Assembly (NCBI RefSeq): GCF_000264455.2
Contig: NC_017956.1
Location: forward strand, 789,501 to 853,500
Length of the DNA stretch: 64,000 nt
Direction of reading: 5' to 3'
Source of the DNA: Tistrella mobilis KA081020-065
Lineage (GTDB): Bacteria; Pseudomonadota; Alphaproteobacteria; Tistrellales; Tistrellaceae
Position 1 is the stretch's first letter, and each line of letters begins with the position of its first letter. A program made the position numbers and the translations under genes. The notes beneath the pieces were generated by a model that saw nothing but the letters and a program-made list of their open reading frames with translations, did not search any database and was not told the DNA's origin. Positions 1 through 64,000 of this stretch are shown piece after piece.

Positions 1-596
1 TCCATGCCCTGGAAGGTGTCGTAGATCGACATCTCGACCATGTTGCCGCCCAGCGCCGAGAAGACCGGCCCGTAGACGCCGCCATAGCGCATCTTCATGC
101 CCTTGACGTCATCGACCGTGGTCAGCGCGTCGTTGCGGCAGCCGATCTGCAGCGGCGAGGTCGCATAGATGCCGAGATAGGCCAGGTTCTTGTCCGCCAG
201 CGCCGTCTGAACGGCGGGATAGGACGACAGGATCTCGTTCATCGCATGCATGGTGACCCAGGGATCGCGCTCCGACAGCGGCAGGTCGCCCATATACAGC
301 TCGGGGAATTCGGATTCGAGATAGGACCCGACGATCAGCCCGCTATCCGCCACGCCGTTTGAGATAGAGGTCAGCGCGGCATTGGCGCCGAACAGCGCCC
401 CGCCCCAATGGATGTCGAAGGCCAGCTCGCCGCCGCTGCGGCGCGCGGCCTCGCCGATCCACCATTCGGTGGCCTCGGCACGCACGCCGCGGTTCGGCCC
501 GGGTTCGGCATGGATCAGACGGGTCTCGGCTGCGGCGGGCAGGGCTGCCGCAAGGGTGCAGGCTGCTGCCAGAAACGGCCCGGCAAGACGTTTCAT
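1..596 (-). CDS. TRAP transporter solute-binding protein, DctP type (3' end outside window)
   Basis: Periplasmic binding protein that would deliver a carboxylate-type solute to a TRAP transporter. The visible 198 residues start with a signal peptide (MKRLAGPFLAAACTLAAALPAAA, cleavage near residue 23), then a mature start rich in the family pattern: a segment reading ISNGVADSGLIVGSYLESEF, a TMHAMNE helix, and a late DDVKGMKMRYGG stretch that matches the DctP 'L.GLK.R' region. The start has a good ribosome site (GGGAGGAAACAG). The C-terminal third lies beyond the window, as would the DctQ/DctM partners if they follow. The ligand cannot be read from the sequence. Confidence 0.85.
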   Translation of the reverse strand, partial: MKRLAGPFLAAACTLAAALPAAAETRLIHAEPGPNRGVRAEATEWWIGEAARRSGGELAFDIHWGGALFGANAALTSISNGVADSGLIVGSYLESEFPELYMGDLPLSERDPWVTMHAMNEILSSYPAVQTALADKNLAYLGIYATSPLQIGCRNDALTTVDDVKGMKMRYGGVYGPVFSALGGNMVEMSIYDTFQGM

Positions 597-737
597 CTGT
601 TTCCTCCCTCATTTTTTTAAGCCGTCGCGTCAGATGGTTATCCGCGCGTCGGATCAGAAAAAGATATTAAGCTAATTATCATCTAGCAACATAAATTGTC
701 GCGAATACGCCAGGGAACGACGATCCGGGCGAGCATG

Positions 738-767
738 AAAAACCCCCGCCGGACGGGCCGGCGGGGG
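738..767 (-). terminator. Rho-independent terminator of the cys operon
   Basis: A perfect 10-bp stem (CCCCCGCCGG at 743-752 with CCGGCGGGGG at 758-767) and a 5-nt loop are followed on the minus strand by TTTTT. It lies about 30 bases past the cysW stop, so the sulfate operon ends here, before any ATPase gene. Confidence 0.88.
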
Positions 768-799
768 CATGGAATATCGGGTTGGGAAGGACCCTATGG

Positions 800-1654
800 T
801 CAGTGGGCGCCGGTCCGGCGATGGCCGCGTTCCAGCAGGGCCTTCACCACCAGCGTGACCAGCGCCAGCAGGGCCAGCAGCGACGCCACGGCGAAGGCGC
901 CCACATAGTCGTACTCGTTGTAGAGGATCTCGATATGCAGGGGCATGGTGTTGGTCAGGCCGCGGATATGGCCCGAGACCACCGAGACCGCGCCGAATTC
1001 ACCCATCGCCCGGGCATTGCACAGCAGGATGCCGGCCAGCAGGCCGTTGCGGACATTGGGCAGGGTCACCCGGCGCATGATGGTGAACCAGCCGGCCCCC
1101 AGGGTCAGCGCCGCCTCTTCCTCGTCGCGCCCCTGGGCCAGCATCAGCGGGATCAGCTCGCGGGCGACGAAGGGGAAGGTGACGAAGATCGTCGCCAGCA
1201 CCAGCCCCGGCACCGCGAACACGATCTTGAGCCCGTGCGCCGCAAGCCAGGGCCCGAACCAGCCATGGGCGCCGAACAGCAGAACCCAGACCAGGCCCGA
1301 AATCACCGGTGAGACCGAAAACGGCAGGTCGATCAGCGAGATCAGCAGGTTGCGGCCGCGGAAGTCGAAGCGGGTGATCGCCCAGGCCGCGGCGATGCCG
1401 AAGATCAGATTGGCGGGCACGGCGATCGCCGCGACCAGCAGGGTCAGCCGGATCGCCGCCAGGGCATCGGGTTCCCGGATCGCCTCCAGGAAGGCGCCGG
1501 TGCCTTTCGCGAGGGCCTGTGCAAAGACGCTGCCCAGCGGCAGCACCAGGAAGGCCGCCAGGATGCCGAGGGCGGCCACCACCGCCAGGACGCGAACCGG
1601 TCGGCTTTCGGTCAGCGGCACCGAGGGCGTGGGGGTATTGGGGATGTCGGTCAT
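800..1654 (-). CDS. cysW: Sulfate/thiosulfate ABC transporter permease CysW
   Basis: Inner-membrane permease of the sulfate/thiosulfate importer; pairs with CysT. It is 284 residues, the usual length, with six hydrophobic segments. The EAA-loop region is seen as [20 protein letters not shown], followed by [20 protein letters not shown] and [13 protein letters not shown], a CysW signature. I chose the ATG at 1652-1654 because GGAGGGG precedes it and it begins 4 bases after the cysT stop. An in-frame start at 1690 would run into cysT. Last gene of cysP-cysT-cysW. Confidence 0.93.
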
Positions 1655-1658
1655 CGGT

Positions 1659-2507
1659 TCACCCCTCCATGGCCCGGCGGCGGCGGGCATCCAGGCCGTT
1701 GACGATCAGCAGCAGGATGAACGAGGCGATCAGCATCACGGCTGCGATTGCCGAGGCACCGGCATAATCGTACTGCTCCAGGCTGGTCACGATCAGCAGC
1801 GGCGCGATTTCGCTGACCCCGGGCATGTTGCCGGCGATGAAGATGACCGAACCGTATTCCCCCACCGCCCGCGCGAAGGCGAGGGCAAAACCGGCGGAGA
1901 GGCCCGGTGCCAGGGCGGGCAGGATCACCCGCCACAGGATCTGCCCGCGGCCGGCGCCGAGCGAGGCGGCGGCCTCTTCGACCTCTCGATCCAGATCCTC
2001 CAGCACCGGCTGTACGGTGCGGACCACGAAGGGCAGGCCGATGAATACCATGGCCAGGATCACGCCGGCCGGCGTGAAGGCGATCCGGATCCCGATGGTC
2101 GCGAGCGGTGCGCCGATCAGCCCGTTGGGCGCCGTCAGCGCGGTCAGCGCGATGCCGGCGACCGCCGTCGGTAGGGCGAAGGGCAGGTCGACCATCGCAT
2201 CGGCCAGCCGTCGCCCGGGAAAACTGTAGCGCACCAGCACCCAGGCGATCAGCAGTCCGGCGACGCTGGAGAGCGCGGCCGCGATCAGCGCGCCGCCGAA
2301 GCTCAGCCGATAGGCGGCAAGGGCGCGGTCAGAGAAGGCCTTGGCCAGGATCTCCTCCGCCCCCAGACCCGAGGCGCGGACGAACACGGCAACAAGCGGG
2401 ATCAGCACGATCAGCGACAACCAGGTCAGCGTCAGGCCGAGCGCCGGCCCGAACCCCGGCAGGGGCCCGGCACCGGCGCGGACGCTGCGGCCAGCAACGG
2501 CACGCAT
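1659..2507 (-). CDS. cysT: Sulfate/thiosulfate ABC transporter permease CysT (CysU)
   Basis: The second permease of the sulfate importer, 282 residues. Visible family features: the first membrane segment [20 protein letters not shown], the EAA-type loop [20 protein letters not shown], and [20 protein letters not shown], typical of CysT. It starts 5 bases after the cysP stop and ends 4 bases before cysW, consistent with one transcript from upstream of cysP. Confidence 0.93.
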
Positions 2508-2512
2508 GACGC

Positions 2513-3559
2513 CTAGTTCTTCGCCACGATCTGGTCGAAGATGCCGCCATCGGCGAAATGTTCGGCCTGGGCCTTGCGCCAGCCGCCGAAGACCTCGTCG
2601 ATGGTGAACAGCCTCACCTCGGGGAAAGTGGCGGCATGGCGGGCCGCGACCTCGGCGTTGCGCGGACGGTAGAAGTGCCGTGCCGCCAGCTCCTGTCCCT
2701 CGGGCGTATAGAGGAAGTTGAGATAGGCCTCGGCGACCTTGCGGGTGCCATGGGCGTCGACGACGCGGTCGACCACCGCCACCGGCGGCTCCGCCAGGAT
2801 CGAGAGCGAGGGCACGACGATGTCGAAGGCATCGGGGCCCAGCTCGTTCACCGCCAGCAGGGCCTCGTTCTCCCAGGCCAGCAGAACGTCGCCGATGCCG
2901 CGCTGGACGAAGGTGGTGGTGGCCCCGCGGGCACCGCTGTCCAGCACCGGCACATTGGCGAACAGTGCCTTCACGAAGTCGTGGGCGCCGGTCGCGTCCC
3001 GGCCCTGATCGAGCGCATAGCCCCAGGCCGCGAGATAGTTCCAGCGCGCCCCGCCCGATGTCTTGGGGTTGGGGGTGATGACCTGGATCCCCGGCTTCAC
3101 CAGATCGTCCCAGTCCTTGATCCCCTTGGGATTGCCCTTGCGGACCAGGAGCACGATGGTCGAGGTGTAGGGGGATGAATTGTCGGGCAAGGCCGTCTGC
3201 CAGTCCTGGCGGAGGGCGCCGCCATTATCGGCGATGGCATCGATGTCATAGGCCAGCGCCAGGGTCACGACATCCGCCTCCAGCCCGTCGATCACGCTGC
3301 GCGCCTGTTTGCCCGATCCGCCATGGCTCTGGCGGATGGTGAGGGTATCGCCGGTCTCCGCCTGCCATTTTGCGGCAAAGGCCCGGTTGACCTCTTTGTA
3401 CAGCTCCCGGGTGGGATCGTAGGAGACGTTGAGCAGCTCGATATCGGCGGCGTCTGCCGGGACGATTGCTGACGATGTAGCGATGGTCGCGGCAATCAGG
3501 GCCGCCCTTGCGATGTATCGCAAACCTCGTGTGGGACGGATGTCATGGTTCCGGGTCAT
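2513..3559 (-). CDS. cysP: Sulfate ABC transporter substrate-binding protein
   Basis: Periplasmic sulfate/thiosulfate-binding protein, 348 residues. The signal peptide ends near ADA (residue 37) and the mature protein starts [20 protein letters not shown], the hallmark of Sbp/CysP. Later motifs include [20 protein letters not shown] and [20 protein letters not shown], which form the sulfate site in this family. Sbp (sulfate) and CysP (thiosulfate) cannot be separated by eye. First gene of the operon; a strong palindrome lies about 140 bases upstream. Confidence 0.92.
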
Positions 3560-3698
3560 CGATCGGGGCTCCGGTAGAGGCGGGACAGGTATCCCGGACT
3601 TGATCGGGGGCGAGGGCGATGGCCGGATCCGACCGCGGTGCGGATGCCTGCCTTGCGATGTCCATGAGGCCGCAGCGCCAAAAGGGAATCAAGTCTAT

Positions 3699-3721
3699 TT
3701 TTCATATAGACTATATGAAAA
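3699..3721. promoter_or_regulatory. Palindromic operator candidate upstream of cysP
   Basis: TTTTCATATAG (3699-3709), one base, then CTATATGAAAA (3711-3721): perfect 11-bp arms in a strikingly AT-rich patch (about 3695-3755) of otherwise GC-rich DNA. It is about 140 bases before the cysP start and points to control of the sulfate genes by a dimeric regulator. Which regulator (CysB-like or other) is not shown by the sequence. Confidence 0.6.
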
Positions 3722-3766
3722 TTAAATTTTAACAAAAATAATATGTTATTTATGAGCAGAACAATA

Positions 3767-3785
3767 CCCGCCGGAGACCGGCGGG
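3767..3785 (-). terminator. Hairpin terminator after the RmlB-like gene
   Basis: CCCGCCGG and CCGGCGGG form an 8-bp perfect stem with a 3-nt loop, 27 bases past the stop of the RmlB-like gene. The minus-strand tail is TATTGTT, so the U-tract is weak. Confidence 0.6.
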
Positions 3786-3812
3786 CATCGGAGGCCGCTG
3801 GCTGATGCCGGA

Positions 3813-4835
3813 TCAGGCGCCGTGGGTGATGGCGCGCAGATCGATGTCGATATCGGCGCTATGGCTTTCGAAGGTGGTCATCAGCCGGCGGAAGCGGGGG
3901 GCGTTGTCGCGATACCAGCGCACGATCATGGGCAGATCATCCAGCAGGTTACGCCTGGGCCCCCAGCCGAGTTCGCGGATCTTGGTGCTGTTGATCGCGT
4001 AGCGCCGGTCGTTGAATGGCCGGTCCGGCACGAAATCGACCACGTCGTCCAGCTTGTAGCCGAAGGTCTCGGCAATCATGCGCGCGACGACGATGTTCTC
4101 GAACTCGTCTTCCGAGCCGATATTGTAGATCTCGCCGATCTCGCCCTTGCGCATCAGCAGGGCGATGGCGGCGGCGAAATCCTGCGCGGCCAGGAAGTGG
4201 CGGCGGTTGTTGCCCGTGCCGTGGATCGTCAGCTTCTTGCCGCATTCCAGCAGCAGCGAGAAGCGCGGGATGATCTTCTCGGGGTACTGACGGATGCCAT
4301 AGATGTTGTTCCCGCGCACGGTGACGATCGGCATTTTGTACGAATGCAGATAGCCCGAGATGATCATCTCGGCGCCGGCCTTCGATGCCGAATAGGGATT
4401 GGTCGGGTTCAGCACCGTGCTTTCGTCGGCGGCCCCGTCCAGCACCTCGCCATAGACTTCGTCGGTGGAGACGTGAACGATGCGCTTCACGCCCATCCGC
4501 CGGCAGGCTTCCATCATCGCATGGGTGCCATAGACATTGGTCATGGTGAAGAGCAGCGAGTTGCCGAAGGAATTGTCGACGTGGCTTTCGGCGGCGGCAT
4601 GGATCACGTAATCCGCACCGTCGACCACCCGGCAGGCCAGATCGAAATCGCAGATGTCGCCGACCACAAGCTCTATGCGCTCGCTGGTCGCCAGCTCCTG
4701 GATGTTCCGGAAATCTGCCGCATAGGTCATCTTGTCGAAGACGACCACGTCATGATCTGGGAACTGCTCGCAGATGTGGTCGGTGATATGCGACCCGATG
4801 AAGCCTGCGCCGCCGGTGATGACGATCTTCGGCAT
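3813..4835 (-). CDS. dTDP-glucose 4,6-dehydratase-like (RmlB family) SDR
   Basis: Extended short-chain dehydrogenase of 340 residues, probably a nucleoside-diphosphate-hexose 4,6-dehydratase making a 4-keto-6-deoxy sugar for the polysaccharide. The NAD-binding motif GGAGFIGS is at residues 8-15. The RmlB catalytic triplet T124-D125-E126 sits in STDEVYG, and the Y148/K152 pair in YSASK. FDKMTYA, AAESHVDNS and the stretch after RGNNIYG also follow RmlB. The nucleotide (dTDP or other) is not certain because no rmlA, rmlC or rmlD homologue is beside it. Its ATG overlaps the stop of the upstream SDR gene (TAATG). Confidence 0.82.
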   Translation of the reverse strand: MPKIVITGGAGFIGSHITDHICEQFPDHDVVVFDKMTYAADFRNIQELATSERIELVVGDICDFDLACRVVDGADYVIHAAAESHVDNSFGNSLLFTMTNVYGTHAMMEACRRMGVKRIVHVSTDEVYGEVLDGAADESTVLNPTNPYSASKAGAEMIISGYLHSYKMPIVTVRGNNIYGIRQYPEKIIPRFSLLLECGKKLTIHGTGNNRRHFLAAQDFAAAIALLMRKGEIGEIYNIGSEDEFENIVVARMIAETFGYKLDDVVDFVPDRPFNDRRYAINSTKIRELGWGPRRNLLDDLPMIVRWYRDNAPRFRRLMTTFESHSADIDIDLRAITHGA

Positions 4836-5638
4836 TATCCAAGAGCCCTTCCCAGATTGTAGCAGTAGCTGATGATTTCGTCGGCCGTCTGTCTGAGGCC
4901 GGTTTCACGAACGAGGCGCGAGACGTCCAGGCGGAAGGCGTCGGCATGGCGCGGATCGATGATCCGCAGCTGCCCCCTGCCATGTCCGCGGATCACGGCA
5001 AGGGCAAGCTCGCCACACATGATGCCGGTTCCCGAGGACAGATTGTACGTGCCGGTCAGGCCCAGTTCGACGATTCTGCCGAGCTGGGCCGCGAAATGCT
5101 CCACCGTCACGAAGTCGCGCGAGACGAACGGGCTCATGTCGAACACGATTTCACCCGTGTCGGCAAGCGTGTTCAGCATGAACCCCATGAAGCTGCGGCG
5201 TCCGGGGATGCGCTCCGGACCGATGACGTTGCCGATGCGCAACACCGTGAGCCGATCCGCGGGCAGCAGGTCGCGCAGTGCCGCTTCTGCTGCAACCTTG
5301 TTGCAACCATAGACGTCGAGGCCGGACAGCGGAGCGTCTTCGGCCGCGTCCTGCTGTGCGTCGGCGGAGTAGACCTTCCGGGAACTCAGCATCACATAGC
5401 GCGCCTGCGTTCCGGCCATGCGCCGGGCCAGGCGAAGATCTACGTCCCGTTCCGGGTCGTGTGGCAGTCGCATGTCGTCGGGGTGGCGGGCGAAATTCAC
5501 CACGACGTCGATCCCGTCCATCAGGTCGGGTGCGTCGATGTCGCTATGCCGCGCGATCCGGAATGATCCGCCGGATATGGCTGTCCCGGTGAAGGCACTG
5601 GCGAGCAGACTTCCGCCGCCGAAGACGAGAATGCGCAT
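4835..5638 (-). CDS. NAD-dependent epimerase/dehydratase family protein (SDR)
   Basis: A 267-residue Rossmann-fold protein. The nucleotide-binding start is MRILVFGGGSLLASAF rather than a classical GxxGxxG. The active-site pattern is SSRKVYS followed by YGCNK (Tyr-x3-Lys), and a substrate-side region reads LRIGNVIGPE. Closest in feel to RmlD/WcaG-type NDP-sugar reductases or epimerases, but shorter. It is translationally coupled to the RmlB-like gene downstream and so probably acts on its product (inference). Exact reaction unknown. Confidence 0.7.
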   Translation of the reverse strand: MRILVFGGGSLLASAFTGTAISGGSFRIARHSDIDAPDLMDGIDVVVNFARHPDDMRLPHDPERDVDLRLARRMAGTQARYVMLSSRKVYSADAQQDAAEDAPLSGLDVYGCNKVAAEAALRDLLPADRLTVLRIGNVIGPERIPGRRSFMGFMLNTLADTGEIVFDMSPFVSRDFVTVEHFAAQLGRIVELGLTGTYNLSSGTGIMCGELALAVIRGHGRGQLRIIDPRHADAFRLDVSRLVRETGLRQTADEIISYCYNLGRALG

Positions 5639-6118
5639 GCGAAATCGTTGCTCCAGCCTCTGAAAATGCAGGTCGACGGACCGGCTCCATGATTAACACC
5701 CGGGGCGGCCGTCTCCAACGGGAAATCCGCAGGGTGGGTGGCGGAATGCATGGCTGCTATGTCGTTAACCGGTGGTTTTTTGCGTGATCCTCGCGCCGAG
5801 GTCGTCTAGGCGTATGGTTAACAATCTGCTACCGTCGCCGACGTGATGGCCTGAGCTGTCAATCGGGACTCCGTTAATCCCCCGTTCAGGGGATTTGTGC
5901 GCTGCGGAAACCGGGTTGGCTGTGAGGGACATGCGCGGTATAAGTTAAACAATCAATGCAGTGCGGGCCGGGCGGTGCATCCGACGATGGATGATGCCTC
6001 CGGAAGTGACCGCCCCGACCAGGATGATGGACCGTCTTCGCTTCAAGGGCGACGTCGATGAAGGCGTTGTACGGTTCGGCGGTCGGGTGGGCATAATAAC
6101 GTCAAGCGGGCAAGCATC
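5639..6118. promoter_or_regulatory. 480-base divergent intergenic region of the polysaccharide locus
   Basis: This separates the leftward sugar-modifying pair from the rightward polysaccharide genes and must hold promoters for both directions. No credible gene is present. The only pattern I see is a recurrent TTAA core: GTTAAC near 5764, GGTTAACAATC near 5816, CGTTAATC near 5872 and GTTAAACAATC near 5943. These could be repeated regulator contacts; unproven. Confidence 0.4.
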
Positions 6119-6802
6119 ATGACGGATGTCAACACCAGCCACGTGTTCGAGGCGAGCCTTGATCGCGGCGTGGTTCCGGCGACCACGACCGGGGCTCGTA
6201 TCTTCAAGCGCGCATTCGATATCGTCGGCGCCGCGACGCTGCTGCTGCTGCTGTCGCCCATCTTCCTGATCCTCGGGCTGTGCGTCGCGACCACGAAGGG
6301 GCCGATCTTCTACGGCCACGAGCGGCTCGGTTATCGCGGTAACCGCTTCAAGTGCTACAAATTCCGCTCGATGGTCCCGAATGCTGACAAGCTGCTCAAG
6401 GATCTGCTCGCCCGCGACGCCGAGGCGCGTGCCGAGTGGGAGCAGTTCGAAAAGCTGCGTAAGGATCCGCGCATCACTGGCATCGGTCGCATCCTGCGCA
6501 AGACCAGCCTGGATGAACTCCCGCAGCTGTGGAATGTGCTCTGTGGTGATATGAGTCTGGTCGGTCCGCGCCCGATGGCGCTGCACGAAACCTCCCGATG
6601 GGGGGCGAGCCTGATTGAGTACACCTCGCTGCGTCCGGGCATTACCGGTCTCTGGCAGATCAATGGCCGGACCGACAGCGAGTACGGTTCGCGCATTGCC
6701 TTCAATCGCACTTACCTTGAGAGCTGGACGCCGCTTCTCGACTTCAAGTTGCTATTTCAGACTGTGCGGGTCGTGTTCTCCCCCAACAGCGGTGCTTATT
6801 GA
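6119..6802 (+). CDS. Initiating sugar transferase (ExoY/WbaP-type polyprenyl-phosphate hexose-1-P transferase)
   Basis: Transfers the first sugar-1-phosphate to undecaprenyl phosphate at the inner membrane and so starts repeat-unit assembly. 227 residues: one hydrophobic segment (AATLLLLLSPIFLILGLCVA, about residues 38-57) and the catalytic domain with HERLGYRG, CYKFRSM, KTSLDELPQLWNVL and GDMSLVGPRPM. The Asp-Glu of LDELPQ is the catalytic pair in this family. Length fits the short ExoY class without the extra membrane bundle. Donor sugar (Gal, Glc or other) cannot be told. It appears monocistronic, with its own hairpin downstream. Confidence 0.92.
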   Translation: MTDVNTSHVFEASLDRGVVPATTTGARIFKRAFDIVGAATLLLLLSPIFLILGLCVATTKGPIFYGHERLGYRGNRFKCYKFRSMVPNADKLLKDLLARDAEARAEWEQFEKLRKDPRITGIGRILRKTSLDELPQLWNVLCGDMSLVGPRPMALHETSRWGASLIEYTSLRPGITGLWQINGRTDSEYGSRIAFNRTYLESWTPLLDFKLLFQTVRVVFSPNSGAY

Positions 6803-6849
6803 TCTATCCACGGCTTTGACTTCACGACAATCCGTGACAAGTTTGTGAG

Positions 6850-6881
6850 GGCCTGCTTCGAAGGGTCGGGGCAGGCCTTTT
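6850..6881 (+). terminator. Probable terminator after the sugar transferase
   Basis: GGCCTGC (6850-6856) pairs with GCAGGCC (6871-6877) across a 14-nt loop, followed by TTTT. A modest intrinsic terminator that would insulate the initiating transferase from the next gene. Confidence 0.6.
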
Positions 6882-6961
6882 CGACGTCTTGAGGCGCTTC
6901 ACATCCGCGGACGTCCTCGCTACCTTCCTGCCGATGATCTCCACAGACGGGGCCGTATGAT

Positions 6962-7948
6962 ATGACTGTCCTCATCACCGGCGTAGCTGGTTTCATCGGC
7001 TCGCATGTGGCATCTGTACTCCTTGATCGGGGGGAGGAGGTTCTCGGCATCGATGACTTGAATGACTATTATGCCCCATCGCTCAAACAGGCGCGACTCG
7101 ACAGGCTGCTCGGACGCCGAAGCTTCATCTTCCGGAAGATGGATGTTGCCGAGCGGGAGGCGATCCGGAGTTTGACGGAACATGCGCCACAAATTGACCG
7201 CATCGTCCATCTGGCGGCACAGGCGGGGGTGCGATACTCCATTGAGGCACCGCACAGCTATACCCGAGCGAACGTCGAAGGGCATCTTTGCCTTCTTGAG
7301 CTTGCCCGGCACCTACCCGAATTGAGGCATATGGTCTATGCGTCCTCCTCCTCGGTCTATGGGGGAAACGCGCAGCTGCCCTTCTCCGAGGCGGATCGCG
7401 TTGACACCCCGCTTTCGCTTTATGCAGCGACCAAGCGGGCTGGCGAGTTGATGGCATATACCTATGCTCATCTCTACAAACTGCCCCTGACGGGCCTTCG
7501 CTTCTTCACGGTTTATGGCCCATGGGGGCGACCCGACATGTCAGCGTGGTTGTTCACCGACGCGATACTGAGTGGTCGTCCTATCCGGGTCTTCAATGAG
7601 GGGCGGATGCGGCGCGACTTCACGTATATCGACGACATCGTCAGCGGCGTGATCTCCGCACTCGACACGCCGCCGGTACGAGGGGCGGGGGCCGACGCGG
7701 TCCCGCATCGCATCTTCAATCTGGGCAATAATGCGCCGGTTGCGCTCAATGACTTCATCCGGGCCATTGAGACAGCCACGGGGCGTGAAGCCGTGAAGGT
7801 TCTAGAGCCGATGCAGCCGGGCGATGTGCCGGCCACATACGCGGATATCGAATCGGCGCGCGATCTCCTGGGGTTTGAGCCTCTGACGTCGATTGGCGAT
7901 GGCGTTCGCCACTTTGTCGACTGGTTCCGGGCGTATCACGGAGTCTGA
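6962..7948 (+). CDS. UDP-glucuronate 4-epimerase family protein
   Basis: Extended SDR of 328 residues that would interconvert UDP-glucuronate and UDP-galacturonate. It has GVAGFIGS at residues 7-14, LAAQAGVRYSIE (characteristic of the LpsL/Cap1J UDP-GlcA epimerases), SSSSVYGG and Y154/K158 in LYAATK, then RFFTVYGPWGRPDM and RRDFTYIDDIV. All catalytic positions are present. It is 6 bases ahead of the nucleotide-sugar dehydrogenase, so the two probably work together to supply uronic acids. Confidence 0.88.
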   Translation: MTVLITGVAGFIGSHVASVLLDRGEEVLGIDDLNDYYAPSLKQARLDRLLGRRSFIFRKMDVAEREAIRSLTEHAPQIDRIVHLAAQAGVRYSIEAPHSYTRANVEGHLCLLELARHLPELRHMVYASSSSVYGGNAQLPFSEADRVDTPLSLYAATKRAGELMAYTYAHLYKLPLTGLRFFTVYGPWGRPDMSAWLFTDAILSGRPIRVFNEGRMRRDFTYIDDIVSGVISALDTPPVRGAGADAVPHRIFNLGNNAPVALNDFIRAIETATGREAVKVLEPMQPGDVPATYADIESARDLLGFEPLTSIGDGVRHFVDWFRAYHGV

Positions 7949-7954
7949 CCCGAG

Positions 7955-9307
7955 ATGAACAGCCGCGTGCAGGACATGTCCGACCCGTTTCTGTCTCCGA
8001 TCTTCGATGAAGCAGATCCCAGTCGAGCCGTCCTCGGGGTCATCGGCTTGGGTTATGTCGGCTTGCCTCTGGCCGCAGCCTTCGCGTTGCGTGGCCGGCG
8101 TGTCATTGGCTACGATCTGAACGCAGAACGAGTCGCCCGGATCCGGGCTGGCATTGATGAGACCGGTGAAGTGGCACGTGTTGACCTGCAGCGCGCCCTT
8201 GACTGTGGCCTCGTGCCGACGGCCGATCCCGACAAGCTGGCTGAGGCGCGGATCATCATGGTCTGCGTGCCGACCCCGATCACTCGGGACAGGCGGCCGG
8301 ATCTTGGTCCGTTGCTTGCCGCCTGCGCGATTCTGGGGCCGCGACTTGCGCGCGGAAAGGTGGTGATTTTCGAAAGCACGGTCTATCCGGGGGTTACCGA
8401 GGATGTGTGTGGGCCTGCCCTTGCCGAGGCATCAGGCCTGGTGGTGGGGCAGGACATATTGCTCGGCTACTCGCCCGAGCGAGTTAATCCCGGAGATAAA
8501 GCTCATCGGGTTGAGACAATGGTGAAGGTCGTCGCCGGACAGGGGGAGGCCGTCACCAGAGCGCTCGGACAGCTCTACGGTGAGCTTAATGGCGACCAGA
8601 TTCATTATGCGCCTTCGATTCAAGTCGCAGAAGCGGCTAAAGCTATAGAAAATGCGCAACGCGATATCAATATTGCCTTCGTTAACGAAGTTGCACTTAT
8701 TTGTGAGCGGATCGGTTTATCTGTGCATGATGTGCTTGATGCGGCTCGGACGAAGTGGAATTTTCTCGATTTCAAGCCCGGGCTCGTGGGTGGGCACTGT
8801 ATTGGGGTGGATCCCTACTATCTTAGCTATTTGTCGCAGTCCATCGGGCACGAGCCTGATGTAATTCTGGCCGGCCGACGCCTCAACGACCACATGGCCG
8901 ATGAGGTGGCTGACAGAATTGCCTTTCGGTTTCGGGAAGTTTCGCAGCCTGTCCGTCGGCCTTCTGCCCTGGTACTGGGGGCAGCATTTAAAGAAGATGT
9001 TCCCGATCTGCGGAATTCCCGGACCCCTCAGCTGGTGCGGCGTTTGTGTCGGCATGGATTTCAGGTGGAAGTGCATGATCCCTGGTTCGATCCCAAGGAC
9101 CTGGCCCGGGCACAGGACCTGACAGCCACAGCCTGGCCCGGTAAAGCGTTTGACCTGGTGGTAATTGCAGTGGGGCACCGAGCCTTTCTGGAGCGCTCGC
9201 CAGAGGCGCTTCTTGCTCTTGTTTCGCCAGGAGGAATGATCGCCGACCCTAAAGGACTCTATCGTAACGTCCGATGGTCTTCACCCGTCAACTATTGGAC
9301 GTTGTGA
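7955..9307 (+). CDS. Nucleotide sugar dehydrogenase (UDP-HexNAc 6-dehydrogenase type, TviB/WbpA)
   Basis: NAD-dependent four-electron oxidation of a UDP-N-acetylhexosamine to the uronate. 450 residues: GLGYVGLP at 31-38, VCVPTPI, FESTVYPGVTEDV, a central IENAQRDINIAFVNE helix, and GGHCIGVDPYYL with the catalytic Cys at about residue 282. The VTED and ENAQRDINIA wording points to the UDP-GlcNAc/GalNAc group rather than UDP-glucose dehydrogenase (family knowledge). A second possible start lies seven codons in (MSDPF). Confidence 0.9.
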   Translation: MNSRVQDMSDPFLSPIFDEADPSRAVLGVIGLGYVGLPLAAAFALRGRRVIGYDLNAERVARIRAGIDETGEVARVDLQRALDCGLVPTADPDKLAEARIIMVCVPTPITRDRRPDLGPLLAACAILGPRLARGKVVIFESTVYPGVTEDVCGPALAEASGLVVGQDILLGYSPERVNPGDKAHRVETMVKVVAGQGEAVTRALGQLYGELNGDQIHYAPSIQVAEAAKAIENAQRDINIAFVNEVALICERIGLSVHDVLDAARTKWNFLDFKPGLVGGHCIGVDPYYLSYLSQSIGHEPDVILAGRRLNDHMADEVADRIAFRFREVSQPVRRPSALVLGAAFKEDVPDLRNSRTPQLVRRLCRHGFQVEVHDPWFDPKDLARAQDLTATAWPGKAFDLVVIAVGHRAFLERSPEALLALVSPGGMIADPKGLYRNVRWSSPVNYWTL

Positions 9308-9527
9308 AGGCGTCAGCCGCGGATCTCACAGTTCATATCGTCGGTGTAGTAACAGTTTTTTTTACCGCATTGCCGTTCTGTCAGCATGTGCTAGGGTGTA
9401 ACTGCCCATCCAAGGCTGGCGAGGAATGGCGTCCGATGACGAGGCTCAGGCGGTCTAAAGGATGCGACCGGCGGCTGGGGCGACGAGATCCAGAACATAC
9501 AGCATCGAACCTGCCACGGGACGCAGC

Positions 9528-12233
9528 ATGACCCTCGACTCCGCTTCGCTCCGCGAAATTCTTCGTGGGAGACCTGGTGCCGCCGTTCGGCACTTCGCAA
9601 TTATGATGATGGCGGTGGCCGTTGGTGCACTGGTGCTCGCCGCTCCCGGAAATTCACGAGCGCAAACGCTTTTTGATCTCCAAAGTCAGATTGAATCCGC
9701 GACACAGGCGCTTCAGAGTGGCGGTGGTCTGACGGATAACCGTGACGGGACGGCCGATACCTCTCTCGATCCTAATGCGACGGATCGTTCGGAAGGGGCC
9801 GATGAAGAAGACGACGATGCCAACAAGCGCCGCTCTGCTGCGGACGAGGCGGATGAGCCCCGTCTGGGACAGTTTGGTGATCCCTCTTCAATCGAACGCG
9901 ATTATGCGCTGAGGACCGGTCGCGCGATCAGCCAGTACGGGTACCGTGTTTTCCGTCAGGCTGCGCGCGCGCCGATCACGTCAGGTGAAATCAGTCCCGA
10001 CTATGTGCTGGGCATCGGGGACGAGTTGATCGTCACCTACCGTGGCCAGACCTCGCGCACGGTCAGTGTTCAGGTTAACCGCGACGGCGATATTGTGCTT
10101 CCGGAAACGCCGCCGCTGAAAGCGGTCGGCTCTACTCTTGCGGATCTCCGGGAGCGCCTTCAGCAGATCACCAGCGAGATTATGGTGGGAAGTCGCGTGT
10201 TCGCGACGGTCGGTAGCGTGCGGTTGATCAGCGTGTCTGTCCTCGGCGAGGTCGTGCGGCCGGGGGCCAGGCCTGTGAACAGCTTTGCGACGGTGGTTGA
10301 TGCCATCAGCGCGGCTGGTGGCGTGATTCGATCCGGCTCGTTGCGCCGGATCGAGCTGGTTCGCGCAAGCGGCGAACGGATTTCCGTTGACCTGTATGAC
10401 TACCTCAGCGGCGCTGGCGGTGCTGCGACCGAGCCGCTGCAGGATGGTGATCGTATCGTGGTGCCGCTGCTGGGACCGACGGTTGCCGTGGATGGCGATG
10501 TTGCACGGCCGGGTATTTTTGAGACGGCGCCTGGTCGTTCGAGCATGGCTGTAACGGAGGCTATGAAACTTGCCGGGGGGCCTTTGCGGCCGGCGGGCAA
10601 CCGTTTCATGCGCATTTCTTTCGACAAGGAGGGCGTTCAGTCCGTGGCGTCGACTGACGCTCGCTCGGGGACGCTCAATCGAAGCGAAATCTTGCAGGTG
10701 TTCATCGATCGCAATGTCGTCGGTGGCACGATCACGGTTGAAGGCAGCGTTTCCACGCCGGGACCGCGTGCCATCGACAGTCGCGGAAGCCTGAAGGTTC
10801 TGCTCGAAAATCTCGATTTGCTGAGCGGTTCTCCTTACCTGCCCTTTGCAGTGATCCGTAGCCGCGACCCGAGTACGTTGCTGCCGCTTTTCATTCCGGT
10901 CGATCTTGTGAACGTGCTTAGCGGTAATCAAGACGTCACGCTCTCGTCGGGGGACCGCTTCATCGTTCTTGGTGCACAGGATATTTCGTTCCTCTCCAGT
11001 CCGGGGGTGGCTGGCGCGCTGTCAAATACCGGAGGCGCCTGTCCGGCGCTCGCGTCACTTGCCAGCCTCACGTCCAGGACGCGAGCCGACAGCTTCATCA
11101 GCGCACGCCAGTTCCTGGTACAGGGAGGAACGTCCACCCGGCCTCCGCAGAACGTGAACTGTCCGGCAATTTATGATCAGTATCCCAATCTTCTCCCGCT
11201 GCTGCTTGAAAACATCACTGCCGTGACCGGTGATGTCAGGCGGCCGGGTCTCTATCCCATCGTTCAGCCGGTTCCGCTGCGCCTTATGCTCAATGCGGCG
11301 GGGGGCCTCGGGCGTTCGGCAGACATTTCTCGGGTAGAGGTCACCCGCTACGATGCGGCGGTGGGAGCGCAGACCACCACTGTTCGACGCGAAGTACTTG
11401 ATCTGACGCAAGTAAGCCTGGACGCGGTAATGATCCGGCCAGGCGATACCGTGCGCGTCTCGACTAGGATCACGACTCGCGAACAGGGGCTGGTCACGGT
11501 GCGTGGCGAGGTCCTGCGGCCAGGCGCCTACGACATCACTCGTGGTGAGCGTCTGTCCGATCTTCTGACGCGCGCTGGCGGCCTGACCTCGGAAGCCTAT
11601 CCATTCGGCGCGATTTTTACGCGGGATCGTGTTCGAAACCTGGAACGGCAGGCAAATCGCCGGACTGCGGACGAGTTGCAGAAGGGCATCGTGTCTTTGC
11701 TGGCACGGCAGGCACAGCGTTCCTCTGGCGGCAGCGGCATTGCAGATGCAATGCGGGTCGTGCGTGAGCTGGTGAGTGATCTGACGGCGGTTGAGCCCTA
11801 TGGTCGGGTCGTGGTTGAGGCTGATCCCGCAGTGCTGACGGCACGCCCGGAGCTCGACACGGTCCTCGAAGGGGGGGACGAAGTCGTCATTCCCAAGCGT
11901 CCGAACTATGTCCTGATCGTCGGAGAGGTTCTCAATCCCGGTGCACAGCAGTTCCGTAGCGGGCTGAGCGCAGCTGACTATGTGAAGCTGGCCGGGGGAT
12001 ACACCATGGATTCGGACGAGGGGCGTGCGTTCGTTGTTCTGCCAAACGGTGCAGCTCAGCCGACGAACCTTGGTTCTTGGGCGACGCAGGATGCGAATGT
12101 TCCTCCGGGCTCGATGCTCGTGATCCCGCGTGACCTGGCTCCCTTTGACTTCCTTGCTGTAACCTCAGATGTGACGCGTATCGTCAGCAGCCTGGCCCTC
12201 ACTGCCGCGGCACTTAATGCAGTTCAAAACTGA
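9528..12233 (+). CDS. Polysaccharide export protein with multiple SLBB modules (Wza-like)
   Basis: Outer-membrane/periplasmic exporter component, 901 residues, more than twice the length of classical Wza. Signal peptide (FAIMMMAVAVGALVLAAPG, cut near SRAQ), then a long Asp/Glu/Ser-rich linker (about residues 60-120). A Poly_export domain follows (about 148-240, YVLGIGDELIVTYRG), and six SLBB-like units of the form 'V.GEV..PG' start near residues 234, 318, 401, 562, 655 and 795. No lipobox cysteine is seen. I took the ATG at 9528; an in-frame ATG 66 bases upstream would put extra basic residues before the signal peptide. Twelve bases ahead of the YjbH gene. Confidence 0.9.
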   Translation: MTLDSASLREILRGRPGAAVRHFAIMMMAVAVGALVLAAPGNSRAQTLFDLQSQIESATQALQSGGGLTDNRDGTADTSLDPNATDRSEGADEEDDDANKRRSAADEADEPRLGQFGDPSSIERDYALRTGRAISQYGYRVFRQAARAPITSGEISPDYVLGIGDELIVTYRGQTSRTVSVQVNRDGDIVLPETPPLKAVGSTLADLRERLQQITSEIMVGSRVFATVGSVRLISVSVLGEVVRPGARPVNSFATVVDAISAAGGVIRSGSLRRIELVRASGERISVDLYDYLSGAGGAATEPLQDGDRIVVPLLGPTVAVDGDVARPGIFETAPGRSSMAVTEAMKLAGGPLRPAGNRFMRISFDKEGVQSVASTDARSGTLNRSEILQVFIDRNVVGGTITVEGSVSTPGPRAIDSRGSLKVLLENLDLLSGSPYLPFAVIRSRDPSTLLPLFIPVDLVNVLSGNQDVTLSSGDRFIVLGAQDISFLSSPGVAGALSNTGGACPALASLASLTSRTRADSFISARQFLVQGGTSTRPPQNVNCPAIYDQYPNLLPLLLENITAVTGDVRRPGLYPIVQPVPLRLMLNAAGGLGRSADISRVEVTRYDAAVGAQTTTVRREVLDLTQVSLDAVMIRPGDTVRVSTRITTREQGLVTVRGEVLRPGAYDITRGERLSDLLTRAGGLTSEAYPFGAIFTRDRVRNLERQANRRTADELQKGIVSLLARQAQRSSGGSGIADAMRVVRELVSDLTAVEPYGRVVVEADPAVLTARPELDTVLEGGDEVVIPKRPNYVLIVGEVLNPGAQQFRSGLSAADYVKLAGGYTMDSDEGRAFVVLPNGAAQPTNLGSWATQDANVPPGSMLVIPRDLAPFDFLAVTSDVTRIVSSLALTAAALNAVQN

Positions 12234-12245
12234 GGCCATAAGACA

Positions 12246-14810
12246 GTGAAGGTGAAGGGCGCGTATCTGGTGGTGGTCAACGTTCTGTTGGCCACCACCT
12301 TTGCGGCAGGAAACGCAACAACGGCGGCTGCACAGCAGGTGCGGGAAGCCGGGAACATTTGGGAGAAGCCACTTCTCCCTAATGTTTCCGACTATGGGGG
12401 TATTGGAGCCCTTCAGACACCCACCGCGCGCTTCGGACAGGACGGACAGTTTCTGGTCGGTATCTCCCTTGTATCGCCCTATCATCGTTACTTCATTAAT
12501 CTGCAGGCGTTGCCATGGTTGGAAGGAACCTTCCGTTATACACGGATTACTGATCGACCTTACAGTTCTCTGGACGGGTTTGCGGACGGGCAGGATTATA
12601 AGGACCGGAGTGTCGACATTAAGGTTCGTCTTTCTCAGGAGAGTAAAGATTGGCCGGAAATCGCTGTGGGCTTTCGCGACCTGGGGGGTACCGGACTCTT
12701 CGGTAGCGAATACGTGGTTGCGTCAAAAAAGTTCGGCGAATTTGATGTGGCCGGCGGCCTGGGTTTTGGCGCGATGGGAACCCGGGCGCATTTGGACAAT
12801 CCGCTGGGCATCTTTTTTGACCGCTTTGACAACCGCGTCGGAGGGGCGGATTCTCCAGGCGGAGTTGGTACCGCGTTCTTTACCGGGCCTATCGCACTCT
12901 TTGGCAGCATAAGCTACCTATGGAAAGATGTTCCTCTACTGGAGGATGATCTCCGCTTTACAGTAGAATATGACCCGAATAATTACAAAGATGATCCTGC
13001 CTTCTCGGATCTGACACCAAAGTCGCCCTTGAATTTCGGCGTTACCTGGCAGCCGGCGAGCTGGATACAGGTGGCAGCCGGCTTTGAGCGGGGTGATACT
13101 GCGATGGCACGGGTCTCCTTGTTTGCTGACTTCCACAATGGCTTTAACCCGCTCATGGATAAAGGCGTCCCGCCGGAGATCAGCATGCGCGGCCGGGAGG
13201 GCCCGCAAGGTGTGTCGCCGGAGAGGGCAATCGATCCGGCGCCGACGGCGGCGGCTTGGCTTCCCGAGCTTGCGGAAGCGAGCGTAAGGGCTGCGGCGGC
13301 CGGCTACCAGATGACCGTTCTCCGCTTCGAGATACACGACGACAAGGCTTTGCTGGATCTTGCGGGGGGGATTCCGGGGCGGGATCTGGGGGACGCCTTT
13401 GATATGGCAGTTGCTGCAGCGAAGGCCGTGCCGTCAGAGGTGGAGACGATACACATTCGCCTTATGGCGTCGAACAAAGCGCCGTTGGTAACCTGGACCG
13501 CGGCAAAGAGCGACCTGCTGAAGGGGGAGGCGGCATCGTCCATCGGATCCGCTTCCGCTGATACCGGCGGCGGCGCTCCGACCCTGGTGCGGCAGCCTGC
13601 GGATTCCGGCAAGATTGCTGAACGCCTGTTCGCTGTGGCGGAGGAGAATGACGTCGTCATCGATCGGCTGGAACTGAACGGAGATACGGCGCGGATTTTT
13701 GTCGGCAACATGCCGTTCCGGAACTTTGTGACATCGGCAGGTCGCGTGGCTCGGGTCGCAACACAGGCTATGCCGGCTGAAATCGAGCGGCTGGCTATCG
13801 TGCTTGGTGATGACGGGCTGCCGGTGCTTGAGTTGACGATTTTGAGAAGCCACATCGAGCGCCTTGGGAAAGACGAGGCGACGCCTGAGGAAATTTGGCA
13901 CAAAAGCCTCATTGCGCAGGCAGCTCCACCTTCAGATGATGCTGTACTGAACACGAGTCAGTTTCCCGCGTTCGATTGGTCGATAGCGCCCCGCACCCGG
14001 CAGCAGATCGGAGGGCCGGACGCCTTCCTGATCTATCAGTTGTATATGCGGGCTCAGGCATCGATCCGCCCCACACCGGGAACGGAGATCGATGGTTATG
14101 TGGGTATGAACATAACCAACAACTATGACGATCTTACCCTCGAATCGGATAGCCGATTGCCGCGGGTTCGCAGTGATATCAAGAACTATCTCAAAGAAGG
14201 GGAAACCTGGATCGGTCGCTTGCAGGGTGCCTATTATACGTCACTTGCACCTGGTCTCTATGCCACGGCGTATGCGGGGCTTCTCGAAGAGATGTTCGGC
14301 GGTGTCGGCGGTGAGGTTCTCTACAAGTCGATCGGATCGCCCTGGGCATACGGAGTTGATGTGAATTGGGTGAAGCAGCGCGATTATGATGGGATGTTTG
14401 GCTTCCGTGACTACAGCACCGTTACCGGGCATGTCGGCGTGTATTATGATTTGCCGTTCTGGAATCTGAATAGCTCAATCCGCGCGGGCCGCTATCTTGC
14501 AAAAGACTGGGGGGCGACGTTTGAACTGTCTCGCGAGTTCGACAGCGGAATTCGGGCGGGTGTCTTCGCCACACTCACAGATGTTTCCGCCGCGGATTTC
14601 GGCGAGGGTAGCTTTGACAAGGGCTTTTTCCTGAGCATCCCATTGGATATTTATGCGACGCGTCCCACCAAAACACGCTTCGGCATAACTTATAGGCCCG
14701 TCACACGCGACGGTGGCGCCCAGCTCAACCGCTCCAGCGCTTTGATCGGCCGTGTCGCCGGATACGACGTCGAGCATGCCGCGAGGTATTGGCCGGATTT
14801 GATGGACTGA
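12246..14810 (+). CDS. YjbH-family exopolysaccharide outer-membrane protein
   Basis: 854 residues, GTG start, signal peptide ending near residue 29 (TTAAA). The N-terminal motif NVSDYGGIGALQTPTARF and the following RYTRITDRPY, DIKVRLSQES and FRDLGGTGLFGSEY stretches are the YjbH signature. The C-terminal half reads like a beta-barrel with alternating aromatic strands. YjbH proteins are encoded with Wza-like partners in yjbEFGH-type operons and are thought to help export. The tight spacing after the SLBB gene supports a shared role. Codon use and spacing look native. Confidence 0.87.
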   Translation: MKVKGAYLVVVNVLLATTFAAGNATTAAAQQVREAGNIWEKPLLPNVSDYGGIGALQTPTARFGQDGQFLVGISLVSPYHRYFINLQALPWLEGTFRYTRITDRPYSSLDGFADGQDYKDRSVDIKVRLSQESKDWPEIAVGFRDLGGTGLFGSEYVVASKKFGEFDVAGGLGFGAMGTRAHLDNPLGIFFDRFDNRVGGADSPGGVGTAFFTGPIALFGSISYLWKDVPLLEDDLRFTVEYDPNNYKDDPAFSDLTPKSPLNFGVTWQPASWIQVAAGFERGDTAMARVSLFADFHNGFNPLMDKGVPPEISMRGREGPQGVSPERAIDPAPTAAAWLPELAEASVRAAAAGYQMTVLRFEIHDDKALLDLAGGIPGRDLGDAFDMAVAAAKAVPSEVETIHIRLMASNKAPLVTWTAAKSDLLKGEAASSIGSASADTGGGAPTLVRQPADSGKIAERLFAVAEENDVVIDRLELNGDTARIFVGNMPFRNFVTSAGRVARVATQAMPAEIERLAIVLGDDGLPVLELTILRSHIERLGKDEATPEEIWHKSLIAQAAPPSDDAVLNTSQFPAFDWSIAPRTRQQIGGPDAFLIYQLYMRAQASIRPTPGTEIDGYVGMNITNNYDDLTLESDSRLPRVRSDIKNYLKEGETWIGRLQGAYYTSLAPGLYATAYAGLLEEMFGGVGGEVLYKSIGSPWAYGVDVNWVKQRDYDGMFGFRDYSTVTGHVGVYYDLPFWNLNSSIRAGRYLAKDWGATFELSREFDSGIRAGVFATLTDVSAADFGEGSFDKGFFLSIPLDIYATRPTKTRFGITYRPVTRDGGAQLNRSSALIGRVAGYDVEHAARYWPDLMD

Positions 14811-15088
14811 CGCCAGCGGCCGGCGGCATCGCTCCGCATTAACCATATCAGCCTCCTTTATCGCTTCCCATTCGGGGCAAAAGGGGGGGTGACGACTGTT
14901 CCGAGGGCGTAAACATCTCGTAATATCAAAAGGATCCCGCAGGTGCGGTGGTGTGCGTGTGGCTTGTGGCGTCGCCACCAACATGGTATATGGAACGGGC
15001 ACGATCGGAGCGAACAACCGCGAATGCTCCCGGCGCTTGGTGGTCGGGTCCGACAGTCGCGGCTTCAAGAGGCGATAAGACCGCTATC

Positions 15089-15895
15089 ATGACTCCTCCT
15101 CATCCTTCTTCCATCCCCGTTTTTATCCTTTGCGGCGGGCTCGGCACGCGCATCAAGGAAGAGACTGAATTCCGGCCAAAGCCGATGGTTCCGGTGGGGG
15201 ATAAACCGATTATCTGGCACATCATGCGAATCTATTCGCATTTTGGCTTCAGAAAATTCGTCCTCTGCATGGGGTATAAATCGGAGGTAATTCGCAATTA
15301 CTTCCTGAATTTTTACTCGATGAACAGCGACGCCACGGTTAACCTCGTCGACAACAGTGTCACCTATCACCAGATCAACCATGATTGCGACTGGGAAGTG
15401 ACGCTTGCCTATACAGGCGAGAAGACCATGACCGGCGCCCGGATCGCGATGGCGTTTGATCGATACATCGGGGATGCGCCGACCTTCGCCGTGACCTATG
15501 GCGATGGCGTCACTGATGCAGATCTCGCTGCCGAGCTGGCTTTTCACCAGGCACATGGCAAGGTCGGAACCGTGCTGGGCGTTAATCCCCCGTCACGTTT
15601 CGGCGAATTCCAGATGGATGGTAATCAGCTGCAGGCATTCGCCGAGAAGCCCGAGATCATCCATGCGTGGATCAACGGCGGTTTCTTCTTCTTTAATCGG
15701 GGTTTCCGCGAGTATCTCTCGACTGACGCGTCGTTGGTGCTGGAGCAAACTCCTTTGTCGCGCCTCGCTGCGGATGGAGAGTTGCATGTCTACAAGCATG
15801 GTGGCTTCTGGCAGTGCATGGACACGCAGCGTGATCGGGAGCATCTGACGGCAATGTGGGAGCAGGGCAAAGCGCCTTGGGCTCATAAGGACTGA
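15089..15895 (+). CDS. rfbF: Glucose-1-phosphate cytidylyltransferase
   Basis: Makes CDP-glucose from CTP and glucose-1-phosphate. 268 residues. The nucleotidyltransferase loop reads ILCGGLGTRIKEETEFRPKP, then MVPVGDKPIIWHIM, YSHFGFRKFVLCMGYK, and VTYGDGVTD for the metal/substrate site; this set is specific to RfbF/AscA rather than GalU or RmlA. I start at the ATG at 15089; the open frame extends back 141 bases but that part has no family similarity. The usual next enzyme, CDP-glucose 4,6-dehydratase (RfbG), is not in the window. Confidence 0.92.
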   Translation: MTPPHPSSIPVFILCGGLGTRIKEETEFRPKPMVPVGDKPIIWHIMRIYSHFGFRKFVLCMGYKSEVIRNYFLNFYSMNSDATVNLVDNSVTYHQINHDCDWEVTLAYTGEKTMTGARIAMAFDRYIGDAPTFAVTYGDGVTDADLAAELAFHQAHGKVGTVLGVNPPSRFGEFQMDGNQLQAFAEKPEIIHAWINGGFFFFNRGFREYLSTDASLVLEQTPLSRLAADGELHVYKHGGFWQCMDTQRDREHLTAMWEQGKAPWAHKD

Positions 15896-16246
15896 GATCT
15901 CGTGAGAGATGAGATCCACTGCCTGCCTGCAGGGCGATGTGCCCGGGAGGTGTGGCTGCCTTGCGAGCACCTGACTGGCAGATCAAGAGGCTGGCAGAGG
16001 CAGCCAGCCTCTGGCGCCTCGCCTGACAGGCAATGTGCTCAGGCATGCCGTACCCGGCCGGGCCGTCAGGGGCGCTGGAACATGATCGTGTGATATGGAG
16101 GAGGCCGGGCTTTTCGGCCCTGCCGTGACAATACCGAAAGGGTTCGGCCAGCCTTCGCCAGAAGGCTGACATCTCCTCCGAGGGGCGATCTGTCCCACCG
16201 TCTCAATCCGCCTCATTTCGAGGCAGTCAGAGAGGGAGCCAGAAGT
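15896..16246. other. 351-base gap with hairpins, no gene seen
   Basis: Holds AGAGGCTGG (15986-15994) and CCAGCCTCT (16004-16012), a perfect 9-bp stem with a 9-nt loop, and a second GC hairpin near 16103-16120 (GGCCGGGCTTTTCGGCCC). Neither has a clear U-tract. One may end the rfbF transcript; the rest presumably serves as leader for the glycosyltransferase, which has GGGAGCCAGAAGT before its ATG. Confidence 0.4.
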
Positions 16247-17272
16247 ATGATCCCCGTTTCTGAGAGCGTTGTCCGGGAGGCAGCCCCCTGGATCGCCGAA
16301 GGACGCAGGCCGACCATCGGGGTGGCGGTCATCACCTATACCGCGAAAAAGATGCTCCCGCACTGCCTCCCGCCGTTGCTCGCCTCGCCGTTGAAGCCGC
16401 GGGTGCTGGTGGTTAACTCATCTTCCAATGATGGTACCGTTGAGCTCGCGCAGGAAATGGGGGCCGAAACCCTTGTGGTTCCCCGACGGTCTTTTAATCA
16501 CGGCATGACGCGAGAACATGCACGACGTGTCCTGGGAACGGACATTGTGGTGATGATCACGCCGGATGCCTATGCGACATCGCCGGATATGATTGGCCAC
16601 CTGGTGGCGCCGATCGTGGACGGGCTGGCCGCCGTCACTTATGCTCGTCAGATACCGCATACAGGCGCGGGAATCTTTGAAAGGTTCGCGCGCGAGTTCA
16701 ATTATCCGCCTGAAAGCCACATCCGTTCCTACGATGAGCGCGCCAGGTGGGGCAGCTTTCTCTACTTCTGCTCGGATAGCTGTGCAGCGTGGTCCAATCC
16801 CGCCCTCGACGCAATTGATGGCATCGGACCTACGCTGACCATGGAGGACGCCATTGGTGCAGCTAAGTTGCTGCAGCGTGGACATCGTATTGCTTATGTG
16901 GCTGAAGCCATAGTGCATCATTCCCACACCTACAGTCTGAAGCAGGAGTTCAGACGTATGTTCGACGTGGGATATGAGCGGCGCCGTCAGAAGGAGCTGC
17001 TACTGAGCAGCGGCGGAGATGAAGCGCGCGGCAGCCGGTATGTGAAAGCGCTGATGAGGCAGCTGCTGCGAGAACAACCCCATCTGATTCTATATGCTGT
17101 CCTTCAGAACGCTGCCAAATTGGCGGGCTACAAACTGGGGTACCATGCAATGAATCTCCCGCGCAGCTGGATTCCCAGGTTGAGTGGGCAGGATTTCTAC
17201 TGGACCAGTGAAGCGTTTGAACTCAGGGAGGGACGCGAATGGGGGGAGATCCCGGCGCGCTCTCCGTCCTGA
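16247..17272 (+). CDS. Family 2 glycosyltransferase (rhamnosyltransferase-like)
   Basis: GT-A fold transferase of 341 residues, probably adding a sugar to the lipid-linked repeat unit at the cytoplasmic face. It has VAVITYTAKKMLPHCL, LVVNSSSNDGT with the nucleotide-contacting residues, VPRRSFNHGMTREHA (the FNHG.TR pattern is common in bacterial rhamnosyltransferases), DIVVMITPDA as the DxD-like site, and TMEDAIGAAKLLQRG as the ED motif. No membrane segments. Substrate identity is inference only. Confidence 0.83.
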   Translation: MIPVSESVVREAAPWIAEGRRPTIGVAVITYTAKKMLPHCLPPLLASPLKPRVLVVNSSSNDGTVELAQEMGAETLVVPRRSFNHGMTREHARRVLGTDIVVMITPDAYATSPDMIGHLVAPIVDGLAAVTYARQIPHTGAGIFERFAREFNYPPESHIRSYDERARWGSFLYFCSDSCAAWSNPALDAIDGIGPTLTMEDAIGAAKLLQRGHRIAYVAEAIVHHSHTYSLKQEFRRMFDVGYERRRQKELLLSSGGDEARGSRYVKALMRQLLREQPHLILYAVLQNAAKLAGYKLGYHAMNLPRSWIPRLSGQDFYWTSEAFELREGREWGEIPARSPS

Positions 17273-17440
17273 AGGGACCAGGAAACTGACAGGCGGCTCC
17301 GCCTTGTTGCAAAGTCGCGCTAGCGAGATCATGCCGTTGCTGGGGGGCCGCCAGCTGTTGTCCGGTGGCTTCTGTATCGTTTTTATCAATGTACCGTCAG
17401 CCGGATGCGCTTCCGGCGAAGATGCAGGAGAAGACATTCG

Positions 17441-18862
17441 ATGAGCGTGATCGTGCCGGTGATCCTGTGCGGTGGCGGCGGAAGCCGGTTGTGGCCGCTA
17501 TCTCGGAAGTCTCTTCCGAAACAGTTTTTGCCACTTGTTGGTTCACAGACCATGCTCCAGGAGACCCTGCAGCGCGTCGCTCCGTCGGCTGGGTTTTCGT
17601 CTCCTGTCCTGATCTGCAATGAGGAACATCGCTTTCTTGTGGCGGAACAGACCCGGGCGACAGGTATACAACCTGCCGCTATTGTTCTCGAGCCGGTGGG
17701 GAGAAATACGGCACCTGCCATTGCAGTGGCTGCGAGGGCGGTTCAGGACGTCGATCCACACGCGCTCATGCTTGTTCTCCCGTCGGATCACGTGATCGGA
17801 AAGGCGGATGAGTTCCGGGCTGCCGTTGCGGCGGCTGCCGCGTCGGCGGCCGATGGTGCCTTTGTGACGTTTGGAATTCGGCCCACCGGTCCGCACACCG
17901 GGTATGGTTACATCGAAGCTGGAGATGTCGCAGGCGACGGCCTGTTTGCGATCCGCAGATTTCATGAGAAGCCGACCCTGCAGACAGCGACGGAATATCT
18001 CGATGCAGGCGGCTTCTACTGGAATAGCGGCATGTTTATGTTTCCGGTTGCGGGCATATTGCAGGAACTCGACGCATTAGCTCCAGACGTATTTCGAGCA
18101 GCCCTCCAGGCCTACGGAGCACGCTCTGCGGATCTGGATTTCGTTCGGTTGTCTCGGGCGGAGTTTGAAGAAGCGCCGGATGTTTCCATTGATGTTGCTG
18201 TCATGGAGCAGACCCGGCGCGGTCTTGTGATGCCGGTCGATATCGGTTGGTCTGACGTTGGAACCTGGGATGCTCTGTGGGAGATCAGTCCGCAAGATGA
18301 TACGCGTTCCGTTATTGTCGGCGATGTCATAACGAATGGCGTCACCGGCAGTTATCTTCGGAGCGAGGGGCCCATGGTGGCAGCGGTTGGTGTTGAAGAC
18401 CTGATCGTGGTTGCAACGCGGGACGCCGTCCTGGTGTCGTCGCTTTCACATGCCCAGGACGTCAAGAAGGTTGTCGAGTCCCTCATTCTGGAGCACCGTT
18501 CAGAAGCGGAGACGAGCGACACGGTCTATCGCCCGTGGGGTAATTATACCGGCATCGATCTTGGCGAGCGTTTCCAGGTGAAACGGATTGTGGTGGAGCC
18601 GGGGAAGAAGTTGTCGTTGCAGATGCATCACCATCGGGCTGAACATTGGATTGTCGTCAGTGGAACTGCGGAAGTTACCTGTGATGATCGGACGTTCCTG
18701 CTGAATGAAAACCAATCGACGTTCATCCCGCAGGGGGCCGTACATCGCCTCGCCAATCCCGGCCGAATTCCACTCCATTTGATTGAGGTCCAGTCCGGAT
18801 CTTATCTAGGGGAAGATGATATCGTCCGCATAGCGGATGAGTTTGGGCGTGTAGCGGGATGA
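17441..18862 (+). CDS. manC: Mannose-1-phosphate guanylyltransferase / mannose-6-phosphate isomerase
   Basis: Bifunctional type II enzyme giving GDP-mannose, 473 residues. The N-terminal pyrophosphorylase domain has GGGGSRLWPLSRKSLPKQF, HALMLVLPSDHVI and FHEKPTLQTA. The C-terminal cupin isomerase domain has EPGKKLSLQMHHHRAEHWIV with the metal histidines. I chose the ATG at 17441 because AGGAGA precedes it. It implies mannose or a GDP-mannose-derived sugar in the polymer; no gmd/fcl genes are nearby. Confidence 0.93.
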   Translation: MSVIVPVILCGGGGSRLWPLSRKSLPKQFLPLVGSQTMLQETLQRVAPSAGFSSPVLICNEEHRFLVAEQTRATGIQPAAIVLEPVGRNTAPAIAVAARAVQDVDPHALMLVLPSDHVIGKADEFRAAVAAAAASAADGAFVTFGIRPTGPHTGYGYIEAGDVAGDGLFAIRRFHEKPTLQTATEYLDAGGFYWNSGMFMFPVAGILQELDALAPDVFRAALQAYGARSADLDFVRLSRAEFEEAPDVSIDVAVMEQTRRGLVMPVDIGWSDVGTWDALWEISPQDDTRSVIVGDVITNGVTGSYLRSEGPMVAAVGVEDLIVVATRDAVLVSSLSHAQDVKKVVESLILEHRSEAETSDTVYRPWGNYTGIDLGERFQVKRIVVEPGKKLSLQMHHHRAEHWIVVSGTAEVTCDDRTFLLNENQSTFIPQGAVHRLANPGRIPLHLIEVQSGSYLGEDDIVRIADEFGRVAG

Positions 18863-18890
18863 CGCTGCGAAGCGACTGGAGTTTTGCCCG

Positions 18891-19694
18891 GTGAAGAAGT
18901 TTAGTCTCCTGCTTCTGACCTTTATTTTGTTTACCGGCTTGGCTTGGGTGATCATCAAGCAGCTGTCGTTTGATTATGATATCTATCGAACGAGTGAGAT
19001 CATATATGTTGATCAGGCATCGATTGATAGAAGCCAGTCCAGTGGTGCTGGCGGCCTCCTGTTTGGCAACACGGATGCCAGCAAGCGCATCACCGAATTC
19101 ATCCAGATCACGCAAGGTAAGAGCGCGGCCATCGCACTCCTGAAGGAGCCGTCGGTTCGACAGGAAGTGGCGTATTGGCGTAGCAACCAGTTTTTGTCCT
19201 CGCGTCAGGTTTCTCCGGAGGATCTGCGCCCCGAGGATGTCGTTGCGTTTATCAATAAGTCGGTGACTGTGACAGTACTGCATGACAGCGGCATCCTTCA
19301 GCTGGAATTTGTCGCGTCGACGCCAGAGATGTCCCATCGCTTTCTGGACTTGCTTACTCAGTATTTTATTGAGTTCAGCCGATCCAACGCTCTGGCCGGG
19401 CTTCTTAAGCAGAGGGAGGAACTCTATTCGGAGCTCTCGCGTGCGACAATTGTATCCGTCGGGCAGGCGTTGTCGAACCAGATCTCTACCATTTCAACTC
19501 GAATTGCTCTGGCAAACGCAGACGCGACCTTCGGAATCAAGATTCTGGATGCTGCTTACACAGGCCAAAAGCCAGCTAACATGAGTCCCATGATTCAGGC
19601 TGGGCTTGCTATTTTTGCAGGCATTGTCCTTAGTTTCATGGTCTATATCCTTATCCAGATCATTAACTATGCGAGGCGGGAAGAATCTCAGTGA
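18891..19694 (+). CDS. Wzz-like chain-length / polysaccharide co-polymerase protein
   Basis: 267 residues with the Wzz topology: a membrane helix at residues 4-22, a large periplasmic part, and a second helix at about 237-257 preceded by a Pro-containing motif (QKPANMSPM). GTG start after GGAG. The periplasmic part has helical heptad character (EELYSELSRATIV...). No Walker motifs, so it is not a Wzc-type kinase fusion. It overlaps the wzy-like gene by 4 bases (GTGA), as expected for polymerase and chain-length partners. Sequence similarity to known Wzz is low by eye; the call rests on topology and context. Confidence 0.66.
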   Translation: MKKFSLLLLTFILFTGLAWVIIKQLSFDYDIYRTSEIIYVDQASIDRSQSSGAGGLLFGNTDASKRITEFIQITQGKSAAIALLKEPSVRQEVAYWRSNQFLSSRQVSPEDLRPEDVVAFINKSVTVTVLHDSGILQLEFVASTPEMSHRFLDLLTQYFIEFSRSNALAGLLKQREELYSELSRATIVSVGQALSNQISTISTRIALANADATFGIKILDAAYTGQKPANMSPMIQAGLAIFAGIVLSFMVYILIQIINYARREESQ

Positions 19695-21193
19695 GTACTG
19701 CACGAGCAGCTCCCATGATGTCTGGAGATGGCCTGACGCGGAACGAGTACCGTCCCTTTGCGTCCAAGATGACGTGCGCGGTCTTCGTTTTTCTCGTCCT
19801 GATGAACGGCTTCGCAGGGGCGCTGCCTGTTGATGCTCCGGCTGCGGTGGCGCTCTTTGTCGTCGCCGCACCCGTTTATTCAGTTCTTGTACTCATTAAC
19901 TTGAAGTCGGTTCCGTATCCCAAGTTTTCGCTCTTCGTGCTCGTATCCCTAATGATCTCGCTCGCGCAAGCTAGCACAATGTATAATCTTGCATTTAATA
20001 TTTATTATGCGAGCGCTGCACTTTTTATCATTCTGGTTTTTTATATGATCAGAAATCGCATGCTATCGATAACTAGTATATTTCGTTATACATATATATC
20101 TATTGCATTTGCCATATATTTTTCGGTGTTTGACTTCCTGTTCTTGGTTTCGCGATCTGGGGGATTGTATCGGGGTACCTGGGGTTATTCTCTGTTTTTT
20201 GATGATAAATCGCATTACACGGTTTTCATTGGCTTCTTCCTTTTTTTGGGGGCCATGGTTCTAAGGGACATTGCTCGCGAGCGTAAACTTCAGGGCGTCT
20301 ACCCCTCAATCTGGTTCAGCCGGGTCGTGCCGCTGTGGATCGTATTTAATTCGGTTGTCGCTCTGATGATGTCCAGCACGACGATGTCGCGGCTCATTGT
20401 GTTTTTCGTTCCTGCTTTTGTGTTTCAGGTGTATTACGCCGTCGAGTGCCTGTTCTTCCTGGGAAAAAGATACGATCAACACAAGAAGGTCTCCCTCTTC
20501 TATGTGTTCACGTTGATCTTCTTGATCATCGGGCTAATTGTTTTCATCGCAGCTGGTGATGCCATCGTCAACAATCCGACGTTCCGGCGTGTCATTATGG
20601 TTCTGGAACAGCAGCAGGATAATTCATTCAAAGCTCATGTTCTGCTTATCGAGCTCGCAATCCGTTCCAAGTTTTTGAGCCTCAGCAATTTTATATTTGG
20701 TGTTGGGCTTGGCAATTACCAGCATGAGATTCTTGAGAACGGACTCGCATTGGAATTGACGAGCCACATGAGTGTCTATCGAACGGCGGCACGCGGTTAT
20801 CTTCCCGCCCACTCGGTATGGGGCACCTTGTGGATCGAGGCCAATATTGCAGTGTTTCTGGTCGTTATGTGCGGTATCCTATGGATAGTTGCGCAAGGCA
20901 TAATTCGGGGAGTATTTGCAGCCAGCGCCTTTGCGTTGGGGTTGATCGGTAGCTCTATGTTCTATAACACGATCAACGAACCCTTCTACTTCGTTATGTG
21001 GCTATGTGTCATTGCCAGTATATTTCATAACCGGTACGATTGGGGTGGCGTTGTCGTTCCGAAAGGCGCGCCGATGAGGAAGCGGCGCCGTATGGCCCCG
21101 TCCGCTCCCATACAGGCGCCGTCGGAGGAGTCTGAGAGTCCGTCCGAGAAGTTATCTATGATTTCCGGCTCCTTGCGATTCTCCGCATCATGA
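19691..21193 (+). CDS. Wzy-like polysaccharide polymerase (3' end altered by IS insertion)
   Basis: About 500 residues with 10-12 hydrophobic segments and a long periplasmic loop near residues 315-385 that contains IFGVGLGNYQHE and LPAHSVWGTLWIEAN, like the O-antigen ligase/polymerase (Wzy_C) family. It would polymerise repeat units in the periplasm. GTG start overlapping the Wzz-like stop. The DNA is clearly richer in A+T (for example 19975-20120) than its neighbours, suggesting horizontal acquisition. From about 21131 the frame reads through the inverted repeat and edge of an IS5-family element, so the last 20 or so residues are not native. Confidence 0.75.
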   Translation: MSTARAAPMMSGDGLTRNEYRPFASKMTCAVFVFLVLMNGFAGALPVDAPAAVALFVVAAPVYSVLVLINLKSVPYPKFSLFVLVSLMISLAQASTMYNLAFNIYYASAALFIILVFYMIRNRMLSITSIFRYTYISIAFAIYFSVFDFLFLVSRSGGLYRGTWGYSLFFDDKSHYTVFIGFFLFLGAMVLRDIARERKLQGVYPSIWFSRVVPLWIVFNSVVALMMSSTTMSRLIVFFVPAFVFQVYYAVECLFFLGKRYDQHKKVSLFYVFTLIFLIIGLIVFIAAGDAIVNNPTFRRVIMVLEQQQDNSFKAHVLLIELAIRSKFLSLSNFIFGVGLGNYQHEILENGLALELTSHMSVYRTAARGYLPAHSVWGTLWIEANIAVFLVVMCGILWIVAQGIIRGVFAASAFALGLIGSSMFYNTINEPFYFVMWLCVIASIFHNRYDWGGVVVPKGAPMRKRRRMAPSAPIQAPSEESESPSEKLSMISGSLRFSAS

Positions 21194-22081
21194 TCCGGAT
21201 CATGGCGAGGCGGAGAAATGCCAGAGCCATCCGTGAGAGGTTCTCGAAGTCCTTGGCCAGCCTGCGGCAGCGGCCGAGCCATCCGAAGGTCCGTTCGACG
21301 ATCCAGCGTTTGGGCAGGACCTGGAAGCCCTTTGCGGTATCGGAACGCTTGACGATTTCCAGGTGCCAGACGCCGAGTTCACGCACGGCGGCAGCCGTGG
21401 CGGCGCCCTGATAGCCACCATCGGCGAAGATGCGCTCGATGAACGGAAACAGGCGGCGGACCTCTTTCAGCACCGGCAACGCACCGTCCCGATCCTGGAT
21501 GTCGGCAGGCTGGATCTGCGCTTCCAGCATCATGCCGAGCGTGTCGACGACGATGTGCCGCTTCTTGCCTTTGACCTTTTTGCCCGCGTCGTAGCCCGAC
21601 GGATCGATCCGCGCCCCCCTTTTTCCGCGCTTTTGACGCTCTGGCTGTCGATGATTGCCACGCTCGGTCCGGCCTCTTTCCCGGCCAACTCGCGGACATC
21701 CACGAACAGGGCATGGTGGATCCGCGCCAGCGTGCCATCCCATTCCCACAGGCCCAGATATTCATGCACCGTGCTCCGCGGCGGCAGATCCTTGGGCAGG
21801 GCCCGCCATTGGCAGCCGGTCATCAGCACATAGAATACGCCGTTCAGAACCTCGCGGACATCGACCGTGCGCTGTCGACCGCCGCGCTTCGCGGGCGGGA
21901 TCAGCGGTTCGACCAGCGCTCATTCTTCATCCGTCAGGTTGCTCGGATATCTCAACCCCGGCCGCTCATAAATCCGGCGGCTTTCCCTCGTCCACATTCT
22001 GTCCGCTCCCATTTCCTTTGGGGCGGCATCGAATCACAACAGATTCACCGGATTCAATAACATTCCGGACGGGCCCTCAGA
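21131..22081 (-). mobile_element. IS5-family insertion sequence, degenerate copy
   Basis: About 950 bases. The imperfect terminal inverted repeats begin TCTGAGAGTCCGTCCG at the left and, read inward, TCTGAGGGCCCGTCCG at the right; over the following bases 17 of 22 positions match. The short length, single DDE transposase and the WTRESRRIYERPGLRYP start are typical of the IS5 family. I cannot define a target duplication, so the outer edge may be off by a few bases. It sits at the 3' end of the wzy-like gene. Confidence 0.82.
21156..21997 (-). pseudogene. IS5-family transposase, inactivated
   Basis: DDE transposase. The reading begins MWTRESRRIYERPGLRYPSN and meets a TGA at 21920-21922 where the family has Trp (EEW). 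It then continues in frame through FYVLMTGCQWRALPKDL and the first Asp in IDSQSVKSA. A -1 change is needed at the AAAAAGGGGGG run (21614-21624) to reach GYDAGKKVKGKKRHIVVD, the second Asp in FADGGYQG and the Glu in VERTFGWL. The -1 step may be programmed, as in some IS5 subgroups, but the early stop should silence this copy. Confidence 0.85.
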
Positions 22082-22164
22082 TTCTTGCGTCGAGAATTCC
22101 CTTAATATATGCAAGGCTGTGATCTGGATGTGATAAAGCAATGGTCGGAATATTTAAGGGATAT

Positions 22165-22198
22165 AGGCCATTCCAAGGCAGAATGCGAGGAATGGCCT
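22165..22198. repeat. Inverted repeat between the two insertion sequences
   Basis: AGGCCATTCC (22165-22174) and GGAATGGCCT (22189-22198) are perfect 10-bp arms around a 14-nt loop. It lies in the 166 bases between the IS5 and IS630 copies, where no gene is seen. It may be the original hairpin terminator downstream of the wzy-like gene. Confidence 0.5.
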
Positions 22199-22247
22199 GG
22201 GCAGGTCGGCAATAGCGCTGGTATCAGGCTCAACGGGCCGGCTAATA

Positions 22248-23422
22248 CCAATCTGCAATAATCAGAACCCATGAGCCCAGCGCCTCAACCCAATGGACAT
22301 GATCTTCCATGGCTGGCTGATGAGCTTGTTCCAGGCATGGCAGCACATGGCGATGATCTGGTCGTAGGATTCGAAGACGCGGTTTGACAGCCAGTTGTCA
22401 CGCATGAACTGCCAGACATTCTCGACCGGGTTGAGTTCCGGGGATCTGGGCGGCAGGACCATGATGGTGATGTTCGCCGGTACGACCAGCTTGTCGGTCA
22501 TATGCCATCCGGCCCGATCCATCATCAGCATGGCGTGCGCTCCGGGCGCGACCTGGGTGGCGATCTCATCGAGATGCCATTGCATGCCACGGGTATCGCA
22601 GCGGGGCAGGATCAGGGCGGCGCCGGCACCGCGTTCAGGGCACACGGCCCCAAAGATGCAGGCCGACCTGGTGCGTTGATCCTGGGGCGCTACAGGACGT
22701 GTTCCTCGCCTGGCCCAGCGTCGCGTGCCCCTTCTTGCCATCTTGTTCTTCTGGCCGATCCGGGCTTCATCCTGCCACCACAGCTCTATCCCGGTTCCCG
22801 GCGGTAAGGCGGCTTCGATTTCTGCCAGTCTGGTCTGGAATTTTTTTTAAAGTCTTCAAGCGCTTCGACATCCTGGGCATGGTGACGGGGCCGGGCTGAC
22901 AGCTTGCGGAACCCCATCGCCTTCAGCTCTCGTCCCACTGTCGTCTCGTCGATCGAGATGCCGAATTCCTCGAAGATCCAGTGCGCCAGATCCTTGAGCC
23001 GCCAACGCACCACACCGTCAACCGCCGGGGTTGGCCCGCGCACCACTTTTTCCGCCAGTGCCTGACGCTGGGCAGCGTTCAGCTTCGGCACCGCACCAGG
23101 CGCCTTGCGATCGATCAGCCCGTCCGGCCCGTGGGCGTTGAAACGCAGAACCCAATCCCGAATGATCTGCAGGCCCACGCCGCCCAGCTGGGCCGCCGAA
23201 CGTCTGCTGCCGCCATCGTAGATCAAGGCAAGCGCCAGCAGGCGGCGTGTCTGATCGGCATCTTTCGACCGTCGGGCCAGGGCACGAAGGCCGGCGCCGT
23301 CATAATCGGGGCGAAGGGGGATCGGTGCTGCCATGGGGATCGCTCCGGCTGTTTGCCGGAGTGACTCATAATCTGCTGGTCTTGGGAATCCCCTATCGTG
23401 AGTCGGGGGCAGCGCTCATTGG
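22248..23422 (-). mobile_element. IS630-family insertion sequence, apparently intact
   Basis: A 1,175-base element flanked on both sides by TA (22246-22247 and 23423-23424), the target duplicated by IS630/Tc1-mariner elements. The ends are short inverted repeats: CCAATCTGC at the left against CCAATGAGC read from the right. One transposase fills it. Size, target and gene structure all fit the family. Confidence 0.85.
22262..23334 (-). CDS. IS630-family transposase, made by -1 frameshift
   Basis: The first frame (from 23334) gives the helix-turn-helix part, with DYDGAGLRALARRSKDADQT and an IIRDWVLRFNAHGPDGLIDR section. At the A8 run on the minus strand (22841-22848) a -1 slip carries reading into LAEIEAALPPGTGIELWWQD. 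This supplies the DDE residues: the Asp of WWQDE, the Asp of MLMMDRAGWH and the Glu of LPPRSPELNPVENVW. The total is about 357 residues, the normal family length. A-run frameshifting is known in IS630 elements, so I treat this as functional rather than broken. Confidence 0.82.
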
Positions 23423-23748
23423 TATCAGACCGATCTGCTGTTGCAGTCTTGAGGTGTCGACAGAAGGTGATCCCGTTGCGATTGCATGGCTCACGCGTTA
23501 TGTCGCCGGGTTAGTTCAAGGGCATTTCACGGATCTGTCTGCATCTTTCGCACCGCCTGCCGTACTGCTCTTCTTTCGGTCGCTCCGGCGTGCGCCCGCA
23601 CGACCGGATGACCCGGATGGAGCCCTCATTGCCTAAATACGATGATCGCGACCGCCATGAGGTGGGCCATTCTCTGCCACTTGTGGTATTTGATAGTGAT
23701 CGGCACGGCGCCCACTGCCGCCGATTATGTCTGGAGATGAGGGGTATC
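23423..23748. other. Gap between the IS630 copy and the nitroreductase gene
   Basis: About 325 bases. A frame stays open from inside the IS to 23636 and another leads into the nitroreductase gene, but neither shows family-like sequence. It may contain the remains of whatever the insertion interrupted, plus the promoter of the next gene. I see no RNA gene, repeat or terminator here. Confidence 0.35.
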
Positions 23749-24741
23749 GTGCTGAAACGGGCTTTGGCATCACGGTTGTCCGCCCCGACGAAACTGAAGC
23801 TTCGCCGGATTGCAAACCGTATCTTGATCCTGCCTAATTATGTCTATGACCTGCGACGCTTCGTGGCCTCATCGACCGCTGCGCGGGAGGCGGACGATCT
23901 GGAGCGACTGTCTGCGCATATCACGATGGACTATCATAGAATAGAGAAAGGTTTGGCTCTGCCGGTTCCTCGTCCGGGATTTGGCCAGGATGTTGTGGAG
24001 CGTCTCCTCGCATTCATTCCAGAGTACGAGAATAAATACGGACCTGCGGATGTGACTTGCACTGCGCGCGCGGCGCTGGCGGAGTATCAGCAGTTTAATG
24101 CGGAGCAGGGGCTACAGCTGCCGAAGCTTGACGCATTTCTCAATCGCTCTGAAATGAATGGTGCCGCGGGTGGCACAGTGCTGCTCTCAAAAGAGGATCT
24201 CTTTCCTTTTGATGGAGAAGCAGCGCGTCGTTTTGTTCTGAGCCGGAGAAGCGTTCGCCAGTTCACTGGCCAGGCGATTGCCAAGGATGTAATCGAGGAG
24301 GCTGTCTATCTTGCCCAACGCGCACCTTCTGTCTGCAATCGTCAGTCTGCGCGAGTATTCGTGACCCACGATCCGGCACGAATGGCCGAAGTGCTCTCCT
24401 TCCAGAACGGCAATCGAGGCTTCGGTGACACGCTTGGTGCTGTCTTCGTGATTACGGCGGATATGCGTGCTTTTACGACGATGGGGGAGCGCAATCAGGC
24501 TTGGATTGATGGAGGCATCTTCGCGATGTCATTGGCCATGAGCTTGCATGCGCTCGGTTTGGGGGCCTGTATGCTCAATTGGAGCGTAGAGGCACGCCAC
24601 GACAAACTCGCCCGTGCCGCGATGGGCATCGGGGATGAATATGCGATCATCACCATGCTGGGAGCCGGATATCCGAAGGACACTGTCCGGATTGCGGCCT
24701 CACCCCGCCGCGACGTCTCGAGCATATTGAGTTGGCTTTGA
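23749..24741 (+). CDS. Nitroreductase-family protein of the polysaccharide locus
   Basis: 330 residues from the GTG at 23749. The N-terminal part (LRRIANRILILPNYVYDLRRF, then ITMDYHRIEKGLALP) is an extension seen in nitroreductase-like proteins of polysaccharide clusters. The FMN domain follows: SRRSVRQFTGQAI, YLAQRAPSVCNRQSARVF, MSLAMSLHALGLGACMLNWS and ITMLGAGYP. Role unknown; perhaps redox modification of a sugar or a regulatory function. Upstream in-frame ATGs at 23590 and 23617 would add about 45-53 residues without family character. I prefer the GTG with GAGGGG before it, which gives a typical length. Confidence 0.72.
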   Translation: MLKRALASRLSAPTKLKLRRIANRILILPNYVYDLRRFVASSTAAREADDLERLSAHITMDYHRIEKGLALPVPRPGFGQDVVERLLAFIPEYENKYGPADVTCTARAALAEYQQFNAEQGLQLPKLDAFLNRSEMNGAAGGTVLLSKEDLFPFDGEAARRFVLSRRSVRQFTGQAIAKDVIEEAVYLAQRAPSVCNRQSARVFVTHDPARMAEVLSFQNGNRGFGDTLGAVFVITADMRAFTTMGERNQAWIDGGIFAMSLAMSLHALGLGACMLNWSVEARHDKLARAAMGIGDEYAIITMLGAGYPKDTVRIAASPRRDVSSILSWL

Positions 24742-24790
24742 CGGTGATTACGCCCGTCAATACTGCAAGGCAGAACGAGGAAATATCGCT

Positions 24791-25879
24791 ATGAAAGCGG
24801 GGCGAGCTCTGTTCATCAGCGCCTATCTCCCCTCGGAAGAGATTCCTGCTGCAGGGAATCGTCTGAGTGGTGCGGCCTTGAAGGACTTTGCATCCAGATT
24901 TGAGGTTGTGGATCTGGTTTCCTTCTGTAACGGAATGACAAAGGGCTATGATGATCCGTTCCCCGTACCTGCCGGCGTGAATACCGTTTTATTTGACGTC
25001 GACATGAAGGCGCGCCTGGTCGCAATGGTACTGCATCCCTTCTCTCCATCCGGAGTCGCAGTGCGCCACTACCTGGCCAGGCGGAAAGTGACAGACCTTT
25101 TGTCGCACCATGCTTATGATGAAATCTTTGTCGATTTCACTCAGGGACTCGGTGCGATCGATCAGAAATTGTGGCCGAAAGTAACTTTGCGCCTGCATGA
25201 TGTCATGTCGCAGCTTTATCGTCGGCAGGCTGCGCAAGGGATCTCTGCATCCGGCTTGATCGGAAAGCTGGAACTCAGCCGTTGCTTGGCGTGGGAGCCT
25301 CATGCCCTTCGGCGTGTTGGTAAATTGCAGGCGCTTACCGCAAAGGATGCAGCTCTGGTCCGGCAGCTTTCTGGACGGGATGATGCGGAAGTGGTGCCGC
25401 CCTCCGGATTTCTGATCGTTGAAGGCCGGCAGCCCGCCGGGATTGACCCGAATATGATCTTGTTTTGGGGCAATATGGGGCGGAAGGAGAACGTCGATGC
25501 TGTCCTATATTTCGAAAAGCGGATTTTGCCGGCTATTCGTGAGAAGGTCCCTAATGCGTATCTTGTTGCAGCCGGTGCAAATCCTCCCAAATCCGCTATG
25601 GCTCTGACCGGGCCTCATGTCACCTGGACCGGGTTTGTGGAATCTCCTGACGAATATTTCCGTCGCTGTGCCGTCGGCATCGCCCCCCTTCTTAGCGGCG
25701 CAGGGATCAAGATCAAGGTGCTTGAGTTTATACACTCGGGAATTCCAACCGTGGCGAGTTCCGTCGGAGCGGAGGGAATTGCTGAGCATGAAAATCTGAC
25801 AACGGAAGATGATCCGAAGCTATTTGCCGAGGCATGTGTCGCTATTATGCGGGGGAATAATTTGCGATCGGGTGCTTGA
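24791..25879 (+). CDS. Family 4 glycosyltransferase
   Basis: GT-B fold transferase, 362 residues. The N-terminal Rossmann part opens ALFISAYLPSEEIPAAGNRL. The C-terminal donor domain has ILFWGNMGRKENVDAVLYF, VTWTGFVESPDEYFRRCAVG, and IAPLLSGAGIKIKVLEFIHS followed by GIPTVASSVGAEGI, the region holding the catalytic Glu-containing loop. GAGG lies 10 bases before the ATG. Last recognisable gene of the polysaccharide locus; sugar and linkage unknown. Confidence 0.83.
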   Translation: MKAGRALFISAYLPSEEIPAAGNRLSGAALKDFASRFEVVDLVSFCNGMTKGYDDPFPVPAGVNTVLFDVDMKARLVAMVLHPFSPSGVAVRHYLARRKVTDLLSHHAYDEIFVDFTQGLGAIDQKLWPKVTLRLHDVMSQLYRRQAAQGISASGLIGKLELSRCLAWEPHALRRVGKLQALTAKDAALVRQLSGRDDAEVVPPSGFLIVEGRQPAGIDPNMILFWGNMGRKENVDAVLYFEKRILPAIREKVPNAYLVAAGANPPKSAMALTGPHVTWTGFVESPDEYFRRCAVGIAPLLSGAGIKIKVLEFIHSGIPTVASSVGAEGIAEHENLTTEDDPKLFAEACVAIMRGNNLRSGA

Positions 25880-26150
25880 GGACTGGAATTTTGTTGGGGG
25901 GCGCTGGTGGGCGATAACTGTATCGGGCGCCAAGCATTTGTATTACAAGCTGTGGTTCTTGGATTGTCGGGTCAGTCGCGAGGGGAACTTCGTTCTTTAA
26001 TCGGCCAGATACTCGCCCCATCGCACGCGACTACGGCATCTGGATGATCTCTGAGAGCATATGCCGTTGTTCACACGATGAGCGTCCGGCTCGGCGGATC
26101 GACAGATTGAACAGATTGGTTGGCTTTTGACCCAAACGGAGGGCCCGGCC

Positions 26151-26471
26151 ATGACGCGCGAACCATCCTCTCCGGTCTGTTACGCCGACGAGGCCGATGA
26201 TCTCTATATGGGCTATGTCGGGCGTGACGAGATCCTGGTCCTGCTGACCGATCTTCTGCGCCGGGAGGATGTGGTGGGGCGGGATGAGGCGGTGCGGGCG
26301 GTGCTGACCGGGGAAATCCGGCGGCTGGGCGGCACGCCGCCGGAACCAGGCGATCTTCAGGCAGCGGGGGCTGTGCCGGCGGCGGATATTCTGCGCCGGC
26401 TGGCGGATCTGCTGCCCCGGCTGCGCGATGACGGCCTTCATGCGGTCTTGCGGCGGCTGGTCGATCGGTGA
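26151..26471 (+). CDS. Small acidic protein of unknown function
   Basis: 106 residues, start chosen at the ATG at 26151 because GGAGG stands 8 bases before it. No signal peptide or membrane segment. The N-terminal CYADEADDLYMGYVGRDEIL recalls the conserved start of DUF6306 proteins, a resemblance from memory that I hold weakly. The rest is helical, charged and Leu/Arg-rich. It precedes the PhnA-domain gene in the same direction, 79 bases apart. Confidence 0.6.
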   Translation: MTREPSSPVCYADEADDLYMGYVGRDEILVLLTDLLRREDVVGRDEAVRAVLTGEIRRLGGTPPEPGDLQAAGAVPAADILRRLADLLPRLRDDGLHAVLRRLVDR

Positions 26472-26550
26472 TCGGGCAGGTTCGCGCTTGCCTTCGGCGC
26501 CGGGGAAGCGGAGGGTGCGGCGCTGATGCAGCACCTGAAGGAGACCGGAC

Positions 26551-26871
26551 ATGTCCGACCAGGGTGACGACTACGTGTATGACGAGGCCACCGGCGAATG
26601 GCTGCCGGCCTCGGAGTTGGCTGCCTCGCAACCCGAGGGCCAGGCCCCCGCGGGGGAGCGGGTGGTGAAGGATGCGGCCGGCAATGTGCTGGCGGATGGC
26701 GACCAGGTGACGCTGATCCGGGATCTGAAGGTGAAGGGCACCAGCCAGACGCTGAAACAGGGCACGGTGATCCGGTCGATCCGTCTGACGGCGAATGACG
26801 AGGAAATCGACTGCCGGCACGAGTCCATCAAGGGGCTGGTGCTGCGGACCGAGTTCGTGCGCAAGCGCTGA
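26551..26871 (+). CDS. PhnA/YjdM-domain protein lacking the zinc ribbon
   Basis: 106 residues. The C-terminal two thirds match the PhnA (YjdM) domain: VVKDAAGNVLADGDQVTLIR, DLKVKGTSQTLKQGTVIRSI, and a closing LVLRTEFVRKR. The N-terminus (MSDQGDDYVYDEATGEWLPA) occupies the place of the usual four-Cys zinc ribbon but has no cysteines. The name comes from E. coli phnA, which is not a phosphonoacetate hydrolase; the biochemical role of the family is not established. Confidence 0.85.
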   Translation: MSDQGDDYVYDEATGEWLPASELAASQPEGQAPAGERVVKDAAGNVLADGDQVTLIRDLKVKGTSQTLKQGTVIRSIRLTANDEEIDCRHESIKGLVLRTEFVRKR

Positions 26872-26950
26872 TGATCCGGACCGGTACCGGTGGTTGCGGT
26901 GCATGCCGCGTCACCTGTACAGTCGGATGGTCCCACAGCCCCGAGAGGCC

Positions 26951-27703
26951 ATGTCCGAGATGATGCCGACCGTCTATCAGAGCGATCTGTTCATCCCCCG
27001 CTACCGGCCGATCAGCCGCGGGCGCTGGGAGCTGCGGGTGGTGCCGATGAACATGGCCCCGGGCTATTGGACGATGTCGGCCCTGGTCGAGAACATGGCC
27101 GTGCTGCTGCGCGACCGGCAGAGCTGGATGTCGACCACCCCGCTCGAGATCGAAAGCCAGGAGATCGGCGTGCATCTGGCACGCGGCCATGTGCTGATCT
27201 ATGGCATGGGCATGGGCTGGTCGGCACTGGCGAGCGCGCTTCAGGATGCGGTGACCGCGGTGACGGTGGTCGAGTTCGACCCGGATGTGATCGGACTGCA
27301 TGAAGAGCTGGATCTGGCGGCACAGCTGCCCGAGGCGGCGCGGACCAAGCTGAAGATCGTGCAGGGCGACGCCTATGCCTATGTGCCCGACCGGCCGGTC
27401 GACCTGCTGATGCCCGATATCTGGCTGCCGATGCTGAATGACGGCCGGGTGGACGAGGTGCGACAGATGCAGGCGAATGTGCAGGCCGGCGCGATCTATT
27501 TCTGGGGCCAGGAGCTGGAGATCGCCCGCCATGCCGTGGCGGCCGGCCATGCGCTGGACGATGACGGCATCGCCGCCGCCATTGCCGGGATGGGGCTGCC
27601 GCTGATCGGCCCCGAGTATCCCGGCCATACCGACAAGCTCGTCGCCGCCGCCCGGCGCTGGCTGCGCGACCGCTGGCTGCCTGGCTCCACGCCGCCCTGG
27701 TGA
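26951..27703 (+). CDS. Rossmann-fold SAM methyltransferase-like / spermidine-synthase-like protein
   Basis: 250 residues. The SAM/aminopropyl-binding core is VLIYGMGMGWSALASAL (glycine loop), VTVVEFDPDVIGLHEEL (acidic residue ending strand 2), KLKIVQGDAYAYVPDRPVDL and LLMPDIWLPML. No catalytic residues specific to spermidine synthase are evident, so the substrate is unknown. In-frame ATGs at 26927, 26951 and 26960 compete; the one at 26951 follows GAGAGG closely. It ends 31 bases before the convergent TetR gene. Confidence 0.6.
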   Translation: MSEMMPTVYQSDLFIPRYRPISRGRWELRVVPMNMAPGYWTMSALVENMAVLLRDRQSWMSTTPLEIESQEIGVHLARGHVLIYGMGMGWSALASALQDAVTAVTVVEFDPDVIGLHEELDLAAQLPEAARTKLKIVQGDAYAYVPDRPVDLLMPDIWLPMLNDGRVDEVRQMQANVQAGAIYFWGQELEIARHAVAAGHALDDDGIAAAIAGMGLPLIGPEYPGHTDKLVAAARRWLRDRWLPGSTPPW

Positions 27704-27734
27704 GGCCGACCCTGTCGCCATCTGGCCCCCTGGC

Positions 27735-28319
27735 TCAGCCGCCCCCGCCGCATTCCAGGCGGAAGGCGGTGCGCAGATGCGCTTCGGCGGCCGCCGTATC
27801 GAGCCCCTGGGCGCCCGAGAGCAGCAGCCCGGCCAGGCCATCATAAAGCGCACCCAGCCTGAGCGCCGTGGCGTCGGGGTCATCCGCCCGCCAGCAGCCT
27901 GCGGCGTGACCGTCGCGCAGGATGGCGGCCAGACTGTCCTGCATGCGCTGCCGCGCGGTCGAAAGCGCTTCGGCGAGCGCTGTGTCGGTGCCGGCAAGAT
28001 CCGTCGCCTCGATCCAGAGCCGCCAGTAGATCCAGGCATCGGGCGCGAAGGCGGTGGCGAGATAGCGCTCCATCGCCACTGCCGGCGGCCGGTTGCCGTC
28101 GTTGATGTCCCCGGCCACGGCGTCGAAGATCGCCGACCAGGCCAGCGCCCGCAGTTCCGGCCAGCGGAAATAATGGTTCAGCAGCCCCGTGCCGACGCCG
28201 GCGCGGTCGGTCACCATCCGGGTGGTCGCCGCCTTCAGCCCCGCCGTCAGCAGCACCTCGGCCGCCGCGGCAAGGATGAGATCCCGCCGGCCGCGGGGCG
28301 CATCGTCATGCCGTGCCAC
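27735..28319 (-). CDS. TetR/AcrR-family transcriptional regulator
   Basis: 194 residues. N-terminal helix-turn-helix: RRDLILAAAAEVLLTAGLKA, TTRMVTDRAGVGTGLLNHYF, with RWPELRAL in the next helix. The C-terminal ligand domain has DPDATALRLGALYDGLAGLL, reminiscent of BetI-like members. Divergent from the DUF418 gene, with two tandem palindromes between them, so it probably represses itself and that gene. Ligand unknown. Confidence 0.9.
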   Translation of the reverse strand: MARHDDAPRGRRDLILAAAAEVLLTAGLKAATTRMVTDRAGVGTGLLNHYFRWPELRALAWSAIFDAVAGDINDGNRPPAVAMERYLATAFAPDAWIYWRLWIEATDLAGTDTALAEALSTARQRMQDSLAAILRDGHAAGCWRADDPDATALRLGALYDGLAGLLLSGAQGLDTAAAEAHLRTAFRLECGGGG

Positions 28320-28337
28320 ATGTCCCTCCTTGACTCG

Positions 28338-28374
28338 TTGAGCGGTTGCTCAATAAATTGAGCGCATGCTCAAT
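28338..28374. promoter_or_regulatory. Tandem TetR operator candidates
   Basis: TTGAGC-GGTT-GCTCAA (28338-28353) and ATTGAGC-GCAT-GCTCAAT (28357-28374). The two palindromes share arms, and their centres are exactly 20 bases apart, two helical turns, which suits binding of two dimers on one face. They lie between the divergent TetR and DUF418 genes, 19 bases from the TetR start. Confidence 0.82.
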
Positions 28375-28388
28375 GGCGGGAGGATATC

Positions 28389-29501
28389 ATGCCGGGCCCA
28401 CTCCGCACCACACCGGCTCGCAACACATCAGCGCGCGATACAGCCGTGGACACCATCCGCCTGGTCGGGCTGGTGGGGATCTGCGTGGTCAATCTGCCCT
28501 TCATCGCCCTGCCGGGTGCGGCCGGGCTGGTGCTGCCCGATGCCGGCCTCGACCGCCTGGCCATGCTGATGGTGGAGACACTGTTCCAGGCCAAGTTCTT
28601 CCTGCTGTTCTCCTTCGTGTTCGGCTGGAGCTTCCATCTTCAGGATCTGGCGGCACGGCGCGCCGGCGCCAGCCCCGCTCGCCGGCATCTGCGCCGCATG
28701 GTCGCGCTGGCGGTGATCGGCTGCCTGCACGGCATCCTGGTCTTTCCGGGCGATATCCTGGTGATCTATGCCCTGCTCGGCTGCGGGCTGGTGGCGGTGC
28801 GGCATTTGTCTCCGCCGGCGCTGGCCAGGCTTGCGCTGGCGATGCTGCCGCTGGCGGCGCTCTGTCTGACCGTGCTCTGGGTGTCGCTGCCGGAAGCGGC
28901 GTTCAGTCAGCCTCCGGCCGGCGACGCGCTGTCGCGGCGGATCGACGAGTGGCTGTCGACGCTGGGTTTTCTGCTGGTCTTTCAGGGCCCGCTCGCCTTC
29001 GGGGCGTTCTGCCTGGGGCTGGCGGCGGGCAAGAGCGGTTTCTTCGCCCCCGACCATCCGTGGCAGCGCCGGCTGGACCGGGCGCTGCCCTGGCTGCTGG
29101 TGATCGGCCTGCCGCTCAACCTGTTCCATGCCGCAGCGACCGGCGGGGTGCTGCCGGCGGAATGGGCGCTGACGACGCTGGCGGGGGTCTGGGCGCTGGC
29201 GCCGGGGGCGCCGATCCTGGCAGCCGCCTGGCTGGCGCTGATCCTGCGGCTGACGCGGCGCCGGCCGCTGCCCGAGATCCTGGTCGCGGCCGGCCGCAAC
29301 TCGCTGTCGATCTATGTGCTGCAGGGCGTGCTGGGGGGTGTCACCTTCTATCTGGTCGGCCATGGCAGCGTGGGTCAGGCGCGGCTGCTGGTCGTGGCCT
29401 TGCCGCTGGCCGGGGCGGCCATTCTGGCACTGGCCGCCTGGGCGGTGGTCGCTGGCCGCGGACCGCTGGAACGGCTGCTGCGCCGGATGTCGGGGGCCTG
29501 A
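28389..29501 (+). CDS. DUF418 (YeiB-like) membrane protein
   Basis: 370 residues with 9-10 hydrophobic helices. The N-terminal RDTAVDTIRLVGLVGICVVN and FQAKFFLLFSFVFGWSFHLQ, and the C-terminal GRNSLSIYVLQGVLGGVTFY, define the DUF418 family. No activity is established; some members sit with acyltransferase-like (YeiB/OpgC) proteins. GGGAGG precedes the ATG. Probably controlled by the adjacent TetR regulator. Confidence 0.87.
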   Translation: MPGPLRTTPARNTSARDTAVDTIRLVGLVGICVVNLPFIALPGAAGLVLPDAGLDRLAMLMVETLFQAKFFLLFSFVFGWSFHLQDLAARRAGASPARRHLRRMVALAVIGCLHGILVFPGDILVIYALLGCGLVAVRHLSPPALARLALAMLPLAALCLTVLWVSLPEAAFSQPPAGDALSRRIDEWLSTLGFLLVFQGPLAFGAFCLGLAAGKSGFFAPDHPWQRRLDRALPWLLVIGLPLNLFHAAATGGVLPAEWALTTLAGVWALAPGAPILAAAWLALILRLTRRRPLPEILVAAGRNSLSIYVLQGVLGGVTFYLVGHGSVGQARLLVVALPLAGAAILALAAWAVVAGRGPLERLLRRMSGA

Positions 29502-29508
29502 CGCGCCT

Positions 29509-30099
29509 TCAGCGTCGGTCAGCTGACCGATCGCCAGACGACCGGCGGGCCAGGAGCATCAGCACCGCCACCGCGAGCGCCGATTTCACCAGCCCGCCGG
29601 CGATGAAGGGCAGGACGCCGTGTTCGATGGCACGGTCGAGACCGATCTTCGTCGACAGCCAGGCAGCTCCCAGCGCCAGACAGATCGCATGGGCAAGGAT
29701 CATGGCCGCCAGCGCACGCACCGGTCGTTCGCCGTTCCAGCCGCGTTCGGCAAGCAGGCCGGTCAGGGCCCCCGCGATCGGGAAGGCGATCAGATAGCCG
29801 CCGGTCGCGCCGGTGAAGCGGTCGATGCCCGCGGTGCCGTCGGCCAGCACCGGCAGACCGGCGGCACCGGCCGCCAGCCAGACCAGAATTGTGAGCCCGC
29901 CCAGCCGCCAGCCATAGAGCGCGCCGATCACGAAGACCGCGAAGGTCTGCATGGTCATCGGCACCGGCACCATCGGCACTTCGGCGAAAGACGAGGCGGC
30001 GAGCAGGGCGGCGCCGATCAGCACGGCGGCGCCGCGCCAGCCGATCGGACGGGTCTCGGGGCGGAGCGGGCTGAAGCTGCGGAGGCTGGTGTCGGACAT
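29509..30099 (-). CDS. bioY: Biotin transporter BioY
   Basis: S-component for biotin uptake, 196 residues, six hydrophobic segments. Signature stretches: VPMVPVPMTMQTFAVFVIGA, LYGWRLGGLTILVWLAAGAA and GATGGYLIAFPIAGALTGLL. The start was placed at the MSDTSLRSF methionine; an upstream in-frame start adds 18 residues without family similarity. No bioM/bioN genes are adjacent, so it works alone or with shared ECF energising modules. Confidence 0.93.
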   Translation of the reverse strand: MSDTSLRSFSPLRPETRPIGWRGAAVLIGAALLAASSFAEVPMVPVPMTMQTFAVFVIGALYGWRLGGLTILVWLAAGAAGLPVLADGTAGIDRFTGATGGYLIAFPIAGALTGLLAERGWNGERPVRALAAMILAHAICLALGAAWLSTKIGLDRAIEHGVLPFIAGGLVKSALAVAVLMLLARRSSGDRSADRR

Positions 30100-30245
30100 G
30101 GGATGCGGACCCCTGGATGGTTGCGGCGGGCGAGACATCGACCCAAAATGCAACCATAAGAAAGCATGGGCGCGAAATCCATCTCACAAGTTGATTGTTC
30201 TTCGGGTTTCTGGTGTTCGAGAACGTCAGGGCTTGTTCTGGGATA

Positions 30246-30265
30246 GTCTAAGATATATCTTAGAC
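30246..30265. promoter_or_regulatory. 20-bp perfect palindrome, PadR operator candidate
   Basis: GTCTAAGATATATCTTAGAC is a perfect palindrome 26 bases upstream of the PadR-family start and between it and bioY. The AGATATATCT core is the kind of site bound by PadR regulators, so autoregulation is likely. Confidence 0.8.
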
Positions 30266-30291
30266 CTGTCTGGAAGAGAGGAGTGACGCAG

Positions 30292-30948
30292 ATGCGTTTC
30301 GGACACAGGCAGTGCGACCGTCGCGGCCGCGGGTTTTACGGCGAAGGCCGTCACGGGCATGAGAGCGACGGCCTTGATGGGAATTTTGGTCGCGAGTCCG
30401 GGGGCGGCCATGGCTGGGGCCGCGGCTTCGGCCGCGGTTTCGGCCGCGGCCGCTCTGGCGAGGACTGGATGTCGGAGCGGGGCGGCCGCCGGCGCTTCTT
30501 CGATGCGGGCCAGCTGCGGCTGGTGCTGCTGAAGCTGATCTCGATGCAGCCGCGCCATGGCTACGACCTGATCCGCGCGGTGGAAGAGCTGACGGGCGGG
30601 GCGTATGTGCCGAGCCCGGGCGTGGTCTATCCGGCGCTGTCGATGCTGGAAGACATGAACCAGGTGGCGGGCACCGAGGCCGAGGGCGGCCGCAAGGTCT
30701 TCGCGATCACCGCCGATGGCGAGGCGGAACTCGCCGCCAATGCGGCGATGGTGACCGAGCTGATGGCCCGGCTGGCGGCGATGGCCGAGATGCGCGAGCG
30801 GGTGGACACCACCCCGGTCGAACGCGCGATCGGCAATCTGAAGATGGCCCTGCGCGGCCGGCTGACGGCACCTGATGCCGATCGCAAGCTGGCGCTGGAG
30901 ATCGCCCGGATCCTGGACGAGGCGACGCAGAAGATCGAGCGGTCATGA
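30292..30948 (+). CDS. PadR-family regulator, YqjI-like, with Gly/Arg/His-rich N-terminus
   Basis: 218 residues. Residues 1-60 are low complexity, rich in Gly, Arg and His (for example GRHGHESDGLDGNFG). The winged-helix domain has FFDAGQLRLVLLKLISMQPR, HGYDLIRAVEELTGGAYVPS and PGVVYPALSMLED; this wording is close to E. coli YqjI, a nickel-responsive repressor whose N-terminus is also metal-ligand rich. Here the N-terminus has only one Cys and few His, so metal sensing is plausible but weaker. Start at the ATG after GAGAGGAG. Followed by a DUF2218 gene. Confidence 0.87.
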   Translation: MRFGHRQCDRRGRGFYGEGRHGHESDGLDGNFGRESGGGHGWGRGFGRGFGRGRSGEDWMSERGGRRRFFDAGQLRLVLLKLISMQPRHGYDLIRAVEELTGGAYVPSPGVVYPALSMLEDMNQVAGTEAEGGRKVFAITADGEAELAANAAMVTELMARLAAMAEMRERVDTTPVERAIGNLKMALRGRLTAPDADRKLALEIARILDEATQKIERS

Positions 30949-31052
30949 CGAAGAATTCGAGGCTTGCGGTCCTCAGGCGGCGCCATGGTCTTGAGCCGCC
31001 GCTCCGATCCGTTCCCGATCTTCCGAACGACACCCTGATGGAGAAGCAATCC

Positions 31053-31391
31053 ATGACGACGACCACGACCACCGTTACCAGCACCGCCGTGGTGCCGACG
31101 GCGCATGGCAGCCGCTATCTGCAGCAGCTGTGCAAGCATTGGAGCCACAACCTGACGGTTGAGTTCAGCCGCGAGCAGGGCTCGGTGATCTTCCCCCACG
31201 ATGCCCGCGGTGCCGCATGGCCGGGCGATGGCCGGCTGCTGCTGGATGCCGGCGACGACACCCTGACCTGCCGGATCGAGGCCAGCTCCGACGGGCAGCT
31301 GGAGGCGCTGAAGGGCGCGGTGGTGCGGCATCTGGACCGTTTCGCCTTCCGCGAGGCGCCGCTGCATGTCGACTGGCGGGACGGCGTCTGA
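31053..31391 (+). CDS. DUF2218 domain protein
   Basis: 112 residues, start at the ATG after GGAGAAGC. The conserved DUF2218 elements are SRYLQQLCKHWSHNLTVEF, VIFPHDARG, a central LLLDAGDDTLTCRIEA and HLDRFAFREAPLHVDW. In other bacteria this domain is found beside or fused to siderophore-interacting FAD proteins (family knowledge), which fits the YqjI-like regulator upstream since E. coli YqjI controls the ferric reductase YqjH. No reductase gene is in the window. Confidence 0.85.
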   Translation: MTTTTTTVTSTAVVPTAHGSRYLQQLCKHWSHNLTVEFSREQGSVIFPHDARGAAWPGDGRLLLDAGDDTLTCRIEASSDGQLEALKGAVVRHLDRFAFREAPLHVDWRDGV

Positions 31392-32657
31392 TCAGGTGGC
31401 GCCGGCCCGGCGCGGTGCCGTGGCCGAAAGGATGAGGCCGAGCAGGGCGAAGCTGCCGGTGAGGGCCGCGATCGCCGTCCAGCCGCCGTGCTGCCAGAAC
31501 CAGCCGCCGACCGAACCGGTGATGCTGGAGCCCAGATAGTAGAACAGCAGATAGAGCGACGCGGCATGGCCCTTGGTGGCACCGGCAAGGGGGCCGACCG
31601 AGCCGCTGACCACCGAATGGCAGACGAAGAAGCCGGTGGTGACCAGCACGATGCCGGCGATGATCGCGGGCAGGGCCGGCACCAGGGTGACCGCCACCCC
31701 GGCCAGGGTCAGCAGGAAACCCGCGATCAGCAGCGGCCGGCGGCCGAAGCGGTCGCCGAGGCCACCTGCGATCGAGGACGAGACGATGCCGAAGCCGAAG
31801 GCGAGGAAGATCATCGCGACCCGGGTCTGGCTGAGATCGAAGGGGGCCGCGGTCAGCCGGAAGGTGGTGTAGTTGAACAGGGTCACGAAGATGCTGGTCA
31901 GCGCGAAGCCGGTGGCATAGAGCCGGAGCAGCCCCGGATTGCGCAGATGCCCGGCCCAGGCCCGCAGATGGAAGCCGGGTGAGACGCCCCGTGCCGGCAC
32001 GAAATTGCGCGAGCGCGGCAGCAGGATCAGGAAGCCGATCGCGGCCACCAGGCCGAGGCCGCCCATCACCGCCATCGCCATGCGCCACGAGGTGAATTCC
32101 GTCAGCAGCCCCATGCCGACCCGGCCCATCATCGCGCCGAAACCGGTCCCGGCAACATAAAGCCCCATGGCCTTGCCCAGATGGCGCGGCTCGATTTCTT
32201 CGGCCAGATAGGCCATGGCCACGGCCGGCACGCCGCCCAGCGCCAGGCCTTCGAGCGCCCGGGCGATCAGCAGCCCGTGCCAGTCGGGGCTGAGGGCGGC
32301 GGCGAGGTTGAGTGCCGCCGCCGCCGCCATCGAGCCGAACATCAGCCCGCGCCTGCCCAGCGCCTGAGAGAAGGCGCCGGCCAGCAGGATGGAGAGCGCG
32401 AGCAGGCTGGTGGTGACCGACAGCGCGAGCGAGGCCGAGGCCGCCCCCAGGCCGAAACTGGTGGCGAAGGCCGGCAGCAGCGGCTGCACGCAATAGATCA
32501 GGGAAAAACTGGCGAAGCCCGCCAGGAACAGCGCGATGCCGGTCCGCCGCCAGGTCGTGGTGCCGCGGGTGATCCAGACCGGGCCGTCGATTCTGACGGC
32601 GGTCGGAGCCGGGTGGTGCCGGTGGCGGGCGGGAGCCATGGTCGATTGAAGGGTCAT
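31392..32657 (-). CDS. MFS efflux transporter, YnfM-like
   Basis: 421 residues and 12 predicted membrane helices. MFS markers: SLIYCVQPLLPAFATSFGLG at the N-terminus, SQALGRRGLMFGSMAA (loop 2-3 motif), and GLGDRFGRRPLLIAGFLLTL in the second half. The divergent neighbour is a LysR regulator, the same layout as ynfL/ynfM in E. coli, so an inducible exporter is likely. A longer frame running antisense through the LysR gene is an artefact of high GC. Its stop touches the DUF2218 stop. Confidence 0.9.
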   Translation of the reverse strand: MTLQSTMAPARHRHHPAPTAVRIDGPVWITRGTTTWRRTGIALFLAGFASFSLIYCVQPLLPAFATSFGLGAASASLALSVTTSLLALSILLAGAFSQALGRRGLMFGSMAAAAALNLAAALSPDWHGLLIARALEGLALGGVPAVAMAYLAEEIEPRHLGKAMGLYVAGTGFGAMMGRVGMGLLTEFTSWRMAMAVMGGLGLVAAIGFLILLPRSRNFVPARGVSPGFHLRAWAGHLRNPGLLRLYATGFALTSIFVTLFNYTTFRLTAAPFDLSQTRVAMIFLAFGFGIVSSSIAGGLGDRFGRRPLLIAGFLLTLAGVAVTLVPALPAIIAGIVLVTTGFFVCHSVVSGSVGPLAGATKGHAASLYLLFYYLGSSITGSVGGWFWQHGGWTAIAALTGSFALLGLILSATAPRRAGAT

Positions 32658-32711
32658 GGAGCAGGCGCTTTCGGGGCCGGGTCTGGTCTTTCGGATATAG
32701 CGCTGGCCCTT

Positions 32712-32732
32712 TCCATGCGTCCAATATATGGA
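32712..32732. promoter_or_regulatory. LysR-type T-N11-A box
   Basis: TCCAT, 11 bases, ATGGA: a perfect 5-bp inverted repeat holding the T-N11-A pattern of LysR binding sites, midway between the divergent MFS and LysR genes. A second imperfect repeat (ATATGGAAG / CTTCATAT) overlaps its right side at 32726-32749. Confidence 0.65.
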
Positions 32733-32765
32733 AGCAGCAATCTTCATATCTTTGGTGTATGGCTG

Positions 32766-33665
32766 ATGGAATTGCGGCACATCCGGTACTTCCTGGCGGT
32801 GGCCGAGGAACGCAACTTCACCCGGGCGGCCGCCCGGCTGGGCATCGGCCAGCCGCCGCTGAGCCTGCAGATCCGGGATCTGGAGGCGGAGATCGGCACG
32901 GCGCTGTTCCACCGCGTTCCCCATGGCGCCGAGCTGACGGAAGCGGGGGCCGCCTTTCTGGCGGCGGTGGCGGCGATCCCGGGCCAGGCGGCGGGGGCGG
33001 TGAAACTGGCGCAGCGCGCAGCCCGGGGCGAAACCGGCCGGCTCAGCCTGGGCTTCACCGGCACGGCCGCCCTCAACCCGCTGATTCCCGAAGCCATTCG
33101 CGCCTTCCGGCGGGCCTGTCCCGAGGTGGTGCTGACCCTGACCGAGGCCAATTCGGTGGCCCTGGTCGAAGGGCTGCTGGAGGGGCGCCTGCAGGTCGCG
33201 ATCCTGCGTCCGGCCGCGACGGACCCGGCCGAACTGGCGGTCCACAACCTGGCCGACGAACCCCTGGTGGCGGCACTTCCGGCCACCCATGCCGCGGCGG
33301 CGCTGCCGGGGCCGATCGATCTGGCGCAGCTTGCCGCCGATCCGCTGATCCTGACCCCGCGGGCGATCGGCACCAGCCTGCACGACGTGGCGGTCGCAGC
33401 CTTCAGGGCGGCGGGGTTCGAGCCGGTGCTCGGCCAGCCGGCGCCGCAGATCGCCTCGATCCTGTCGCTGGTTTCGGCCGAACTCGGCGTGTCGCTGGTG
33501 CCGGTGTCGATGTGCCAGCTGGGCATGCGCGGCGTAGTCTATCGCAGGCTTCGCGATCCGGAACCGACCGTGGGGCTGGCGGTGGCCTATCCCCGCCACC
33601 GACCACCCCAGGTCGTGCTGAATTTCGACCGGCTGATCCGGCAGGTGGCGCGGGCGGCACCCTGA
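32766..33665 (+). CDS. LysR-family transcriptional regulator
   Basis: 299 residues. Helix-turn-helix: MELRHIRYFLAVAEERNFTR, AAARLGIGQPPLSLQIRDLE and EIGTALFHRV, the canonical LysR start. The ligand-binding domain has LSLGFTGTAALNPLIPEAIR and PEVVLTLTEANSVALVEGLL, which looks like the BenM/CatM-type class for aromatic or small organic acids. Divergent from the MFS gene, with a T-N11-A box between. Confidence 0.93.
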   Translation: MELRHIRYFLAVAEERNFTRAAARLGIGQPPLSLQIRDLEAEIGTALFHRVPHGAELTEAGAAFLAAVAAIPGQAAGAVKLAQRAARGETGRLSLGFTGTAALNPLIPEAIRAFRRACPEVVLTLTEANSVALVEGLLEGRLQVAILRPAATDPAELAVHNLADEPLVAALPATHAAAALPGPIDLAQLAADPLILTPRAIGTSLHDVAVAAFRAAGFEPVLGQPAPQIASILSLVSAELGVSLVPVSMCQLGMRGVVYRRLRDPEPTVGLAVAYPRHRPPQVVLNFDRLIRQVARAAP

Positions 33666-33707
33666 CCTCCGTCCCCTCGCTTGACGAGGCGGTCGATATC
33701 CATATAG

Positions 33708-33719
33708 GTTGATATCAAC
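33708..33719. promoter_or_regulatory. GTTGATATCAAC palindrome upstream of the VOC gene
   Basis: A 12-bp perfect palindrome 22 bases before the VOC-gene start. The TTGATATCAA core recurs at 40947-40956, just before a MarR-family gene, suggesting that regulator may also act here (inference). Confidence 0.55.
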
Positions 33720-33741
33720 AATATTCAGGAGGGACCTGCCC

Positions 33742-34230
33742 ATGACCACGACCGCGCAACCATCGGCGGCCGAACGTGCCGCGGCCTTCGGGCTCCATTC
33801 GCTGACCCCCCATCTGGTCTGCGCCGGTGCGGCTGCGGCGATCGACTTCTACAAGGCCGCCTTCGGGGCCGAAGAGCTGATGCGGCTGCCGGCCCCGGAC
33901 GGATCGATCCTGCATGCCTGCATCCGGGTCAACGGGTCGTCGGTGATGCTGGTCGACGAAAACCGCGGCTGCGGCCTTTCCGGGCCCAAGGCGCTGGGCG
34001 GCACCGCCGTCACCCTGCATCTGGTGGTCGACGACGTCGATGCGGCGGTCGATCGCGCGATCGTCGCCGGGGCGGTGGTGGTGATGCCGGTCGCCGACCA
34101 GTTCTGGGGGGATCGCTATGGTGTGATCGCCGATCCCTTCGGTCATCAATGGTCGCTGGCGACGCCGGGCGCGCCGAAATCGCCCGAAGAGCTCGCAGAA
34201 GCGGCCGCAGCGGCCATGGGGGGTGTGTGA
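33742..34230 (+). CDS. VOC-family protein (PhnB/glyoxalase-like)
   Basis: 162 residues with two beta-alpha-beta-beta-beta modules. The first opens LTPHLVCAGAAAAIDFYKAA with FGAEELMRLPAPDGSILHAC; the second has VTLHLVVDDVDAAVDRAIVA and ends YGVIADPFGHQWSLAT, the PhnB-type closing. Members bind metals or small ligands; no activity is assigned. AGGAGGGAC precedes the ATG, and its TGA overlaps the ATG of the DUF1428 gene (TGATG), so the two are coupled. Confidence 0.87.
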   Translation: MTTTAQPSAAERAAAFGLHSLTPHLVCAGAAAAIDFYKAAFGAEELMRLPAPDGSILHACIRVNGSSVMLVDENRGCGLSGPKALGGTAVTLHLVVDDVDAAVDRAIVAGAVVVMPVADQFWGDRYGVIADPFGHQWSLATPGAPKSPEELAEAAAAAMGGV

Positions 34231-34589
34231 TGACGATCGGCTATGTCGACGGGTTCGTCGCGGCGGTGCCGACCACTGCCCGCGAGGCGTTTCGTGCCCA
34301 TGCCGAAGCGGCAGCGGTGGTGTTCCGCGAGAACGGCGCGCTGGGCGTGACCGAATGCTGGGGCGACGACGTGCCCGAGGGCGAGGTGACCTCGTTCCCC
34401 ATGGCCGTGCAGCGGCGGCCGGACGAGACGGTGGTGTTCTCGTGGATCCTGTGGCCGTCGAAAGAGGTGCGCGATGCGGCCATGGCGAAGGTCATGGCCG
34501 ATCCGCGCCTTCAGCCCGACGTGATGCCGATGCCCTTCGACGGCAAGCGGATGATCTTCGGCGGATTCGTACCCATTGTTCAGGCCTGA
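34230..34589 (+). CDS. DUF1428 protein (YbaA-like)
   Basis: 119 residues, matching DUF1428 over its length: GYVDGFVAAVPTTAREAFRA, a WGDDVPEGEVTSFP core, VVFSWILWPSKEVRDAAMAK and FDGKRMIFGGFVPI at the end. These are small dimeric alpha/beta-barrel proteins of unknown function, often near VOC genes, as here. Convergent with the GNAT gene, with a 10-base overlap. Confidence 0.9.
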   Translation: MTIGYVDGFVAAVPTTAREAFRAHAEAAAVVFRENGALGVTECWGDDVPEGEVTSFPMAVQRRPDETVVFSWILWPSKEVRDAAMAKVMADPRLQPDVMPMPFDGKRMIFGGFVPIVQA

Positions 34590-35125
34590 GGGGCCGATGC
34601 GTCCAGCTGCTTGTACATGAAGGTCGTGGCGCCCATTCCGCTGCCGTCGGTGCGGATGCAGTAGTCGGGGATGGTGCCGACGGTGACATAGCCGAGTGCC
34701 GCATAGAGCGGCTCGGCCTTGTCACCGGTGAGCGTGTCGAGGGTGAGCAGATGCCGGCCCATCGCACCGGCGCGGGCTTCAAGATCGAGCATCAGCGCCC
34801 GGGCGATGCCCTGCCGGCGAAAATCCGGATGGACCAGCAGCTTGCGCACCTCGGCCCGATGCGGCTGGTTGGGCGGGGTGTCGTGGTCGAGCTGGACCGT
34901 GCCGGCGATCCGGCCGCCCACCTCTGCGACCAGCAGGATCAGCCCGCCGGCCATGAGCGGCGGCAACACCTTCGCCTCCCAGAAGCGCCGCGCCGCCTCG
35001 GCCGTGAAGGGCAGCAGGAAGTTGACGCTGGCCCCGTCCTCGACGCAGGCGCGGAGCAGATCGGCCAGTTCGTCGAGCCGGTCCCGGGTCTCTTCGGCGG
35101 AAAGCGCAGTGATCGCGACGGTCAT
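34580..35125 (-). CDS. GNAT-family N-acetyltransferase
   Basis: 181 residues. The acetyl-CoA pyrophosphate loop is seen as KLLVHPDFRRQGIARALMLD (R/Q-x-x-G-x-A), preceded by a strand pair GLILLVAEVGGRIAGTVQL. The last strand holds AEPLYAALGYVTVGTIPDY. The start at MTVAITALS gives a usual length; the frame extends upstream without similarity. Substrate unknown. It starts 10 bases after the XRE-cupin stop, so they are probably one transcript. Confidence 0.88.
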   Translation of the reverse strand: MTVAITALSAEETRDRLDELADLLRACVEDGASVNFLLPFTAEAARRFWEAKVLPPLMAGGLILLVAEVGGRIAGTVQLDHDTPPNQPHRAEVRKLLVHPDFRRQGIARALMLDLEARAGAMGRHLLTLDTLTGDKAEPLYAALGYVTVGTIPDYCIRTDGSGMGATTFMYKQLDASAPQA

Positions 35126-35135
35126 CTCAAGGGCC

Positions 35136-35705
35136 TCAGAGGATGAAGAGGTGATAGCGGGCGCCCTCGGCCGGTGTCGTCTCGAAGCGGCTGGCGCCGT
35201 GCAGGCGGTAGCGCAGGCAGTCGCCGGGTTCAAGGTCATGGGGCGTGCCCTCGACCGTGACCCGGAGCCGGCCCGTCATCAGCACGAGGTGATGCTCCAG
35301 CCCCGGGCGCGGCGGCTGGTGGTAATCGATCCGCGTCGCCGGCGGCAGTTCGCAGTCCAGCACCTCGCCGCCGAGCGTCGCCGCGGGCGGTGAGAGCTGG
35401 CGGCGGCGGAAGCCGGTGGCGGGGTCGGTCCAGACCGGCTGGTCGGCCGGCCGCAGCCGGGCGGCGAAATCCTCCTCGGCGAGCGCGATCAGCCGCGACA
35501 TGGGGAGCCCATGGGCGGCGGCGAGCCGGCCCAGAACCGCGGCGGTGGCGCTGACCTCGGCATTCTCGATCCGCGACAGGCTGGCCCGGCTGACCCCGGC
35601 GCGGGCCGCCAGATCATCCAGCGACCAGCCGGCCGCCAGCCGCAGCCCTTTGAGCCGGCGGGCCAGACGATCATCGATGTCGGGGATGGTGGGGGATTTT
35701 TCCAT
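35136..35705 (-). CDS. XRE-family regulator with C-terminal cupin
   Basis: 189 residues. Helix-turn-helix: RLKGLRLAAGWSLDDLAARA, GVSRASLSRIENAEVSATAA and LGRLAAAHGLPM. The C-terminal cupin has DYHQPPRPGLEHHLVLMTGR, LRVTVEGTPHDLEPGDCLRY. Such proteins often sense a small metabolite and control a neighbouring acetyltransferase or transporter. A palindrome (35703-35729) overlaps the ATG used here, and no Shine-Dalgarno precedes that ATG; a TTG at 35739-35741 with GAGGTGG is the alternative start. Confidence 0.87.
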   Translation of the reverse strand: MEKSPTIPDIDDRLARRLKGLRLAAGWSLDDLAARAGVSRASLSRIENAEVSATAAVLGRLAAAHGLPMSRLIALAEEDFAARLRPADQPVWTDPATGFRRRQLSPPAATLGGEVLDCELPPATRIDYHQPPRPGLEHHLVLMTGRLRVTVEGTPHDLEPGDCLRYRLHGASRFETTPAEGARYHLFIL

Positions 35706-35729
35706 ATTCGGGAGAATATTCCGAATATG
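35703..35729. promoter_or_regulatory. Operator candidate overlapping the XRE-cupin start
   Basis: CATATTCGG and CCGAATATG are perfect 9-bp arms separated by 9 bases. The left arm contains the start codon of the XRE-cupin gene. Binding here would block both initiation and any promoter just upstream: likely autoregulation. Confidence 0.65.
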
Positions 35730-35747
35730 AGAAGTCGGCAAGCCACC

Positions 35748-36239
35748 TCAGGGGGCCGGATCGAGCCCGGCCAGAAAGTCACGCAGCAGGGTATCGAGTG
35801 CTGTCTGTTCCGCCGCCGACAGATGGCCGACCAGCCGCTTCTGGGTCGCGACATGATCGGCGACCGCGGCATCGATGACCCGTCGGCCCTGATCGGTGAG
35901 GGCGATGAGCACGCTGCGCCCATCCTGCGGATTGGGCCGGCGCTGCACCAGCCCGGATTTTTCCAGCTGATCGATGCGGTTGGTCATGGTGCCCGAGGCG
36001 ACCATGGTGGTCGCCATCAGGTCGCCGGGGCTGAGCGCGTAAGGGGGGCCTGAGCGGCGCAGGGTCGCCAGCACGTCGAAGCTGGGATAGGCGAGGCCGT
36101 GGGCGGCGAAGGTCTTCTCCATCTCCCGCATCAGATGGGTCACCAGGCGGGTGAGACGGCCGATCAGCCCCATCGGCCCGAGATCGAGATCGGGCCGTTC
36201 GCGGTGCCATTGATCGAGAATGCGGTCCACGTGATCCAT
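35748..36239 (-). CDS. MarR-family transcriptional regulator
   Basis: 163 residues. Core: LIGRLTRLVTHLMREMEKTF, GLAYPSFDVLATLRRSGPPY, the recognition region LSPGDLMATTMVASGTMTNR and IDQLEKSGLVQRRPNPQDGR with the wing. Start taken at MDHVDRI; two upstream methionines are possible. Divergent from an EamA exporter gene with a large palindrome between, so it probably controls that gene. Confidence 0.9.
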   Translation of the reverse strand: MDHVDRILDQWHRERPDLDLGPMGLIGRLTRLVTHLMREMEKTFAAHGLAYPSFDVLATLRRSGPPYALSPGDLMATTMVASGTMTNRIDQLEKSGLVQRRPNPQDGRSVLIALTDQGRRVIDAAVADHVATQKRLVGHLSAAEQTALDTLLRDFLAGLDPAP

Positions 36240-36280
36240 GGCCGGGATCATGGAGCCCGGCCGTCTTGCGGTCAAGAAGG

Positions 36281-36318
36281 TCTCTCGACATCGAGATAAT
36301 TATCTTGACGTCGAGAGA
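36281..36318. promoter_or_regulatory. Large MarR operator candidate
   Basis: Two abutting 19-base arms (36281-36299 and 36300-36318) match as an inverted repeat at 17 of 19 positions. Each arm contains a smaller palindrome (CTCGACATCGAG, CTTGACGTCGAG). It sits between the divergent MarR and EamA genes, 42 bases from the MarR start and 40 from the EamA start. Confidence 0.75.
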
Positions 36319-36357
36319 TATCGGCATAGCCTGAAAGGACAGTGCCAGGGAGGTTCC

Positions 36358-37248
36358 ATGCACCCCGAGACCAGCCGCAACGGCGATGTGCTGCTGACCG
36401 CGATCGCCCCGGCGATCTGGGGCAGCACCTATCTGGTGACGACGGGGCTGCTGCCCCAGGGCTATCCGCTGACGGTGGCCATGCTGCGCGCCCTGCCGGC
36501 CGGGCTGATCCTGCTGCTGCTGGTCCGGCGCCTGCCGACGGGCGGCTGGTGGTGGCGGTCCTTCGTGCTGGGCGCGCTCAATTTCTCGATCTTCTGGGCA
36601 CTGCTTTTCGTTTCGGCCTATCGCCTGCCGGGCGGGGTGGCGGCGACGGTGGGCGCCATCCAGCCGCTGATCGTGCTGCTGCTGGCCCGCCTGGTGATCG
36701 GCACGCCGGTGAAGGCGGCCGCGGTGGCGGCGGCGCTGGCCGGCATTCTGGGCGTGGCGCTGATGGTGCTCTCGCCCGATGCGGCGCTGGATCCGATCGG
36801 CATCGCCGCCGGCCTCGGCGGGGCGGCGGCGATGGCGGCGGGCACCGTGTTCAGCCGCCACTGGCAGCCGCCGGTCTCGGCCCTGACGGTCACCGCCTGG
36901 CAGCTGACCGCGGGCGGGCTGCTGCTGCTGCCGGTGGCGCTGATCTTCGAGCCAGCGCTGCCGGTGCCGACCCTGCATCACCTGATCGGTTTCGTGCATC
37001 TGGGGGTGTTCGGTGCCGCGGTCAGCTACATGCTCTGGTTCCGCGGCCTTGGCCGGCTGGGGCCGGGTTCGGTGGCGCCGCTGGCGCTGCTCAGCCCGGT
37101 GACCGCGGTGATCCTGGGGCTGTCGATCGCAGGCGAGCATCTGTCGATGGTCCAGGCCCTGGGCATCGCTCTGGTGTTGGGCAGCGTGCTCGCGGCACAA
37201 TGGGTGCAACGGCCACGTCCGGTGAAGGCCCCCCTGGCCACCGGCTGA
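36358..37248 (+). CDS. EamA-family (DMT) exporter
   Basis: 296 residues, ten hydrophobic helices in two EamA repeats. Marks: IAPAIWGSTYLVTTGLLPQG at the start, LRALPAGLILLLLVRRLPTG, AALLFV-type helix 4, and in repeat two AVSYMLWFRGLGRLGPGSVA and LSPVTAVILGLSIAGEHLS. The last phrase is typical of metabolite exporters. GGGAGG precedes the ATG. Probably regulated by the divergent MarR protein; cargo unknown. Confidence 0.9.
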   Translation: MHPETSRNGDVLLTAIAPAIWGSTYLVTTGLLPQGYPLTVAMLRALPAGLILLLLVRRLPTGGWWWRSFVLGALNFSIFWALLFVSAYRLPGGVAATVGAIQPLIVLLLARLVIGTPVKAAAVAAALAGILGVALMVLSPDAALDPIGIAAGLGGAAAMAAGTVFSRHWQPPVSALTVTAWQLTAGGLLLLPVALIFEPALPVPTLHHLIGFVHLGVFGAAVSYMLWFRGLGRLGPGSVAPLALLSPVTAVILGLSIAGEHLSMVQALGIALVLGSVLAAQWVQRPRPVKAPLATG

Positions 37249-37266
37249 GCCCTCAAGGGAGGACAG

Positions 37267-38301
37267 ATGACCGGGACTGCATCAAAGAACAGGCAGTGGG
37301 TGCTTGCCGCCCATCCCGACGGCAAGGCCACTGCCGACACCTGGCGGATGATCGACAGCCCGATGCCCGAGCCGGGCCCCGGGCAGATCCTGGTCCGCAC
37401 GCTCTGGCTGTCGGTCGACCCCTATATGCGGGGGCGGATCGCGGCGGCCGGCAATTACACCAAAGGCGTGGCGCCGGGAGAGCTGATGCAGGGCGGCGGC
37501 GTGGGCGAGGTGATCCTCTCCAACCATCCCGCCTGGACGCCGGGCGATCTGGTCGAAAGCATGACCTTCGGCTGGCAGGAATATGCGGTGTTGAGCCCCG
37601 ACCTGCCGGGTGCCGCCCGCGCCAACCGGGTGAACCCCGACATCGCCCCGCCCGAGGCGGCGCTGTCCTGGCTGGGCATGCCGGGCCTGACCGCCTATGT
37701 CGGCATGATCGAGATCGCGCGGCCGAAGCCGGGCGATACGGTGCTGGTCTCGGCCGCATCGGGCGCCGTGGGGCAGATGGTCGGCCAGATCGCGAAGCTG
37801 CAGGGTGCGCGGGCGGTGGCGATCGCCGGCTCCGACGACAAGCTCGCCTGGTGCCGGGAGCTGGGCTTCGATGCCGGCATCAATTACCGCACCGCCGGCG
37901 ACATGAAGGCGGCGATCGCCGGGGCCTGCCCCGGCGGCGTCAACGTCTTCTTCGACAACACCGGCGGCCCGATCCACGATGCGGCGCTGGCCAATCTGGC
38001 AACCCATGCCCGGGTGGTGATCTGCGGCCGGATCGCGGTGGTCGATCAGGCACCGGAAGACGATATCGGCCTGCGCGCCAGTGCCCGGCTGATCGTCACC
38101 CGGTCGATGATCCAGGGGCTGGTGGTCTTCGACTGGTGGCATCTGCGCGACGAGGCCATGGCCCGCATCGCCGCCTGGCACCGCGACGGCCGGTTCCGCT
38201 TCCGCCACGACGTGCTGGACGGTTTCGAGCGCATGCCCGAAGCCTTCCTGCGGATGATGGCCGGCGACAATTTCGGCAAGCAGGTGGTCAGGGTCGCCTG
38301 A
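37267..38301 (+). CDS. NADP-dependent medium-chain reductase (CurA/YfmJ type)
   Basis: 344 residues. Zinc-free MDR protein of the leukotriene B4 dehydrogenase / curcumin reductase group: NRQWVLAAHPDGKATADTWR start, WLSVDPYMRGRI, and the nucleotide-binding VLVSAASGAVGQMVGQIAKL. Later motifs are NVFFDNTGGPIHDAAL and the C-terminal GFERMPEAFLRMMAGDNFGK. It would reduce alpha,beta-unsaturated ketones or aldehydes with NADPH. It follows the EamA gene by 18 bases, perhaps one transcript. Convergent overlap of 14 bases with the next EamA gene. Confidence 0.92.
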   Translation: MTGTASKNRQWVLAAHPDGKATADTWRMIDSPMPEPGPGQILVRTLWLSVDPYMRGRIAAAGNYTKGVAPGELMQGGGVGEVILSNHPAWTPGDLVESMTFGWQEYAVLSPDLPGAARANRVNPDIAPPEAALSWLGMPGLTAYVGMIEIARPKPGDTVLVSAASGAVGQMVGQIAKLQGARAVAIAGSDDKLAWCRELGFDAGINYRTAGDMKAAIAGACPGGVNVFFDNTGGPIHDAALANLATHARVVICGRIAVVDQAPEDDIGLRASARLIVTRSMIQGLVVFDWWHLRDEAMARIAAWHRDGRFRFRHDVLDGFERMPEAFLRMMAGDNFGKQVVRVA

Positions 38302-39241
38302 CCGGCGCCCTGCCGGGCCTGCGGCGGAGGGCGCCGCGCAGCAGGCCCGGCAGCCGCCCGTCGATCAGGGCGAGGCCGACCGCGATCATCGCCATGCCGA
38401 CCAGATGTTTCGGCTCCAGCCGCTCACCCAGAAAGGCGGTTCCCAGCAGGATGGCGCTGACCGGCACCAGGAAGGTGACCAGCATCAGATTGGTGGCCCC
38501 CGCCGTCGCCAGCAGGCGGAAGAACAGCACATAGGCGAAGGCGGTGGAGATAAAGGCGATGGCCAGGATCGCGGCGACCGTCCCCCAACCCGGGGCGGGC
38601 AGCGTCCAGGGCTGATCGACGATCAGGGCGAGCGGCACCAGCATCATCGCCGCCGTGGTCATCTGGCCGGTGGCGGTCGCCATGGGCGCCACCCCCAGTC
38701 GGGCGAAGCGGCGGCCGAAGACGCCGGCCAGGGCATAGGAGAAGGCGGCGCCCAGAATAGCGAGCTGGCCTGCGACATTGCCGCCCAGGCCGTTCAGCGC
38801 CGCCGGACCGATCATCGCCGCGACGCCGGCAAACCCGGCCAGCACCCCGGCGATGCGGTTGGGGCTCGCCTTCTCGTCGCTGGTCGCCAGATGCGCCACC
38901 AGCACCCCGAACAGCGGTGTGGTGGCGTTCAGGATGGCGGCAAGCCCGCTCGCGATCTGGGTCTGGCCCCAGACGATCAGGCTGAACGGGATCAGGCTGT
39001 TGAGCAGCCCCATGCCGAAGAACGCCGCCCAGACCTGGGGCGAGCGGGGCATGGCCAGCCCGCGCAGGCGCAGCACGACGTGCAGGGCGAGTGCCGCCAG
39101 CAGCACCCGTGCCGCCACGATGGTGAAGGGCGGCAGCTCCTTGACCGCGACGCCGATGAAAAAGAACGAGCCGCCCCAGGGAATGGAGAGCAGCACCAGC
39201 AGCCCCCATTCCCGCAGTGTCATGCTGCGTCCCGCGGCCAT
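38288..39241 (-). CDS. EamA-family (DMT) transporter
   Basis: 317 residues, ten helices. It starts MTLREWGLLVLLSIPWGGSF with six codons before it, and has VAARVLLAALALHVVLRLRG, SLIVWGQTQIASGLAAILNA, TTPLFGVLVAHL, and in the second repeat AAILAIAFISTAFAYVLFFR and LVTFLVPVSAILLGTAFLGE. The TTPLF and PVSA phrases mark EamA repeats. The ATG at 39239-39241 has GGAGG in good position. Tail is Arg-rich. Cargo unknown. Confidence 0.9.
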   Translation of the reverse strand: MAAGRSMTLREWGLLVLLSIPWGGSFFFIGVAVKELPPFTIVAARVLLAALALHVVLRLRGLAMPRSPQVWAAFFGMGLLNSLIPFSLIVWGQTQIASGLAAILNATTPLFGVLVAHLATSDEKASPNRIAGVLAGFAGVAAMIGPAALNGLGGNVAGQLAILGAAFSYALAGVFGRRFARLGVAPMATATGQMTTAAMMLVPLALIVDQPWTLPAPGWGTVAAILAIAFISTAFAYVLFFRLLATAGATNLMLVTFLVPVSAILLGTAFLGERLEPKHLVGMAMIAVGLALIDGRLPGLLRGALRRRPGRAPVRRP

Positions 39242-39343
39242 GCCGCACCTCCGGATTGCCTGACTGTCGCCGGCCATGAAACCCGCCATGCGCCGCCGCC
39301 GCAACCGAGGTTTTCAAGCCGGAAGGCCAAGTCTGCCTAAGCC

Positions 39344-40300
39344 TCAGCCGGCGGCGCTGGCGGCGATGTAATCCGCGATCATCAGGTCGAGATGGGCGCC
39401 GCCGCCATTCTTGTAGACGGTGATCTCGTCGGCCGAGCGCCGCGCCGGTGCAGTCGCCGGCACCAGGTCGTAGAGATCGCCCAGGACATCCGCCTCGGTG
39501 ATCACGCCGGCTGCAATCGGCATCGTCAGCTCGCCGATATGGTGCAGCGTGGTGGCACGCGAATCCACGAACAGCCGGCTGCCGCCGATCAGGGTATCGT
39601 CGGCCTCGCGCATATCGGCCTTGAAGGCGCCGATCAGGTCGACATGGGTGCCGGGGCGGACCCGGGCGCCATGGATGACCGGGCTGCGCGCCATGGTGGC
39701 GCTGGAGATGATGTCGGCCTCGGCCAGCGCCGCCTCCAGATCGGGGGCGGCCTCCAGCCGGGCGGTAATGCCCGCGGCTTCGGCGGTGCCGCGGGCGGCA
39801 TCGACCAGCGCCCGGGCCTGTTCCGGCCGCCGCGCCCAGACCGAGATCCGCTTCAGATCGGGGAAGATCGCGCCATAGGCCCGGATCAGGCTGGTGGCGA
39901 CCACGCCCGCACCCACAATCACCAGATGCCGGCTGTCGGGCCGGGCGAGCAGGCGCGCGCCCAGCACCGAATCCGCCGCGGTCTTGAACTCGGTGACCAG
40001 GCGGCTGTCGATCACCGCGCGCAGGCTGCCGGTCTCCGCATCATAGACCATCATCGCGCCCTGGACCGTGGGCAGGCCGCGCGCGGCATTGCCGTCCATC
40101 ACCGTCACCGCCTTCACGCCATAACCGAGACCGGGAATGAAGGCCGCACGGTTGAGCAGGGTGGCGGTGCGGGGGCCGAGGAAAATATCCGCAATCTCGG
40201 CCCGGGGGCGCAGATGGCCGCGCTGCAACGCCTCGACGGCTCCCGCCCAGTCAAGGGCGCCTGCACAGGCCTCGTAGGTCAGCAGATCCGGCGTCACCAT
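39344..40300 (-). CDS. Ornithine cyclodeaminase / mu-crystallin family protein
   Basis: 318 residues. NAD-binding: RHLVIVGAGVVATSLIRAYG. Family stretches: GYGVKAVTVMDGNAARGLPT, DSRLVTEFKTAADSVLGARL, THVDLIGAFKADMREADDTL and DEITVYKNGGGAHLDLMIAD. Members include ornithine cyclodeaminase, alanine dehydrogenase and ketimine reductases, which cannot be told apart here. It stands alone between the EamA and DUF1579 genes. Confidence 0.9.
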   Translation of the reverse strand: MVTPDLLTYEACAGALDWAGAVEALQRGHLRPRAEIADIFLGPRTATLLNRAAFIPGLGYGVKAVTVMDGNAARGLPTVQGAMMVYDAETGSLRAVIDSRLVTEFKTAADSVLGARLLARPDSRHLVIVGAGVVATSLIRAYGAIFPDLKRISVWARRPEQARALVDAARGTAEAAGITARLEAAPDLEAALAEADIISSATMARSPVIHGARVRPGTHVDLIGAFKADMREADDTLIGGSRLFVDSRATTLHHIGELTMPIAAGVITEADVLGDLYDLVPATAPARRSADEITVYKNGGGAHLDLMIADYIAASAAG

Positions 40301-40382
40301 ATCTCCCCCGCATGTCTTCGGATGATCAGAGGCGGGGATGATACGGGTTTCGGCGGCGGCCGGACAGGTCGGGATCGACGGG

Positions 40383-40865
40383 TCAGGCCGAGATCCGGGT
40401 GTAGACCGCCGTCATGAATTCCTGCCAGCTGCCATCGGGCATGCGGACCTTCGAGACGACGAGCCGCCGGTCCTCGCTTTCGATCCGGTGGATGTCGTGA
40501 TAGAGAGCCATGCCGGTGCCGGAGAAATCCGGCCCCTCGGCAGCGAGCGTCAGTTCACGACCGCTTTCGTCCATGCGGCCTTCATAGACCCAGAGCCGGG
40601 TCATCATCGATCCGACCCAGGTGCCGGTATAGCCGCCGCGGGCGGGATCGAAACCGATGGTCAGCAGGCTCCGACCGGTGTCGCCGTCGGGCATCTCGCC
40701 TTCTCCCTCGGCGATCAGCCAGAAATCGCCCAGCATGCGGGCGGTCTCGATGCCCGTGAAGGTCCGACGGGGCTGGTCGGGGCCCATGAGACAGTCGGCG
40801 GTATAGCGCCACCGGCCGATGAGATGGCGGAGCCAGGCGTGTTCCGGTGCCGGATCGGTGTGCAT
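40383..40865 (-). CDS. DUF1579-family protein
   Basis: 160 residues, compact beta-rich protein. Conserved parts: HAWLRHLIGRWRYTADCLMG, GIETARMLGDFWLIAEGEGE, LLTIGFDPARGGYTGTWVGS, and a closing SWQEFMTAVYTRI. Function unknown. Divergent from a MarR gene with a TTGATATCAA site between; probably under its control. Start placed at MHTDPAPEH. Confidence 0.87.
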   Translation of the reverse strand: MHTDPAPEHAWLRHLIGRWRYTADCLMGPDQPRRTFTGIETARMLGDFWLIAEGEGEMPDGDTGRSLLTIGFDPARGGYTGTWVGSMMTRLWVYEGRMDESGRELTLAAEGPDFSGTGMALYHDIHRIESEDRRLVVSKVRMPDGSWQEFMTAVYTRISA

Positions 40866-40946
40866 GCGTGGTATCCTCGTCAGGAAATGCGGGCGGGGGC
40901 GCCTGCTGCGATGCCAGGGCTGCACTCTGGGTGTGGTCTTTTTACC

Positions 40947-40956
40947 TTGATATCAA
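40947..40956. promoter_or_regulatory. TTGATATCAA operator candidate
   Basis: A 10-bp palindrome, followed by CCTTGATGG as a possible degenerate half, between the divergent DUF1579 and MarR genes and 13 bases from the MarR start. The same core is at 33708-33719, and a related TATCAA(A)CC motif is in the repeats at 41418-41504. Confidence 0.6.
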
Positions 40957-40968
40957 CCTTGATGGACC

Positions 40969-41442
40969 ATGTCAAAACCTGCGATCGTTCCCTTCGAAAC
41001 CACACTTCTGGTCCGCGACGCCTGCCTTTGCCTGCATGTGCAGCGGGCGGCGCGGGCACTGGCCCGGCGCTTCGACGATGCGCTCCGTCCGGTCGGGCTG
41101 ACGAATGGCCAGTTTTCGCTGATGATGTCGCTGAACCGGCCGGTGCCGCCGCGCAAGGGGGATGTGGCCAGCCTGCTGGCGATGGATCACAGCACGCTCA
41201 CCGCCAATCTGAAGCCGCTGGAACGCCGCGGCCTGATCGAAAGCGAGATCGACCCCGAGGACCGTCGTGGCCGGCTGTTGCGGCTGACGCCCGAAGGTAT
41301 GGCCGTGCTGGCGCGGGCCGTCCCGATCTGGGAGCGTGCCCATGCCGCCACCGAGGCGCTGCTGGCCGGGGGCGAGGCCGGGCGGTTGCGCAGCGATCTG
41401 ATGGCTCTTTCGACATCATCACCAGATGATTATCAACCATAA
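40969..41442 (+). CDS. MarR-family transcriptional regulator
   Basis: 157 residues. The N-terminus carries CLCLHVQRAARALARRFDDA, then LRPVGLTNGQFSLMMSLNRP and the winged helix: KGDVASLLAMDHSTLTANLK, PLERRGLIESEIDPEDRRGR with the wing, and LLRLTPEGMAVLARAVP. Three cysteines are clustered near residues 19-23 (CLCLHV has two), which might give redox sensitivity; speculative. It lies 86 bases before the secreted haem-protein gene and may control it through the repeats in between. Confidence 0.9.
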   Translation: MSKPAIVPFETTLLVRDACLCLHVQRAARALARRFDDALRPVGLTNGQFSLMMSLNRPVPPRKGDVASLLAMDHSTLTANLKPLERRGLIESEIDPEDRRGRLLRLTPEGMAVLARAVPIWERAHAATEALLAGGEAGRLRSDLMALSTSSPDDYQP

Positions 41443-41504
41443 GTATTTTATCCCTCGCATAATGGGCCGTTCGACCTTATCATCAGGTGACTATCAAACC
41501 ATAA
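41418..41504. repeat. Direct repeats upstream of the secreted haem protein
   Basis: Two copies, 41418-41442 and 41479-41504, share ATCA-CAG-TGA-TATCAA-CCATAA with only a few mismatches and one extra A. The first overlaps the end of the MarR gene. Their TATCAA(A)CC core resembles the palindrome before that MarR gene, so these are good candidates for its binding sites at the next promoter. Confidence 0.65.
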
Positions 41505-41528
41505 AAACACCTGTAGACGGGGCGAGTC

Positions 41529-42947
41529 ATGAAAGCTGGTGTCCATCCGAGCCGTGCGCTGTGCATGGCCCTTGCGTTCTGCGGCCTGGCAGCCGCATCC
41601 CTCCCTGCGGCAGCGGCCGACGGCCTGGTGATCCCGCAGCCGATGCCGGGCGGTTTCAACTTCCCCACCCCGGGTTACGTGATCGGGCAGTGGGGCGATG
41701 CAAACGACCAGACGGCCATCACCGGACATGGCTGGGAGATCTGGCAGGCGATGACCCAGCCCACCGGCCAGAACAACCTGCCGGTCTGGGACACCTGGGT
41801 GTCGGAGGCCCAGATTTTCGGCCAGACGAGCAAAACCGGTACCAAGGCCGCAGCGGAGACCGATGCGCTTGGCGCCGTTCAGGGCCAGCTGGAGCGCGGC
41901 GTCGCCCTGCCGCAGCTCAGGCCGCTCAGGATTCCGCGCCAGTTCTCTCACACCCCGCATGGCCGTAACGCGCTGGCGGCGACCGCGTCGCAGGGATCGG
42001 TGATCGTCGAGACCGAGCGCTTCAACGACGCCACGGCCATCTTCGTCTCCACGCCGCAGGTCACCCCTTACGGTACCTTCAAGGTGAACAACGGCAGCAG
42101 CCTTCAGGCCTATGCCGCCGCCTTCCCGGCCAATACCTCGACCGGGGCCCGGGCCGTGCGCGACTTCCCCGAAACCGGGATGGAGACCAAACCGGTCTTC
42201 GGCTATGTGAAGGCCACGACGCCCACCGCCGTGCCCTACTGGCAGGGCACCGGCGCGGTCAACACCGACAACGACCCGGCCCTGGGCTATTACGTCCAGA
42301 ACTGGAACGACTGCGTGATCGTCGACCCGTCGAACACGGCGACCACGGGCATGACGAAGCTTTCGGCGGCGCCGACCCCGGGCAGCTTCTTCCAGGATCC
42401 GCAGCTCAGCTGCAGCAGTTATTACACGGCGCCGATCGGCATGTTCTATGCCTTCGCGATGACGGCGGCCCAGGCGCAGGGCTTCGCCAATGCCAACGTC
42501 GCCGCCGGCGACATGGCGGTGCTGGTCGCCATGCATGTCAGCACCAAAGAGCAGGATCCCTGGACCTGGCAGACCTTCTACTGGCAGGGCATGTCCGAAT
42601 TCCAGACCTCGGAAGGCCCCGGCTCCATGACCGGTCAGCCCGCGGAACTTGCGGCACCCTGGAACGCCTATGCCATGTGCACGGCCTATTCTCAGCAGGT
42701 CAACGGCCAGATGCTGGTCTGCTACAACCCCTATCTTGAGACCAATCCGGGCATTCCCTCGGGCATCACCTCGAACTGCATGACCTGCCATGGCATGGCG
42801 GCGGTCTATCCGGCCGGATCCCAGAGCCAGACGCCGAGCTACCCCGCCAGTTACGACCAGCCGGTGGCCTTCGACGATCCGGCGCTGTTCGGCAATGCCA
42901 TGAAGACCGACTTCTCGTGGAGCATGGCGGATCAGGTGTTTGATTGA
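41529..42947 (+). CDS. Secreted protein with a C-terminal CxxCH haem-binding motif
   Basis: 472 residues. Signal peptide of about 30 residues (ALCMALAFCGLAAASLPAAA). The mature protein is rich in Trp, Tyr, Asn and Thr, with few charged residues, and includes AITGHGWEIWQAMTQPTGQN, a MHVSTKEQDPWTWQTFYWQG stretch and YAMCTAYSQQVNG. The single haem c motif SNCMTCHGMA is at residues 417-421. No family I can name fits; the length is unusual for a mono-haem cytochrome c, so an N-terminal catalytic or binding domain with a C-terminal haem is likely (inference). Preceded by MarR-type repeats; no partner oxidoreductase is adjacent. Confidence 0.7.
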   Translation: MKAGVHPSRALCMALAFCGLAAASLPAAAADGLVIPQPMPGGFNFPTPGYVIGQWGDANDQTAITGHGWEIWQAMTQPTGQNNLPVWDTWVSEAQIFGQTSKTGTKAAAETDALGAVQGQLERGVALPQLRPLRIPRQFSHTPHGRNALAATASQGSVIVETERFNDATAIFVSTPQVTPYGTFKVNNGSSLQAYAAAFPANTSTGARAVRDFPETGMETKPVFGYVKATTPTAVPYWQGTGAVNTDNDPALGYYVQNWNDCVIVDPSNTATTGMTKLSAAPTPGSFFQDPQLSCSSYYTAPIGMFYAFAMTAAQAQGFANANVAAGDMAVLVAMHVSTKEQDPWTWQTFYWQGMSEFQTSEGPGSMTGQPAELAAPWNAYAMCTAYSQQVNGQMLVCYNPYLETNPGIPSGITSNCMTCHGMAAVYPAGSQSQTPSYPASYDQPVAFDDPALFGNAMKTDFSWSMADQVFD

Positions 42948-42985
42948 GGGAGGGGAGGGGAGTCTTTTAGTCCCTCGGCCCAAGC

Positions 42986-43050
42986 GGGCGTTCCACGCCC
43001 TTGGCCGCCGCCGCAATGGCGGCTTGCACCGGCCACCGTCTGGTGGCCGG
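42986..43050. terminator. Two hairpins between convergent genes
   Basis: GGGCGT-TCC-ACGCCC (42986-43000) and CCGGCCACC-GTCT-GGTGGCCGG (43029-43050) lie between the convergent haem-protein and ArsC-like genes. Stems are strong but lack U-tracts, so termination may be partial or Rho-aided. Confidence 0.5.
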
Positions 43051-43075
43051 CGCGGTGCGTTGGCAGGGGGCTGCG

Positions 43076-43453
43076 TCAGATGCCGAGGGCGGCTTTGGCG
43101 GCGGTGTCGAAGCCCAGGGCGATGACACGGCCGTCCTCGTCGGTGAAGACCGGGCGCTTGACCAGGGTGGGTTCGCGGGCGAGCAGGGCGGCCAGGGCAG
43201 CGCGGTCGCCGGTGCCCGCGATCGCCGCCTCGACCACGGCCCGATCGGCGTCACCCAGATTGCGCCAGGTGGTGGAGCGGCGGTTGACCAGCCGGTCGGC
43301 GCCGATCTGGTCCAGCCAGGCGCCGGCCTCTTCGGCCTTGAGCGCGTCGTCGCGCAGGTCGCGGATCCGGTGGGCGCGGTCTGCGGCTTCCAGCGCCTTC
43401 GCCGCCTTGCGGCAGGTGTCGCAGGTCTTGATGCCGTTCAGCGTGGGGAGCAT
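43076..43453 (-). CDS. ArsC/Spx-like thioredoxin-fold reductase (YffB type)
   Basis: 125 residues. LNGIKTCDTCRKAAKALE carries the CxxC of the YffB/ArsC-like group. Later come RDLRDDALKAEEAGAWL, LVNRRSTTWRNLGDAD (the RxxT-type anion site), TLVKRPVF and ALGFDTAAKAAL. Likely a glutathione-dependent reductase of unknown substrate; classical arsenate reductase is possible but no ars genes are near. Its ATG overlaps the peptidase stop by 1 base on each side (ATGA). Confidence 0.88.
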   Translation of the reverse strand: MLPTLNGIKTCDTCRKAAKALEAADRAHRIRDLRDDALKAEEAGAWLDQIGADRLVNRRSTTWRNLGDADRAVVEAAIAGTGDRAALAALLAREPTLVKRPVFTDEDGRVIALGFDTAAKAALGI

Positions 43454-44652
43454 CAGCGGGCGTGTCCCGTCTTGAGGGTGGGGGCCATCTCGGCCAGGAC
43501 GTCGAGGCAGGCGCGGGCCAGCCGCCGGCAGCCCGCGGGCGACCAGCCTTCTTCCGCATCCGGTGCCTCGACGCAATCCTTGAACGGCTGTTCCAGCGTC
43601 ATCGCCAGCGCGCCGAAGGTGTTGGCCACCCAGTTGGTGCACATCGACAGATCGCCGGTCTGCGGCCGGGCGGCCGGATAGCCGATCCGGGTCTGGAAAT
43701 CGGGCGAGACCTCGTCCAGCCGGCCGCGATAGCACGTCAGCAGGTCCAGCTGCCCCGGGCGCAGATCGGGGATGCCCTCGAAGCCGGCGATGAAATTATG
43801 CGGCAGCGCCTCGTCGCCATGGACGTCCAGGCAGAAGGCGACGCCGGTCTGGAGCATGGCCGCGCGCACCACCGCCACCTCGGGGCTGCGGGCCAGGGTG
43901 GGGGCCGCCCATTCCCGGTTCAGATTGGCGCCGGCGGCATTGGCCCGCAGATGGCCGCGGAAGCTGCCATCGGGGTTCATGTTCGGCACCACCACCAGAT
44001 CTGCCGCGGCACGCAAGCCCGCGGCCACCGGGTCGGCGGCATCGGTCAGCCGGTCGAGCGCGCCCTCCATCCACCAGCTGGCCATGGTCTCCCCCGGATG
44101 CTGGCGGCCGATGATCCAGCAGACCGGCCGGCTGCCGTCGAAGGCGCCCATCGCCAGCGCATCGAGCGGCCGGCCATCGACGGTGCTGCCCAGGCGGATC
44201 CGCCGCACCCCGGGCCGGCTGCCGGCCCGCGCCACCAGATCGGCATGGGCCGACAGGTCGTAGGGCGCGAAATAGGCCAGTTCGACCTGATCGGCTTCGA
44301 TCTGATCGGCATCAATGTCCAGATCCAGGCTCAGCACCCGGCCGTCGTAGCGGCCCGGCACCCGGGTCCAGCGGCTGCGATCGGTGGAGACGACCGGGCG
44401 ATAGCCGTCGAAGCCCTTGGGATAGGTGCAGCTGCCGGCATTCAGCAGCCGCACTGTCACCGGCCGGCCGGTGATGCCCGACAGCCTGACGTCGAACCAC
44501 TGGCGGAAGCTGCAACCGGCATCGGTGCGGATGGCGAGGTCGACCACCGTCCGGCCGCCGGCCGTGCCAATGGCGATCAGATCGCCATTGCCGCCGTCGA
44601 AGCGGCTGTCGACGGCGATGCCGGATGGGGCGGGGAATCCGGTGGCGGTCAT
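43453..44652 (-). CDS. M14-family zinc carboxypeptidase (cytosolic carboxypeptidase-like)
   Basis: 399 residues. N-terminal beta domain (about 1-130) of the CCP/AGBL type ending in YFAPYDLSAHADL. The catalytic domain has zinc ligands in GRQHPGETMASWW (His, Glu) and FCLDVHGDE (His), with NMNPDGSFRGHLRANAAGAN between, and NREW following. The catalytic Glu would lie in the MTLEQPFKD region. It would trim C-terminal amino acids, perhaps Glu, from peptides or proteins. No signal peptide. Coupled to the ArsC-like gene. Confidence 0.87.
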   Translation of the reverse strand: MTATGFPAPSGIAVDSRFDGGNGDLIAIGTAGGRTVVDLAIRTDAGCSFRQWFDVRLSGITGRPVTVRLLNAGSCTYPKGFDGYRPVVSTDRSRWTRVPGRYDGRVLSLDLDIDADQIEADQVELAYFAPYDLSAHADLVARAGSRPGVRRIRLGSTVDGRPLDALAMGAFDGSRPVCWIIGRQHPGETMASWWMEGALDRLTDAADPVAAGLRAAADLVVVPNMNPDGSFRGHLRANAAGANLNREWAAPTLARSPEVAVVRAAMLQTGVAFCLDVHGDEALPHNFIAGFEGIPDLRPGQLDLLTCYRGRLDEVSPDFQTRIGYPAARPQTGDLSMCTNWVANTFGALAMTLEQPFKDCVEAPDAEEGWSPAGCRRLARACLDVLAEMAPTLKTGHAR

Positions 44653-44780
44653 GGGGCTGGCGCTCCTGAGAAGGTGCCTTGTGGCGGGACGCAGGTCTTG
44701 TCCGGCGCGGGATCGGGGCGACATATGATGTGTCGTCAGGTCTCTGCCCAGACCGGACGCGCATTGTGAAAGGAGTGGCC

Positions 44781-45965
44781 GTGACCGACAAGACCGACGC
44801 TGCGCGCCCGCTCGCGCCCGCGACCGTTGCCGCCCGGGCCACCGGGCGGGTCGATCCCGCGACCGGTGCCGTCGTGCCGCCGATCCACCCCGCCACGACC
44901 TATGAACGGGCGGCGGATCTGTCCTATCCAAGGGGGCGTGTCTACACCCGGGCCGACAACCCCAATTACGACGCGCCTGAAGCGGTGCTGACCGAGCTGG
45001 AAGGCGGGGCGGAAAGCCTGGTCTTCGCCTCGGGCGTGGCGGCCGCCGTGACCCTGTTCCAGGCCCTGCCCCAGGGCGCGCGGGTGGTGGCGCCCGAGAT
45101 CATGTATTGGGGCCTGCGCAAATGGCTGATCGAGGTGGGCCGCCCCGCGGGGCTGGGCGTCGCCTTCGTCGACATGACCGATCAGCAGGCGCTGGCGGCG
45201 GCGCTGGATGAAGGGGCGGATCTGGTCTGGGTGGAAAGCCCGGCCAACCCGCTCTGGGGAATTACCGACATCGCGGCGGCAGCCCGGCTCGCCCATCGTG
45301 CCGGGGCCGTGCTGGCGGTGGATTCGACCGCCGCCACCCCGATCCTGACCCGGCCGATCGAACACGGCGCCGATATCGTGATGCATTCGGCGACCAAGTA
45401 TCTGAACGGCCATTCCGACGTGCTTGCCGGCACGCTGACGGTGGCACCGGGGCTGGCCGGCGATCCGCTCTGGGCCCGGGTGCGGCAGCTCCGGTCGATG
45501 TCGGGCAATATTCCGGGGCCGTTCGAGGCCTGGCTGCTGCTGCGCGGCATGCGCACCCTGGCGCTGCGGGTGGAGCGCGCCTCGGCCAATGCGCTGGCCA
45601 TCGCGCAGCATTTCGCGCGCGACCCGCGGCTCGATGCCGTGCTCTATCCGGGCCTGCCCGATTTCCCCGGCCACGAGATCGCCCAACGCCAGATGACCGG
45701 CGGCTTCGGCGGCATGCTGTCGATCCGGGTGGCGGGGGGCCGCGACCGCGCGATCGATGTTGCGGCGCGGCTGCGCCTCTTCGCCCGTGCAACCTCGCTC
45801 GGCGGGGTCGAAAGCCTGGTCGAACACCGGGCGAGCGTGGAGGGCAAGGACAGTCCCGTACCCGACGATCTGCTCAGGATTTCGGTCGGGATCGAGGCGG
45901 CGGCGGATCTGATCGCCGACCTGGACCAGGCGCTGGGCAAGGCGCCCGCAGGCGATGCGCAGTGA
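44781..45965 (+). CDS. Cys/Met-metabolism PLP-dependent enzyme (cystathionine beta-lyase/gamma-synthase family)
   Basis: 394 residues. PLP-dependent fold type I: PIHPATTYERAADL, YTRADNPNYDAPEAVLTELE, ESLVFASGVAAAVTLFQALP, VWVESPANPLWGITDIAAAA, and the Schiff-base Lys in HSATKYLNGHSDVLAG. The family includes MetB, MetC and related lyases; the exact reaction cannot be assigned. GTG start preceded by AAGGAG. A CGACA-N7-TGTCG repeat lies upstream at 44719-44735. I saw no SAM riboswitch in the 128-base leader. Confidence 0.88.
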   Translation: MTDKTDAARPLAPATVAARATGRVDPATGAVVPPIHPATTYERAADLSYPRGRVYTRADNPNYDAPEAVLTELEGGAESLVFASGVAAAVTLFQALPQGARVVAPEIMYWGLRKWLIEVGRPAGLGVAFVDMTDQQALAAALDEGADLVWVESPANPLWGITDIAAAARLAHRAGAVLAVDSTAATPILTRPIEHGADIVMHSATKYLNGHSDVLAGTLTVAPGLAGDPLWARVRQLRSMSGNIPGPFEAWLLLRGMRTLALRVERASANALAIAQHFARDPRLDAVLYPGLPDFPGHEIAQRQMTGGFGGMLSIRVAGGRDRAIDVAARLRLFARATSLGGVESLVEHRASVEGKDSPVPDDLLRISVGIEAAADLIADLDQALGKAPAGDAQ

Positions 45966-46026
45966 TCGTCCCGCTTGTCGTTGACAAGCCGATGACGCAC
46001 GGTTATCTAGACGCACGACCTGCCGT

Positions 46027-46119
46027 GGAGGGGTGGCCGAGTGGCTGAAGGCGGCGGTTTGCTAAACCGTTATAGGGTCTAAAGCCCTATCGAGGGTTCG
46101 AATCCCTTCTCCTCCGCCA
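46027..46119 (+). tRNA. tRNA-Ser (anticodon GCT)
   Basis: 93 bases with encoded CCA. The acceptor GGAGGGG pairs with CTCCTCC, the anticodon loop TTGCTAA has GCT at 46061-46063, there is a long class II variable arm (TATAGGG...CCCTATC), and GAGGG TTCGAAT CCCTT forms the T arm. Reads AGC/AGU. Confidence 0.97.
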
Positions 46120-46124
46120 GTTCC

Positions 46125-46161
46125 GAAGGCCCCGGCCGAGCGCTGCTCGACCGGGGCCTTC
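46125..46161 (+). terminator. Strong hairpin after tRNA-Ser
   Basis: GAAGGCCCCGG and CCGGGGCCTTC form an 11-bp stem with an inner GAGC/GCTC extension, 5 bases past the tRNA. There is no T-run, so it may act in 3' processing or as a weak terminator. Confidence 0.65.
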
Positions 46162-46533
46162 GCGCATCCGGCATCTCCACGCAGGGCAGGCCCGGGCATT
46201 TCGCACTTGCGGCAGGTACCCGCGGGTGTTACTCAGGCAATCCGATCGGTGGCGGTCCCGCCCGCCACCCATAAAACCTCAAACGGGCATGTTCGGGCTT
46301 TACTGCTCCGCGACCTGCCACCCGCCGGGCGCCCCGGCCGCGTGACGAACCGCAAACGGTCTCCCCGTGGGACACCGGGTTCGCCGTCCTGGCGCCGATC
46401 TGCGGCGGACGCCCATGACTGGCCCAGGCACGCGGGGCACGTCCCTTACTTATCCGGCTGCCGGTATGTCCGCAGCCGGCGTGGCTTTTTGCCCGCCGGT
46501 CGCGGCGGCGCCACCCGTTCGAAAGACCGACCC
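46162..46533 (+). promoter_or_regulatory. Long leader of the DEAD-box helicase with an attenuator-like hairpin
   Basis: About 370 bases without a convincing gene. CCGGCTGC (46454-46461) and GCAGCCGG (46472-46479) form a perfect 8-bp stem, then TTTTT at 46486-46490, about 55 bases before the start. This could be a conditional terminator in the 5' leader, as found for cold-inducible helicases, or chance in GC-rich DNA. The helicase frame is open through this stretch but shows no family similarity upstream of 46534. Confidence 0.42.
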
Positions 46534-48120
46534 TTGACCAATTTCTCCGAGCTTGGCCTGTCCGAGACGCTGCTTCGCGCCCTGGACCAGGCGGGCTACG
46601 TGACGCCGACCCCCATCCAGGAACAGGCCATCCCGCATCTGGTGGCGGGTCGTGACCTGTTGGGCATCGCCCAGACCGGCACCGGCAAGACCGCCGCCTT
46701 CGCGCTGCCGATCCTGAACCGGATCGCCGCCGACCGGAACCGCGCCAACATGCCGGGCCGCACGCGCTGCCTGATCCTGGCTCCGACCCGCGAACTGGCC
46801 GCCCAGATCGCCGACAACATCAAGACCTATGCCCGCCATATGCGCGTGCATGTGGCCGTGGTGGTGGGCGGCGTCAGCGCCGGCCCGCAGATCCGCGCCA
46901 TTGCCCGCGGCCTCGACATCCTGGTGGCGACGCCGGGCCGTCTGGTCGACCATCTGGACAGCGGCGTGCTGAAGCTGGACCGCACCGAGGTGGTGGTGCT
47001 GGACGAGGCCGACCACATGCTCGACCTCGGCTTCATCATCCCGATCCGCCGGATCCTGGCCAAGCTGCCGACCCGTCGGCAGAGCCTGTTCTTCTCGGCG
47101 ACCATGCCGAAGGAGATCGGTGCGCTGGCCGGTGAGATGCTGCGTGATCCGATCGAAGTGTCGGTGACCCCGGTCGCCACCACGGCCGAGCGGGTCGAGC
47201 AGCGCGTGGTGCGCATCGAGCCCGCCCGCAAGCGCGGTGTGCTGATCGAGCTGCTGGAGTCCGAAGGCGTTCACCGCGCCCTGGTCTTCACCCGCACCAA
47301 GCGCGGTGCCGACCGTGTTGCACATGACCTTGAAGTCGCCGGCCTGCCGGCGGCCGCCATCCATGGCAATAAGAGCCAGAGCCAGCGCGAGCGGGCCCTC
47401 GGCGGTTTCCGTGACGGCCGGGTGCGGATCCTGGTCGCCACCGACATCGCGGCGCGCGGCATCGACGTCTCGGGCGTCAGCCATGTGTTCAACTACGAAC
47501 TGCCCGACGTGCCCGAGAGCTATGTCCACCGCATCGGCCGCACCGCGCGTGCCGGCGCCGAAGGTATCGCCATCACGCTCTGCGCCGATGACGAGCTGGG
47601 CCTGCTGCGTGACATCGAGCGTCTGACCCGTCAGACCCTGCCGATCGACGAGCGTCGCACGGCCGAATCGATCGCCTCGGCACCCGAGCGCCTGCCCCAG
47701 CGTCAGCCGATGCGCAATGGCCGCCCTGCCTCCAAGGCGCGCCCCGGCGGCGGCGTCGGCCGGCCTGCCGGCCGCGGCCATGGCCGCCCGGGCGAGCGCA
47801 GCGAGCGCGGCGAGGGTGCGCCCCGGCCGCAGCGTCCGCAGCGCCAGGGCCAGCGCGCTCATGGCGATCGGCCCCACAGCGATCGGCCCCACAGCGATCG
47901 GGCCCATAGCGATCGGGCCCAGGGTGAGCGCTCCTTCGGTGAGCGGTCGCAGGGCGACGGCTTCCGGGGCGACGGCTTCCGTGGGGATCGGCCGCATGGC
48001 GATCGCCCCCAGCGCGACCGGCCCCAGCGCGCGCGCCCGCCGCGCGGCGACCGGCCCCAGGGCCAGCAGGGCCGTGGCGGTGAAGGCCGTCCGCGCCGGC
48101 AGGGTCAGTATGCCGGCTGA
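46534..48120 (+). CDS. DEAD-box ATP-dependent RNA helicase (RhlE-like)
   Basis: 528 residues from a TTG start. Motifs in order: Q motif (GYVTPTPIQEQAIP), I AQTGTGKT, Ia PTRELA, Ib TPGR, II DEAD (VLDEADHMLDLGF), III SAT, IV LVFTRTKR, V ATDIAARGID, VI YVHRIGRTARAG. The tail from about residue 390 is a Gly/Arg/His/Asp-rich, repetitive basic extension likely to bind RNA non-specifically. It would remodel rRNA or mRNA structure. The TTG is the first codon that gives the family N-terminus (TNFSELGLSETLLRAL). A bidirectional terminator follows. Confidence 0.92.
   Translation: MTNFSELGLSETLLRALDQAGYVTPTPIQEQAIPHLVAGRDLLGIAQTGTGKTAAFALPILNRIAADRNRANMPGRTRCLILAPTRELAAQIADNIKTYARHMRVHVAVVVGGVSAGPQIRAIARGLDILVATPGRLVDHLDSGVLKLDRTEVVVLDEADHMLDLGFIIPIRRILAKLPTRRQSLFFSATMPKEIGALAGEMLRDPIEVSVTPVATTAERVEQRVVRIEPARKRGVLIELLESEGVHRALVFTRTKRGADRVAHDLEVAGLPAAAIHGNKSQSQRERALGGFRDGRVRILVATDIAARGIDVSGVSHVFNYELPDVPESYVHRIGRTARAGAEGIAITLCADDELGLLRDIERLTRQTLPIDERRTAESIASAPERLPQRQPMRNGRPASKARPGGGVGRPAGRGHGRPGERSERGEGAPRPQRPQRQGQRAHGDRPHSDRPHSDRAHSDRAQGERSFGERSQGDGFRGDGFRGDRPHGDRPQRDRPQRARPPRGDRPQGQQGRGGEGRPRRQGQYAG
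47860..47919 (+). repeat. Four 15-bp tandem repeats inside the helicase tail
   Basis: Units such as CACAGCGATCGGCCC repeat four times with one to three changes and encode a HSDRP/HSDRA peptide repeat. In-frame and coding, so copy number can vary without breaking the gene. Confidence 0.85.
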
Positions 48121-48180
48121 GACGTTGTGCCGGGTGAGCCGGTACGCCGGCTGATCCCGGCCTCGGGCATCAGAACGAAA

Positions 48181-48227
48181 ATGAAAGGCGCGGTTCCGGA
48201 AACGGGACCGCGCCTTTCATCTGTTTT
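48181..48227. terminator. Bidirectional terminator between helicase and chemotaxis receptor
   Basis: ATGAAAGGCGCGGTTCCG, loop GAAA, CGGGACCGCGCCTTTCAT: an almost perfect 18-bp stem (48181-48220). TTTTT follows on the plus strand (48223-48227) and TTTTCG on the minus strand. It serves both convergent genes. Confidence 0.93.
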
Positions 48228-48236
48228 TGGGCTGAC

Positions 48237-49919
48237 TCACGCGCTCCGGACGGTGCCGAGGAAGCCGTCGATCTGGCCCTTCAACCCCCGGGCGCGGGCG
48301 CCGAGATCGTCGGTCACCTGCTGCAATTCGGCGGCCTGATCGCCGGTGCGGCGCACGGCGCCGGTGACACGACCGAGACCGGCCGAGACATCGCGGCTGC
48401 CGGCGGCCGCCTGATCCACCCGGCCGGCGATTTCGCGGGTGGCGGCGCCCTGACGCTCCACCGCGGCCGCGACGGTGGCGGTGATGCCGTCGATCTCGCC
48501 GATGGTGGTGCCGATCCGGCCGATCACCGTCACCACCCGGCCGGTCTCGCTCTGGATGCCGCCGATCCGCTCGGCGATTTCGGCGGTGGCGCGGGCGGTC
48601 TGGTCGGCAAGCTGCTTCACTTCCGAGGCGACGACCGCGAAGCCCTTGCCGGCGTCGCCTGCACGCGCCGCCTCGATCGTGGCGTTGAGCGCCAGAAGAT
48701 TGGTCTGTTCGGCAATCTCTGAAATCAGGCCCACCACCTGGCCGATCCGGCTGGCGGCGTCGGCGAGTGTGGTGATCTGGGCATTGGCCTCGCGGGCCTG
48801 ACGGGCGGCATCGGCAGCAAGCCCGCCGCTGCGCGCGGTCTCGCGCCCGATATCGGCGATCGAGGCCGCCAGCGCCTCGGCCGCTTCGGCGACCGCCTTC
48901 ACATTTGCCGCCGATACCTCGGACACGCGGCCGACCTCGCCCGCATCGCCGGTGGCGGCATCGGCCAGACCGCGCATCTCGCGCGCCGTTCCTTCCATGC
49001 CGGCGACCGCCGCGATCACCTGGCGCAGCGCCTCGGACACTTCGTGGTCGAAGCGCCGGCAGGCGGCCTCGATCTCGGCCGTGCGGCGTTCGCGACGCGC
49101 GGTCTCTTCGGCGCGTTCGGCGGTGAGCCGGTCGTTGCTGAGTGCGGTGTTGCGGAAGACCTCCACCGCCTGGGCCATGCGGCCGATCTCGTCGCGCCGG
49201 CCGGTGCCGGGCACCTCGGCGGCGGTATCGCCCGCCGCCAGCGCCGTCATGCGCTGCGCCATGCGGTCGATCGACCGGCCGGCATCGCGGCCGATGATCA
49301 GGCTGACCGACAGCACCAGCAGGGTGGCGAAGCCGGCGGTGACCAGCAGAATGGTCATCAGCCGGGCATTGTCGGCCTGGGCCTCGGCGGCGACGGTGCC
49401 GCTCACCGCCTCAATCTCGTCGCCGAGCGTGCCCATGCGGGTCTCGAGCGCGTCGAAAGCGTCGATGAAGGCGGGGAAGCCGGCCTCGGCCCGGGCGCGA
49501 TCCCGGGCCGCCGCCGTCACGATGGCCTCTGCGGCCCGCACATAGGCATCCACCGCGGCGGTGACCGCCGGAAGCTGGGCCGCGATCCCGGGCGAGACGT
49601 TCAGATCGCGCAGGCTGGCCATCGCGGCGCGAAACTCCTGGGCATGCTCCACCAGATCGGCCGACACCGCGGCCCGATCCGCCGCCGGGGCATCGGGGGC
49701 CAGGCGCAGGGCCATCAGCACATCGGCGCGCAGGGCATCATGCATCATGTCGCCCTGCATCTGCTGGCGCACCGCCGCGGTCACCCGGGTCACGGCCGAG
49801 AGCCCGTCGTCGGAGCGGATCAGCCCCAGAATGCCGGCGCCGCCCGCGGCGGCAATCAGCACGACGGACACAAGGCTCGACCAGGTGAGCCGGGCCCGGA
49901 TTGACGAGGATCGTGACAT
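48237..49919 (-). CDS. Methyl-accepting chemotaxis protein
   Basis: 560 residues. Membrane helix 1 at about residues 14-33 and helix 2 at about 192-212. The periplasmic part between is helical, like a four-helix-bundle (4HB_MCP or similar) sensor. HAMP follows ([20 protein letters not shown]). The signalling domain has the conserved tip [20 protein letters not shown] and [20 protein letters not shown]. It passes ligand signals to CheA/CheW; no che genes are nearby. ATG chosen after AGGAGG; an upstream GTG adds five codons. Confidence 0.95.
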
Positions 49920-50013
49920 CTCCCCTCCTTTCACGTACGGGGGCAGGATGCCGGCGGCACCCTCGTGTCACGATCGTAACTGTCTGCAATTTAAGAAAGT
50001 GTTTAGAAAGACT

Positions 50014-50889
50014 TTAGATGGTGACGCGCCCTGATACGAGCCAGTCCGTCCCTGCCGGATCGAGCCGCTGCACGCCGATCGATGTGGTCCCGGTCAGAAT
50101 GCCTGGCCCCTGATCGATGACGGCCGCCTCAATCCGGCCCGTTCCCTGATGTTCCAGATCGAGCAGGGGGGCGGCGGCCGCGCCGCCGGTCGCCGGATCC
50201 TCGGCGATGCCGAGCCCTGCGGGGAAATGGCGGGCGCGGATGCAGAGGCAGCCGTTCTCCGCCTGACCGGCGAGGGCATAGAGGTAGAGGCCGGTGGCGC
50301 CGGTCCGTCCGGCCAGCCGGGCGACCGTGGCGGGATCGGGCACCGCCCGGCCCACCAGTGCCGGATCTTCCAGCCTGAGGACGAGCTTGGGCCGGGCGGC
50401 GCCGGCAAGCGCCGGCGGGAAGGCGTCGAGCCCCGCGCAGAGCCCGGTTGCGGCGGCGATATCGGCGCGGAGCGCTGCGCCGTCCGCGATCGGCCGGTGG
50501 TGATTGCCGGCAAGCCGGATCGCCGCCCCCGGCGGGCGATGATCGGCCGGCACCGGGCTGACCGTCTGCGGCCCGGCGGCGGTGGCGATGACCAGCGCCC
50601 GGTCACGCGCCTGCCCGTGCTGCCAGAGCCGGACCGCACCTGCCAGCAGCCCGTGCAGGCAGAGCGTGATCTCAGACGCCGGCAGGAAAAACCGCGCCCG
50701 CCAGCCGGTGTCCGGATCGGGCTGAAGCCAGGTGACTTCGGCGCCGTGTCGCTGGGCCAGCGCGCGTGCCCGGGCTTCGGTGCCGCCCAGCTGCACCAGG
50801 GCCGGGTTGCCGCCGCTGCCGTCGGCGCGGCAGAAGGCCATGGCCGGCCGTTCCGATGCCGGCCGTTCGGAGGTGGGGGCGGGCGTCAT
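50014..50889 (-). CDS. PhzF-family isomerase/epimerase-like protein
   Basis: 291 residues in the DapF/PhzF fold. Marks: MAFCRADGSGGNPALVQL at the start (family F.....GNPA.V), then ARFFLPASEITLCLHGLLAG where classical members have a catalytic Glu and E..LCGHAT, and GIAEDPATGGAAAAPLLDLE, matching EDP.TGSA. The Glu of ASEI is present; the H/T details are changed, so the substrate may be unusual. Last gene of a four-gene operon; its ATG overlaps the MFS stop (ATGA), tying it to that pathway. Confidence 0.85.
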   Translation of the reverse strand: MTPAPTSERPASERPAMAFCRADGSGGNPALVQLGGTEARARALAQRHGAEVTWLQPDPDTGWRARFFLPASEITLCLHGLLAGAVRLWQHGQARDRALVIATAAGPQTVSPVPADHRPPGAAIRLAGNHHRPIADGAALRADIAAATGLCAGLDAFPPALAGAARPKLVLRLEDPALVGRAVPDPATVARLAGRTGATGLYLYALAGQAENGCLCIRARHFPAGLGIAEDPATGGAAAAPLLDLEHQGTGRIEAAVIDQGPGILTGTTSIGVQRLDPAGTDWLVSGRVTI

Positions 50890-52145
50890 CTGCGCGCCGC
50901 CCGGCCGGGGACCGCGGCGCCCTCTACCCTGCGGGCGACATCGACCAGCAGCCAGCCGGCCAGCAGGCCGCCGGCCAGAAACAGCGCCGCCATCACCTGG
51001 GGCGGGACATGGCCGACCGCGGCGACACCAGCGGCCCCGGTCATCAGCGCCAGGCGGAAGCCCAGATTCATCACCGCCGCCGCCCGGCTGCGGCCGGCTT
51101 CGGGCGCGAGTGCGGCCATCAGCGCCAGCTTGGGCGGGGCATAGAGCAATTCGCCCACCGTGAACAGGGCGGTGAAGCCGATCAGCAGCCAGGCATCGGT
51201 CGACCAGCCCAGCACCCAGAACCCGGCGGCGAAGAGCGCGAAACCGATGGTGAGGCGGCCGGTATCCGACATGTTCCGCGCCAGGATCTGAACCAGCGGC
51301 GCCAGGGCCACCACCATCAGCCCGTTTTCGATCCGGAGCAGGCCGAACAGGCCCGGGCCGTCGAGCGCCAGATGCAGGCCCGACCAGTCGATCAGCTTGA
51401 TCGTTCCGGGCAGACTGCCCAGCCGCACCGCCACGTAATGGGCGAGCTGGGCCGCCACCGCCAGCGAGAGCGCCACGCCTGCGGCATAGCGCAGGAACAG
51501 CCGGTCGCGCAGCACCTCGGCATAACCGGCCAGCATCTCGGCCGGTCGGAAGGGGGCCGGCCGCTCCACCGGCCGGGTTTCGACCAGGGCGAGCGCCAGC
51601 GCGAGCGTCACGGCCGCCGCGAGCCCGGCGATGCCGGCGAGCAGCCAGCCGAACCACAAGCCATAGGCGGCCGCCCCGGCCAGCGTCCCGCTGGCGCGCG
51701 CGACATTGGTCACCCAGTAGACCGCGCCATAGATCTGCCGCCGCCGTTCGGGCGTTGCGAGGTCGATCACCGTCGCCTCGGCGGTGGGGGTGGAGATGCC
51801 GGCGGCGATGGCGAGGGCGAGGAAAGGCAGGGCGGCGATCCAGGCGGCGAGCACCGGGTCGGCGGCGCGGGTTTCGGGCAGCACCGCGAGTGCGAGTGCG
51901 GCGGCAGCCAGCGCCCGGCCGGCTTCGGCCGGTACCAGCACCCGGCGCCGGCCGCGGGTATCGGCCAGATGTCCGGCCCAGATGCCCGCCACCGTCGCGC
52001 CCGCGAAGGCCGCGAAGATCAGCAGCCCGGCCGTGCCGGTGCCGAGGCGTTCGGCGAACAGCAGCGCCATGAAGGGGAAGATGGCGGCCTCGGCGAATTT
52101 TTCGAGGAAGAGCACCGCCAGGCGGAGCCGGATCACCCGTTCCAT
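50886..52145 (-). CDS. MFS transporter of the ATP-grasp/C45 operon
   Basis: 419 residues, about 12 helices. N-terminal LRLAVLFLEKFAEAAIFPFM, GIWAGHLADTRGRRRVLVPA (loop 2-3 motif), TPTAEATVIDLATPERRRQI, and in the second half RLTIGFALFAAGFWVLGWST. Resembles drug/metabolite efflux MFS proteins. Its start lies inside the end of the C45 gene (13-base overlap), so they are co-translated; it probably exports the product made by the two upstream enzymes (inference). Confidence 0.88.
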   Translation of the reverse strand: MERVIRLRLAVLFLEKFAEAAIFPFMALLFAERLGTGTAGLLIFAAFAGATVAGIWAGHLADTRGRRRVLVPAEAGRALAAAALALAVLPETRAADPVLAAWIAALPFLALAIAAGISTPTAEATVIDLATPERRRQIYGAVYWVTNVARASGTLAGAAAYGLWFGWLLAGIAGLAAAVTLALALALVETRPVERPAPFRPAEMLAGYAEVLRDRLFLRYAAGVALSLAVAAQLAHYVAVRLGSLPGTIKLIDWSGLHLALDGPGLFGLLRIENGLMVVALAPLVQILARNMSDTGRLTIGFALFAAGFWVLGWSTDAWLLIGFTALFTVGELLYAPPKLALMAALAPEAGRSRAAAVMNLGFRLALMTGAAGVAAVGHVPPQVMAALFLAGGLLAGWLLVDVARRVEGAAVPGRAARR

Positions 52146-53314
52146 GACGCGTCCTCCAGCCGCCAGGTGGTGAAGGGGGTATCGCAGGCGGTGCCGAGGG
52201 CGACATCCATCCGCCGGGCGGCCGGGTCCAGGATCACACTCGCAACCGTGCGGCCCAGCCGCGGGCTGTTGCGGCCATGGGCGCAGATCGACAACGGCGC
52301 ATTGGCATGGTCGGCGAGCACGGCCCGTGCATCTCCGGCTCCGGCAGCACCCTCCGCCCAAGGGCTTTCGGCGAAGATCTCGTCCAGCCGCGCCGTCCGC
52401 AGACGGGTGGACGACCAGGCCGGCACCCGGTCGAGCGGCGCCAGATCGGGATGCAGGTAATGATTGCAATGGGTAAGCCGCGCCTGGGGCAGGCCCGGAC
52501 CGGGATCGAGCCGCCGGCAGCTGTCGATGGTGGTCTCGATCATCCGGTGGCCGGTGCCGTCGGCCAGGGTGTAGCAGCGCGAGGTGGCGCGCGGCAGGCG
52601 GGCGATGGCGGCTTCGGCCGCATCGGCATCGGCCAGGCCCAGCAGATGACGGACGATCAGATAGGGCGGCGGTGCCACCTGCCAGCCGGGGGCGACCACC
52701 ATGTTGATGCCGATGGCGAGCCCGGCCCGGTTGAGGCCGAGGAAGCCCAGCTGGCCGAGCGGCGCCCAGGCCAGCGACCGCCCGCCCGGCCCGTCGCCAT
52801 CCAGGTCGAGCACGGTGCCGAGCCCGTCCATATCGCCCGGCAGATCGGCGGTCTGGGCGATCAGCGAGCGGCCGTCCGCGCCGGTGAAAGCAAGCGTGGT
52901 GCAGCCTTCGAGCCCGCCCGACCGGTCTTCGGGCTGTGCGGCCCCTGCAACCACCGGCCCGGTGCCGGGGGCGGCAAGCTCGCGCCTCAACTGCAGGATC
53001 AGCGCATCGGCAAGCGGGATACCGGCGCCCTCGGCCAGGCCCTCGATCTCTGCCATCACCTCGGGCAGCAGATCGGCGATCGGGGCTGCGAAGGTGAGCG
53101 CCAGCCGTCGCGCGGCCTCGCGGCCCAGCGGTTCCGGCCGCAGCCGGTCCAGATGGGCGACGTCCTCGTCCAGAAAAGCGCGGATCGCCGGGCCGAGGGC
53201 CTGGCCGATGCTGCGGCCCCGCGCCCGCGCCGGCCCCCGGGCGCGGATCGGCCAGGCCAGGCCCGAAAGCAGCTCTGCCGCGGTCGCGCGGCGGGTGGGC
53301 TGAACCAGGCTCAT
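52133..53314 (-). CDS. C45-family Ntn acyltransferase/hydrolase
   Basis: 393 residues. Similar to the penicillin acyl-CoA:6-APA acyltransferase group: an N-terminal helical part (to about residue 137), then EGCTTLAFTGADGRSLIAQT. Here Cys138 after Gly would be freed by self-cleavage as the N-terminal nucleophile. Later GLNRAGLAIGINMV, SRCYTLADGTGHRMIET and LTHCNHYLHPDLAPLD fit the family core. Members transfer or hydrolyse acyl groups on peptides or beta-lactams. It overlaps the ATP-grasp gene by 4 bases. Substrate unknown. Confidence 0.87.
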   Translation of the reverse strand: MSLVQPTRRATAAELLSGLAWPIRARGPARARGRSIGQALGPAIRAFLDEDVAHLDRLRPEPLGREAARRLALTFAAPIADLLPEVMAEIEGLAEGAGIPLADALILQLRRELAAPGTGPVVAGAAQPEDRSGGLEGCTTLAFTGADGRSLIAQTADLPGDMDGLGTVLDLDGDGPGGRSLAWAPLGQLGFLGLNRAGLAIGINMVVAPGWQVAPPPYLIVRHLLGLADADAAEAAIARLPRATSRCYTLADGTGHRMIETTIDSCRRLDPGPGLPQARLTHCNHYLHPDLAPLDRVPAWSSTRLRTARLDEIFAESPWAEGAAGAGDARAVLADHANAPLSICAHGRNSPRLGRTVASVILDPAARRMDVALGTACDTPFTTWRLEDASWNG

Positions 53315-54285
53315 GCCGCCTGCCTCCGCCTGAGGCCGTCGCCGGCCAGGCGGATCAGGCTCTGGGCCAGCAGGTCGACCGCCTGACGTGCCAGCGGCTC
53401 CAGTACCGGGCGGTTCGGCCCGGCAAGGGTCGCGGCGGTGTAGATGCCGGGCGTCATGTTGACCTCCAGGATCACCGGGCCGCGGCCCGGCACCTCGATC
53501 AGGTCGACACCGGCGAGCGGCGCATCGACCGCACGCGCCGCCGCCGTGGCAAGGCGGGCGAGGGCGGGCGGGATGCTGGTCAGCGCTTCGGCCCTGCCGC
53601 CGGCATGCAGATTGGCGACGAAGGCCCCCGGGGCGGCGTGGCGGCGGAAGGCATAGACCGGCCGGTGATCGACGCATTGAATGCGCAGATCGCTGCCGTC
53701 ATTGGGCAGGAATTCCTGAAGATAGAGCGGCAGCCGCGCGGCCCCGGCCTCGGCCAGACGGGCGATCAGCTCGGCGCGGTGGCCGAGCGGGCCGACCCCG
53801 CCGCCCTTGGTGCCCAGGCAGGGTTTCACCACCATCGGCAGGCCAAGCCCGGCGATCAGCACGTCGGGATCGGCATCGGCGCCCGCGATCAGGGTGCGGG
53901 CATGGGGCAGGCCGGCGGCGGCGAGGCGGAGCGACAGGGTGGGCTTCAACTGGCCGGGATCGAGCACGGCCGCCCGGTTCATCACCGGCACCCCGGCCAT
54001 TTCCAGCGCCTTGAGCAGCCAGAGCCCGGCATCGCGTGCGGCAAGCGATGTCCAGCCCAGGCAGGCATCGGGGGTGAGCGGGCTGCCATCCGCCTCGAGG
54101 ATCACCGGCCGCCGGCCGTCGATGCGGATGGTGAGGGCTTCCGGGCGGCGGATGATCGGGCGGGCGCCGCGTGCCCGCAATGCGCCGTCGATGGCAGTGA
54201 CGTCGGCCGTGGTCTCGCGCGCCAGGACCAGCACGGCCGGGCGCGGGCGACTGCCGGCGCCGGAGTGCGGAGCGGGGGAGGGCAT
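53311..54285 (-). CDS. ATP-grasp ligase (RimK-like)
   Basis: 324 residues. The ATP-grasp core is visible: PMVVKPCLGTKGGGVGPLGH (ATP lid with Lys and Gly-rich loop), LYLQEFLPNDGSDLRIQCVD, AFRRHAAPGAFVANLHAGGR, and the metal site GVDLIEVPGRGPVILEVNMT (Glu and Asn). The N-terminal domain is RimK/LysX-like. It would join a carboxylate to an amine, making an amide or peptide bond. First gene of the operon; GGAGAG stands 8 bases before the ATG and a good promoter lies just upstream. Confidence 0.88.
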   Translation of the reverse strand: MPSPAPHSGAGSRPRPAVLVLARETTADVTAIDGALRARGARPIIRRPEALTIRIDGRRPVILEADGSPLTPDACLGWTSLAARDAGLWLLKALEMAGVPVMNRAAVLDPGQLKPTLSLRLAAAGLPHARTLIAGADADPDVLIAGLGLPMVVKPCLGTKGGGVGPLGHRAELIARLAEAGAARLPLYLQEFLPNDGSDLRIQCVDHRPVYAFRRHAAPGAFVANLHAGGRAEALTSIPPALARLATAAARAVDAPLAGVDLIEVPGRGPVILEVNMTPGIYTAATLAGPNRPVLEPLARQAVDLLAQSLIRLAGDGLRRRQAA

Positions 54286-54317
54286 CGCCGATCTCTCCGT
54301 GGTTGAGTGACCGGCGA

Positions 54318-54347
54318 TTTATACGCCCTTAACTATGACGGGATCAA
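54318..54347 (-). promoter_or_regulatory. Promoter of the ATP-grasp/C45/MFS/PhzF operon
   Basis: On the minus strand TTGATC (54342-54347), an 18-base spacer and TATAAA (54318-54323) give a good sigma-70-type promoter, 33 bases before the ATP-grasp start. The -35 box overlaps the stop codon of the upstream MATE gene. Confidence 0.6.
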
Positions 54348-55810
54348 GCGACCTCGGGAAGTGCGCCGGGCGCGGGCGGGGTCCGCATCCCGGCGGCACC
54401 GGCGGGGACGAGCCCCAGCCGGTGCCGCCGGGTCCAGCGCGTCAGCATCAGCACCGCCACGGTGGCGAGGCCTGAGGCCAGGCCGATCCAGAGCCCGGTG
54501 CCGCCCATGTCCAGCCCGAAGGCGAGGCCAGAGCCCACCCCCAGCCCAACGCCCCAATAGCCGAGGCCGGCATAGATCATGGGAACGGCGGTGTCCTTGA
54601 GCCCGCGGAGCAGGCCCGCCCCCACCGCCTGGGCGCCGTCGGCCAGCTGGAAGATGGCCGCGATGCCCAGGAAGCCGACCGCGATCGCCGTGGTCTCGGC
54701 CACCGCCGGATCGTTGCCGTCCAGGAAGAAGCCGATCAGCGTGCGGGGCATGGTCAGCATCACGATGGCCGAGAGCGCCATGAAGCCGATGCCGAGCAGG
54801 ATGGCGGCACGGCCCGCTTCGCGGATCCGTCCGGCATCGCCCCGGCCGGCGGCGATGCCGACCCGCACGGTGCCCGCCTGGGCCACCCCCATCGGCACCA
54901 TGAAGGTGACGGCGGCCAGCTGCAGCGCGATGGCGTGGGCGGCGAGCTGGTTGGTGCCGATCAGCCCCATCAGGAAGGCGGCGGCGTTGAAGACGGTTAC
55001 CTCGAAGCCCATGGTCAGGCTGATCGGCAGACCGATCTTCAGCATCTCGCGAAGCCGCGGCCAGTCCGTCCGCCACCAGCGGCCATAGAGCGCGAAGCGG
55101 TTGAAGCGGCGGTCGGCCAGGGTGACCAGCGCCAGCGCGCCGAACAGGAAGATGTTGGCGAGCGTGCTGGCGATGCCGGCTCCCTCCAGCCCCAGCGCCG
55201 GCAGGCCGAAATGCCCCAGCACCAGGCCCAGATCGAGCACGGCGTTGACCGCGACCGCCGCGATGGTGATCACCATCGCAGGCCGCGGCCGGCCGAGGGC
55301 CGAGATGAAGTTGCGGAGCACCACGAACCACAGCGCCGGCAGGATGCCCCAGCGCAGCGTGTCGACATAGACCGCGGCGGCGGCGGCCAGATCGGGCGCC
55401 TGGCCCATGGCCCGCAGGATGGTCTCCGTCTGGCCCAGCACCAGGATCCAGGCGGTCGAGACGGCAAGGCAGAGCCACAGCCCCTGACGCACGGTGCGCC
55501 TGAGATCGCGGACCATGCCCAGCCTGGCGCCCACCGCCTGGGCGAGCATCGGGGCGGTGGCCATGGCAAGGCCCATACCGTAGATGAACAGCGCGAAATA
55601 GAGATTGGCGCCGAGGGTGGCGGCTGCCAGTGCCTCGGGGCCCAGCCGGCCGATCACCAGCACGTCCGTGGTGGTGATCGCCATCTGGGCGAGGTTGGTC
55701 AGCACGATTGGCCAGGCGAGGGCGAAGGTCGCCCTTACCTCGCGCATGAACGGGGCCTCGCGCACGAACGGGGTCTGTGCGCCGGCCGCGGGGGGAGCGA
55801 TGCCGGTCAT
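54344..55810 (-). CDS. MATE-family efflux transporter (NorM-like)
   Basis: 488 residues from the ATG at 55808-55810, 12 helices. Family stretches: ATFALAWPIVLTNLAQMAIT, TDVLVIGRLGPEALAAATLG, ALFIYGMGLAMATAPMLAQA, and in the second half IALQLAAVTFMVPMGVAQAG and GIAAIFQLADGAQAVGAGLL. It exports cationic or aromatic compounds with Na+ or H+. The frame is open further upstream (starts at 55918, 55924 and 55984 possible), but those residues are Pro/Ala-rich and unlike the family. Confidence 0.9.
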   Translation of the reverse strand: MTGIAPPAAGAQTPFVREAPFMREVRATFALAWPIVLTNLAQMAITTTDVLVIGRLGPEALAAATLGANLYFALFIYGMGLAMATAPMLAQAVGARLGMVRDLRRTVRQGLWLCLAVSTAWILVLGQTETILRAMGQAPDLAAAAAVYVDTLRWGILPALWFVVLRNFISALGRPRPAMVITIAAVAVNAVLDLGLVLGHFGLPALGLEGAGIASTLANIFLFGALALVTLADRRFNRFALYGRWWRTDWPRLREMLKIGLPISLTMGFEVTVFNAAAFLMGLIGTNQLAAHAIALQLAAVTFMVPMGVAQAGTVRVGIAAGRGDAGRIREAGRAAILLGIGFMALSAIVMLTMPRTLIGFFLDGNDPAVAETTAIAVGFLGIAAIFQLADGAQAVGAGLLRGLKDTAVPMIYAGLGYWGVGLGVGSGLAFGLDMGGTGLWIGLASGLATVAVLMLTRWTRRHRLGLVPAGAAGMRTPPAPGALPEVA

Positions 55811-56068
55811 GATCTCTGGTGCCGAAATGGTGAATGCGCGCACGGAATCCGGCGACGGCGGCTGGCTGACCGGCGGGGGGCCTTGCACCTGCCCCGGAAG
55901 GGGGATGCGGCCTGCCATGGTCATGGCCGTCTGACGGTCCGAGGATGGCGGGGCTGCGATGGCAGCCTGGGCTGTTGTCGCCATCCGGCGCCCGAGCCGT
56001 ACAGAATACGCGCAGATCGTGACGTGACACCCGCGCGGGAATTGCGGGTCTGGCTCGCAGGATTCGCA

Positions 56069-56101
56069 TGGTATACCAATATCCGGCATAATGGTATACC
56101 A
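56069..56101. promoter_or_regulatory. Twin TGGTATACCA palindromes
   Basis: Identical 10-bp palindromes at 56069-56078 and 56092-56101, centres 23 bases apart, followed by AAT in each. The form t.GTa.tAC.a is that of GntR/FadR-type operators. They lie between the divergent MATE and DMT genes, 36 bases before the DMT start. No GntR gene is in the window. Confidence 0.75.
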
Positions 56102-56137
56102 ATGCCCATAACAACCGGATGAGGGCGGGGCAAGGGC

Positions 56138-57040
56138 ATGGTCGAAACCTGGGTGGTGGTCACGGCGGCCGCGGCCGCGCTGCAGGCGTCGCGCACGGCG
56201 CTTCAGCAGCGGCTGCGCGGGCTGCTGAGCGTTCAGGGCGCAGGTTTCGTGCGCTATGCCTATGGGGCGCCGGTGTCGCTGGCGGCGCTGGCGGTCGTTG
56301 CTGCCTCTCCCGCCGGTGTGCCGGATCTGACGCTCGCCCATGCCGGCTGGTGCGCGCTGGCCGGCATCGCCCAGATCCTGGGGACCAATCTGCTGATCAT
56401 GTCCTTCGGTGCCCGCGGCTTCGCGGTGGGCACGGTCTATTCCAAGGCGGAGACCGTGATCGTGGCCCTGGTCGGTTGGGCGGTGCTGGGAGAGGCCCTG
56501 GCTGCAACGGCCTGGGCCGGCATTCTGGTGTGTATGGCCGGCGTGGTGGCGCTGGCCACCCGCGGCAACCGCGAAGGACTGAAGGCTCTGGCGCGCGGCG
56601 CCGGCGACCGGGCGGCGCTTTACGGGCTGGGGGCCGGGGCGATGTTCGCCGTCGCCTCGGTCTGCATCCGGGCGGGTGCGCTGGAGCTGGGGCAGGGCGA
56701 CGCCTTTCCGCGGGCGATCGCGACGCTGGCGGTGATGAACTCCATCCAGGCGGTGCTGATGGGCGTCTGGCTGCTGGCCCGCGAGCCCGCAACCTTCACT
56801 GCCGTGTTCCGCACCTGGCGCAGTTCCTCGCTGGTGGGCCTGCTCAGCGTCACCGGCTCGGCCGGCTGGGCCTGGGCCATGACGCTGGAGACCGCGGCGC
56901 TGGTGCGCGCCTTCGGCCAGGTGGAACTGGTCTTCACCGTGATCATGGGCCGGCTGCTGCTGGGCGAGACGCCCAAGGCCGCCGACATCCCCGGAAGCCT
57001 GGCGGTGATCCTGGGTGTGCTGCTGGTGCTGCTCGCCTGA
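56138..57040 (+). CDS. DMT-superfamily membrane transporter
   Basis: 300 residues, about ten helices, two EamA-like halves. QASRTALQQRLRGLLSVQGA at the start, GIAQILGTNLLIMSFGARGF, SKAETVIVALVGWAVLGEAL closing repeat one, and VRAFGQVELVFTVIMGRLLL plus GETPKAADIPGSLAVILGVL closing repeat two. The paired 'E...(V/L)..GE' pattern is characteristic. Cargo unknown. It follows the twin palindromes; the DUF6065-like gene starts 20 bases after it. Confidence 0.86.
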   Translation: MVETWVVVTAAAAALQASRTALQQRLRGLLSVQGAGFVRYAYGAPVSLAALAVVAASPAGVPDLTLAHAGWCALAGIAQILGTNLLIMSFGARGFAVGTVYSKAETVIVALVGWAVLGEALAATAWAGILVCMAGVVALATRGNREGLKALARGAGDRAALYGLGAGAMFAVASVCIRAGALELGQGDAFPRAIATLAVMNSIQAVLMGVWLLAREPATFTAVFRTWRSSSLVGLLSVTGSAGWAWAMTLETAALVRAFGQVELVFTVIMGRLLLGETPKAADIPGSLAVILGVLLVLLA

Positions 57041-57060
57041 AGGCGCTAGTCTTTGGGCCC

Positions 57061-57822
57061 ATGAGCGATGCGGACGACATCACCCGGCTGACCGCCTTTT
57101 CCCTGGGCGCCGACGGCCCGGCCATCCGGCCGGCGCCGGTGGAGCGGGCATGGATGGATGCCACCCCCCAGGGCTTCGCCTATCGCTGCCTGCCGCTCGC
57201 CATCGCCAATGCCTGGGGATGGGAACTGCTGAACCCGGCCGGCTTCACCGCGGTCTGGACGGGGGACGAGGCGCCGGCGGGGGTGGTGGTGACACCCGAC
57301 GACCCCGCGGCGGCGGTGCCCGCGGTCGGGCATTTCGGATCGGGCATCCTGACCTTCCATGTCCCCTGGCTGTTCCGCACCGCGCCCGAGGTGGCGCTGA
57401 TGGTGCAGGGGCCGGTCAACCGGCCCAAGGATGCGATCGCCGGTCTGCAGGGGCTGGTGGAAACCGGCTGGTCGCCCTTCGGCTTCACCATGAACTGGCG
57501 CTTCACCCGCACGGACACGCCGGTGCGGTTCGAGGCGGGGGAGCCTTTCGCCGCGATCGTGCCGGTGCTGCCGGCCCTGGTGGAGGCGATGCGGCCCGAG
57601 ATCCGCCCGATCGCGAGCGAGCCCGAGACCGAGCGCGCCCACGCCGCCTTCGTTGCCGGCCGGTCCGCCTTCATCGAGGCCCTGGGTGACGAGGGAAGCC
57701 TGGAGCGCCGGGCCGGCTGGCAGAAGGATTATTTCCGCGGCCGCACGCCGGACGGCAATGCCGCCGGGGGCCCCCATCGCACGAAGCTGAAACTCGCGCC
57801 CTTCATCCGCCGCGACGGATGA
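57061..57822 (+). CDS. DUF6065-like protein
   Basis: 253 residues. YRCLPLAIANAWGWELLNPA, FGSGILTFHVPWLFRTAPEV, MVQGPVNRPKDAIAGLQGLV, ETGWSPFGFTMNWRFTRTD and VRFEAGEPFAAIVPVLP match my memory of DUF6065, a family of unknown function sometimes found near peptide or natural-product genes. No signal peptide. No catalytic motif is recognised. Co-directional with the DMT gene. Confidence 0.72.
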   Translation: MSDADDITRLTAFSLGADGPAIRPAPVERAWMDATPQGFAYRCLPLAIANAWGWELLNPAGFTAVWTGDEAPAGVVVTPDDPAAAVPAVGHFGSGILTFHVPWLFRTAPEVALMVQGPVNRPKDAIAGLQGLVETGWSPFGFTMNWRFTRTDTPVRFEAGEPFAAIVPVLPALVEAMRPEIRPIASEPETERAHAAFVAGRSAFIEALGDEGSLERRAGWQKDYFRGRTPDGNAAGGPHRTKLKLAPFIRRDG

Positions 57823-57895
57823 TGACGCGGTTCCGCTCCACCCGTTCCGGGAGATCGATGCACGGCCGCTTCGTCTGAATGACCTGCGCAGCCGC

Positions 57896-59130
57896 GTGGC
57901 CCTGCTTGCCCTGGTGCTGATCGCCGTGCTGGTGATCGGCCTGCAGACCCTGATCGGCCGGCGCGCCGCCGACCAGATGGCGGCCGAGATCGGTGCCGGG
58001 CTGGCAGAGGTGGCGCAGCAGGTCGCCGACCGTTTCGACCGCGAGATCTGGAGCCGGTCCAACGAGAGCCTGCTGTCCGCCACCGACCGGCCGGTGGTGA
58101 TCGACACCCACCGCCGGGCCATGGGTGTCGATGGCACCCCCGGGCCGCATCTGCTGAACGTTGCAGCGCCCGCGGTGACGCCTGATGGCGCCCGTCACGG
58201 CACGCTGATCGCGTGGCTGGGCTGGGATTGGGGCCGCGACATTCAGCGCGATCTGGGCCGGGCGCTGCGTCGCGACCGGCCGCTGGAGATCCTGGTCGCC
58301 GACGCGGCCGGGCAGGTGATCATCGGCCCGGAAGCTGCAATCGGGCAACCGGTGCCCCGCAGCTCGGCGATGCCGGCGGCGGACGGCCGCAACGGCTGGG
58401 GGGCCGCCGGCTGGATCGCCCGGCCGCTGCGGCGTATCGCCCAGGCGGCCGACCGGATCAGGTCGGGTGACGACGGGGTGGAAATCTCCGAGGTCGGCGG
58501 CGCGACCGAGGTGGAACTGCTGTCGCGGTCGCTGCGTGCGCTGATCGACCGGCTGACCCACAGCCGCAGTGAACTGGACCAGGCTCTGTCGGCGGCCGGG
58601 CGCGACGCGCTGACCGGCCTGCCCAACCGCCGCTTCTTCGACGAGGTGCTGCATCTGCTGACCGACCGGATCGCGGCCCATAACGGCACGCTGGGCGTGA
58701 TCTTCATGGATCTGGACGGGGGTTCAAGGATGTCAACGACGTTCACGGCCATGCGGCGGGCGATCAGCTGCTGATCACGGTGGCCGGCCGGCTGGCGCAT
58801 GCGGTGCGCGAGCGTGACGTCGCCATCCGTCTGGGCGGTGACGAATTCGTCGTGCTGCTGGATCTGGAAGGCGAGGATCCGGCGGGCCAGGCCAGGCGGA
58901 CCGCCGAACGGCTGATCGCCCTGGTCGGGCTGCCGGTGCCGCTGGGCGAGGGGGCCGCCGTCACCGTCGGCGGCAGTGCGGGCGTCGCCCTCTGGCCGGC
59001 GGATCATGCCGATCCGCGCGAGGTGCTGGAGCTGGCGGACGCCGCCCTCTACGCGGTCAAGCGCGGCGGGCGCGGCCATGTCCGGCTGCATGACGGGGCG
59101 GCCCGGGGTTTCGTCTCCCGGAATAAGTAG
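57896..59130 (+). pseudogene. Diguanylate cyclase (GGDEF), frameshifted
   Basis: An N-terminal membrane helix (ALLALVLIAVLVIGLQTLIG) is followed by a sensor segment (LLSATDRPVVIDTHRRAM), a HAMP-like linker (RPLRRIAQAADRIRSGD) and the start of the GGDEF domain (DALTGLPNRRFFDEV, IFMDLDG). At the five-G run 58718-58722 the frame is lost; the rest (FKDVNDVHGHAAGDQLL, then RLGGDEFVVLLDLEG) is in the next frame. Two bases too many, or one too few, explain it. No second membrane helix is seen before the HAMP-like part, suggesting an earlier internal deletion. The signature RLGGDEF itself is intact. Confidence 0.83.
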
Positions 59131-59431
59131 GACAAGAAAGTTGCCATAGTTGTGGCGAATCCGACATAAACGTTCGATTTTGCACATTTGCCGCTGGACA
59201 GCCGACATGGCATCCGCATAAGGTCCATGACAGTGTTATCGATACGGTGATCTGCCGGACGATGACGTGACAGCCGGAATACCCGGTCGACAAGCGTCGC
59301 GATGTCGGCCATCATGCGGTCAGACGTGGTCCATAAGACGCCACCAGCCGTATGAGCCTTACACGACGGCGGTGACACACCGTCGGGACCAGACACCCAC
59401 CAGGACCAGAGACCCGGGAACCCGGAAGCAG
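59131..59431 (+). other. Gap after the broken cyclase, no gene seen
   Basis: About 300 bases of lower GC than the flanks (for example 59131-59260). It presumably holds the promoter for the small ORF and leuA; I see no strong hairpin or repeat. Confidence 0.35.
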
Positions 59432-59605
59432 ATGTACGACGATCCGCGCCACACCGCCATTGCCGCACGCCGCCGCGCTTCCGCGCAGGCCGCGGTGATT
59501 GCACGTGCCGAGGCGCGGCGCGCGGAACTGTTCCTGATGGCCTCCGGTGGCGTGATCGTCATCCTCCTTGGCCTTGCCCTCTCGCTTCGACTTATCGGCC
59601 CCTGA
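59432..59605 (+). CDS. Small Leu-rich membrane protein or leuA leader peptide
   Basis: 57 residues: a basic, Ala/Arg-rich helix (RRRASAQAAVIARAEARRAE) and one hydrophobic segment ending LLGLALSLRLIGP. Six of the last thirteen codons are Leu (CTC or CTT). An internal ATG at 59537 would give a 22-residue peptide with the same end. Its stop codon lies inside the left arm of a strong hairpin, and leuA begins 170 bases later. It could be an ordinary small membrane protein or a leucine attenuation leader; the layout fits the second, but a U-tract is lacking. Confidence 0.5.
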   Translation: MYDDPRHTAIAARRRASAQAAVIARAEARRAELFLMASGGVIVILLGLALSLRLIGP

Positions 59606-59653
59606 GCGCCGCACGGTCACCTGCGTAAACCACGGGTGACACACGCTCAGGGG
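59599..59653 (+). promoter_or_regulatory. Two-tier hairpin in the leuA leader
   Basis: CCCCTGAGCG (59599-59608) and CGCTCAGGGG (59644-59653) are perfect 10-bp arms. Inside, GTCACC (59616-59621) pairs with GGTGAC (59635-59640). The left arm covers the stop codon of the Leu-rich small ORF, so a ribosome at the last codons would block folding: a possible translation-coupled switch for leuA. Confidence 0.6.
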
Positions 59654-59774
59654 ACAAGAGACAGACCCGCATGCCCGGCGCAGGATGCCGGTGCGTGCCG
59701 ACCCCGTCCGGGCCCTTCCCAACCGCATCGCCCGCGGCCCCGGCCCGTCTCTCTTCGAAGCAAGGCAGTTTCAG

Positions 59775-61397
59775 ATGACCACCGAGACCAATCCCGCCCG
59801 TCAGCCGGTCGACACCACCCGTGCCGCCGAGGTTAATGCCGGCGACCGCGTCGTGATCTTCGACACCACGCTGCGTGACGGCGAGCAGTGCCCCGGCGCC
59901 TCGATGACGCTGGACGAGAAGCTGCGTGTCGCCGAGATGCTGGAGCGCCTGGGCGTCGACGTGATCGAGGCCGGCTTCGCCATCGCCTCCAACGGCGATT
60001 TCGAATCGGTCTACAAGATCGCCGAGCGGTCGCGTGAGGCAGTGATCTGCAGTCTGGCGCGTGCGAAGCATGCCGATATCGAGCGCGCGGCCGAGGCGCT
60101 GAAGCCTGCCCGCCGCCGCCGCATCCACACCTTCATCTCCACCAGCCCGCTGCATCGCAAGTTCAAGCTGAACATGGACGAGGCGCAGGTGCTGGAGGCG
60201 ATCGCCGACAGCGTCTCCTTCGCCCGCCGCTTCACCGACGACGTCGAATGGTCCTGCGAGGACGGCACCCGCACCGAGCCGGAGTTCCTGTACCGGGCCA
60301 TCGAGATGGCGATCGCCAATGGTGCCACCACCATCAACGTGCCCGACACCGTCGGCTACACCATGCCCGAGGAATATATCGGCCTGATCCGGGCGATCCG
60401 GAACAATGTGCCGAACATCGACAAGGCGATCCTGTCGGCGCATTGCCACAACGATCTGGGTCTGGCGGTGGCGAACTCTCTGGCCGCGGTCTCGGCCGGT
60501 GCGCGCCAGGTGGAATGCACCATCAACGGCATCGGCGAGCGCGCGGGCAATGCGGCGCTGGAAGAGATCGTGATGGCGATGCGCACCCGCGCCGATCTGA
60601 TGGGCGTGGGCACCGGCATCGACACCACCCTGATCACCCAGGCCTCGCAGCTGGTCTCGTCGGTCACCGGCTTCCCGATCCAGTACAACAAGTCGATCGT
60701 GGGCCGGAACGCCTTCGCGCATGAAAGCGGCATCCATCAGGACGGCATGCTGAAGAATGCCCAGACCTACGAGATCATGACCCCGGAATCGGTGGGCGTG
60801 AACAAGTCGTCGCTGGTGATGGGCAAGCATTCCGGCCGCCATGCCTTCAAGACCAAGCTGAAGGAGCTGGGCTTCGAGCTGGGCGACAACGCCCTGGAAG
60901 ACGCCTTCCGCCGTTTCAAGGATCTGGCCGACCGCAAGAAGACCGTGTTCGACGACGATCTGGTCGCCCTGGTGTCGGATGGTGCCGGCCACGAGGGTGA
61001 AAGCCTGAAGCTGACCGCGCTCGCGGTTGCCTGCGGCATCGGCGTCGACCATGTCGCCACCGTCACCATCGAGCGCGAAGGCGTTGCCCATTCGGCCAGC
61101 GCCGGCGGCAACGGCCCGGTGGACGCCGCTTTCAACGCCATCGGCCAGGCGATCCCGCACGAGGCGGTGCTGCAGCTCTATCAGGTCCAGTCCGTGACCG
61201 AGGGCACCGATGCCCAGGCGCGGGTGACCGTACGTCTGGGCGCCCGCGGCCGCAGCCATGGCGGCATCGGCGCCGATCCCGACACCGTGGTCGCCTCGGC
61301 CAGCGCCTATGTGAATGCCCTCGCCAAGCTGCTGGAAAAGGCGGCGGACGCACCGGAAGAGGCGGCCGATCCGTCGATCCGCAGCGCCGCCATCTGA
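59775..61397 (+). CDS. leuA: 2-isopropylmalate synthase
   Basis: First committed step of leucine synthesis: acetyl-CoA plus 2-ketoisovalerate. 540 residues. FDTTLRDGEQCPGASMTLDE carries the catalytic and metal residues, AHCHNDLGLAVANSLAAVSA the metal His pair, then INGIGERAGNAALEEIVMAM and FAHESGIHQDGMLKNAQTYE. The C-terminal regulatory domain (about 400-520) should give leucine feedback. The ATG at 59775 gives the usual length; the frame is open 90 bases further up. Confidence 0.96.
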   Translation: MTTETNPARQPVDTTRAAEVNAGDRVVIFDTTLRDGEQCPGASMTLDEKLRVAEMLERLGVDVIEAGFAIASNGDFESVYKIAERSREAVICSLARAKHADIERAAEALKPARRRRIHTFISTSPLHRKFKLNMDEAQVLEAIADSVSFARRFTDDVEWSCEDGTRTEPEFLYRAIEMAIANGATTINVPDTVGYTMPEEYIGLIRAIRNNVPNIDKAILSAHCHNDLGLAVANSLAAVSAGARQVECTINGIGERAGNAALEEIVMAMRTRADLMGVGTGIDTTLITQASQLVSSVTGFPIQYNKSIVGRNAFAHESGIHQDGMLKNAQTYEIMTPESVGVNKSSLVMGKHSGRHAFKTKLKELGFELGDNALEDAFRRFKDLADRKKTVFDDDLVALVSDGAGHEGESLKLTALAVACGIGVDHVATVTIEREGVAHSASAGGNGPVDAAFNAIGQAIPHEAVLQLYQVQSVTEGTDAQARVTVRLGARGRSHGGIGADPDTVVASASAYVNALAKLLEKAADAPEEAADPSIRSAAI

Positions 61398-61659
61398 TCA
61401 CGCCCGGCTTGCCTGTTTCGGCGCCCCCGCCGGACACGACGCCCGCCCGGGAACGGCCCCCGCCCGTTCCCCGCGCGGGCGTCGTCGCGTTCGATGCGCT
61501 GACACCGAATTGACAGTTTCAATGCGGTGCGGTTTGTGGCGTAATCTCGCCGCGTTCGCCCCCGACCGTCCCAGAGCGCGCAGACCCTTGCGCGCAGCCC
61601 GGACGGTAACCGGGGCGCAGGCTTCGACGCCGCCGGCGCACCCCCGGTCCGGGCACTGA

Positions 61660-62730
<1,071 letters not shown>

Positions 62731-62748
62731 CTCTGCAAGCAGTGCTGG

Positions 62749-62767
62749 CCGGCGATCGGATCGCCGG
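62749..62767. repeat. Perfect inverted repeat between mreB and mreC
   Basis: CCGGCGATC, G, GATCGCCGG: 9-bp arms, 19 bases after the mreB stop and without a U-tract. It may stabilise the mreB mRNA end or reduce readthrough to mreC, matching the greater need for MreB (inference). Confidence 0.5.
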
Positions 62768-62929
62768 TAAAGAAATCCTTAAGGTCTTCCAGGAAACGGG
62801 CTGTCGATGCCCGCACTCCGGGAAGACCAGCCCTGCAGGCGCGATGATGTCCGGACCATGGTCTTGTGGCCGTCGTCATGTCATGCTTGAAGATCAGTCG
62901 AGCCCCTCAGCCTCGGGGAGAACGCTCCG

Positions 62930-63835
62930 GTGAAGCCGCTCGGATACGGCCGCGCCGTGGCTCAGCCACTCAGACAGCTCGCCCATCGCTTCGCCTTCGG
63001 AGCGCTGGTGGTGGGCTCCGTCGGCCTGATGATCGCGACGCGCTTCGACGTCGTGCCCGTCACCGATCTGCGCACCGCCATCGCCGACGCTTCCACGCCG
63101 GCGCTGGAACTGTTCTCGCGTCCGGTCTCCAGCCTGACCGGGCTGACCGACCGGATCGGCACGCTGACCGATCTTGCCGCCGAGAATGCCCGTCTGACCG
63201 AACAGAACGAGCGCCTGCGCCATTGGGAGCAGGTGGCGCTCAGGCTTGCGGCAGAAAACACGGCGCTGCGCCGGCAGCTGGGCGTGGTGCCCGATCCCGA
63301 ACAGCGCTTCCTGTCGGCGCGGATCCTGGCCGACACCGGCGGGCCCTTCGTGCGCACCCTGCTGATTTCGGCCGGCGCCCGCGACGGCATGGCCCGCGAC
63401 GGAATCGCCGTCACCTCGGCCGGCCTGGTCGGTCGGGTGATCCAGGTGGGCGAGACCTCGTCGCGCCTGCTGCTGCTGTCGGATCTGAACAGCCGTGTGC
63501 CGGTGACGGTGGAAACCCCGGACGGGGCGGCCCAGCGGGCCATTCTGGCCGGCGACAATTCGCCGCGTCCGGCGCTCGCCTATCTGCCGCCCCATGTGAT
63601 GCCCGAGGTGGGCGCGCGGGTGGTGACATCGGGCGAGGGCGGCATTTTCCCGCCCGGTCTGGCCGTCGGCCGGGTGATCTCGGTCGAAGAGGGCCAGATC
63701 CGGGTCGAGCCCTTCGTCGACTGGCGGCGGCTGGATTTCGTGCGCATCCTGCTCGGCATCGAGCTGCATCCGGAAGGGGCGCCCGAGGTGTCGCCGGCCC
63801 TGCCGGTGGCACCGGCGCCGGCCCGCAGCCAGTGA
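62930..63835 (+). CDS. mreC: Rod shape-determining protein MreC
   Basis: 301 residues, GTG start. Basic cytoplasmic tail, membrane helix at about residues 22-38 (FAFGALVVGSVGLMIATRF), coiled coil (about 82-118, LAAENARLTEQNERLRHW), then the beta-barrel pair with LVGRVIQVGETSSRLLLLSD and VVTSGEGGIFPPGLAVGRV. Scaffolds the elongasome with MreB, MreD, PBP2 and RodA. Pro/Ala-rich C-terminal end. Confidence 0.95.
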   Translation: MKPLGYGRAVAQPLRQLAHRFAFGALVVGSVGLMIATRFDVVPVTDLRTAIADASTPALELFSRPVSSLTGLTDRIGTLTDLAAENARLTEQNERLRHWEQVALRLAAENTALRRQLGVVPDPEQRFLSARILADTGGPFVRTLLISAGARDGMARDGIAVTSAGLVGRVIQVGETSSRLLLLSDLNSRVPVTVETPDGAAQRAILAGDNSPRPALAYLPPHVMPEVGARVVTSGEGGIFPPGLAVGRVISVEEGQIRVEPFVDWRRLDFVRILLGIELHPEGAPEVSPALPVAPAPARSQ

Positions 63836-63851
63836 CGGCCGGCGGAGGGGC

Positions 63852-64000
63852 ATGAACGACACCCTGTTGCAGAAGCTCGACCGTCAGGTGCGGGCTTCGG
63901 TGCCCTTCCTGGTGAGCCTCGCCTTCGTGCTGGTCGCCGCAGCCCCCTGGTCGCGCCTGGGCGGCACCGCCATGGTGCCCTGGCCGGTGCTGATCGCGGT
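63852..64000 (+). CDS. mreD: Rod shape-determining protein MreD (5' part only)
   Basis: The first 49 codons are in the window: a short cytoplasmic start and the first membrane helix (ASVPFLVSLAFVLVAAAPW). GGAGGGG precedes the ATG. Identified mainly by position, 16 bases after mreC, and by helix pattern. Confidence 0.85.
   Translation, partial: MNDTLLQKLDRQVRASVPFLVSLAFVLVAAAPWSRLGGTAMVPWPVLIA

Follow-up and report, generated by a model that had tools for sequence, protein, structure and literature searches.

A conserved four-gene operon of Tistrella mobilis with a RimK-type ATP-grasp ligase, a C45-family enzyme, an MFS transporter and a PhzF-fold protein: a candidate minimal biosynthetic pathway

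Natural-product clusters that combine ATP-grasp enzymes with MFS exporters and dispense with NRPS modules are already known. Enzymes of the C45 family occur in the azaserine/triacsin-type clusters that direct the formation of N-N bonds, where in vitro AzsT hydrolyses the N-succinyl group of a carrier-bound azaserine intermediate, and where Tri14 brings about the release of the triacsin product (PMC10445470). Among ATP-grasp ligases related to RimK, the choice of substrate by LysX and ArgX is reported to be set by a five-residue signature motif (PMC10433800). A literature search of open-licence papers returned no description of clusters in which an ATP-grasp gene is found with a C45 gene, or with a PhzF gene. 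This article examines an operon in a 64,000-nucleotide stretch of DNA (hereafter the window) from the alphaproteobacterium T. mobilis, which has a 6.5 Mb genome in five contigs. The operon brings together a RimK-type ligase, a C45 enzyme and a PhzF-family protein, and this combination is its new element.

Layout and conservation of the operon

The four genes lie on the minus strand and encode, in the order of transcription, a RimK/LysX-type ATP-grasp ligase of 324 aa (53311..54285), a C45 family autoproteolytic acyltransferase/hydrolase of 393 aa (52133..53314), an MFS transporter of 419 aa (50886..52145), and a short PhzF-family protein of 291 aa (50014..50889). Successive genes overlap by 4 bp (ATP-grasp/C45), 13 bp (C45/MFS), and 4 bp (MFS/PhzF), as the original prediction of four overlapping genes in one direction had it, and its four family calls also stand, each protein exceeding the curated cut-off of its Pfam family and all four families being assigned above curated cut-offs by Pfam and NCBIfam profiles together. 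The reading frames can be regarded as real because GC3 is 84-89% in each of them and because dN/dS, calculated against two congeneric orthologues, falls between 0.07 and 0.29 (ligase, 0.12-0.29; C45, 0.14-0.20; MFS, 0.07-0.09; PhzF, 0.15-0.27). All four genes are maintained by purifying selection.

The operon had been credited with one good promoter, a description that holds in part. Direct reading reveals a promoter-like element, TTGATC-18 bp-TATAAA (54318..54347, minus strand), which is conserved in the two congeneric loci (L059 and L063), and a GGAGAG ribosome site before the ATP-grasp gene is likewise kept in all three genomes. Against this, the element at 54347-54318 is not listed by a scan for strict consensus promoters because its -10 hexamer lacks the last T. 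Upstream of the operon, with 58 bp between its end and the first gene, lies a MATE-family transporter gene (54344-56341, minus strand), and its stop codon at 54344 is overlapped by the operon's -35 hexamer; read-through from the MATE gene is therefore possible. The neighbours of the operon in the window are this gene and MCP and EamA genes.

The whole operon is present in three congeneric genomes (its own, a second of the same species, and one of another species), in each of which it is flanked by the same neighbours within the same syntenic block. Because the flanks are syntenic too, linkage of the four genes within the genus is not independent evidence of joint function. The idea that the four homologues would also be neighbours in other genomes did not survive beyond the genus in the genomes searched, where only the MFS/ATP-grasp association recurs. 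No complete operon was found outside the genus among approximately 290 Alphaproteobacteria, 400 Pseudomonadota, and 250-300 Actinomycetota, an absence that is provisional in that these genome sets are samples, and no C45/PhzF pairing was found outside the genus in these samples either. A neighbourhood search for the predicted ATP-grasp/C45 pair likewise gave no convincing case outside the genus in the sampled genomes. One genome (G041) carries an ATP-grasp and a C45 gene 3-4 kb apart, which was rejected as coincidence, the two being on opposite strands and distant from the window proteins (29% and 25% identity).

Single genes of the operon are also poorly matched elsewhere in the samples. The best match of the ATP-grasp ligase outside the genus reaches at most 36% identity over part of the protein in 289 sampled Alphaproteobacteria, and 32-33% in 398 Pseudomonadota and 246 Actinomycetota; the neighbourhoods of the best matches yielded no C45, MFS or PhzF relatives. 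The C45 enzyme has no match at E < 1e-20 beyond its own genome in 398 Pseudomonadota, and its best match in 296 Actinomycetota shows 40% identity over the aligned part. No close relative of the MFS transporter was found in 150 Pseudomonadota, or in 149 Actinomycetota in a search run without a positive control.

The four proteins and their relatives

The ligase matches RimK (PF08443) at 63 bits, and its Pfam matches are limited to RimK and GSH-S_ATP, without the ATP-grasp_4 and LAL_C2 domains of L-amino-acid ligases (PF18603/PF13535). It scores 112.8 bits against TIGR00768 (RimK family alpha-L-glutamate ligase), below the cut-off of 143.4, and is also below the cut-offs of MptN, LysX, RimK and all other equivalogs. 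Its nearest solved structures by both sequence and fold are RimK, LysX, and ArgX, and its AF2 model matches RimK (5zct), at a global superposition rmsd of ~16 Angstrom that makes the domain arrangement of the model unreadable in detail. The protein shares with RimK, LysX and ArgX the fold and the residues that bind ATP and Mg, including invariant Mg ligands E274/N276 and invariant K114/K154, but its gene is not linked to rpsF or lysW, it is only 24-29% identical over the alignment to RimK-type proteins of other genomes, and the FRSN.HRGG and SPGLEG motifs that are constant in RimK-type relatives are replaced by FVAN.HAGG and TPGIYT. Because these motifs are altered, and because a signature motif is reported to set the substrate of LysX and ArgX (PMC10433800), the amine acceptor has probably changed from the usual RimK substrate.

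The C45 enzyme matches AAT (PF03417) at 43 bits and the NCBIfam C45_proenzyme profile (NF040521) at 176 bits against a cut-off of 85. The self-processing cysteine on which the original prediction depended is present: in an alignment of 30 rows, the nucleophile Cys138 is invariant and preceded by Gly137, Asn284 and His285 are also invariant, and Asp157 is nearly so. The AF2 model (pLDDT 84), built without the plasmid-record rows, matches the fungal isopenicillin N acyltransferase 2x1c with TM 0.78/0.86, and the two proteins share the GCTT nucleophile region and the N-H and S-I-C motifs, but they are only ~20% identical and the closer characterized relatives of the window enzyme are hydrolases. 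A beta-lactam-type acyltransferase pathway was rejected, isopenicillin N synthase and NRPS genes being absent nearby.

Those closer relatives, at 31-38% identity, are encoded in azaserine/triacsin-type N-N-bond clusters. In a tree of 30 sequences the window enzyme groups with C45 enzymes of such clusters with support of 100/99, the tree having long branches and a midpoint root and containing neither AzsT nor Tri14 themselves. In the loci of these relatives the C45 gene follows genes for a GNAT and an AMP ligase, usually one for a carrier protein, and in the majority of loci a class I tRNA-ligase-type gene, and it is this matching gene set that links the relatives to AzsT and Tri14. The catalytic Cys and an A-Q-T-x-D motif are common to the window enzyme and the cluster enzymes. 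The gene contexts differ: the hydrazinoacetate genes that would mark AzsT/Tri14-type linkage (cupin-MetRS, AMP ligase, carrier protein, and GNAT) were looked for in the operon and none was found, an N-hydroxylase is also lacking, and the cluster homologues inspected are without ATP-grasp and PhzF genes. Because AzsT and Tri14, the nearest characterized cluster relatives, are hydrolases, hydrolysis is the better prior, and a hydrolase or deacylase role appears more likely than that of a peptide acyltransferase. The suggestion that the enzyme moves acyl groups on peptides or beta-lactam nuclei is thus not favoured, despite its penicillin acyltransferase fold.

Other C45 genes were encountered in the course of this work. 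One member of the N-N-bond-cluster clade (G838; L087, G838:C36:28500-46623) has nearby two adenylosuccinate-lyase-like genes and one that resembles glutamine synthetase, and may belong to a different N-N-bond or amide pathway. Two further paralogues on other replicons of the T. mobilis genome (L015 and L019; G000:C2:378852-379838 and G000:C3:45434-46546) represent a different C45 branch, with a QNWD motif.

The MFS protein (MFS_1, PF07690, 69.5 bits) is a probable exporter, judging from its family and the company of its relatives. Its nearest relatives in a plasmid collection, 26-38% identical over most of their length, are clearly biased toward ATP-grasp neighbours: an annotated ATP-grasp gene lies within 4-7 kb in five of the nine loci inspected (Bacillus arachidis, Streptomyces NBC_01383, Peribacillus, Streptomyces NBC_00239, and Priestia), in a sample that is small and includes related Streptomyces loci, and for which incomplete gene tables can only lower the counts. 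A control MFS transporter from the same genome had an ATP-grasp neighbour in 0/5 loci. Three of the remaining loci are asnB/cysteine-synthase/dioxygenase clusters, and a Deinococcus locus is of neither kind. The six ATP-grasp proteins from the five loci all contain the ATP-grasp_4 domain and four of them pass the LAL_C2 cut-off, with the Peribacillus protein just under it (27.5 vs 29.4 bits) and the Priestia protein having ATP-grasp_4 only. The operon thus resembles L-amino-acid-ligase (BacD/DdaF-like) dipeptide clusters in that a relative of its transporter adjoins an ATP-grasp ligase there, but those clusters have no C45 gene, and their ligases are ATP-grasp_4 proteins of ~410 aa, most with LAL_C2, whereas the window ligase is RimK-type and 324 aa long.

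Two of the gene sets around these transporters merit mention in their own right. A cluster recurring on Streptomyces plasmids (L065, from Streptomyces sp. NBC_01383, and L067, L092, L093, and L096) combines MFS, asnB, cysteine synthase, aldolase/citrate lyase and usually TauD oxygenase genes, to which some members add L-amino-acid ligases and a PrpF-domain protein, and looks like an amino-acid-derived natural-product cluster. On a Bacillus arachidis plasmid (L064, 1-9333), the run of genes with the MFS relative encodes an L-amino-acid ligase, GTP cyclohydrolase II, a RibD-like protein, and formylglycine-generating-like and PLP enzymes, an unusual union of a riboflavin-like set with a ligase.

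The PhzF-family protein scores 60.2 bits against PF02567 (PhzC-PhzF; cut-off 27) and 52.8 bits against the phenazine-type isomerase subfamily TIGR00654, below the cut-off of 76.2. In alignment with PhzF paralogues its N-terminus is divergent, while the GGNP region, an EDPATG motif and a Glu that aligns with the catalytic-type Glu of the paralogues' N-L-S-E-T are kept. It evolves fastest of the four proteins, at 80% identity between species. Matches in the PDB to Pizza propeller designs were discarded as composition artefacts. All three enzymes of the operon retain residues of catalytic type.

A candidate pathway and its alternatives

The best explanation, to which a probability of about 0.55 is given, is that the four genes form a minimal biosynthetic pathway whose product, a small metabolite resembling an amino acid or a dipeptide, is exported. 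In such a pathway, the ATP-grasp ligase would activate a carboxylate by forming an acyl phosphate and couple it with an amine acceptor that differs from the usual RimK substrate, and the PhzF-fold protein would isomerize a small intermediate. The C45 enzyme would cleave itself before Cys138 and then act on an acyl (or aminoacyl) group by cleavage or transfer; its likeliest role is that of a hydrolase taking off an acyl group that had been attached temporarily, in the manner of AzsT in the azaserine pathway. The MFS transporter would export the product, as do the exporters that accompany L-amino-acid-ligase pathways. We infer a single pathway in which the four proteins act on one molecule, and with it the order of the steps, the deacylase role of the C45 enzyme, and the class of compound to which the product belongs.

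A biosynthetic role is favoured by two independent signals of context, those of the C45 relatives and of the MFS relatives. The joint pathway with an exporter that was originally proposed is supported by these contexts and by the overlap of the genes, their conservation in three genomes, and the retained catalytic residues; it is weakened in that the MFS relatives are paired with another ATP-grasp subfamily, mostly L-amino-acid ligases. An acylated or cyclized small peptide is a possible product, but the details of that proposal lack support, and no evidence of cyclization was found. Also weighing against a pathway are the distant relationship of the window C45 enzyme to those of the clusters and the small number of genes, as a route that begins in primary metabolism may need more than four.

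One special form of the biosynthetic reading, attractive but improbable and overlapping with it in such a way that their probabilities are not additive to one, is that the ligase adds an aminoacyl or acyl protecting group to an intermediate resembling an amino acid, the PhzF protein isomerizes the protected intermediate, and the C45 enzyme removes the group before export. Butirosin biosynthesis, which uses gamma-glutamyl protection, follows a similar logic. The nearest kin of the C45 enzyme are encoded directly after a GNAT, and in the azaserine pathway a GNAT adds the succinyl group that AzsT removes (PMC10445470); the ligase and C45 genes adjoin in the operon, and RimK-type enzymes add amino acids onto carboxylates. 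However, the carboxylate that RimK-type enzymes activate is normally the one on the larger partner, and the scheme has to assume that the product of the ligase is the substrate of the C45 enzyme.

Less probable is a self-protection or detoxification operon, whose enzymes would cleave or otherwise alter a small toxic compound to be expelled by the MFS transporter and the upstream MATE protein. The MATE gene does end 58 bp upstream on the same strand, and enzymes with the C45 and penicillin-V-acylase folds, the latter being fold neighbours of C45, can cleave amide antibiotics. Yet the operon contains no regulator, the relatives of its C45 and MFS proteins occur in biosynthetic clusters rather than resistance loci, and a resistance cassette should show more mobility than a syntenic locus limited to one genus.

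It is more doubtful still that housekeeping or catabolic enzymes without a common function have come to overlap by chance in a compact genome. Conservation in one genus only, with conserved flanks, and the failure to find the set in any other genome searched are compatible with chance, but three successive overlapping stop/start junctions behind one conserved promoter-like element, a ligase far removed from the RimK-type proteins of other genomes (24-29% identity), and the independent bias of the MFS and C45 relatives toward amino-acid-type biosynthetic clusters argue against it. A graspetide cluster was dismissed, as the overlapping genes leave no room for a precursor peptide and Foldseek places RimK/ArgX above PsnB, as was anti-phage defence, for which PADLOC gave no match.

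Significance of the operon

If the biosynthetic reading is correct, a four-gene pathway without NRPS modules would join the known ATP-grasp natural-product clusters, and a RimK-type ligase would have been recruited into secondary metabolism alongside a C45 enzyme. A more specific proposal, which is speculative and rather unlikely, is that the RimK-derived ligase and the C45 enzyme form a pair that adds and removes an acyl group around the PhzF isomerization, free of NRPS machinery, so that the genus makes and exports a new molecule, either an amino-acid antimetabolite or one resembling a siderophore. The bacterial group that carries the operon is likely to contain a producer of the didemnins, which are anticancer compounds, and the operon would offer a concrete and small target for heterologous expression.
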